IMG/VR virus record: IMGVR_UViG_3300027851_000108
Location: 1 to 27,803 of that record
Source of the DNA: a virus
Strand: one strand, 5' to 3'
Length of the DNA stretch: 27,803 bases
Part shown: positions 1 to 27,803 of the stretch, piece after piece
Numbering within the stretch: position 1 is the stretch's first letter
Layout of the letters: the number at the start of each line of letters is the position of its first letter
Made by a program: the position numbers and the translations under genes
The notes under the pieces: model-generated
Seen by the model: only the letters and a program-made list of their open reading frames with translations
Databases searched by the model: none
What the model was told of the DNA's origin: nothing

Positions 1-722
1 GGGTAGGTGGTGAACCCGCGCGGCTTGCCGACGCCATCTCCCGTGACAAAGGCGGTGTTTTCCGTCAAGGAGAATTCTTCGACGTTCTTGGCCTGCAGCC
101 ATGCCTCGATATCGAGATACGAATCCTCGATTTGCTCATTGGTCACGAGCAGCTGCGATTCCATCTTGTGCGCCACGATGGACTTCTGACCCAGCTGCGG
201 CGTGGTGGTAGCGCCACCGGAGGCGCCCTGACCGATCCAGCGCGCGCCGGAACGCTGATCGTCGATCAGGATATCAATTGACGCCGAACCCATGGGGATG
301 ACGTTCGCAAGGCGGCGCATCGGGGAGGTTTCGTTGATCTTGGTGATCACGAAGTTTGCCAGCGCCGGGCGAACCAGGAAGCCGCCATCGGGCTGGCTGT
401 CGGTGCGCATCGCGCGGATTTCGAGACCCTCGACGCCAAGATTTACGCCGGAAGGCACGATGCCCTTGCGCATGTATCCGTCGAGTTCTTTCTTGCCCAT
501 ATCCTTCTGTTCCGCCGGGGCATCCATGCGGGAGGCAGCGGCTTCCAGCTTGGCTTGCTTGGCTTCCAGATCGGCCAGCTTGGCCGTCAGGTCGCCGGTC
601 ATCTTGTTGAACTTGGTTTCGTCGATCACGTCGCGGGACTTCAGGCCGTCCACATCGGACCGCAGGGCGGTAAACGTGGTGGCGATATCCTCGACCTGTT
701 TCTTGATTTCCAGATCGCTCAT
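1..722 (-). CDS. Major capsid protein, HK97 family (N-terminal part, runs off the left edge)
   Basis: Main shell protein of the head. The 240 visible residues begin MSDLEIKKQV. The first ~110 form a charged, helical, Lys/Glu/Ala-rich segment typical of the scaffolding delta domain that the prohead protease removes in HK97-like phages. The mature fold follows, with the family's usual landmarks: a run reading GGFLVRPALANFVI, then RRLANVIPMGSASIDI, and a G-x-ARWIGQ stretch. ATG at 722 has an AAAGGA Shine-Dalgarno. It lies just downstream of the protease in the standard terminase-portal-protease-capsid order. The C-terminal ~150-180 residues are missing only because the window ends. The family call is firm; the cleavage site cannot be placed. 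Confidence 0.93.
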   Translation of the reverse strand, partial: MSDLEIKKQVEDIATTFTALRSDVDGLKSRDVIDETKFNKMTGDLTAKLADLEAKQAKLEAAASRMDAPAEQKDMGKKELDGYMRKGIVPSGVNLGVEGLEIRAMRTDSQPDGGFLVRPALANFVITKINETSPMRRLANVIPMGSASIDILIDDQRSGARWIGQGASGGATTTPQLGQKSIVAHKMESQLLVTNEQIEDSYLDIEAWLQAKNVEEFSLTENTAFVTGDGVGKPRGFTTY

Positions 723-726
723 CTGG

Positions 727-1368
727 TCATCCTTTCATGGCTGTGTGGAGATGCTTAATCGCTTCGATCAGACCAGCATCCCGCAGGCCGTCATCAGGAT
801 TTCCGGCGCCATCATCCCGATGGCCCAGATAGCCTTTCCCTTGCGCCGCGATGGCCTTTGCTGCCTTGCGCGACAATCCGCAGTCGATCAGGGCGCGCTC
901 AAGGTCGCGCTCCGTCTCGATTGATTTCAGTGACGCCCCTGCCATCTCATTGGCTGGGAAGGTGACAATACTTGTCTCCCAAAGCTCAACCTCTTTGAGG
1001 TAGCGGTTGCCGTCACGATACTCGCTGTCCTTGGTCCGATAGCCGATGCTCAAGCCGTCGATTGCGCCAGCGGCCATAAGCTCGATTGCCTCACGCCCGC
1101 GCTCCACGCCTGGCAGGATCCGGCCTTTGACAAACAGGCCCCGCGCATCCTCCCTGACCTCATCCCAGACGCCAATGGGCTGATCCGGGTTGTGCTGCCA
1201 GAGCATCTTGACCTTGCGCCCGTTGTTTCCGACCGAGGCGAAAGCCCCAGGCATGATGATGTCTCCGTATGTGTCGACATTGCCGAAAACCGCGCCATAG
1301 CCCTCAACAGCGCCGGTCGCTGCATCGGCCTTCCACTCGGTCGCAAAATTCTTCCGCTCGAACTGCAT
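727..1368 (-). CDS. HK97-type prohead protease
   Basis: Serine protease that matures the prohead by cleaving the capsid delta domain. The 213-aa product begins MQFERKNFA. It shows the family's opening strand, a G-YGAVFGNVDTYGDI segment, the histidine-bearing MLWQHNPDQPIGVW motif, a GLSIGYRT serine-bearing motif (candidate nucleophile) and the closing ELWETSIVTFPANE strand. I chose ATG 1368 because GAGGG lies 6 bases upstream. In-frame ATGs at 1377 and 1410 also exist; the 1410 start would give an ATGA overlap with the upstream gene but would place the conserved element at 1386-1403 inside the coding region. The gene sits directly before the capsid gene, as in most HK97-like phages. Function is sure; the start is less so. 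Confidence 0.92.
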   Translation of the reverse strand: MQFERKNFATEWKADAATGAVEGYGAVFGNVDTYGDIIMPGAFASVGNNGRKVKMLWQHNPDQPIGVWDEVREDARGLFVKGRILPGVERGREAIELMAAGAIDGLSIGYRTKDSEYRDGNRYLKEVELWETSIVTFPANEMAGASLKSIETERDLERALIDCGLSRKAAKAIAAQGKGYLGHRDDGAGNPDDGLRDAGLIEAIKHLHTAMKG

Positions 1369-1385
1369 GGGCGCCCTCATTTTGC

Positions 1386-1403
1386 AATGGTATAACATAA
1401 CAC
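1386..1403 (-). promoter_or_regulatory. 18-bp repeated element ahead of the protease gene
   Basis: On the minus strand it reads GTGTTATGTTATACCATT and matches the element at 3399-3416 at 15 of 18 positions, in the same orientation and at a similar distance from a start codon. It contains a TGTTATACC stretch like an extended -10 box, and TTGCGC lies 17 bases upstream of TATACC. It may be an internal late promoter or an operator. What is seen is the repeat; the role is inferred. Confidence 0.5.
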
Positions 1404-1406
1404 GTC

Positions 1407-2162
1407 TCATGGCGCAATCATCCGCGCAGCACGGCGATAGGTGAGTGCACATCGGCAATTTACGCACTGATAAACCGGCGCAGACTGATCGCCGGGGAAC
1501 TGCATCGGATCAAAGCCGCCCCACTTGTTTGGCACCTGAAACGGTTCGTCCAGCGCGACCGATACGCCATTCATCTTGCGGTGATTGGCCTGATCCACCT
1601 TGCCATCAGCCTCGCCAAAGTCCCGCGTGCGATGATCGTATGCGCTGTTCCACGTCTTCACGAGCGGGAACGGCGCCCGCTTGGCGGTCTGGATGCTTGC
1701 GAATTGTGCCGCGCTATGGGTCTCGGTCCGTGCGATGATTGCAGCCCTGCGCCGTGATAGCGCCGGGATCGTCTCGCGCAACTCCACAGCAATCGTGGCG
1801 ATACTCTTGCCATCACGCAGGCCGATGGAGACGGCGTCAATGATCTGCAGCCGCGTGGTCTCCATGATGTTCGCAATGGCCTGCGCGCCCCATGTCTGGA
1901 TGTATTCCTCAACAAACAGTTGCCAGAGGTCCAGATCATCGGCCTTGACGTCCAGAATCCCGATCTGGCGGCGCGTCTCTCTGGCGCCTGACTTGACGGA
2001 TCGCCACCACACGCCCCCCAGAACGCGCGCAAACGCCTGTGCCGCATATTCCGGCGGCTTGGCGTCACCGACCAGCAGATAGCGCTCCAGCGCGGCGCTG
2101 GATGCGTCACGCAGGGACTTGGCGATGAGGATTTCAGCGCGGGTTCTGCTGGCCATTTCCAT
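1407..2162 (-). CDS. Minor head / head morphogenesis protein (Mu gpF / SPP1 gp7-like)
   Basis: Minor capsid protein thought to sit inside or beside the portal and act in head assembly. The C-terminal half carries the Mu F-like signature: an ARTETHSAAQ helix, W-x5-DHRTRDF, an NHRKMNGVSVALDEPF block, FPGD and the final YQCVNCRCALTYR cysteine motif. The N-terminal half is helical. ATG 2162 has AAGG 4-5 bases upstream; ATG 2156 would be equally well spaced, while upstream ATGs at 2204/2201 have poor ribosome sites. With start 2162 the product is 251 aa and overlaps the end of the portal gene by 29 bp. The place between portal and protease agrees with the call. Confidence 0.88.
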   Translation of the reverse strand: MEMASRTRAEILIAKSLRDASSAALERYLLVGDAKPPEYAAQAFARVLGGVWWRSVKSGARETRRQIGILDVKADDLDLWQLFVEEYIQTWGAQAIANIMETTRLQIIDAVSIGLRDGKSIATIAVELRETIPALSRRRAAIIARTETHSAAQFASIQTAKRAPFPLVKTWNSAYDHRTRDFGEADGKVDQANHRKMNGVSVALDEPFQVPNKWGGFDPMQFPGDQSAPVYQCVNCRCALTYRRAARMIAP

Positions 2163-3375
2163 AAGCCTTAGCCGCCGCATCCTCTGCGTCTGCGCTGTCA
2201 TCATCTTCGGTGGTCAGCGGAGAATACCCAATTTCGTCGCGGGCCTCATCCATGGTGATGATGCCTTGACCCAGCGCCTTCATCACGCGGTCAAACTTTC
2301 GGTTGCGCACGGCTTCCAGCGCCGGGATGTCATCCATATCGATACACAGCGTCAGATCATCGCCCCACGCTGGAAGCAGCCATGCGCCGAAAGCCTCGAG
2401 CCACTCGTTTGCCAGCGGGATCACGGTGTCGATGTAAAAGCGCTCCTTGGCCATTTCCATGTTGGCAAAGGTGGCGGCCTCATTGTCGATCAGCGGCAAG
2501 GGAACACCATAGACGCCAGCGATCAGCTTTTTCGCCTCGGTCATGCTGTTGCCGAAATCCATGTCGAGTGGGGATAGGCTGGTCTGCTTCCATTCCGCGC
2601 CGCCGGTCAGAACCGGAACCTCCCCGGCATTGGCACTGCCCTGGAATGCCCGCTTGAACCACTCCTTGAGGCGCCGCACGGTTTCATCGCTGGGATCGCC
2701 ACCCTTGAATGTCACAATGCCAGACGGTTTCGCCGCATTGCGCAGCAGCATGTCATTCCAATCCGTGCCGCGATTGTGGATATCCCCGGCGATACCGCCT
2801 GCCATGAGGGGTGATTGCCCGCGCCAGTAATTCTGCGGGTTGAAGCGCTTGTAGAAGAACAGATCGGCACGGGGGTTGGTGACGCCGCGAACCGGGAATT
2901 CCGTGGTTTGTCCGCTGCGCCTGTGGATGTAGGCCGAAGGGATGCCACCACGGCCAGGCTTTACCTCAACCTCTCCTGGGTCCACCTGCCAAAGCTCTGC
3001 GGGATGGCGCTGCCCAATCGGCTGCGCAATGGCCTGCTCCCCCAGCGTCAAGAACTCAATGAACACCGCCTTGCGGAAGGCATGGCCGCCCTGCATAGGG
3101 TTCGGGCGCCGCAGCAGCTTCATCACCGGGTGATCGTCGTCAAGGTATTCCTCGTTGTCCTTGCCCTTGTTGCGCACAAGCTCAAGGCGCAGACCGGCGA
3201 TGGCCTTGGCGATTTCCTCCACCGCCATGTAGATGACCGGGTTCCGCTGATAGCCCTCACGGATGTAGGAGGTTCGATCCTCCCAGCGCGCGTAGCCGTC
3301 ACCTGCACCGACCAGCAGGCTTGCGCCGATTGGGTTTGCCTTTTCCTCGGCCCTGAAAATGCGTGGGAATTTCAT
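2134..3375 (-). CDS. Phage portal protein (HK97 family)
   Basis: Forms the dodecameric portal ring through which DNA enters and leaves the head and on which the terminase docks. The 413-aa length is normal for the family. Family landmarks, in order, are: YQRNPVIYMAVEEIAKAIAG near residue 42; the DDHPVMKLLRRPNP block near residue 80; ELWQVDPGEVEV; LFFYKRFNP; the SPLMAGG-IAGDIHN helix; NAAKPSGIVTFKG; the long stem helix; and a MDFGNSMTEAKKLIAGVYGVPLPLI segment ending in the NMEMAKERFY helix. The start has AGGG 7 bases upstream. The acidic tail (DDDSADAEDAAAK) is typical. A 50-bp gap to TerL holds the element at 3399-3416. Confidence 0.95.
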   Translation of the reverse strand: MKFPRIFRAEEKANPIGASLLVGAGDGYARWEDRTSYIREGYQRNPVIYMAVEEIAKAIAGLRLELVRNKGKDNEEYLDDDHPVMKLLRRPNPMQGGHAFRKAVFIEFLTLGEQAIAQPIGQRHPAELWQVDPGEVEVKPGRGGIPSAYIHRRSGQTTEFPVRGVTNPRADLFFYKRFNPQNYWRGQSPLMAGGIAGDIHNRGTDWNDMLLRNAAKPSGIVTFKGGDPSDETVRRLKEWFKRAFQGSANAGEVPVLTGGAEWKQTSLSPLDMDFGNSMTEAKKLIAGVYGVPLPLIDNEAATFANMEMAKERFYIDTVIPLANEWLEAFGAWLLPAWGDDLTLCIDMDDIPALEAVRNRKFDRVMKALGQGIITMDEARDEIGYSPLTTEDDDSADAEDAAAKAYGNGQQNPR

Positions 3376-3398
3376 CGCGCGCCCTGTGCTGTTTGCGG

Positions 3399-3416
3399 CA
3401 TGTTATACCATAACAC
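3399..3416 (-). promoter_or_regulatory. 18-bp repeated element with inverted repeat ahead of the portal gene
   Basis: On the minus strand it reads GTGTTATGGTATAACATG. The core TGTTAT-GGT-ATAACA is a perfect 6-bp inverted repeat, and TGGTATAAC resembles an extended -10 box; no good -35 box is seen 17 bases upstream. It lies between the TerL stop and the portal start, 23 bases before ATG. Its relative is at 1386-1403. It is either an internal promoter or a protein-binding site. Confidence 0.5.
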
Positions 3417-3425
3417 TTGCGGCGG

Positions 3426-5072
3426 CTAGATGGCGAAGAATGTTGGCGACGTCTTGGTGATCGGCCAGAACGCCATCACGACAGCGTCAGCCATGTTCGG
3501 GCTTCGCGTGCCGGGCGGCGACTTGTCAACAGCCAGCTTCAGCGCGCCAGTCGTCTTGCTCACAGTAGCCTGACCAAGCTCTTTTCGCAACTGTTGCAGC
3601 GCGGGCAGGGTGGACGGCAGGGAAATCAGGTCATCCGGGTTGTATGCGATGCCTTCCTTGGTCGCACGATAGGTCCGTTCAAACCGAAGCCGCAACTGCC
3701 ACCATGCCTGCGCCTTGAGGTTGGCGAAGTAATCCTTGTTGATCGGGGTGTCCCGGTCATGCGGCACGATATGCGCGTCAGGGGCAAGCACGCCAGCACC
3801 GGCAGACCATGGCACAAAACTGATGGCGCGCGGCAACTCCCCGGCGGCGTCCAGGCGGTTTGCCTCTGACTTGACGCCAGCACCGACGCCCACGCTGTCA
3901 TATTGCAGCGCCACAGGGCCGAGGCTTGCGCAAGCCTTCACGGCCCGGCGTGTTGTCTCCCCGGTGTCACCTTCCGCCCAAGCCTCAATGCCTGTCAGCA
4001 TCGGCCCCTTGCGGATTGCCAAGGCGTTCTTGTCGCCGCCCTCGTCTGCCACGTCCAAGGCGGCGATGACGGCGCCTGTCGGTTCAAAGCCAAGCTTGAC
4101 ATGGGCATCGACTGCGGCAGCGATCCATTCCGCCGGGATGATGACGCCATCGACCGATGCGGCGTAATTGCGCTCCACCTCCTGCGCAAAGACGTGCAAC
4201 AGCCCTTCCGCCTCAGCCTTGGCCTTCCGCGCCACATACCATTCGTCATCCTTGGCGGGATGGTCCGACCAATCCATGACAAAGACATTGGTGCGACCTT
4301 TGATCGCTGGCCCGTCCTGCCATTCGACACCACCTTCCCGGCGGCGGTGGAAGACGTTGCCCAAGCCGTTCACGCTGGATATGTCGATCTGGACGCGAGT
4401 GTTATCGGCCAGAGCGGCCTCGATCTTTTCGGGCCGTTCGTAGTGCGCGCTTTCGTCCTTGAAGTAGATCAGCTTCCGCCCGCCGCGTCCGATGTTGTCG
4501 CCCGCCTCGCCCGTGATCGTGCTGCCATTCTCGGGGTTCACAATGCGCATATAAGCCATGTGGTCTTGATCGTTGAAACCGCGCGGCCAGAATTCGCGTG
4601 GCATCCGGCGGATGAGAACGCGCATTTTCTCAAAGATGCTGTCAGGGTCGCCCAGCTTGTCCACCAGCTGCTCCTTGCGGCTTCCCCAGCCCACGGCAGC
4701 GCCAGGATAGAACCGCCATAGCCATACCGATACGGCGCAGCATACCCATGTCGCCCCCATGTCGCGGGCTTTCTCGACAAGGCCGTTTTCCTCGCCGTCG
4801 ATCATCGCCATGAGGAACGCGACGAATTCGGCCTGACGCTCGAACATGATGAACGGCATGTATGCCGGGACGCCACGGCCCGCGTTGCGCGGATCATAGG
4901 TGTCTAGCCAGTGAGTGATGAATTCGACGGGCCGGGTCCGGTAGTATTCCAGCGCACCGAACAGCTTCACCGGGTCTTTGCGCATGGCTAAAAGCTGCTG
5001 CTGGCGCCACGCCCACACGGAGACGTAATCAGGCGGCCAGTCAGCCCTTGTCAGCGGCGAGGGTGGCTGCAT
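3426..5072 (-). CDS. terL: Terminase large subunit (packaging ATPase and nuclease)
   Basis: Motor that pumps DNA into the prohead and cuts it. The 548-aa protein has two domains. The ATPase half shows a Walker A variant EKARDMGATW (residues 100-109) and a Walker B LIYFKDE (201-207) with its catalytic Glu. The nuclease half has an RNase H-like fold with candidate metal-binding acids D340 (ALDVADEGGD), D392 (LQYDSVGVGAG) and D529 (NMADAVVMAFW). ATG 5072 overlaps the small-subunit gene by 32 bp and has AGAGG upstream. The next gene is the portal. The type of packaging (cos or headful) cannot be read from this window. Confidence 0.95.
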   Translation of the reverse strand: MQPPSPLTRADWPPDYVSVWAWRQQQLLAMRKDPVKLFGALEYYRTRPVEFITHWLDTYDPRNAGRGVPAYMPFIMFERQAEFVAFLMAMIDGEENGLVEKARDMGATWVCCAVSVWLWRFYPGAAVGWGSRKEQLVDKLGDPDSIFEKMRVLIRRMPREFWPRGFNDQDHMAYMRIVNPENGSTITGEAGDNIGRGGRKLIYFKDESAHYERPEKIEAALADNTRVQIDISSVNGLGNVFHRRREGGVEWQDGPAIKGRTNVFVMDWSDHPAKDDEWYVARKAKAEAEGLLHVFAQEVERNYAASVDGVIIPAEWIAAAVDAHVKLGFEPTGAVIAALDVADEGGDKNALAIRKGPMLTGIEAWAEGDTGETTRRAVKACASLGPVALQYDSVGVGAGVKSEANRLDAAGELPRAISFVPWSAGAGVLAPDAHIVPHDRDTPINKDYFANLKAQAWWQLRLRFERTYRATKEGIAYNPDDLISLPSTLPALQQLRKELGQATVSKTTGALKLAVDKSPPGTRSPNMADAVVMAFWPITKTSPTFFAI

Positions 5073-5523
5073 ATGCCTCTGCGGCCTCCTGCGGCGTCAT
5101 GGTGTCGCTGATCGTGCGGATCGGCCCGCCATCGGGGCCGGAGAGTTCCAGCGCGGCGCGGTCGCGCCACTCGGCAGGGCGGCGGTTCTTGAGCCAGAAA
5201 ATAGCCGCAGTGGTGTCCGGTGCGATCTTTTCGACATACGGCGCATAGACCGGCTCAGTGGCGCCAGCTGGCATGAAGATTTTCACCGCCTCTTGCTCAT
5301 ACCCAACGGCGCGATGATACAGCGCCCGAACAACGCGCTCGTCGGCCTCATCCTTGCCGATGTTTAGGGCCTGACAAAACTCAGGATGGGTGTTCTTCCA
5401 TCGGTAGATCGTCCGCACATCCACATCGAAGAATTCGGCAATCTCTGCATCGGTCGCCCCCAACTTGGCAAGCATACGGGCGCCATTCACATACGCCTCC
5501 CTATACTGGCTTGGACGCCCCAC
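5041..5523 (-). CDS. terS: Terminase small subunit
   Basis: DNA-recognition part of the packaging machine. The product is about 160 aa and starts VGRPSQYREAY. Residues ~20-45 form a helix-turn-helix of the type seen in small terminases (TDAEIAEFFDVDVRTIYRWK), followed by HPEFCQAL and a helical oligomerisation region. The later segment PDTTAAIFWLKNRRPAEWRDR is common in this family. I chose the GTG at 5523 because GGGAAGG stands 7 bases upstream and the reading frame before it (into 5787) crosses a terminator hairpin and another gene. The TTG at 5541 is an alternative. It overlaps terL by 32 bp. Confidence 0.87.
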   Translation of the reverse strand: MGRPSQYREAYVNGARMLAKLGATDAEIAEFFDVDVRTIYRWKNTHPEFCQALNIGKDEADERVVRALYHRAVGYEQEAVKIFMPAGATEPVYAPYVEKIAPDTTAAIFWLKNRRPAEWRDRAALELSGPDGGPIRTISDTMTPQEAAEAYAATLAADKG

Positions 5524-5540
5524 GGTCGTGCCTTCCCTCA

Positions 5541-5569
5541 AATGCAAAACAGCCCCGATTATGGGGCTG
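5541..5569 (-). terminator. Hairpin with T-tract just before terS (terminator or attenuator)
   Basis: On the minus strand CAGCCCC and GGGGCTG form a perfect 7-bp stem with a 6-base loop (ATAATC), followed directly by TTTTGCATTT. The TAA stop codon of the 53-aa ORF lies in the loop. The hairpin ends about 26 bases before the terS start, so it would end or attenuate transcription entering the head operon. Confidence 0.65.
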
Positions 5570-5720
5570 CTGTGTTGGTTTGTCCAGCCTGCAACATCTC
5601 CGCGATGGCGCGCTTGATTTCGTCCTTGCGATCCTCTGGCACCCATACCGAGATCCTGGTGTAACCGGCGGCGTGCTTGCGGGCGTCGTGATCGGCGCGG
5701 CGTTGGGATGAGGTGGTCAT
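5559..5720 (-). CDS. Small basic protein, possibly ribbon-helix-helix
   Basis: A 53-aa product, MTTSSQRRADHDARKHAAG..., with a central stretch YTRISVWVPEDRKDEIKRAI that looks like the strand and first helix of a ribbon-helix-helix DNA-binding fold (alternating hydrophobic strand, then a Pro/Glu turn and helix). The ATG overlaps the stop of the upstream 62-aa gene (ATGA), so the two are probably translated together. Its stop codon lies in the loop of the hairpin at 5541-5569, which may link its translation to read-through into the terminase genes. The family is not established. Confidence 0.65.
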   Translation of the reverse strand: MTTSSQRRADHDARKHAAGYTRISVWVPEDRKDEIKRAIAEMLQAGQTNTAAP

Positions 5721-5905
5721 TCTTCATTGAACCTGGCGGCGGCAGAGCGGGCCTCTGCGAAGCTACCTTCGGCCCAGATCGAGCCATTTACGGTGTAGGC
5801 CCAGACACCGCGACCGCGATTGACAATGGCCTCGCCGCTTTCGAGGATGGCGTTTGCGACTTTGGCGTTCGGTGCGGTGCGGATTTTCTCTGCGACGCTG
5901 GTCAT
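5717..5905 (-). CDS. Conserved-looking small protein, unknown function
   Basis: A 62-aa product starting MTSVAEKIRTAPNAKVANAI. The second half (VNRGRGVWAYTVNGSIWAEGSFAEARSAAARF) resembles a small alpha/beta domain: two strands and a helix. The start at 5905 is chosen for the GGAGAG ribosome site 7-8 bases upstream; an in-frame ATG at 5956 lacks one. It resembles the C-terminal part of the next upstream protein (GHWAVYFDSNATRGSARKFPTIQSALAFMA) in pattern: aromatic strand, then a Phe-x-x-Ala helix. The two may be paralogues. No known function. Confidence 0.7.
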   Translation of the reverse strand: MTSVAEKIRTAPNAKVANAILESGEAIVNRGRGVWAYTVNGSIWAEGSFAEARSAAARFNEE

Positions 5906-5973
5906 TTCAGTCTCTCCATGCTGATGTTTCTGGCACTCGGGATGCGCGCCCCGCAAGGCGCGTCACCGGAGGG

Positions 5974-6186
5974 TCAGTGGGGCAATCCTTTTTTTGCGCG
6001 CCGCTCCGCCATGAACGCCAGCGCTGATTGGATTGTCGGAAATTTGCGTGCGCTTCCACGCGTTGCGTTGCTATCGAAGTAAACCGCCCAGTGTCCTTGA
6101 GGCTTTTTTACGACAAGTCCGCGATACGCACCGGATTTGGCGGTTACATCAAATGCTTCAATTCCCGCGCCGTCCAGCATCCACAT
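5974..6186 (-). CDS. Small protein, first firm gene of the late operon; unknown function
   Basis: A 70-aa product MWMLDGAGIEAFDVTAKSGA..., with strand-rich middle (YRGLVVKKPQGHWAVYFDS) and a C-terminal helix. I prefer ATG 6186 because GGAGA lies 8 bases upstream; the upstream ATG at 6231 has a poor site and overlaps the candidate -10 box. It lies directly downstream of the candidate promoter at 6234-6262. No family is recognised. Confidence 0.65.
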   Translation of the reverse strand: MWMLDGAGIEAFDVTAKSGAYRGLVVKKPQGHWAVYFDSNATRGSARKFPTIQSALAFMAERRAKKGLPH

Positions 6187-6329
6187 CTCATTCTCTCCGA
6201 TCTGTGAGGCGTCAACCTCGTTTCCATGCACTCTTTATCCCACATGTTCGCGCGAACTGCAATATGGAAAATGCACCTGTCCTGAAAATAATCGCCACCT
6301 CCACAGATCGCACAGAAGGCACCATACAC
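6144..6329 (-). CDS. Doubtful cysteine-containing small ORF
   Basis: A possible 61-aa product from GTG at 6329, with a CAIC pair near the N-terminus and a Cys-rich end (RMRCGCW). It begins two bases after the stop of another small ORF but has no clear ribosome site. It overlaps the 70-aa gene by 43 bp in another frame and runs through the candidate promoter. It may be a remnant of a zinc-finger gene, or not be coding. Confidence 0.22.
   Translation of the reverse strand: MYGAFCAICGGGDYFQDRCIFHIAVRANMWDKECMETRLTPHRSERMRCGCWTARELKHLM
6234..6262 (-). promoter_or_regulatory. Candidate late promoter with a palindromic operator in the spacer
   Basis: On the minus strand TTGCAG (6262-6257) and GATAAA (6239-6234) are 17 bases apart. 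Between them lies GTTCGCGCGAAC (6246-6257), a perfect 12-bp palindrome that also touches the -35 box. Predicted start of transcription is near 6227, giving a ~40-base leader to the gene at 6186. It is correctly placed to drive terminase and head genes. The hexamers are imperfect, so this is inferred. Confidence 0.4.
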
Positions 6330-6567
6330 GGCTAAGTCATGTTTCGGCGGTCTGGTATCATCCGCGCCGGAGATCGCCGTGTGGGTGGCGCTGCGTTGCC
6401 TCTGCGTTGAAATCCAGCCTTCCGCCCTTCGCGCCTCATGAAATCCGCTTGGCCTCGACGCGTTGACCCGGTGACGGGCAGGGTGGCTATGTTCCGGCTG
6501 TGCTGGATGGCCGGTGAGAGATTGAGGCGGCGGTGTGGGGTGATGATGGCATGGGGCGGGGTGGCGT
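6330..6567. other. Gap between primase and late operon, no firm gene
   Basis: Together with 6187-6329 this is the longest stretch without a firm gene. The minus strand has a 35-aa Arg-rich ORF at 6332-6439 (MRREGRKAGFQ...) with a weak ribosome site; the plus strand has a 65-aa ORF at 6438-6635 that runs into the primase gene antisense. An 8-bp repeat CTGCGTTG occurs twice, 11 bases apart (6391-6398, 6402-6409). No terminator is seen after the primase gene. Confidence 0.4.
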
Positions 6568-7506
6568 TCAAGCTATTCGCTTCATCAGCACATCGTTCCA
6601 ATCTTGGCCGATCAGCGGCGGAATGTGGACGCTAACCGCTACACCCTTAACGGCCAACTTGTGGGCCAAAGCATAGGCTGCGGATTGTCCGCCAAACTTT
6701 CGGTCGTTGTCCCCAAAGATTGCCACTTCGTCGCACCCATGCGGCGGCAGCCAGCGCTTAAGCATCGCAGAGTTGATCGCAGCCCATACCGGCATGTCAT
6801 ACAGGGCGGAGGCGCTAAGCGCGGTCTCTATGCCCTCAGCAATGCCAATGGCGCCCGATCCGGTCCAGTCAGACAGCATTACGCACGCCCCATCCGGCAG
6901 ATCGCCTGGCATCAATTTGCGTGGGGCAGCCATATCAGCCTTTCCTGACCCGTCTGGCCGCAGGAAGGTCCGGTGCATTGATGACAGCTTTGGCTCACCA
7001 TGCACCCCGATCAGCGCGACCATGCACGGCCTTACACCGCCTTCACCGTCCGCGATAGCGCGGCCATAGCGCAGCGCCTTTGGGTAGATCAACCCACCTA
7101 CGCCACGGGTTTCAAGATACCGATGCGCCATGTCCCCCGGAGCGATTGGCGCAGTCGATTGCCAGACCTTCACCAGTGCAGCGCGGCGATCTGCTTCTGT
7201 CATGTCTCGCCTTGGCTGCGGCGTGTCTGGCGTCAGGTTGCCAACCATGGCGTCAATCTCCGGCGCTACAGAACGGAAGTCTCGCCCTGTCACGCGCTCG
7301 ATCAGGTGAAAGCCGTCTCCGCTGCCGCAGGTGCAGATATAGCTGCCTGACCCGTCCTTGTCATCCCATCGGAACCCATCCGGCTTTGCGCAGATCGGGC
7401 ACAGGCCATGCCGATTGCGCAGAACATTAGCCTCGAACCCAAACTCCAGAAGGATGCCGCGCCACTTGCCCTTTGCAGCTTCGCGTGTGCTCTTGTGATA
7501 GCTCAT
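6568..7506 (-). CDS. Toprim-domain DNA primase (zinc-finger N-terminus)
   Basis: Probably makes RNA primers for phage replication. The 312-aa protein has an N-terminal zinc-binding module with C36-x2-C39 and C58-x-C60 (the primase zinc ribbon), a linker helical region, and a Toprim fold with its two acidic motifs: EGIETALS (E224/E227) and IFGDND (D266/D268), which bind catalytic metal ions. The end reads QDWNDVLM, as in P4 alpha-like and related phage primases. It lacks a helicase domain of its own; the SF2 helicase is the preceding gene, with an ATGA overlap (7503-7506). The two probably act together at the fork. Confidence 0.88.
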   Translation of the reverse strand: MSYHKSTREAAKGKWRGILLEFGFEANVLRNRHGLCPICAKPDGFRWDDKDGSGSYICTCGSGDGFHLIERVTGRDFRSVAPEIDAMVGNLTPDTPQPRRDMTEADRRAALVKVWQSTAPIAPGDMAHRYLETRGVGGLIYPKALRYGRAIADGEGGVRPCMVALIGVHGEPKLSSMHRTFLRPDGSGKADMAAPRKLMPGDLPDGACVMLSDWTGSGAIGIAEGIETALSASALYDMPVWAAINSAMLKRWLPPHGCDEVAIFGDNDRKFGGQSAAYALAHKLAVKGVAVSVHIPPLIGQDWNDVLMKRIA

Positions 7507-8987
7507 TTCGTCTCGGCCTGCTTCTTCTTGGCATATGCGATGCGCCGTGATTTTTCATAATTCCAGAAGTCTTGATCGGGGAACAGCACCTCGTCACGCA
7601 ACCCGCGCGGCCATACGCCGAATTTTGACTTGTATAGGCCCAGCGCCAGCTTACCGCCGCGCTTACGATCAGCATCTAGCCAGCGCGCCATTGACCAGAA
7701 GCGCTGCTTATCCGCCATGGTTGGCACCTTGACCTTGCCAATAGCTACCAGTTCCCCTTCGCCTTCCTCGATGCGCGGCGGCTTTTTTTCGTGCCCGCAG
7801 TATGGGCACACCAGCCCGCTATGCAGCTTCCCGCAATTCGCGCACTCCTTGGGAAGCTTCTCATTCACAATGCGCTTTTGCTTCTCAGCCGGTGGCGTGG
7901 CGTCCAGCGTGTCATGGTGAATATCCGTCACCAGCCCGAGGCGCAGCGAGTTCCCGGCATGGTCCAGGATGATCAGATCCTCAGTCCCCGGATTGACCCG
8001 CAGACCGCGCCCGATCTTCTGGACATGCAGCATTTCCGACATGGTGGGGGCTGCATCGATCACACATGACACAGGCCAGTCGACGCCCGTCGTTAGCGTC
8101 CGCACCGAACAGGCCACCTTGACCTCACCAGATCGAAACTGGCGCTCGATCATGCGCCGCTCCACCATGTCGGTGTAAGCGTCCACATAGGCCGCATTGA
8201 TGCCTGCCGCGATGAACTCCTGCTGCACCTGCCTAGCGTGTGCACAGGACGCGCAGAAAGCCAGTGTTGGCCTATTCTCGCCCCGTGCCAGCCATGTCTG
8301 CACAATCGACGCGACGATCTTCGCCTCTCCCATGACAGCCTCTAGCGCGCTTTCGACGTATTCCCCCGCCGTGACCTTCACCCCGCGCAGGTCCGGCACG
8401 TCAGGCGCGTATGCCTCAAACCGCGACAGGTATCCGCCTTCGATCAGTTCCCCGATGGTGCATGGGATGACCAGATCCTGCCACCGCAGCCCCATACCTT
8501 TCGCCCATGGCGTTGCCGATAGCCCGACGAAAAACACGTCCGGCCTGTCATCCATCAGCTTCTCAACCGCTGCGCTGCGTATGTGGCATTCATCAACGAT
8601 CACCAGAGCCGCAGCCGGGATTTCTCGCCGTGCCAAGGTTTGGACGGATGCAATCTGCAATGGTGCGCTCGGGTCCGTTCTGGGGTGGCTAGCCTGCATG
8701 ACGCCGATACCGTCCAGCCCTTCCGCCTCAAACGCCCGCACCGTCTGATCGATCAGGCTGATCGCTGGCGCCGTGAATATCACCCGGTTTCCTTTGGCAC
8801 GGGCACCTTCGATGATGTTCGCCGCAACCAGTGTCTTGCCGAAACCTGTCGGGCCTTGGATCACCACGCGGCGGTTTCCCCGTGCCAAGGATTGGCGCAG
8901 CATGGCAATCGCGTTCACCTGATGCGGGCGAAGCTCCTTCTTGGCCGGGCTTTTGAACATGTCATTCATCGCGGCCACCGCAGTCAT
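7503..8987 (-). CDS. DEAD/DEAH-type superfamily 2 helicase
   Basis: ATP-dependent DNA (or RNA) unwinding enzyme. The 494-aa protein has a Q-like RPHQ (20-23), Walker A GPTGFGKT (45-52), DECH box (132-135), SAT (157-159), a motif IV region TLAFCASCAHA and motif VI QKIGRGLR (323-330). A C-terminal zinc ribbon follows: C382-x2-C385 and C394-x2-C397. These features match phage SF2 helicases of the UvsW/RadD-like type. The gene overlaps the HTH initiator by 26 bp upstream and the Toprim primase by 4 bp downstream, so a replication role (opening or restarting forks) is most likely. Confidence 0.9.
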   Translation of the reverse strand: MTAVAAMNDMFKSPAKKELRPHQVNAIAMLRQSLARGNRRVVIQGPTGFGKTLVAANIIEGARAKGNRVIFTAPAISLIDQTVRAFEAEGLDGIGVMQASHPRTDPSAPLQIASVQTLARREIPAAALVIVDECHIRSAAVEKLMDDRPDVFFVGLSATPWAKGMGLRWQDLVIPCTIGELIEGGYLSRFEAYAPDVPDLRGVKVTAGEYVESALEAVMGEAKIVASIVQTWLARGENRPTLAFCASCAHARQVQQEFIAAGINAAYVDAYTDMVERRMIERQFRSGEVKVACSVRTLTTGVDWPVSCVIDAAPTMSEMLHVQKIGRGLRVNPGTEDLIILDHAGNSLRLGLVTDIHHDTLDATPPAEKQKRIVNEKLPKECANCGKLHSGLVCPYCGHEKKPPRIEEGEGELVAIGKVKVPTMADKQRFWSMARWLDADRKRGGKLALGLYKSKFGVWPRGLRDEVLFPDQDFWNYEKSRRIAYAKKKQAETK

Positions 8988-9387
8988 TTTCGATCCACTG
9001 GCACGGGTCTTCTATGCTCATCGCAATGTCGTGATAGGCGCTTGGGGTATATCCCTGATTAGGGGGCATATTGTGCCCCATACGAGCGGCATATTGTGCC
9101 CCACCCTTGATGCGGTATCGGCTGTTCAAATTGCGCTTGCCTCGGCCTGTTCGCTGCGTCCTCTGGACAGTGACAATCAGGTTGATTTTCTCCAATTCCC
9201 GAAGCGCCATGCGCACCGCGCGCTCCGACAATTTCGACTTTGCGACGATCCTACCGATGGATGGATCACATCGCCCAGTCTCTTGGTTGTGGTGATCCGC
9301 CAAGACCATAAGCACGACCTTTGCAGGGATGCCCATCTCATTGTTGGCAATGTGAAGCATCGCCGCCCTCATTGCGGTGAAGCTCAT
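8962..9387 (-). CDS. Helix-turn-helix replication initiator (lambda O / HTH_36-like)
   Basis: Probable origin-binding protein, 141 aa, beginning MSFTAMRAAML. The N-terminal ~75 residues form a winged helix of the replication-initiator type: PAKVVLMVLADHHNQETGRCDPS, then IGRIVAKSKLSERAVRMALRELEK and a wing rich in basic residues (RTQRTGRGKRNLNSRYRI). The C-terminal part is loose and polar. ATG 9387 overlaps a 24-aa leader ORF (ATGA); ATG 9396 is an alternative. Two identical 16-bp repeats (9065-9080, 9088-9103) lie within the C-terminal coding part in different frames, as iterons do inside lambda O. The gene precedes the helicase and primase. Confidence 0.78.
   Translation of the reverse strand: MSFTAMRAAMLHIANNEMGIPAKVVLMVLADHHNQETGRCDPSIGRIVAKSKLSERAVRMALRELEKINLIVTVQRTQRTGRGKRNLNSRYRIKGGAQYAARMGHNMPPNQGYTPSAYHDIAMSIEDPCQWIENDCGGRDE
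9065..9080. repeat. Iteron-like repeat, copy 1 (candidate origin)
   Basis: GGCATATTGTGCCCCA. With the preceding bases it forms an inverted repeat, GGGGCA-TATTG-TGCCCC. The identical second copy lies 23 bp to the right. The repeats are inside the initiator gene. Confidence 0.6.
9088..9103. repeat. Iteron-like repeat, copy 2 (candidate origin)
   Basis: Perfect second copy of the 16-bp sequence at 9065-9080, same orientation, 23-bp period. The period is not a multiple of three, so the two copies are read in different frames and encode different peptides (GAQYA and GHNMP). That argues for a DNA-level function. Confidence 0.6.
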
Positions 9388-9458
9388 TCGTCGCACCCCA
9401 TCGCAAGACGTGTGTTGACGATTTCGGCGCTATCGCCGATATTGTGGCTTGAAGCCAT
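9384..9458 (-). CDS. 24-aa leader ORF before the replication initiator
   Basis: Short product MASSHNIGDSAEIVNTRLAM..., too short for most gene finders. It has a good ribosome site (AAAGGGG, 7-8 bases before ATG) and its stop overlaps the initiator start as ATGA. The initiator itself has no strong site of its own, so this ORF may mainly deliver ribosomes to it by coupling. Confidence 0.5.
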   Translation of the reverse strand: MASSHNIGDSAEIVNTRLAMGCDE

Positions 9459-9489
9459 GCGCGATCCCCTTTCGATCCGCTACAGGTTA

Positions 9490-9522
9490 GGCCCGGTCAG
9501 CGTTGGACGCGCTTTCCGGGCC
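9490..9522 (-). other. Long-stem RNA hairpin between VRR-NUC and the leader ORF
   Basis: GGCCCGG and CCGGGCC pair perfectly over 7 bp; inside, AGCG/CGCT add 4 bp across a 2x2 internal loop, with a 7-base apical loop. No T-tract follows on either strand, so it is not a standard terminator. It could be an RNA stability or processing element separating nuclease and replication genes. Confidence 0.45.
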
Positions 9523-9531
9523 GCTTCATTC

Positions 9532-9834
9532 TTACCGATCAGGCGACACGACGCAAGCCTGCACCGCCGCCAGCGCTTCGTCCACATTCCGCACCACGGC
9601 GACCGATCCTTTCCAGCCTCCGTGCCATTCCACCTGATCGGCGGTAAGCCTGCGCTTGGACGGGGCTTTCTTGCCATCCTTGATTTCTAGCAGGTGGTTT
9701 ACACCACGGAACCCGCACAGCAAGTCAGGGCATCCCTGCCCCACGGCATGAAGCGGTTGGACGGTGCAGCCGATAGCCCGCAGCGCCGCGACGATCTCGG
9801 CTTGGTTGGCGTCTACCTTCGCTGCCCTCCTCAT
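9532..9834 (-). CDS. VRR-NUC-type nuclease
   Basis: A 100-aa stand-alone PD-(D/E)XK nuclease of the VRR-NUC type, often found in phage replication regions and thought to cut branched DNA. Visible motifs, in order: NQAEIVAALRAIGCTVQPL (first helix, candidate catalytic Glu), GQGCPDLLCGFRG (motif with catalytic Asp), LLEIKDGKK (E-x-K), then LTADQVEWHGGWKG (the conserved Q-x-x-W/H segment) and a final dEAL helix. The start overlaps the stop of the upstream HTH-like gene (ATGA). The VRR-NUC identity is clear; the true DNA substrate is not. Confidence 0.88.
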   Translation of the reverse strand: MRRAAKVDANQAEIVAALRAIGCTVQPLHAVGQGCPDLLCGFRGVNHLLEIKDGKKAPSKRRLTADQVEWHGGWKGSVAVVRNVDEALAAVQACVVSPDR

Positions 9835-10022
9835 GCGCGCTTCCTCGCCTTCATCACAATGAGGCGGATCAGGTGGGCCTTGCGCAGCGATGCCACAATG
9901 GCGCGGCAGGCGTCGAGGCTATGCCCGTGCTTCACCGCGACATCCTCCACGCCAAGGCCAGCCAGCAGCCCGTCCACCACGTCACGGCGCACGGGGTTTG
10001 GTTCTCGCTTGCTGGCAGTCAT
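9831..10022 (-). CDS. Small HTH-like DNA-binding protein
   Basis: A 63-aa basic protein, MTASKREPNPVRRDVVDG... The stretch VVDGLLAGLGVEDVAVKHGHSLDACRAIV has the spacing of a helix-turn-helix, and the ends are Lys/Arg-rich. GGGGG lies about 6 bases before ATG. It overlaps the VRR-NUC gene by 4 bp. A 46-bp gap separates it from the upstream 73-aa gene. Target and role unknown; such proteins often feed replication or regulate early genes. Confidence 0.68.
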   Translation of the reverse strand: MTASKREPNPVRRDVVDGLLAGLGVEDVAVKHGHSLDACRAIVASLRKAHLIRLIVMKARKRA

Positions 10023-10068
10023 GCGCGCCCCCGGATCAGGATAGCATGGCGCAGCTCATACGCCGCGA

Positions 10069-10290
10069 TCAGTCCGGCGTCACGGTTGCAGACCCGGACG
10101 GCCCGGCGCGCGATGATTTCGCCGGTAGGTCGATCCCAAGCTTCTGCGCTCGTGACGTAAGCGCTGCAATCTCGCCGTGGAAAGGCTCGCGCCAGGATGT
10201 GGCGTAGCGATGCCAGCCAGCCAGTTCCCCGGCTGACAGTGTAGCGATCATGGACAGCTTGCGGCTGATTTCCTCCGGATCCCATGTCAT
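10069..10290 (-). CDS. Small phage protein, unknown function
   Basis: A 73-aa product MTWDPEEISRKLSMIATLSA..., helical, with a Trp-rich middle (GWHRYATSWREPF) and a Pro/Ser/Gly-rich tail. It overlaps the preceding RHH-like gene by ATGA, which supports the start. Another frame (ending at 10019) stays open across this region and would reach an ATGA overlap with the next gene, but it lacks a start codon close by. A frame change near 10100 in the ancestor is possible, since this gene stops 46 bp short of the next, which is unusual in this operon. Confidence 0.65.
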   Translation of the reverse strand: MTWDPEEISRKLSMIATLSAGELAGWHRYATSWREPFHGEIAALTSRAQKLGIDLPAKSSRAGPSGSATVTPD

Positions 10291-10430
10291 TCATCAGCGC
10301 CGTCTTTCTGCATGGCGGCAAGCAAAAGGTGAGCCTTGGCCCACGTTGCCAGACGCAGCGCGCGGCGATCTGCGGCGGATTGCAGCTTGGATTTCTCGGC
10401 TTCCGTAACGGTGATTTCAATTTTCGGCAT
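10287..10430 (-). CDS. Small ribbon-helix-helix/MobC-like protein, first gene of the replication operon
   Basis: A 47-aa product. MPKIEITVTEAEKSKLQSAA shows a strand followed by helix (V-T-x-A-E-K), as in the ribbon-helix-helix fold of plasmid mobilisation and antitoxin-type regulators; the second helix is ATWAKAHLLLAAM. AGAGGG is well placed before ATG. Being the first gene after the face-to-face promoters at 10457-10488, it is a candidate regulator of that switch. The ORF is absent from simple size-filtered gene lists but has good signals. Confidence 0.68.
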   Translation of the reverse strand: MPKIEITVTEAEKSKLQSAADRRALRLATWAKAHLLLAAMQKDGADE

Positions 10431-10456
10431 TGCACCCTCTTGCGTGATATTGCCCA

Positions 10457-10488
10457 TTGACTGTCATGCAACCGTCGGGCAAAGTCAA
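10457..10488. promoter_or_regulatory. Face-to-face overlapping candidate promoters
   Basis: Plus strand: TTGACT (10457-10462), 17 bp, CAAAGT (10480-10485). Minus strand: TTGACT (10488-10483), 17 bp, GACAGT (10465-10460). Each -35 box overlaps the other promoter's -10 box, and both leaders would be about 22 bases long. The -35 boxes are good but both -10 boxes match only 3 of 6 bases. Confidence 0.4.
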
Positions 10489-10513
10489 GGCAACAAACAA
10501 CCGAGGTGGAGAG

Positions 10514-11254
10514 ATGACCGAAGCGAAAACTGGCATTTACAAAGCGCTTGCCGACGCTATGGGCGAGGTGAAGCGCATCTCGAAGGACAACCGCAACGCT
10601 GAACAGAAATACGACTTCGCCAGCGTTGATGACTTCATGGCTATGGTTGGACCGATCTGCGCCAAGCATGGCATCATCACCGTGATTGATGAAGAGCCGC
10701 CCGTGTTCGTCGAGAAGCAGGGAAAGTTTGCTCCGACGCAATGGGCACAGATAGGATACACGCTGACCACGTTTCACACCAGCGGCGAAGCGCTTCCACC
10801 AGTTCGCCGACATGTCGAAGTTATCCGCAGCGGGCCGCAGGCGTATGGGTCCGCGCAGTCATACATCATCAAGCAATACTATCGCGGCCTGCTGAACATC
10901 CCGACCGGCGACAAGGATGATCCTGATTTCGGCGCAGTTGAAGATCAGCGCAGCCAGACGCTGCGCGAGGATCGACGACCGGCAGGCCCGTCGCAGGCTG
11001 ACATTGAAGTGGCCGTACAGCGCATCGCAGCCTGCACCACTGGCAAGGACTTGCTGGCGTCCATCCCCGGCCCGCTGGCAGATCTGCCGCCCGTCCGCGC
11101 CGCCATTATCGACACGCTGCGCATCATCGTCAAAGGCGCCCAATCCACCAAGGCGCTGGAAATCATGGCTGATCACTTCCGCCCGGTATGGGGTGAGGTG
11201 GAAGCCGACGCCAAGGCCCGCGCCGATGAATTGCGCGGCGAAGCCCCGTTTTGA
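10514..11254 (+). CDS. ERF-family single-strand annealing protein
   Basis: Recombination protein that anneals complementary single strands, like P22 Erf. The 246-aa product begins MTEAKTGIYKALADAMGEV. Family landmarks are the KYDFASVDDFMAMVGPICAKHGI block (residues ~33-57), the LTTFHTSGEALPP strand, and GPQAYGSAQSYIIKQYYRGLLNIPTGDKDDPDF, the family's core signature. The C-terminal half is a variable linker and a helical domain rich in Ala and Arg. GGAGAG sits just before ATG 10514. It leads the plus-strand operon and is followed by SSB, a usual partner. The in-frame ATG at 10457 lacks a ribosome site. Confidence 0.92.
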   Translation: MTEAKTGIYKALADAMGEVKRISKDNRNAEQKYDFASVDDFMAMVGPICAKHGIITVIDEEPPVFVEKQGKFAPTQWAQIGYTLTTFHTSGEALPPVRRHVEVIRSGPQAYGSAQSYIIKQYYRGLLNIPTGDKDDPDFGAVEDQRSQTLREDRRPAGPSQADIEVAVQRIAACTTGKDLLASIPGPLADLPPVRAAIIDTLRIIVKGAQSTKALEIMADHFRPVWGEVEADAKARADELRGEAPF

Positions 11255-11265
11255 GAGGTGATGAG

Positions 11266-11457
11266 ATGGTTGAAATCATCAAACGCGGCGAACTTCCCGG
11301 TGATCGTGTTCACGAGGCTACATGCCGGGTCTGCAAATCTGAACTTCGGTTCACAGAGCGCGAGGCCAAACATGTGAACGACCAACGCGACGGCGACTTT
11401 CTGTCAATCAACTGCCCGGTCTGCGGGTCCGTTGTCTCCAAGGATTACCACCTATGA
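11266..11457 (+). CDS. Small zinc-ribbon protein
   Basis: A 63-aa product MVEIIKRGELPGDRVHEATC... with two cysteine pairs, CRVC and CPVC, about 30 residues apart, the arrangement of a zinc ribbon. AGGTGATGAG precedes the start. An in-frame TTG at 11251 is a weaker alternative. Its stop overlaps the next start (ATGA). Small zinc ribbons of this type are common beside phage annealases; a DNA or protein-binding role is inferred. Confidence 0.75.
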   Translation: MVEIIKRGELPGDRVHEATCRVCKSELRFTEREAKHVNDQRDGDFLSINCPVCGSVVSKDYHL

Positions 11458-12203
11458 CCACCCTTGACCCTGCCCGACTTCGCGCGATCAATGACGTTCC
11501 CGAGGACATGATGACCGACAATCCCCGCGCCGTGATCGGCGGAAACGCACCGCCCGATCCAATCGACGAAGCCGTTGCGCCGTTTGCATCCTACATCGAG
11601 GAAGCCGAAAACTGGGCAGACGGAACGCCGGTCCAGACCGAAGCGCAGATGAAAGCCGTTGACGCGCTGGTGAAGCAACTCAAGGCCGCGCGCAAAGCCG
11701 TGGACGAAGCCCGCGACACCGCGACGAAGCCGCTGCATGATGCGTGGAAGTCAGAGGTCGCGCGATGGAAGCCGACGCAGGATGACCTTGATCGCCGCGT
11801 GAAGTGCCTTGTGGCGCTGGGCGATGGCTTCAAGCAGCGTCTGGCCGCAGAGAAGGAAGCCGCCCGCCGTAAGGCCGCCGCAGAGGCCGCAGAGGCGCGC
11901 CGCGTGGCAGAGGAGGCGGCACGGCAGGCCAGCGCGTCCGATCTGGCGGCGCAGGAAGCCGCAGCCATGGCGCAGCGCGAGGCCGAGGAAGCCCAGCGCA
12001 GGGCCAGCGCTGCCGCGAAAGACAAGGTGACTGGCCTGCGCACGGTGACGACCTATCACGTCATCGACGCCCGCGAACTGGCCCGATACCTCTGGGAGCA
12101 TGACCGCGCCGCGATGGACGAATACATGGCGGCACGGGGAAAGGCGCTTGGGCTGGATCTGCCCGGCGTGTTTGAGCAACGCAAGGAAAAGGCGGCATAC
12201 TGA
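11454..12203 (+). CDS. Coiled-coil phage protein of the recombination module
   Basis: A 249-aa protein. Residues ~60-200 form a long Ala/Glu/Arg coiled coil (many AEEAARQ-type heptads). The last ~55 residues (VTGLRTVTTYHVIDARELARYLWEH...) form a compact domain with a strand and helices, similar in pattern to the C-terminal domain of DUF1351-like phage proteins found next to annealases and SSB. It is flanked by a zinc-ribbon gene (ATGA overlap) and ssb (TGATG). It may organise ssDNA or replication complexes; the function is not known. Confidence 0.78.
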   Translation: MTTLDPARLRAINDVPEDMMTDNPRAVIGGNAPPDPIDEAVAPFASYIEEAENWADGTPVQTEAQMKAVDALVKQLKAARKAVDEARDTATKPLHDAWKSEVARWKPTQDDLDRRVKCLVALGDGFKQRLAAEKEAARRKAAAEAAEARRVAEEAARQASASDLAAQEAAAMAQREAEEAQRRASAAAKDKVTGLRTVTTYHVIDARELARYLWEHDRAAMDEYMAARGKALGLDLPGVFEQRKEKAAY

Positions 12204-12622
12204 TGAAGAACATCACGATCTTTGGCGGCATCGGGAAAGATGCAGTCGTTCGCACCACGCCGCATGGCGACAAGGTAACCGGCTTTTCCGTCGCGGTGGA
12301 TGACGGTTTCGGCGACAAGAAGCGCACCATCTGGTTCGATTGCAATCTGTGGGGCGGGCGCGGCGAAAAGCTGGCGCAGTATCTGACCAAGGGCAGCCGC
12401 GTCTGCGTGAGTGGCGATCTGTCCACCCGCGAGCATGACGGCAAGACATACCTCACCATCAGGGCGGCAGAGGTCACGCTTGGCGGCGGTGGGCAGCGCG
12501 ACGAAAGCCAAGGCCGCGATGATAGCGCGCGGCAGTCAAAGCAAAGCGGCGGCGGGTTTGGCGGTGGTGGCTATGCGATGGATGACGGTGATTCGATCCC
12601 ATTTGCCCCGCAGGTGCTGTGA
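12203..12622 (+). CDS. ssb: Single-stranded DNA-binding protein
   Basis: Coats ssDNA during phage replication and recombination. The 139-aa product has the OB fold: MKNITIFGGIGKDAVVRTT, KVTGFSVAVDDGF, TIWFDCNLWGGRGEKLAQYLTKGSRVCVSGDL and GKTYLTIRAAEVTLGG match the SSB core. A Gly-rich, flexible linker (residues ~92-125) follows. The acidic tip reads DDGDSIPF but is followed by five more residues (APQVL), while bacterial SSB normally ends at its DDIPF-like tip; so binding to host SSB partners may be altered. It shares a base with the preceding stop (TGATG). Confidence 0.94.
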   Translation: MKNITIFGGIGKDAVVRTTPHGDKVTGFSVAVDDGFGDKKRTIWFDCNLWGGRGEKLAQYLTKGSRVCVSGDLSTREHDGKTYLTIRAAEVTLGGGGQRDESQGRDDSARQSKQSGGGFGGGGYAMDDGDSIPFAPQVL

Positions 12623-12810
12623 TGGCGCGCCGCCCCAATCATGACGACCGCCGGGCGCTGGCAGCAATGCGCGAACTGCTGGCCAGGGGCATCAGCGATC
12701 AAGCCACGCTGGTGGATCATGCCGCAACCATCATCGGCGGCAGCGAGGCCGCGAAAATGACCGCCCAGCGCGTCTATGACCTGCATTACCGCATCATGGG
12801 CGCGGTATGA
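12622..12810 (+). CDS. Small basic helical protein, unknown
   Basis: A 62-aa product MARRPNHDDRRALAAMRELL... predicted to be all helix; the region SDQATLVDHAATII-GGSEAAKMTAQRVYDLHYRI has a possible helix-turn-helix pattern. Start overlaps the ssb stop (TGATG), and its stop overlaps the NinB-like gene (ATGA), so it belongs to the recombination operon. No family recognised. Confidence 0.7.
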   Translation: MARRPNHDDRRALAAMRELLARGISDQATLVDHAATIIGGSEAAKMTAQRVYDLHYRIMGAV

Positions 12811-13259
12811 CCACGCGCGTCATCCGCGATCCGAACGACATTGCCGGGCTGGCGCGCTTGCTGTCAGCCCGCAAGCTGCCGGTCACGGTGACAATCACCG
12901 CCGGGGCCAGCCGCACGGATCGGCAAAACCGTCTTATGCACAGGTGGTTTGACGATGTGTCGAAACAGCTTGGCGACATGACCCGCGAAGAGGTCCGCGC
13001 CTACTGCAAGCTGCATTTCGGCGTGCCGATCCTGCGCGCCGAGAACGAGGCGTTCAAGCTGGCCTACGATGCGGTCATGCTGCACCTGCCGTATGAGGCC
13101 AAGCTGGCCTTCATGCAGCACATGCAATTGCCGGTCACATCGCTAATGACCGTCAAACAGCAGACGGCCATGCTGGATGAAATGGCCAAACACTGGTCAG
13201 CGCAAGGCGTGCGCCTAACCGATCCCGAAGCAATGAGATATGAGGAAGAATTCAAATGA
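12807..13259 (+). CDS. NinB-like recombination protein
   Basis: A 150-aa protein resembling lambda NinB, an accessory recombination (Orf) protein that binds ssDNA and SSB. Seen: LPVTVTITAGASRTDRQNRLMHRWFDDVSKQL, which matches the NinB pattern of a strand followed by R-x3-QN-x-L-x-x-x-(L/W)-x-D(V)S-x-Q, then a helical middle and a C-terminal MLDEMAKHWSAQGVRLTDPEA segment like NinB's end. Placement right after ssb and near an ERF gene supports this. ATGA overlaps at both ends. Confidence 0.75.
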   Translation: MTTRVIRDPNDIAGLARLLSARKLPVTVTITAGASRTDRQNRLMHRWFDDVSKQLGDMTREEVRAYCKLHFGVPILRAENEAFKLAYDAVMLHLPYEAKLAFMQHMQLPVTSLMTVKQQTAMLDEMAKHWSAQGVRLTDPEAMRYEEEFK

Positions 13260-13504
13260 CCCAGGAAGCATACAACGTCACCGCCGAAGAGCTGCGCCAA
13301 TTCATTGAGCGCATCGAGCAGCTGGAAAGCGAAAAGCGCGACATCGCGGAGCAGATCAAGGAAGCCTTCGCCGAGGCCAAGGGGCGCGGATATTCAACCC
13401 CGATCATGCGCGAAATCATCAAACAGCGCCGCATGAAGCCGGATGACGTGGCAGAACGCGAGGCGATCCTTGACATGTATCGCAGCGCCCTTGGGATGCG
13501 GTGA
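13256..13504 (+). CDS. gapR: GapR-family (DUF2312) DNA-binding protein
   Basis: Alphaproteobacterial nucleoid protein family; Caulobacter GapR binds overtwisted AT-rich DNA ahead of replication and transcription and stimulates topoisomerases. This 82-aa copy shows the whole fold: EELRQFIERIEQLESEKRDIAEQIKEAFAEAKGRGY (first coiled-coil pair), the hinge, IIKQRRMKPDDVAEREAILDMYRSALG (last helices with basic residues). Length is close to the host family. In the phage it sits between the NinB-like and HNH-like genes, with ATGA and GTGA overlaps, so it is made with the replication/recombination proteins. It is also the best marker of the host group. Confidence 0.93.
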   Translation: MTQEAYNVTAEELRQFIERIEQLESEKRDIAEQIKEAFAEAKGRGYSTPIMREIIKQRRMKPDDVAEREAILDMYRSALGMR

Positions 13505-13869
13505 GCATCGCCAGCCAGCGCGGGCCGCTTGGCCCCAAACATCCCAAGCCGCCTAAGCGCAGAAAGCCCCTGCCGCGCGTGAGCAAGAAGCGCGCGGCAT
13601 ACCTCGCCAGCGATGACCGAGCCGCCGGGCTGGCGCATATGGCCAGTGTGGCGGCGTTGCCGTGCCTCGTCTGCGGCGCATGGCCAGTGGAGGTGCACCA
13701 CATGCCAGACCCGCGATCCGATCTGCGCGTGATACCGCTTTGCCCGCGTCACCATCGCCGCGAATTTGGTCCTGGCGCGTATCATTACAGCCCCAAGGCG
13801 TTCATCGCCGCGCATGGATCACCCGCCGATCTGCTGGCTCGCGTCGATTGTCTGTTGCGTGGCAGTTGA
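13501..13869 (+). CDS. HNH/Ref-like nuclease domain protein
   Basis: A 122-aa product starting with GTG (GTGA overlap with gapR). The first ~40 residues are very basic (KHPKPPKRRKPLPRVSKKR). The core shows PCLVCGAWPVEVHHM (C-x2-C then HH), then IPLCPRHHRREFG (L-C-x-x-HH), the order seen in phage HNH nucleases such as P1 Ref and DUF968-type proteins. Basic tail plus zinc/HNH core suggests a DNA-cutting or nicking role in recombination, agreeing with the operon. The catalytic His pair is present; whether it is active is not shown. Confidence 0.8.
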   Translation: MSIASQRGPLGPKHPKPPKRRKPLPRVSKKRAAYLASDDRAAGLAHMASVAALPCLVCGAWPVEVHHMPDPRSDLRVIPLCPRHHRREFGPGAYHYSPKAFIAAHGSPADLLARVDCLLRGS

Positions 13870-13955
13870 CGCCGACACGGCGCTGCGCAGGCATTGCACG
13901 GGCGCATATCTGATGGCAATATGAGGCGAGCAACACTCAAGGAGGCGCAGACGAC

Positions 13956-14099
13956 ATGACACGAGAGACACGGGTTCCGGTGAGCCTGAGCAAGGACGAA
14001 CACGCCGCGATCAAGGCCACCGCAGACGCGAACGGCGAAAGCATGGCGAACATGCTGCGGCGTCTCGGGCTGGCTGCGGCTAAGGAGGCTGGGAAGTGA
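13956..14099 (+). CDS. Small ribbon-helix-helix protein
   Basis: A 47-aa product: MTRETRVPVSLSKDEHAAIK and the second helix ESMANMLRRLGLAAAKEA give the strand-helix-helix pattern of Arc/MetJ-like DNA-binding proteins. AAGGAGG lies 10 bases before ATG, a strong site after an 86-base gap (13870-13955), in which TTGCAC and CAATAT are 17 bases apart and could be a weak internal promoter. Its stop overlaps the next GTG (GTGA). It may regulate the second half of this operon. Confidence 0.75.
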   Translation: MTRETRVPVSLSKDEHAAIKATADANGESMANMLRRLGLAAAKEAGK

Positions 14100-14308
14100 G
14101 CGAAGCCACCAAGACCGGCGGGCCTGCGTTCCCGCATCAGGCTTGCCCGACCGTGACGTATAACGGCATGACGCTGCGTGACTGGTTCGCCGGGCAGGCG
14201 CTTGTTGGCTACCGTTCGTGTCCAAACTGGCAAGGGGATATGCAGGAGGTTGCCGCAGATTGCTACAATCAGGCCGACGCCATGATTGCCGCCAGAGGTG
14301 AAGCATGA
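14096..14308 (+). CDS. Conserved small phage protein with GMTLRDWFAGQAL motif
   Basis: A 70-aa protein of a type widespread in phages: GGPAFPHQ near the start, then YNGMTLRDWFAGQALVG and a final helix YNQADAMIAARGE. The function of the family is unknown to me. GTG start overlaps the previous stop (GTGA), and its end overlaps the next gene (ATGA). Confidence 0.8.
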   Translation: MSEATKTGGPAFPHQACPTVTYNGMTLRDWFAGQALVGYRSCPNWQGDMQEVAADCYNQADAMIAARGEA

Positions 14309-14649
14309 CCCGCGACACACAGTCCATCGACGCGCTGATTGAGGCGGTGAGGGGTGGGGCGATATCCACAAGCCTGATCGAAGACGCCATGGATACATCC
14401 TGGGAGGCGGTGATGGTGCTGGCTGCATTTGACGGTGCCATGGATGCCGCGCTTGGGCTTCTCGGCCATCTGCTGCCCAGCTGGGATTTCAGCGTGGCAA
14501 CTTCTTGGGACGCATACGTGAAAGCTTCCGTATCAAAGGCCGGTGAAGGGTCATATTACGCCGAATCCGGCACTGCGCACGTCAAGGGCAACCCCGCCCG
14601 CGCGCTTCTGCTGGCGACACTCAAAGCATGGAAGGAGACGATGAAATGA
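14305..14649 (+). CDS. Probable phage ABA-sandwich protein
   Basis: A 114-aa product. AMDAALGLLGHLLPSWDFSV is the typical opening (helix, LPxW), followed by a polar strand region (YYAESGTAHVKGN) and the helix PARALLLATLKAWKE, the pattern of the phage ABA-sandwich family. The first ~45 residues (IDALIEAVRGGAIST...) are an added helical segment. Family function is unknown. ATGA overlaps at both ends. Confidence 0.68.
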   Translation: MTRDTQSIDALIEAVRGGAISTSLIEDAMDTSWEAVMVLAAFDGAMDAALGLLGHLLPSWDFSVATSWDAYVKASVSKAGEGSYYAESGTAHVKGNPARALLLATLKAWKETMK

Positions 14650-14996
14650 CCGACTACAACAATGGTGAATGGCACATCTGGAACGGCGGGGAGCGCCCGG
14701 TGCATCCCAAGACGCTGGTGAAAATCCAGATTGCCAGCCACAGCCGCCTGATGGCAGACATCGGCATGGATAAAGAGGCAAGGCTTGTTGATTGGCGGGG
14801 GCGAGAGGCACTGGACGGAGACTCAGTTACCGCCTTCCGCGTCGTCAAGGCATACCGTGAGCCGCGTGAGTTTTGGCTAAATCAGCACACATGCCCATGG
14901 GGTATGATTTACGCCGCATACGACAACAAGGAGGACGCAGACAGCCATGAGGCTGGCCGCCTCGCCTGCGTCCACGTCCGCGAGGTTCTGGAATGA
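14646..14996 (+). CDS. Accessory phage protein, unknown
   Basis: A 116-aa product starting MTDYNNGEWHIWNGGERPVHPKTLVKI. The WHIWNGG and P-V-H-P-x-T-x-V segments recur in phage small proteins that begin with a short beta domain. The end (AGRLACVHVREVLE) is helical. GGAGACG sits well before ATG 14646, which also gives an ATGA overlap; an in-frame ATG at 14628 is less likely. No function assigned. Confidence 0.72.
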   Translation: MTDYNNGEWHIWNGGERPVHPKTLVKIQIASHSRLMADIGMDKEARLVDWRGREALDGDSVTAFRVVKAYREPREFWLNQHTCPWGMIYAAYDNKEDADSHEAGRLACVHVREVLE

Positions 14997-15304
14997 CCGC
15001 CGCCGAATTGGAAAAGCTGCTGGCTGAGGCTGCTGAGATCGCATCGGAGCGGCGCGAGAAGGCCGCAGAAAGCCAACTGACGGCTGATTTGGCTAAGGCG
15101 CAATGGGGACACAGCCACGCAAGCGGTTGGCAGATGGCCGCTGAATATGCGCTGCGGACGGCTGACGTTCTGGATCAGACGGCAGCGCTGGCCCGTCGCG
15201 CCATCGCGGCGGAACGGATGGCTGAGGCGCTGCGGGAACTGGACCGTGACGGCGACCGTCGGATTGCTTACGCAGCCCTTGCAGCATATGAGGCATCAAA
15301 ATGA
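14993..15304 (+). CDS. Helical/coiled-coil protein, unknown
   Basis: A 103-aa, Ala/Glu/Arg-rich product. AELEKLLAEAAEIASERREKAAESQL and AALARRAIAAERMAEALRELDRD have coiled-coil character. No cysteine or membrane segment. ATGA overlaps on both sides show it is translated with its neighbours. Function unknown. Confidence 0.7.
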   Translation: MTAAELEKLLAEAAEIASERREKAAESQLTADLAKAQWGHSHASGWQMAAEYALRTADVLDQTAALARRAIAAERMAEALRELDRDGDRRIAYAALAAYEASK

Positions 15305-15579
15305 CCCTACGCGAGAGACTGGCCGACTGGCTGACGGGCGGGGCGCTGACCAAGGCGCGGCAAGACCCATGCATGTATTCGCAAGATTTGCATCTCTTGC
15401 GCCGCGATCTGCTGACCGCAAAACGCGACAGCGACCGCAATCTTGACCGCCTCATCCAATCGCAACAGCAGGCCAATGCCATGCGCGACACCCTCCGCCG
15501 CATCGCCGCCTGCGAAACCCCCGGTGCCAATGCCACGGTCCGGCGCATGGCGAAGATGGCACGGGAGGCGGTGGAATGA
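15301..15579 (+). CDS. Small basic helical protein, unknown
   Basis: A 92-aa product beginning MTLRERLADWLTGGALTKAR. Charged helices (LHLLRRDLLTAKRDSDRNLDRL) suggest a coiled coil; the tail MRDTLRRIAA...MAKMAREAVE is of a kind repeated in several small accessory phage proteins. ATGA overlaps at both ends; it lies directly before the acyl carrier protein gene. Confidence 0.7.
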   Translation: MTLRERLADWLTGGALTKARQDPCMYSQDLHLLRRDLLTAKRDSDRNLDRLIQSQQQANAMRDTLRRIAACETPGANATVRRMAKMAREAVE

Positions 15580-15812
15580 CTGACACCCTCACCCGCGTAA
15601 TCGACGTGCTGGCTGACATCATCGAAGACTCGGCGCAGGCAATCACCGCCGCGTCCGATCTTCGCCGCGATCTGATGCTGGACAGCCTGGACATGTATGA
15701 GGTCGGCATGGATCTGGAAGAGGAATTCTGGATCGACCTAGACGACAGCGCAGTTGCGGCCTGCGTCACGGTGGCGGATCTGGTGCGGCTGGTGGAGGTG
15801 GCAAATGGGTGA
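15576..15812 (+). CDS. Phage-encoded acyl carrier protein
   Basis: A 78-aa acidic protein, the same length as Escherichia coli AcpP. DLRRDLMLDSLDMYEVGMDLEEEFWIDLDD matches the ACP signature: the DSL motif (S37, the site that takes 4'-phosphopantetheine), the helix II recognition surface with its acids, and EEEFWIDL where AcpP has EEEFDTEI. The end VTVADLVRLVEVA matches the last helix. So it could be charged with a fatty-acyl or other acyl group by host enzymes. No acyltransferase or synthase lies nearby. ATGA overlap with the preceding gene and 8-bp overlap with the ASCH gene. Homology is clear; purpose in infection is unknown. Confidence 0.88.
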   Translation: MTDTLTRVIDVLADIIEDSAQAITAASDLRRDLMLDSLDMYEVGMDLEEEFWIDLDDSAVAACVTVADLVRLVEVANG

Positions 15813-16404
15813 TCGTCCGATCCTATTCTCTGCCCCCATGGTCCGCGCCCTGCTGGGCGGGCGCAAAACGCAGACGCGGCGGGTAGTTAACCAAATCCCG
15901 CATGACCCTGCGTTGAGGCCCGGCATGGCAGGCTACAAGCCCGCTCCCCTGCATCTTTGGCAGGCTGCCCCTGGCGGTCCGTACTTCCTGCCGCGCTACG
16001 CCGTTGGCGATAGGCTTTGGGTGCGGGAAGCGCACTTCTGGGTGTCCGGCTGGGGATGGAGGTATGTCGCAGACAATGAAGACCTGACAGAACAGCGCGA
16101 CGCAGGAGAGGTATGGCGCACAAAGCCATCCATCCATATGCCACGCCGGGCCAGCCGGATCACGCTGACCGTCACCGATGTGCGGGTGCAGCGGCTGCAT
16201 GATTGCAGCGAGGCGGATGCGCTGGCGGAGGGCTGCAAGGGCTACGTCTCCCGTGGCGGCTGGGGCGGGCTTTCACCTCAGGAGGAGTATCGGACCCTCT
16301 GGGATGAAATCAACGGCCCCGGCGCATGGGAGGCAAACCCGTGGGTGTCCGCCTACACCTTCACCGTGGCGCGCGGCAATATCGACCAGCTGGTGACGCC
16401 ATGA
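15805..16404 (+). CDS. ASCH-like phage protein
   Basis: A 199-aa product. Landmarks of the phage ASCH-type family are present: ALLGGRKTQTRRVV near the N-terminus, PRYAVGDRLWVREAHF in the middle, and HMPRRASRITLTVTDVRVQRLHDCSEADALAEG, with the closing NPWVSAYTFTV. ASCH domains have a PUA-like barrel and are thought to bind RNA or modified nucleotides; the phage group's job is not known. GGAGG lies at good distance before ATG 15805, overlapping the ACP stop region. Confidence 0.8.
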   Translation: MGDRPILFSAPMVRALLGGRKTQTRRVVNQIPHDPALRPGMAGYKPAPLHLWQAAPGGPYFLPRYAVGDRLWVREAHFWVSGWGWRYVADNEDLTEQRDAGEVWRTKPSIHMPRRASRITLTVTDVRVQRLHDCSEADALAEGCKGYVSRGGWGGLSPQEEYRTLWDEINGPGAWEANPWVSAYTFTVARGNIDQLVTP

Positions 16405-16607
16405 CCTACCCCATCATCACCATCATCGCGCTGACTGCATCCGCCGATCACCAGCCCGGCGACGTCATTCTTGCTGGCACCGTGGCGCGCATGGCTGATG
16501 AAGCCACCTGCATCGAGGCTGGCGCGGATTACGCTGACTACCTGTCAGAGCCGGGTATCGCGGTCATGTGGTCGTGCGTGGAGATACATGACGGTGTGGC
16601 GCTGTAA
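16401..16607 (+). CDS. Last gene of the plus-strand operon, unknown
   Basis: A 68-aa product MTYPIITIIALTASADHQPGD..., mostly strands (VILAGTVARM, GIAVMWSCVEI) with one short helix. ATG 16401 overlaps the ASCH stop (ATGA). The terminator at 16631 follows 24 bases after its stop. No family recognised. Confidence 0.68.
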   Translation: MTYPIITIIALTASADHQPGDVILAGTVARMADEATCIEAGADYADYLSEPGIAVMWSCVEIHDGVAL

Positions 16608-16630
16608 TGGCGCCCCAGAGCAGCACCTAG

Positions 16631-16651
16631 CCCCGCTTCGGCGGGGTTTTT
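16631..16651 (+). terminator. Rho-independent terminator of the plus-strand operon
   Basis: CCCCGC-TTCG-GCGGGG: perfect 6-bp GC stem closed by a stable TTCG tetraloop, followed by TTTTT. Ends the operon that begins at ERF. Confidence 0.93.
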
Positions 16652-16681
16652 CTTTGCCCGCCGCAGCCAGCCGCACATGAG

Positions 16682-16708
16682 AAAGCCCCGCCGGTTAGGG
16701 CAGGGCTT
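16682..16708 (-). terminator. Facing terminator of the minus-strand operon
   Basis: On the minus strand AAGCCCTGCC pairs with GGCGGGGCTT (one G-U wobble) over about 10 bp with a 6-base loop, then TTTC. The T-run is short, so strength is uncertain. It lies 24 bases after the stop of the MarR-like gene. Confidence 0.7.
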
Positions 16709-16731
16709 GGGGGGCATCGCATGGCGTGCGG

Positions 16732-17058
16732 CTATCCCCTGTCATCCTCAAACGCATCGACCACGATAGCCCGCAGCACATCCGCCAATGTCGCCCCATC
16801 CGGCACCTGCGCCAGAAGCCACGCGCGGGCATCATCCGGCAGCGTGTTAATCACGGCGTCCAAGCGCGGAACGTCGCTATTCCCACGCCGGAAGCGCGCG
16901 ACGTAGCCCTTGCCACGCATACGGGCCACCGCGCTGCTGACGCCGCCAGCCGTGGTGCCGATCATCAGCGCGATCTCCGACTGGCTGCGCGTGCCGTCCG
17001 CAAGCCGCAGCACGCGGGCTTGCATGGGCGTCAAGGCTGTCTCAATGGGGCGGGTCAT
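16732..17058 (-). CDS. MarR-like winged-helix protein
   Basis: A 108-aa product. LTPMQARVLRLADGTRSQSEIALMIGTTAGGVSSAVARMRGKGYVARFRRGN is a winged helix-turn-helix: the recognition helix is GGVSSAVARM, the wing GYVARFRRGN. The C-terminal part (LDAVINTLPDDARAWLLAQVPDGATL) is a helical add-on. The last gene of the minus operon; start overlaps the previous stop (ATGA). Probably regulatory; target unknown. Confidence 0.75.
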   Translation of the reverse strand: MTRPIETALTPMQARVLRLADGTRSQSEIALMIGTTAGGVSSAVARMRGKGYVARFRRGNSDVPRLDAVINTLPDDARAWLLAQVPDGATLADVLRAIVVDAFEDDRG

Positions 17059-17468
17059 GCTGCACCCCTGAACCGAGCATCCGCCGCCGCAGCCAGCACG
17101 CCCGCCCCCTTGGGCGTCAGATACAGCCCGGCAGAGGCGCCCTTGCGTGGCTTGCGCTTGACCATGCCTTCGAGGATCAGCGCCTTGACCGCGTTGCCTA
17201 CGGCTGTTTCGCCCCGATGGATCGCCGCTCGCACCTCAACATTCGTCCGCGCGCCCTTGGCGATGGCACCCATGACGGCGATGCGGGTTTGCGGGGTATC
17301 TGCGCTTGGCTGGGCGCAGACCCATGCGGTCTTGCCGGGCAGGCGTTGGTATCTGGCCGCGTGCTTGTCGGTGCGCAGGATCGCGGCAAGCAGGGCTTCT
17401 TCGTGCGCTGGCGTGGTGCGGGACGTCAGCTGAAATGCGTTCGCCACGATGATTTCGAATTCGGTCAT
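17055..17468 (-). CDS. Winged-helix domain protein, unknown
   Basis: A 137-aa product starting MTEFEIIVANAFQ. The C-terminal ~70 residues read as a winged HTH: TRIAVMGAIAKGARTNVEVRAAI, then TAVGNAVKALILEGMVKRKPRKGASAGLYLTPKG. The first half is helical. The start at 17468 gives an ATGA overlap with the upstream gene. Followed by another winged-helix gene, which suggests a regulatory pair. Confidence 0.73.
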   Translation of the reverse strand: MTEFEIIVANAFQLTSRTTPAHEEALLAAILRTDKHAARYQRLPGKTAWVCAQPSADTPQTRIAVMGAIAKGARTNVEVRAAIHRGETAVGNAVKALILEGMVKRKPRKGASAGLYLTPKGAGVLAAAADARFRGAA

Positions 17469-17755
17469 TCTTTTTCTGCCATGATGAGTTGCGCGATCTG
17501 ATCCGGCCAGACCCACCACACGGGGAAGGCCCCGTCTTCATCTGCCAAGCGGAAATCTGCGCCGTTCCTGACACGCCTGCCCTTCTGGTCAAAGCAAAGA
17601 GCGGTGAAGTGTTCTCCACGCCATCCAGTCTTCGGACCGTCATGTTCCGTGTTGCGATACTGCGGATGGCATGTCAACACGCTTGCTGCCCGGTTAACCC
17701 AATCCTGATGGCAACTAAACGACTGCCCTTTTACTGCCACAAATTTATCCGTCAT
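17465..17755 (-). CDS. Accessory phage protein, unknown
   Basis: A 96-aa product beginning MTDKFVAVKGQSFSCHQDWV. Two cysteines, an HPQYRNTEHDG loop, and a Trp-rich end (FPVWWVWPDQIAQLIMAE). No motif gives a function. ATGA overlap with both neighbours. Confidence 0.7.
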   Translation of the reverse strand: MTDKFVAVKGQSFSCHQDWVNRAASVLTCHPQYRNTEHDGPKTGWRGEHFTALCFDQKGRRVRNGADFRLADEDGAFPVWWVWPDQIAQLIMAEKE

Positions 17756-17931
17756 CCCTTCATCCTCTCACTGATTTTCATGGATTGCAGCGCGCCCCGC
17801 ACAAGGGCGCCATGCTTGCGCTTTACGGCGGCAGATGGCTTCACCCGTGCCAGTTGGTTCTTGATGGCTCCGACTTCGACTGGTGTCAGCCGCACGCCGC
17901 GTATGAGGTTTTCGCCGCGCCAGTCGGTCAT
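17752..17931 (-). CDS. Small basic protein whose start is duplicated 439 bp upstream
   Basis: A 59-aa product MTDWRGENLIRGVRLTPVEV..., basic, helical, with GAIKNQLARVKPSAAVKRKH. ATGA overlaps both the zinc-ribbon gene upstream and the 96-aa gene downstream. Its first five codons, with the bases around them, occur again at 18353-18372, which suggests that the gene between them was inserted at this junction. Function unknown. Confidence 0.7.
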   Translation of the reverse strand: MTDWRGENLIRGVRLTPVEVGAIKNQLARVKPSAAVKRKHGALVRGALQSMKISERMKG

Positions 17932-17933
17932 TT
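17917..17933. repeat. 17-bp direct repeat, left copy
   Basis: GCGCCAGTCGGTCATTT, identical to 18356-18372. It covers the start of the 59-aa gene. Confidence 0.85.
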
Positions 17934-18341
17934 CTTGCTCCCGTCATAGTTTCTCATGCCTGGGAACAACCCATCACGCAAACCTTCCTGATATTTGCAG
18001 CGCCCGCAGCGATCCACAAAGCTGTTGCCGCCACATGATGCAGTGTGCAAAGATTTTGCGGACCTGCTGCAATAACCCCCGCAAACGCAACGGCAGATCC
18101 ATGATGCTCTGGTGTTGGATTTTTTATCCATCATTCCGATTACGACAAGATTTCCAAACCGCTGCCCGGTAAAATCCTTGAATGTCCCACTGCCAATAGT
18201 GGCAGCATCAGGCTTCTTGATCTTCGGCATGTCCCGGAAATAATCAATGATATTGGCCTGAGGCTCCCAATGCTCCCCTCGCGCCAGCTGCATCCCCGCC
18301 GCGCGATTTACGGGGCGTGATGATATGATCCTGTCATCCAT
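17928..18341 (-). CDS. Zinc-ribbon protein like the N-terminal part of phage HNH/AP2 endonucleases; inserted gene
   Basis: A 137-aa product. FTGQRFGNLVVIGMMDKKSNTRASWICRCVCGGYCSR and TASCGGNSFVDRCGRCKY match the pattern often seen next to homing HNH/AP2 domains in phages: a G-(Q/R)-x-F-G-x-L-x-V-I-G strand, then CRC-x-CG and a last cysteine set. No HNH or AP2 nuclease core is present, so it may be a cut-down relative. AAAGGAG precedes ATG 18341. It is bordered by a 17-bp direct repeat and looks somewhat AT-richer than its neighbours, which suggests later arrival. Confidence 0.75.
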   Translation of the reverse strand: MDDRIISSRPVNRAAGMQLARGEHWEPQANIIDYFRDMPKIKKPDAATIGSGTFKDFTGQRFGNLVVIGMMDKKSNTRASWICRCVCGGYCSRSAKSLHTASCGGNSFVDRCGRCKYQEGLRDGLFPGMRNYDGSKK

Positions 18342-18352
18342 GGTCGCTCCTT

Positions 18353-18370
18353 TCAGCGCCAGTCGGTCAT
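18353..18370 (-). pseudogene. Five-codon fossil ORF (MTDWR, stop)
   Basis: ATGA overlaps the stop of the 74-aa gene, then four more codons give MTDWR and TGA. The same five codons start the intact 59-aa gene at 17931. Best read as the left-behind start of the gene interrupted by insertion of 17928-18341. Confidence 0.55.
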
Positions 18371-18372
18371 TT
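18356..18372. repeat. 17-bp direct repeat, right copy
   Basis: GCGCCAGTCGGTCATTT, identical to 17917-17933; the copies are 439 bp apart and flank the zinc-ribbon gene. Confidence 0.85.
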
Positions 18373-18591
18373 GTCGGCCCGCGTGAAGTCATCCATGCGG
18401 GCGCCTGCGCGTTGCAGGATATCGTAGTTGTTCGGATCAATGGTGCCATCTGGTCGTCCCATGGCGTAGGCGTGCTGCGCCGCCCATACAGCGCAAAACG
18501 CGACCGCGCAGCTGCGCCATTCCTCGATCTGCGCGACCTGTTCCGGCGTCATGACCTCGCGGGCTGCGGCGATGATGGGGTGATCGGTCAT
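18367..18591 (-). CDS. Small helical protein, unknown
   Basis: A 74-aa product MTDHPIIAAAREVMTPEQVAQIEEWRSC..., helical, with Trp/Cys/Ala core and a tail ILQRAGARMDDFTRADK. ATGA overlap upstream, and its stop overlaps the fossil ORF. No family recognised. Confidence 0.7.
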   Translation of the reverse strand: MTDHPIIAAAREVMTPEQVAQIEEWRSCAVAFCAVWAAQHAYAMGRPDGTIDPNNYDILQRAGARMDDFTRADK

Positions 18592-18944
18592 TTGACTTCC
18601 TCGATAAGCTGGCGGATGCGGTCAGAGGTCATGCCCTTCGGCGGCTGATATGAAAGCGAATGCCGGTATTCCAGCCAGAGGCGCTTGCAGGCGGACGCTT
18701 CCTCATATTCCGCAAGGGACGCGTAGACCCTCCCGATGGAAGCATGTCCATTGCTGTCAACAAGTCGCGTCTCCGGGTTAAATCGGCCATCATCCCAGCG
18801 TCTATCAGATTTGAAGCTGACCCATTTGCTGCCGATTTTTGTGATGATGGCCTCATATGGCGCGCCATCCTTGCCGGAATGAGTGCTCATCACGATGACA
18901 ACCTCCATCCCGACCGTCCATCCGTTGAGGCTTTTTTCGGTCAT
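18588..18944 (-). CDS. Small beta-domain protein, unknown
   Basis: A 118-aa product beginning MTEKSLNGWTVGMEVVIVM. The first half resembles an SH3-like barrel: WTVGMEVVIVMST, YEAIITKIGSKWVSFK, GRFNPETRLVDSNGH. The second half is helical (YASLAEYEEASACKRLWLEY). The start at 18944 gives ATGA overlap and GGAGAAG upstream. Likely an accessory phage protein with a nucleic-acid or protein-binding barrel; not established. Confidence 0.7.
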   Translation of the reverse strand: MTEKSLNGWTVGMEVVIVMSTHSGKDGAPYEAIITKIGSKWVSFKSDRRWDDGRFNPETRLVDSNGHASIGRVYASLAEYEEASACKRLWLEYRHSLSYQPPKGMTSDRIRQLIEEVK

Positions 18945-19213
18945 TTGGTCAGCTTCTCCCATGCTGTGATTGCGGCGGCGGCTTGATCTGCGGCGGCCAT
19001 GATTTCGGTTGCGACCATGGGCTTGCCGATCTTGGCCATGTCGCGCATTGCCCACAGCGCATCCACCATCGCCAGTAGTTCAGGGGCGTCGGGGCGGACA
19101 TAACACCAAGCGTCCTTGTTCGGCGCCAAAGGGCGATTTTCGGCATCGCAGTATGTTCCGCCTTCTGACTGATAGTCAAACGGCGTTGCCCAAATCCGTT
19201 CCGGCGCGATCAT
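18941..19213 (-). CDS. Phage accessory protein with ERIWA...YVRPDA module
   Basis: A 90-aa product MIAPERIWATPFDYQSEGG.... The module ERIWA-x-P ... W-x-YVRPDA is common in phage small proteins with an N-terminal beta hairpin; the rest is an Ala-rich helix (ATEIMAAADQAAAAITAWE). A relative of the module stands at the start of the 252-aa gene at 22884. ATGA overlaps on both sides. Function unknown. Confidence 0.73.
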   Translation of the reverse strand: MIAPERIWATPFDYQSEGGTYCDAENRPLAPNKDAWCYVRPDAPELLAMVDALWAMRDMAKIGKPMVATEIMAAADQAAAAITAWEKLTK

Positions 19214-19392
19214 GGCTCTCTCCCCAGCCTGATTTCCATCTTGCATTGTTCGTAGCCCCAATGGCGCCCCTCTTCCCAAAGGCCCTGCCCGATCAAGGCG
19301 ACACCCCCGACAAAACAACCGGCTATCATGCCAGTGAAAAGTCCGACCCAAAAACCAAGTGTCGCGTGGATCACCTTCGGTTCGTCGCTCAT
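19210..19392 (-). CDS. Small single-pass membrane protein
   Basis: A 60-aa product with one strong transmembrane stretch, LGFWVGLFTGMIAGCFVGGVALIG (about residues 12-35), containing several small-residue spacings, and a charged C-terminus (KMEIRLGREP). No signal-peptide cleavage site is clear. ATGA overlaps on both sides. Inner-membrane location inferred; role could be superinfection exclusion or similar, but this is only a guess. Confidence 0.7.
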   Translation of the reverse strand: MSDEPKVIHATLGFWVGLFTGMIAGCFVGGVALIGQGLWEEGRHWGYEQCKMEIRLGREP

Positions 19393-19613
19393 TCCCCCGC
19401 CTCCCTGCGCTTGGCGTGGGCCCGCATCGCTGACGTGGATGCATTACCGGCCAGCATTGCGGCTTTCAGCGCCACATAGAATGCATCAGCCGCCTTGCGC
19501 TCCGCCTCCAACTCCCGCGCCAACCGCCGCAGCAGATCGGCGCTGTTGTGATTGCCGCAGATGTCTTGGGTTTCGGCGGCTTCGATGGCTTCCTGGATGA
19601 GTGAGTGGGTCAT
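19389..19613 (-). CDS. Small helical protein, unknown
   Basis: A 74-aa product MTHSLIQEAIEAAETQDICGNHNS... with a coiled-coil stretch ADLLRRLARELEAERKAADAFY. Phage proteins of this form are common and uncharacterised. ATGA overlap with the membrane gene after it and with the one before. Confidence 0.68.
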   Translation of the reverse strand: MTHSLIQEAIEAAETQDICGNHNSADLLRRLARELEAERKAADAFYVALKAAMLAGNASTSAMRAHAKRREAGE

Positions 19614-19813
19614 TTGTCGTCACCCATGATCCATGCGTAGATGCCATCAAAGGCCGCCAGCACAGCAGGCCCGATGGCAGCCATAACCACCAGCGCCATG
19701 AGGATGGCAATCGACCAATCCAAGTCATAGCGCCACTTGAACACCACGGCTGATACGGCAACCGTCCCATACCAGCGCAGCAGCTGTTCAGCCATGTTCA
19801 CGAGGATCTTCAT
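19610..19813 (-). CDS. Small two-pass membrane protein
   Basis: A 67-aa product with two hydrophobic segments: YGTVAVSAVVFKW (shorter) and SIAILMALVVMAAIGPAVLAAF. Start ATG 19813 overlaps the previous stop (ATGA). It resembles a small holin in size, but is far from the amidase and on an early-type operon, so a different membrane role is likelier. Confidence 0.68.
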   Translation of the reverse strand: MKILVNMAEQLLRWYGTVAVSAVVFKWRYDLDWSIAILMALVVMAAIGPAVLAAFDGIYAWIMGDDK

Positions 19814-19989
19814 TCCCCACACTCCCAATGATACCCGGTTTTGCCGATGCACTGGACCGCATAGCCGCGCTCGAATGCTTGTTGCATGATGTCGCGCTCC
19901 GTGCGCTGCTCGGTGATAGTTCTGGCGACCAATACCGCCATGATGACGGCGAAAAGCACCGAAAGCCCGTCTGCCATGCCATCGAACAT
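19810..19989 (-). CDS. Small membrane-anchored protein
   Basis: A 59-aa product with an N-terminal transmembrane segment (GLSVLFAVIMAVLVARTI, residues ~8-25) and a polar end carrying two cysteines (YAVQCIGKTGYHWECGE). The start shares a base with the upstream stop (TGATG). Probably an inner-membrane protein with the cysteine part on one face; function not known. Confidence 0.68.
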   Translation of the reverse strand: MFDGMADGLSVLFAVIMAVLVARTITEQRTERDIMQQAFERGYAVQCIGKTGYHWECGE

Positions 19990-20180
19990 CACCAATCCTC
20001 CGCCTTGACTTCGCCGCCGGTGAATTCCTCGATTTCCTTGCGAAACACCGGCAGCGGGACGGCAGCACCGGCCAGCCAGCGGTTCAGCCGCAGCGCGGTG
20101 GCGCCGATGCTTTCCGCCATGTGCACTTGCGTCATGCCTCGCGCCTTGAGCCATGCGCGCAGCTTCTTTGGGTTGCTCAC
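19989..20180 (-). CDS. Cro/YdaS-like HTH regulator
   Basis: A 63-aa repressor-type protein. LRAWLKARGMTQVHMAESIGATALRLNRWLAGAAVPLP is a clear lambda-Cro/CI helix-turn-helix: MTQVHMAESIGA (helix 2-turn) and TALRLNRWLAG (recognition helix), with the end (FRKEIEEFTGGEVKAEDW) as a short tail. The second gene after the control region at 20624-20745, where tandem repeats suit a dimeric regulator. So auto-control is a reasonable guess. No CI partner is present here. ATGA overlap with the 148-aa gene. Confidence 0.83.
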   Translation of the reverse strand: MSNPKKLRAWLKARGMTQVHMAESIGATALRLNRWLAGAAVPLPVFRKEIEEFTGGEVKAEDW

Positions 20181-20623
20181 TTGCTGTTCTCCTCCATGGC
20201 GTCTGCGATTTCAGACAGCGTGGCAATGGCGGCGGTGAGTTCATCGGTTGACAGGCGCGCGTGAAGTGTTCCCTCTTTTTCTGCGCCATACCCAACAAGC
20301 GCAATCCAAACCGATTTAGTGCAATCCGTTGTCAGTTCATGCACGCTCACCGACCCATAAACCCCCGGCACGATTTCCTTGCGGGTGATGGTGCGCACGG
20401 GGCCTGCGGGTTTCGGGGCGGCGGGTTCGTCGACCCATTCGGCGATGAGGTCTAGGCTGTGTTCCGCCCCCATACTATGCCAGCATCCCTTTGCGGTGTA
20501 GCCTTGGACCCCAAAACCATCAACAAAAGCTTCAAACGGGAATTCACAATTGCCAGTTTCATACACTGGCCCCGCTTTCCGCCCGGCACGCGTCCGACAA
20601 TACTTCCCAACTTCCAGTTCCAT
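20177..20623 (-). CDS. First gene of the minus operon, phage protein of unknown function
   Basis: A 148-aa product. VGKYCRTRAGRKAGPVYETG...FVDGFGVQGYTAKGCWHSMGAEHSLDLIAEW is a beta-rich N-terminal domain common in phage proteins that precede regulators; the second half reads as strands and a C-terminal helix (LSTDELTAAIATLSEIADAME). AGGAGG lies 6 bases before ATG, the strongest ribosome site on this strand. No enzyme motif is visible. Confidence 0.73.
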   Translation of the reverse strand: MELEVGKYCRTRAGRKAGPVYETGNCEFPFEAFVDGFGVQGYTAKGCWHSMGAEHSLDLIAEWVDEPAAPKPAGPVRTITRKEIVPGVYGSVSVHELTTDCTKSVWIALVGYGAEKEGTLHARLSTDELTAAIATLSEIADAMEENSK

Positions 20624-20651
20624 TTCAGCCTCCTATCAATCCGATGCCACA

Positions 20652-20680
20652 ACCTTACGCGCATAAATTCGTATTCGCAA
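20652..20680 (-). promoter_or_regulatory. Candidate promoter of the minus operon
   Basis: On the minus strand TTGCGA (20680-20675) and TAAGGT (20657-20652) are 17 bases apart; transcription would start near 20645, 22 bases before ATG 20623. Repeat A lies over the -35 box and spacer. The opposite strand carries TATATT at 20682-20687 as a possible -10 for the plus operon, without a good -35 box. Confidence 0.42.
20663..20680 (-). repeat. Operator-like direct repeat A
   Basis: On the minus strand TTGCGAATACGAATTTAT. It matches repeat B (20699-20683) in the order TTGC-AA-(C/T)-ACGAA-(A/T)-(A/T)-TAT, with one inserted base. The repeats are head to tail, only 2 bp apart, in the divergent control region. 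Confidence 0.6.
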
Positions 20681-20682
20681 GT

Positions 20683-20699
20683 ATATTTTCGTGTTGCAA
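20683..20699 (-). repeat. Operator-like direct repeat B
   Basis: On the minus strand TTGCAACACGAAAATAT, head to tail with repeat A. The centre-to-centre distance is about 19-20 bp, close to two helical turns. Confidence 0.6.
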
Positions 20700-20745
20700 T
20701 CCGCCCGATCACATGCCAGTGTGAGCCAGCAGCAATGGAGGTTGC

Positions 20746-20919
20746 ATGATGGCTGATACCCCCGACTACATCGCGGAACATGCGGAACGGACGCGCGCCA
20801 TCGCGGCTGAACAACAGGCGGCATGGGAGGCTCACAAGGCGTCCAACCCGTGGCCGCTGGACGGATCGGCGCGTGATCGCATCGGCATGTATGAGTGGGT
20901 CAAGGAGCGCGGCGAATGA
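20746..20919 (+). CDS. Small acidic/helical protein, first gene of the plus accessory operon
   Basis: A 57-aa product MMADTPDYIAEHAERTRAIAAEQQ..., helical, ending in DGSARDRIGMYEWVKERGE. GGAGG lies 5 bases before the first ATG and 8 before the second (20749), so either may be used. Its stop overlaps the next start (ATGA). No family recognised. Confidence 0.7.
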   Translation: MMADTPDYIAEHAERTRAIAAEQQAAWEAHKASNPWPLDGSARDRIGMYEWVKERGE

Positions 20920-21065
20920 CCGCCCCCGCCTGCCTGACAGCCGCAGCAGCCCGGCGTAATGCCTGCTGGTGCTGCGGCACGATAACCGGCCTGACTGCGG
21001 TTCGCACGCCGTTCGGCCAACGCATGACCTGCGCCCGGTGTGCGGCGCGACTGGATGAGGAGTGA
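20916..21065 (+). CDS. Small cysteine-rich (zinc-finger-like) protein
   Basis: A 49-aa product. ACWCCG and MTCARC form two cysteine pairs about 20 residues apart, a likely zinc-binding knuckle, with a basic surface (AAARRN, RTPFGQR). ATGA overlap at the start and TGATG at the end. Too short for most gene lists. Role unknown. Confidence 0.65.
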   Translation: MTAPACLTAAAARRNACWCCGTITGLTAVRTPFGQRMTCARCAARLDEE

Positions 21066-21466
21066 TGGATATGATGACGCAAGACGAAATGCAGGCTGCG
21101 GTGGATGCGCTGGCCGTGGATATGGCGGCCAAGGGGCTGCGGATGCCTGAGGCGCATGTCGGTATTACCTCGCAATCAACGCCAGGATTGTATGCACGCT
21201 GGGCAAAGCATGGCGACACGTGGGCCAATGAGTGGAAACACTTCACCACAGGCACCCTCCCCGACCAGATCGCCGCCGCCCGCGCATGGGTTGCCGATCT
21301 GCCCACACCGGAAGAACGCGCCACCCGCGAATTCCAGGCCGCACTGGGCGCGCTGATCGACCTTGGCCGGGAAAACGGCATTGCGGTGGACTTCCTGAAC
21401 CCGCTCACCGCCATGGCAAAGGCGCTGTCGGAAAACGCAATCACCGATCAACGGGGGCAAGAATGA
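21065..21466 (+). CDS. Accessory phage protein, unknown
   Basis: A 133-aa product starting MDMMTQDEMQAAVDAL. A recurring phage pattern is visible: SQSTPGLYARWAKHGDTWANEWKHFTTGTLPDQIAAARAWVADLPTPEERATREF, a beta hairpin followed by two helices. Start ATG 21065 shares a base with the previous stop; GAGG lies before it. ATGA overlap at the end. Function not known. Confidence 0.75.
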   Translation: MDMMTQDEMQAAVDALAVDMAAKGLRMPEAHVGITSQSTPGLYARWAKHGDTWANEWKHFTTGTLPDQIAAARAWVADLPTPEERATREFQAALGALIDLGRENGIAVDFLNPLTAMAKALSENAITDQRGQE

Positions 21467-21804
21467 CCGACGCAGACCGCATCGAACACCGCCGCAAGCA
21501 CCTCTCCGCACTGGTGGCGCAAGAGAATGACAGCCGCAATGCGCTGATTGCCCTGACAGCCGTGTCGGACCCGGAAGGAATTGCCATGATCCGCGAAGCA
21601 CGCAACGCCAAGTGGGCACATGCGCCGGTAGACATGTGCCAGATCAGCGAAGATCCGCCAGCCAAGCCGACGCTGCGGGCTGACGCGTCCGACCTGTTCG
21701 CGGGCTTTGTCGTGGCGATTGGCATCAGCGTGCTGATCTGGGGCGGCATCAGCGCGCTGGCATGGGATCGCACCCCGCCGGATGCGGTGGAGGTGCGGTG
21801 GTGA
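21463..21804 (+). CDS. Small C-terminally anchored membrane protein
   Basis: A 113-aa product. Residues 1-75 are polar and helical (ADRIEHRRKHLSALVAQENDSRNALI), followed by one transmembrane segment LFAGFVVAIGISVLIWGGISALAW and a short tail. It would sit in the inner membrane with the N-terminal part probably in the cytoplasm. ATGA overlap before, GTGA after. Function unknown. Confidence 0.7.
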   Translation: MTDADRIEHRRKHLSALVAQENDSRNALIALTAVSDPEGIAMIREARNAKWAHAPVDMCQISEDPPAKPTLRADASDLFAGFVVAIGISVLIWGGISALAWDRTPPDAVEVRW

Positions 21805-22445
21805 CTTGGCTGATTGCCTGCGAAGAGAGCGGCGCAATCCGTGACGCCTTCTTGGCGCGCGGCATTGATGCTGTGTCGTGCGACCTCAAGCCGACAAGCA
21901 AGCCTGGACCGCACATCCAAGGTGACGCGCTGGAGCAGATCCAGCGCCGCTGGGCTGGCGTCATTGCACATCCGGTATGCCGCTACATGACCAACGCCGG
22001 GGCCAAGCACCTGTATATCGACGGGCGCAAGGAGAATGGCCGGTATCTGCCGCGCTGGGACGCGATGCAGAAAGGCGCCGCGTTCTTCAACGCATTTAAG
22101 CGCGCAAATGCGCCGCACATCGCTATTGAGAACCCTATCATCCATGCACACGCCAAGGCGCTGGTCGGGCCTCAGACGCAGGTTGTGCAGCCTTGGTGGT
22201 TCGGCGATGAGGCGTTCAAGGCAACGTGCTTTTGGCTGATCGGCCTGCCCAAGCTGGTGGCTACAAACCGACTGACGCCACCAAAGCCCGGCACCGATGA
22301 ACACAAACGCTGGTCTTTCATTCACCGGATGCCACCAGGCCCGGACCGGGAAGAGCGCCGCAGCAAGACATTCGCGGGCATTGCAGCTGCCTGCGCCGAT
22401 CAATGGGGCACCCACGCCCTGCACATGGAGACGACACATGAGTGA
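21801..22445 (+). CDS. Cytosine-methyltransferase-like phage protein
   Basis: A 214-aa protein of a phage family often labelled DNA cytosine methyltransferase. Seen: WLIACEESGAIRDAFLARGIDAVSCDL (Rossmann-like SAM-binding start), HPVCRYMTNAG (where C5 enzymes have the PCQ motif; C60 is in place), then AIENPIIHAHA (place of the ENV motif, here ENP) and QVVQPWWFGDEAFKATCFWLIGLP. It lacks a clear target-recognition domain and is short. Starts with GTG overlapping the previous stop. It may modify phage DNA or nucleotides, but activity is not shown. Confidence 0.7.
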   Translation: MTWLIACEESGAIRDAFLARGIDAVSCDLKPTSKPGPHIQGDALEQIQRRWAGVIAHPVCRYMTNAGAKHLYIDGRKENGRYLPRWDAMQKGAAFFNAFKRANAPHIAIENPIIHAHAKALVGPQTQVVQPWWFGDEAFKATCFWLIGLPKLVATNRLTPPKPGTDEHKRWSFIHRMPPGPDREERRSKTFAGIAAACADQWGTHALHMETTHE

Positions 22446-22887
22446 GACAGATATCAGCACGGCGGCGGTGGAGGCCCATGCGAAGCGTCTGCGCTACTAT
22501 GGCCATAGCGGCAAGGGTGGTATCCTGCCGGTCACGCTGGCCCTGCTTGCCGACCGCGACCGGCTCCAACGCGAGAACGACAACCTGCGCCAAATCGAAC
22601 GCAACGTGCAGGCCGTGCGCGAACACGAGCACCAGCGCGCCAATGCGGCAGAGGCCGACCGCGACCGGCTGGCCGCAGAGGTGGCACGGCTGCGGGAGGC
22701 GCGGGTGGCGTTGATTGCATCGGATCGCGGCGTTTGCATCGGGGGGCGTTGGGATGGGTGGTTGATGGTTCGGCATCCAGACGGCCATTGGGTTTCTCAC
22801 CACAAACTGGAGAATGTAGACCCTGCGTCTGAAATGACCGACCTGCTGCGCGCCGCCCACGCGGCACGGCGGGAGGGCGAGGCATGA
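22438..22887 (+). CDS. Coiled-coil accessory protein
   Basis: A 149-aa product. The middle (ADRDRLQRENDNLRQIERNVQAVREHEHQRANAAEADRDRLAAEVARLREAR) is a long coiled coil; the rest is a small beta patch (VCIGGRWDGWLMVRHPDGHWVSHH). Start overlaps the methyltransferase-like gene by 8 bp, and its stop overlaps the next (ATGA). Function unknown. Confidence 0.73.
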   Translation: MSETDISTAAVEAHAKRLRYYGHSGKGGILPVTLALLADRDRLQRENDNLRQIERNVQAVREHEHQRANAAEADRDRLAAEVARLREARVALIASDRGVCIGGRWDGWLMVRHPDGHWVSHHKLENVDPASEMTDLLRAAHAARREGEA

Positions 22888-23642
22888 ACATGACGGAACG
22901 GATTTGGGCGTGGCCGTGGGAGGTCAACCCCAACATGGGGCAATGGGAGACTGAACGGTCCATTGCTGGCGATGGCGAGCCATACGTCCCGGAAGCCGCC
23001 CTCACCGCCGCACAGGCCGAAATCGCGCGGCTGACGGCAGAGCGTGACGCGGCGATGGCCGGGCGGGTGAAGGTCAAGCCGCTGGTGTGGGAGCGTAATT
23101 GGGGCGGATGCTGCACAGTAAAAAGCAAGAAAGCGTCCGACAATGGGTGCGACGTCGTATTCTATTCCGAAAAGTCCAACATTGGCGGTTATGTCGTAAG
23201 CACCATAACAAAGCCGGGATATTTCCGCTGCTGGTCAGATAGCCTTAACGGAGACTTCGACACCATCGAATCCGCCCAATCCGCAGCCCAAGCCGACTAC
23301 GAAGCCCGCATCCGCGCCGCCATCCAGCTAGACACCGAGCGGGCAGAGCCGGTGGCGTGTCCCGCCGGGTGGTTCGGTTTTGACATCAGCACGGGCGAAT
23401 ACACTGCGGAGTGGTGCAGTGTGAAGCCGTCTAATGCTACAGGATTTGTCCCCCTCTATGCCACCCCGCAGGCGCGGGAGATCACCGTGCAGGAGGCGGC
23501 GGGCGCGTTGCTGGATAAGGACGGCAGGGCCGACGCGAAGCTGGTTGACATTGCCGATGAAATTTACGCGGCGGGTGGCTCCATGTCCCGCGCAATCGGT
23601 GTAGCCCTGCGCGCCATCGCCGCCATGCAGAAGGGAGGGTGA
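22884..23642 (+). CDS. Mosaic accessory phage protein
   Basis: A 252-aa protein built from modules seen in small phage proteins. (1) MTERIWAWPW...YVPEAALTAAQAEIARLTAERDAAM: ERIWA module plus coiled coil. (2) KVKPLVWERNWGG...GGYVVSTITKPGYFRCW...FDTIESAQSAAQADYEARI: beta domain plus helix. (3) EPVACPAGWFGFDISTGEY...FVPLYATPQ: DUF551-like ending. (4) A C-terminal helix pair. The fused modules may be exchanged between phages. ATGA overlap upstream. No biochemical role can be read. Confidence 0.72.
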   Translation: MNMTERIWAWPWEVNPNMGQWETERSIAGDGEPYVPEAALTAAQAEIARLTAERDAAMAGRVKVKPLVWERNWGGCCTVKSKKASDNGCDVVFYSEKSNIGGYVVSTITKPGYFRCWSDSLNGDFDTIESAQSAAQADYEARIRAAIQLDTERAEPVACPAGWFGFDISTGEYTAEWCSVKPSNATGFVPLYATPQAREITVQEAAGALLDKDGRADAKLVDIADEIYAAGGSMSRAIGVALRAIAAMQKGG

Positions 23643-23646
23643 GGGG

Positions 23647-23859
23647 ATGGGCGACATCGGATCATCATCCTGCAATGTCTGCTTTGGCCGAAAGCGTATA
23701 ATGGTCGGCATGTCGTTCCCACCCAAACGAACGATTGCCGTGAAATACGAATACGATCCATGCCCAAATTGCCAGCCGCCTCCTCATTCATTTTACGCAA
23801 TACGCAGGGCACAACAAATTCTCAAGGCGCAGAAGGAACCCACCCATGACCAACCTTGA
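23647..23859 (+). CDS. Small zinc-finger-like protein
   Basis: A 70-aa product with CNVC near residue 9 and CPNC near residue 39, the two knuckles of a zinc ribbon, between them basic residues (FGRKRIMVGM, PPKRTIAVKY). Starts 4 bases after the previous stop, with GGGAGGGTGAGGGG before ATG. Overlaps the next gene by 14 bp. Role unknown. Confidence 0.68.
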   Translation: MGDIGSSSCNVCFGRKRIMVGMSFPPKRTIAVKYEYDPCPNCQPPPHSFYAIRRAQQILKAQKEPTHDQP

Positions 23860-24442
23860 ACCCAAGCACATCGACGCGCTGGTGGAGCGGCAGCGCCAGA
23901 TTGCCATCCTGCATCGCGGCATTATCGAGAGCCACAAGGATACCATCCGAGGACCCTTATCCTTGAGCGTGGCTGAACACCGCGAGCTTATTGCCGACGC
24001 TTCAAGGGCCGCCGACACCATCACCGCCCTGCGCGCTGAAAATGACAGGCTGTCAAACCTCTGGCAGATCGAACACGACCATGCCACCGCCCTGCGCGCC
24101 CAGATCGACAGAGAGCGGGCTGCGACGATTGAGGCGGCGGGAAGGGTGGCTTGGCCGCATCCATGGCAGCCGGACCACCTGTTGGCATCCGCAAGCTACG
24201 TGCTGTTCTGCGCTGCCAACCATATCCGCGCCCTGCACACCGACGCCACCCGCGCTGCCATGGATGCCATCTGGCGGGAGGGATATGAGGCGGGGGCGGT
24301 GGTGGAACGGGCAAAATCGGCTGATTTGGCGAACGCGGCGCGCGATCTGGCGGATTGCTGCCAGCTTGGCGAAGATGCGGATTGGGAGGAAGGCGAAGAT
24401 CCGCTATCGGAGTTGCGCGCCGTTCTTGCCGCCCGATCCTGA
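23846..24442 (+). CDS. Coiled-coil accessory protein, last gene of the operon
   Basis: A 198-aa product. MTNLEPKHIDALVERQRQIAIL..., then a coiled coil (ASRAADTITALRAENDRLSNLWQIEHDHATALRAQIDRERAATIEAAG), helical segment ATRAAMDAIWREGYEAGAVVERAK, and an acidic end. This general build is common in phage accessory genes. The terminator at 24469 follows. Function unknown. Confidence 0.72.
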   Translation: MTNLEPKHIDALVERQRQIAILHRGIIESHKDTIRGPLSLSVAEHRELIADASRAADTITALRAENDRLSNLWQIEHDHATALRAQIDRERAATIEAAGRVAWPHPWQPDHLLASASYVLFCAANHIRALHTDATRAAMDAIWREGYEAGAVVERAKSADLANAARDLADCCQLGEDADWEEGEDPLSELRAVLAARS

Positions 24443-24468
24443 CACCACCCCTCGCAAATAAGCAAAAT

Positions 24469-24496
24469 CCCCGCCGGATCGCTCTGGCGGGGGTTT
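24469..24496 (+). terminator. Rho-independent terminator of the second plus operon
   Basis: CCCCGCC and GGCGGGG pair over 7 bp with a 10-base loop, then GTTTCATT. It lies 26 bases after the last stop. The rest of the gap to 24606 holds a plus-strand ATG at 24524 with a good GGAGGAG site. Its frame runs on antisense into the next gene, so it is probably a remnant rather than a gene. Confidence 0.75.
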
Positions 24497-24606
24497 CATT
24501 CGCAATGGAGGAGAGATACCGCATGACCGTATCACACCCCCACCCTGCCTCATCCCGCGCGCCGTGTCAACGCCACCAGCGGCAGTGTCGGCGCAGGGGC
24601 CAGCGC

Positions 24607-24966
24607 CTAGCCTTCCGCATCCACAAGCGTCACACCCAGCGCGGCAATAGCGGCTTGCGGGTCATCCCCGAACACCGCCACCAAGTGCGCAGGATCAGCA
24701 GCCCCGCCAATGCGGATTGCGGATTGCGCCCGAGCAGCGGCGGTCATGTCAGCGCCCCACGGCGGTTCCGCAATCGCCGATCCGACGACGGCTGCGAATG
24801 TGTCGCTGACGATGGCAGACGCCACGGCATATCGGTTTCCGGCGGCATCCAGCCAGATCGGCAGGCCATAGGTCAGAGCATCCTCGGGGCCATAGCCTAG
24901 GCACAGTGCAAGCTGATTGGCGTCGTGGATCAGGGCGTCCGGGCAGGCGATTGTCACGCGGGTCAT
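24607..24966 (-). CDS. Late-region protein downstream of the fibre gene, unknown
   Basis: A 119-aa product MTRVTIACPDALIHDANQLALC..., with an Ala/Gly-rich, mixed helix/strand build (YGLPIWLDAAGNRYAVASAIV, ADPAHLVAVFGDDPQAAIAAL). ATG 24966 overlaps the fibre gene's stop (ATGA). Genes placed so, after a fibre, are often small tail proteins or fibre helpers, but no family is recognised. It is the last gene of the late operon in this window. Confidence 0.68.
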   Translation of the reverse strand: MTRVTIACPDALIHDANQLALCLGYGPEDALTYGLPIWLDAAGNRYAVASAIVSDTFAAVVGSAIAEPPWGADMTAAARAQSAIRIGGAADPAHLVAVFGDDPQAAIAALGVTLVDAEG

Positions 24967-25916
24967 GCTATGGTCACTCCATTTTTGAGGGCCAGCCATT
25001 TTTCGACCCACCGGAGTTCTTGTGTTGTCAGGATGCGGTTCACGGCCAGCAAGCCGTAAATGTCGCCGCTCAAGAATTGAGAGCCGCTAAGCGACCCGAT
25101 CTGAAATTCAGACGCCGCAAAAGTGCCCGTCCCCTGCGTAGCGCTGTTTGACGATACCTGCGCGCCATTCCTTCGCAGCAATACCAATGGCGTCGATATA
25201 TCACCCTGCATGGCGCAAACCTCCGCACCAGACACAGATGCAACTGAATCCGCTAGCGCAACAGCCGTCCCAGAGCTGCGCGCCCTGATGCGATCAGTGG
25301 ATAGCTTACTGAGCAAAAACCCGGTCTGGGATAGAGTGCCGCCGCCCGTTGCGATAACTGACTGAATTCCTGTTGGAGTGAGGCTCAGTGATGCCACCAA
25401 GGTAACCGCATCGGTGCCCCATGTAATCGACGGTGTCGCCAGTCGATCGTCCACGCCGTCAAACCGCAACACAGGCCGCGATGATCCGTCCACTTGATAA
25501 GTAGGACGCGCAGCAGACGTCGCCTGCACCGGGTGCATGGCATTGCCGCTGCGGTCAAGGATGCGCCCGACAGACTGCCCCGCCGCCGTGACCGGCGTTG
25601 CCCCCGCAGTGTCCTGCGACATCGAGGACAAAACCTCGGGGTCAATCACAATCCCCTTGTGACCGCCAGCGAAGATGATGCTCGGGATGAAAGTATCCAG
25701 ATCATTGAGCGAGTTCATCTTGACAAGCCACGAGGCGAACGTCTCGCCATTGGCAATATCGCTCGTCAGCAGCCCATTCAAAGCCTCCCGAGCCACGCCG
25801 AGATTGCCAGCCGCGACGTAGGCCCCGGTGCCAAAATACCAGTCGTAGATTGCTTTGATGCGCGCGTGACGGGTCGCCGCGCTTTCCGTCCCAGTCAGAT
25901 CGGTGGTGATTTTCAT
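24963..25916 (-). CDS. Tail fibre/receptor-binding protein with LamG-like domain
   Basis: A 317-aa protein. From about residue 115 it reads as a LamG/concanavalin-A-like jelly-roll: VGRILDRSGNAMHPVQATSAARPTYQ, RPVLRFDGVDDRLATPSITWGTDAVTLVASLSL and GDIYGLLAVNRILTTQELRWVEKWLALKNG, the recurring phage pattern (sample dimensions, FDGvDD, ending helix LT-x-EL-x-x-VE-x-WLA). The N-terminal part is helical (RIKAIYDWYFGTGAYVAA). Such domains in late operons are typical of distal tail fibres that bind sugars. Followed and preceded by small structural genes with ATGA overlaps. Confidence 0.75.
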   Translation of the reverse strand: MKITTDLTGTESAATRHARIKAIYDWYFGTGAYVAAGNLGVAREALNGLLTSDIANGETFASWLVKMNSLNDLDTFIPSIIFAGGHKGIVIDPEVLSSMSQDTAGATPVTAAGQSVGRILDRSGNAMHPVQATSAARPTYQVDGSSRPVLRFDGVDDRLATPSITWGTDAVTLVASLSLTPTGIQSVIATGGGTLSQTGFLLSKLSTDRIRARSSGTAVALADSVASVSGAEVCAMQGDISTPLVLLRRNGAQVSSNSATQGTGTFAASEFQIGSLSGSQFLSGDIYGLLAVNRILTTQELRWVEKWLALKNGVTIA

Positions 25917-26197
25917 ACCGTGGCCTCCGTGTCAGCCCAGATTGTGTATGCAGTCGCATCAGGCGAGGACCATGTTGCAGCCCCCGTGGGCGCAGCGTCG
26001 TCCCAGATGCCGTTGAAAAGCCAGCCAACGGCGGCGGACCAAGCGTCAGATGTCGGCACGAGATCATTCCAGACGCCAGAGTTGATCCAGTCCAGCACCT
26101 GCTGAAAGCCGATGATACCTGCCGCGCCACGATGCTGCCCGCCAATTGCCCGGCCAACGCTAAGAGCCACAGCCCTTGCGACGGGCGCGCCGATCAT
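25913..26197 (-). CDS. Small structural protein, unknown
   Basis: A 94-aa product MIGAPVARAVALSVGRAIGG... with Trp-rich second half (DWINSGVWNDLVPTSDAWSAAVGWLFNGIWDD). It lies between two tail genes, with ATGA on both sides, so a structural or fibre-related role is likely. No family recognised. Confidence 0.65.
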   Translation of the reverse strand: MIGAPVARAVALSVGRAIGGQHRGAAGIIGFQQVLDWINSGVWNDLVPTSDAWSAAVGWLFNGIWDDAAPTGAATWSSPDATAYTIWADTEATV

Positions 26198-26493
26198 GAC
26201 GCCCTCGCAAGCTGCGCATAGAGCGACACGCCAGTCCCGCCAGTGACCGTGGCGCGATAAGTCCCGATCGGCAGAGAGACGAAGATCGCATCAGCGCTCG
26301 TGAACTCGATTGCGCCTACCTGATCTTTGAGCGTGATCCATGTGACACCATCAGGGCCAAGCATTTGCAATCCCACGGATGCGCCGCCGAACGTCCCGGC
26401 AACCGAGAAAATGCAGTTGCTTGCGGGCGAGTTGATGCTGACGCCAGCGCCGGTAGCGCTTGCAGCTGACAGCAGGGTGTAACGTTCCGACAT
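26194..26493 (-). CDS. Small beta-rich structural protein
   Basis: A 99-aa product MSERYTLLSAASATGAGVSIN..., almost all strands: CIFSVAGTFGGASVGLQMLGPDGVTWITL, AIFVSLPIGTYRATVTGGTGVSLYAQL, matching small decoration or fibre-tip proteins found near phage fibre genes. The start shares a base with the stop of the holin-like gene (TAATG). Exact role not shown. Confidence 0.68.
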   Translation of the reverse strand: MSERYTLLSAASATGAGVSINSPASNCIFSVAGTFGGASVGLQMLGPDGVTWITLKDQVGAIEFTSADAIFVSLPIGTYRATVTGGTGVSLYAQLARAS

Positions 26494-26690
26494 TATTTTA
26501 CCCCCCATTTTTTGAACACGCCCAGAGCCAGTGCCAGCCCGGCTGCGATTGCGCCGCCAAGCCCTTGCACGCTGATTTGCAGCATACCTGCTGCTGCGTC
26601 ATAGCTGATCCAGCCAGCCCACGCGGCGGGGATCATGCCAGCGACAGTGGAGAGGACGTAGACGATAAGGCGGATATAGACGGGGTGCAT
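26493..26690 (-). CDS. Probable holin
   Basis: A 65-aa protein with two hydrophobic segments, YIRLIVYVLSTVAGMIPAAWAG and GMLQISVQGLGGAIAAGLALALGVF, and a basic tail (KKWGVK), the build of a class II holin that opens the inner membrane for the endolysin. It starts 9 bases after the amidase stop, with GAGG 8 bases before ATG. The amidase comes just upstream in transcription, so this pair forms the lysis cassette. Confidence 0.72.
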   Translation of the reverse strand: MHPVYIRLIVYVLSTVAGMIPAAWAGWISYDAAAGMLQISVQGLGGAIAAGLALALGVFKKWGVK

Positions 26691-26698
26691 GTGTGGCC

Positions 26699-27319
26699 TC
26701 ACTTCATGGTTTCGATTTGCGCGCGCACCATCTCGCGGATGCGGTCGCCAACAGTGACAGGATCGGCAGGGCCAGCCATACCGGGCAGATAGGTGATATC
26801 CCACTTCTGGCGCTGGCTGATGCCAAGCGTCGGCTGCACCTCTGCGTGCGACAGCGTGGACCAGCGCGACACCGGGATATCATAGCGCAGGCACAACTTG
26901 GCCGTTTCGCGCGCCAGAGCGTGCATCTGCGGCGGCATGACCGGAGACTTGCCCGCATTGAATGGCCGCTCCACAGCCCCTGCCATTGCGCACAGCGACA
27001 CGCTCACGGCGCCGGAATTGGCGTTGAGGGTATGCGGGCGGTGTTCGGCAGGATCGGCAAGCCAGATCACGAAGCCCGTTCCTTCGACAAGGCAATGATA
27101 TGATTTGCGGTCCGTCGCATTGGCGGCATGACCGCCAGCCGTCCAGTGCCAGTGCACGCGCGTTACCGGGCCAGCGAACGGCAGCCCCTTGGCGCGCTGG
27201 GACGCCACGGCAGCGGCATATGCGGCATGCGTGCGCTTGCCGTCAATGCCATCAATCGGGCCGGGCCAGAAGCCCAGAGCGGCGCATCGCGCCTGCCTGG
27301 ATCGAACTGCGTAGGTCAT
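26699..27319 (-). CDS. N-acetylmuramoyl-L-alanine amidase (endolysin)
   Basis: Cuts the amide bond between MurNAc and the stem peptide. The 206-aa protein has a short N-terminal peptidoglycan-binding-like part (LGFWPGPIDGIDGKRTHAAY, residues ~15-34) and an Amidase_2 domain. Candidate zinc ligands are H56 or H58 (VHWHWTAGG), H158 (STLSHAEV) and D174 (QKWDITYLPG); SYHCLVEGTGFV and SVSLCAMAG are family core strands. No signal peptide is seen, so it needs the holin. Start ATG 27319 overlaps the upstream stop (ATGA). Confidence 0.88.
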   Translation of the reverse strand: MTYAVRSRQARCAALGFWPGPIDGIDGKRTHAAYAAAVASQRAKGLPFAGPVTRVHWHWTAGGHAANATDRKSYHCLVEGTGFVIWLADPAEHRPHTLNANSGAVSVSLCAMAGAVERPFNAGKSPVMPPQMHALARETAKLCLRYDIPVSRWSTLSHAEVQPTLGISQRQKWDITYLPGMAGPADPVTVGDRIREMVRAQIETMK

Positions 27320-27456
27320 TCCGTCACCTCCACCTGTTCCGGTTCCACATGCGCCCCGATATGCGGCCATGCCAGCGCGTAGAGGATAGCAAAAACGAAC
27401 GGCGCAAGGAACAGCGCGTTCCGGAGTTCATGCTTCAAATCGCAGCGGTGCTTCAT
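27316..27456 (-). CDS. Small single-pass membrane protein of the lysis region
   Basis: A 46-aa product with one hydrophobic stretch, ALFLAPFVFAILYALAWP, and a charged end (GAHVEPEQVEVTE). It may be a spanin- or anti-holin-like accessory protein, judging by its place before the amidase, but no lipobox or periplasmic part is seen. ATGA overlaps at both ends. Confidence 0.62.
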   Translation of the reverse strand: MKHRCDLKHELRNALFLAPFVFAILYALAWPHIGAHVEPEQVEVTE

Positions 27457-27803
27457 TTCCCGCCCCCCGGCTTGCGCTGCAAAAATGCCACGGCGAAATC
27501 CTGCAAGAAGCCCAGCAGATACGCCGATGCGGCCAGCACTGACACCGTGCCGCCCTGCATTTCCACCGCCAGCATCTTGCCCATCACCTGCGGCGCCAGC
27601 GCGCCCAAGCCCACGGCCAGCAGCGCCCCGACAACGACAGCGATCCGCCCCAGCGATGGTGTGACCTTCGCAAAATCATACCCCCTGGCGCCCAACTCGG
27701 CCTGAAGCGCATCGGCGCGTACGGCAGCCTTTTCCGTCCATGGGTAATCCGAAAGATCGGAAGGCTCACCGCCGATCGTGACCGTAAAGGTCGATGCTGG
27801 TTC
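27453..27803 (-). CDS. Two-pass membrane protein (C-terminal part, runs off the right edge)
   Basis: The visible 116 residues have a polar N-terminal part (YPWTEKAAVRADALQAELGARGYDFAKVTPSL) and two hydrophobic segments, GRIAVVVGALLAVGLGALAPQVMG and VSVLAASAYLLGFLQDFAVAFL. The frame stays open to the right edge; a TTG at 27695 is internal. It may be part of a lysis or tail membrane gene. Start and function lie outside the window. Confidence 0.7.
   Translation of the reverse strand, partial: EPASTFTVTIGGEPSDLSDYPWTEKAAVRADALQAELGARGYDFAKVTPSLGRIAVVVGALLAVGLGALAPQVMGKMLAVEMQGGTVSVLAASAYLLGFLQDFAVAFLQRKPGGGK

Follow-up and report, generated by a model that had tools for sequence, protein, structure and literature searches.

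Why a phage gene should hold the same 16 bp twice within its coding sequence is the question raised by the window analysed here, a 27,803-nucleotide stretch of viral DNA in which the 16-mer GGCATATTGTGCCCCA occurs in two identical copies with a period of exactly 23 bp (Table 1). An origin built of iterons and embedded in an initiator gene is expected to combine direct repeats at a spacing of about two helical turns within the initiator coding sequence, a DNA-binding replication-initiation protein encoded by that very gene, and constraint on the repeats as DNA across relatives. On the comparative sequence evidence, we consider that the two copies are very probably iterons bound by the winged-helix protein of their own gene, and together the core of the phage replication origin.

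Table 1. Features of the candidate origin region (positions in the window) and the paired sites of the close relatives.
Feature	Position	Strand	Remarks
Toprim primase with zinc ribbon	6568..7506	-	overlaps the helicase gene
SF2 helicase (ResIII/DEAD, RadD-like)	7503..8987	-	overlaps the initiator gene
Winged-helix (HTH_36) replication-initiation protein	8962..9396	-	144 aa, GTG start; putative iterons across codons 98-111
Conserved C-terminal peptide PSAYHDIAMSIE (clade form PSAFDDLAMxIE)	9010..9045	-	alignment of six clade members
Mildly AT-richer stretch TAATCAGGGATATA	9025..9064	-	just past the second putative iteron in gene direction; candidate unwinding region
Putative iteron, copy 1	9065..9080	+	inside the 17-bp hyphenated palindrome GGGGCATATTGTGCCCC = GGGGCA-TATTG-TGCCCC, 9063-9079
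Putative iteron, copy 2	9088..9103	+	same 16-mer; inner arms GGCA...TGCC retained, 9088-9100
Folded winged-helix domain, residues 6-96	9109..9381	-	stops just short of the putative iterons; AlphaFold model
Site pair, window and L001			TGGGGCACAATATGCC twice
Site pair, L087			GGGGGTCCAATATGCC twice
Site pair, L106			TGGGGCAGAATTTGCC twice
Site pair, L006			TGGGGCAAAATATGCC + TGGGGCAGAATTTGCC
Site pair, L107			TGGTGCAAAATTTGCA + TGGTGCAGGATTTGCA

This pair is the longest exact direct repeat in the window at spacings of 18-30 bp, and in 1000 first-order Markov shuffles the longest such repeat had a mean of 9.5 bp and a maximum of 14 bp, a length of 16 bp being reached in none of them (0/1000). 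An earlier note on this DNA had described a perfect 16-bp repeat with a 23-bp period, an inverted repeat around copy 1, and a location of both copies in the C-terminal coding part of a helix-turn-helix gene in different frames; all these particulars were recovered, and the spacing of the two direct repeats inside the initiator coding sequence comes to about two turns of the helix. No further copy of GGCATATTGTGCCCCA within two mismatches is present in the window, and allowing 3 mismatches adds only a 3-mismatch site at 3760. Its core octamer ATATTGTG has three occurrences only, one in each copy and one at 9439-9446 (+), about 43 bp upstream of the initiator start, which may be an autoregulatory half-site. 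Elsewhere in the window, at 24022-24100, a 15-bp direct repeat CACCGCCCTGCGCGC with 63-bp spacing is located inside the ORF 23846-24442 and, 63 being a multiple of three, may be a peptide repeat.

The same explanation could be considered for the 16-bp pair, as a peptide repeat needed by the protein, or else the pair could be the product of chance or of recent duplication. Since 23 is not a multiple of three, however, the two copies code for different peptides, GAQYA (GGG GCA CAA TAT GCC) and MGHNMP (ATG GGG CAC AAT ATG CC), and shuffling synonymous codons with the window initiator protein held fixed failed to match the repeat score (0/300). Some distant relatives have spacings of 21 or 24 bp, which keep the frame as well, but in the window the copies are out of frame, and this excludes a peptide repeat. 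Chance is opposed by the Markov shuffles and by the retention of the pair, with concerted change, in five relatives, so that explanations of this kind deserve hardly any credence.

The protein encoded by the repeat-bearing gene matches HTH_36 (PF13730, 9.6e-9) as its sole Pfam family, and PHROG families 1032, 391 and 270, which are annotated as replication initiation or O-like. AlphaFold prediction (eleven homologues) gave high pLDDT to about residue 80, with four helices and three to four strands; going by the family matches and the winged-helix model, the product is a putative DNA-binding replication-initiation protein. A fold search of the PDB with the winged-helix model returned generic winged-helix regulators with weak scores, the best being of the MarR/Fur/ArsR type. 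In the iteron-coded stretch, at residues 102-112, pLDDT is below 50, and given the codons that the repeats span, they are located in the part of the gene coding for a probably disordered tail. The protein finishes about 33 residues past the repeats. Whichever gene comes next, the peptide PSAFDDLAMxIE follows the iteron-coded stretch in the window and in its relatives L001, L006, L087, L106 and L107; our guess is that it could be an interaction motif, and hence a candidate contact for helicase or primase. Directly downstream lies the helicase gene, whose nearest NCBIfam model is RadD, below its cut-off. In the L001 helicase (5395-7941), SEMLH is followed by about 356 aa resembling an intein (CLDAQTEIL...TVMGNC), an insert that the window helicase does not have.

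Protein searches of viral contigs and genomes yielded five close homologues, namely L001, L006, L106, L107 and the Thalassobius prophage L087, at 48-61% protein identity to the window. Each of them has a pair of 16-bp sites, spaced by exactly 23 bp and located at the same codon position. The letters of these sites differ among genomes (Table 1) and the two copies change together: within-genome agreement amounts to 92/96 positions vs a mean of 79.7 when copy 1 of one genome was paired with copy 2 of another (P=4/720), and concerted change is still seen with L001 left out (P=2/120). Codon usage points the same way, as residues shared by the window and L001 use the identical codon in 13/14 cases within the block vs 21/62 elsewhere (p=6e-5), the near-perfect block of L001 being partly ascertained by its probable discovery through the iteron-coded peptide MGHNMPPN. 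The remaining pairs show the same direction more weakly (p 0.011 to 0.08). For L006, L087, L106 and L107 the search started from N-terminal motifs (HNQE, TGRCDPS), so that the way in which they were collected does not account for their repeats. Copies that change together across reading frames, along with preserved synonymous codons, indicate that the constraint acts on DNA. The earlier note had claimed conservation of DNA rather than protein and had proposed an alignment of relatives as the first check; this alignment bears the claim out, the 23-bp-spaced sites being kept across the clade while the protein drifts.

Regarding the reach of these searches, a genome-contig scan with the single window protein gave no match, and a scan with the alignment gave one prophage, L087. 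Searching 394 family and 385 class genomes added no more close relatives. When viral contigs were scanned for the paired repeat in its exact form, the L001 contig was the sole hit, because the relatives have changed letters.

Gene order around the homologues bears on what the sites do. In L106 (860-2931) the initiator-iteron cassette has a head-tail adaptor gene on one side and the large terminase gene on the other, and is not beside replication genes, and in L107 the helicase lies upstream of the cassette with none directly downstream; the paired sites persist in both. This can be set against the proposal that the winged-helix protein binds the sites as operators, solely to regulate its own operon of helicase and primase, with no role at an origin. 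Such a proposal can draw on the position of the sites 77-116 bp upstream of the helicase start, on the frequent role of winged-helix proteins as regulators, in line with the best PDB matches, and on the third octamer upstream of the initiator gene. However, the sites lie well within a coding sequence that itself overlaps the helicase gene, a promoter scan of the region gave no minus-strand promoter-like site, and the protein belongs to replication-initiation families, and we therefore regard a purely regulatory function as improbable.

The position of the L106 gene directly before the large terminase also invites comparison with DNA packaging, where pac sites inside small terminase genes are known, and the repeats could then be pac or cos recognition sites within a small-terminase-like gene. 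Yet a separate small terminase is encoded in the window at 5041-5787 (PHROG 309, 9.7e-51), beside the large terminase at 3426-5072, which makes a packaging site unlikely, L107 likewise has a separate small terminase, and the winged-helix protein matches replication families only and no small-terminase family. A small terminase with an internal pac site was rejected on these grounds, and the chance that the repeats serve packaging appears very slight.

Spaced repeats at this position extend well beyond the close relatives. We compiled 23 winged-helix genes, comprising 19 located upstream of a related helicase (from a helicase-based search) together with those of the window, L001, L006 and L087, and in 16 of the 23 the best repeat score at 18-30 bp spacing was >=10 vs 1/111 control windows from the same loci. 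A second set was gathered by an N-terminal motif, blind to both helicase and repeats, and comprised 48 genes after removal of near-duplicates. The 200 bp just past the winged-helix domain held a repeat in 33/48 of them vs 28/974 control windows, the spacing being mostly 21-22 bp, and the N-terminal coding windows of the same genes held none (0/48). Although the score threshold was set after the data were seen, the contrast persists at every threshold from 9 to 14. Within a sub-family of 16, a pair of dyads in which the four half-sites all match, or nearly all do, was detected in 12/16 vs 3/261 control windows, and the half-site itself varies by lineage (CACTC, CGCTC, ATCTA, GTCTA, GTCCA, GCTCA). 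Four half-sites changing together is the trace that would be expected of a dimer binding two palindromes. The winged-helix initiator genes of L109 (1830-1950) and L150 (about 270-350 bp into the gene) hold arrays of at least three repeats spaced by 21-22 bp. RepL-type initiators located beside the same helicase type in Vibrio and Pseudoalteromonas phages are without such in-gene repeats. The helicase upstream regions of Fels-1, PS-1, PSTCR3, ST13-OXA48phi12.2 and a Methylobacterium plasmid gave no convincing repeats, and that of ENT39118 reached a repeat score of 11.5.

Less can be drawn from base composition. The stretch just past the second site has an AT content of 0.50 vs 0.39 for its context in the window, the corresponding 40 bp is AT-richer in 6/6 clade members (0.47-0.62 vs 0.35-0.46), and the family mean rises by 9 to 11 points over the first 60 bp. 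A comparable rise occurs at loci in which no iterons were detected, so that the AT content would fit an unwinding region but does not argue for one. GC skew turns near 10 kb, where gene orientation switches too; because the skew follows gene orientation and the 27.8-kb record is a fragment, it is not usable as independent evidence of an origin. Against the origin reading one can count that there are two sites only, that the modest AT rise is not specific to iteron loci, and that the L106 cassette stands beside the large terminase, away from a helicase.

Full-text literature searches yielded precedents in lambda, Stx phages and SPP1, and no paper on this group of initiators with SF2 helicases. 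The lambda iterons are hyphenated inverted repeats of 18 bp, each of which binds two O proteins, and a high-AT region follows them (PMC6022878); the O proteins of Stx phages provide the same kind of precedent (PMC7466680). The earlier note had compared this locus to lambda, which keeps its iterons inside gene O, and the parallel holds in detail: as a positive control, our scan recovered the gene O iterons (p <1/200), which by annotation are 20, 24 and 23 bp apart and sit just after the N-terminal domain, so that in both phages direct repeats 20-24 bp apart lie within the initiator gene past the N-terminal DNA-binding domain. In both, moreover, a disordered part appears to be coded between folded regions, as predicted for the window protein; small in-frame deletions in the AT-rich part of lambda O still yield a functional protein (PMC6022878), in keeping with a tolerant linker. 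The differences are equally clear. Lambda has four iterons rather than two, and the AT-rich region is weak in the window; O belongs to Phage_rep_O (PF04492), whereas the window initiator belongs to HTH_36 without a PF04492 match and lacks a C-terminal domain like that of O; and the lambda partners are P and host DnaB, in contrast to the SF2 helicase and Toprim primase of the window, where no lambda-P-like loader adjoins. Different Pfam families, the missing O-like C-terminal domain and the other partner genes place the window initiator outside the lambda O family.

A second precedent is oriL of SPP1, located within gene 38, where direct repeats are bound by the gene's own product and accompanied by an AT-rich unwinding element (PMC6316719). 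The likeness lies in repeats inside the gene of their own binding protein, with binding in the window being predicted, and the difference in the SPP1 helicase loader gp39 and DnaB-type helicase gp40 (PMC6316719). Nearer in protein family are Pseudanabaena phage Pam5 and Pseudomonas phage PP9W2, in which an HTH_36 winged helix is followed by in-gene palindromic repeats 22-23 bp apart; the scan used for the wider family detected a perfect, palindromic 23-bp repeat GAGGGGTCAGAATGTGACCCCCC in Pam5 and palindromic repeats in the initiator gene of PP9W2. Their proteins differ by being longer, with a C-terminal part, and their repeat sequences are others, and in PP9W2 a DnaB-type helicase gene adjoins. 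Hence the window element would seem to belong with the known iteron origins inside initiator genes, such as lambda O and SPP1 oriL, and its new features would be the minimal initiator and the different partner genes. The proposal of a lambda-like origin in the earlier note is thereby supported by comparison of sequences, in that the initiator families match, the relatives keep the sites, and the lambda parallel stands.

The course of initiation that we infer would start with one face of the DNA being occupied by dimers of the winged-helix protein, bound at the two hyphenated palindromes some two helical turns from each other. The bound dimers may distort or open the adjoining AT-richer stretch, and they would then bring in the SF2 helicase and the Toprim primase, whose genes come next downstream, perhaps through the conserved C-terminal peptide PSAFDDLAM. 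As no helicase-loader or DnaB gene was recognised in the window, this recruitment step is without a characterised model. The location of the iterons in a stretch coding for a disordered tail, where change is tolerated, would let initiator and origin travel as one cassette.

The novel side of such an origin lies in how an SF2 helicase and a Toprim primase would serve it. We tentatively suggest, as a possibility that we rate as rather doubtful, that phages with an SF2 (RadD-like) helicase and Toprim primase possess a distinct, self-contained class of origin, with a minimal winged-helix initiator, palindromic iterons in its own gene, and an SF2 helicase loaded directly via a short C-terminal peptide without a DnaB loader. 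The finding provides a probable replication origin for a phage group without one assigned in the literature searched, and a rule for finding further origins, namely to look for palindromes spaced by 21-24 bp immediately after the part of the initiator gene that codes for the winged-helix domain. It also becomes testable how replication can be started by a Toprim primase together with an SF2 helicase when no DnaB loader is recognised. Given that initiator and binding site form one piece of DNA and vary by lineage, the family offers a ready data set on site choice by winged-helix proteins, and if the distinct-class reading is true, iteron and recognition helix would co-evolve, so that the sequence by itself could reveal both origin and specificity.
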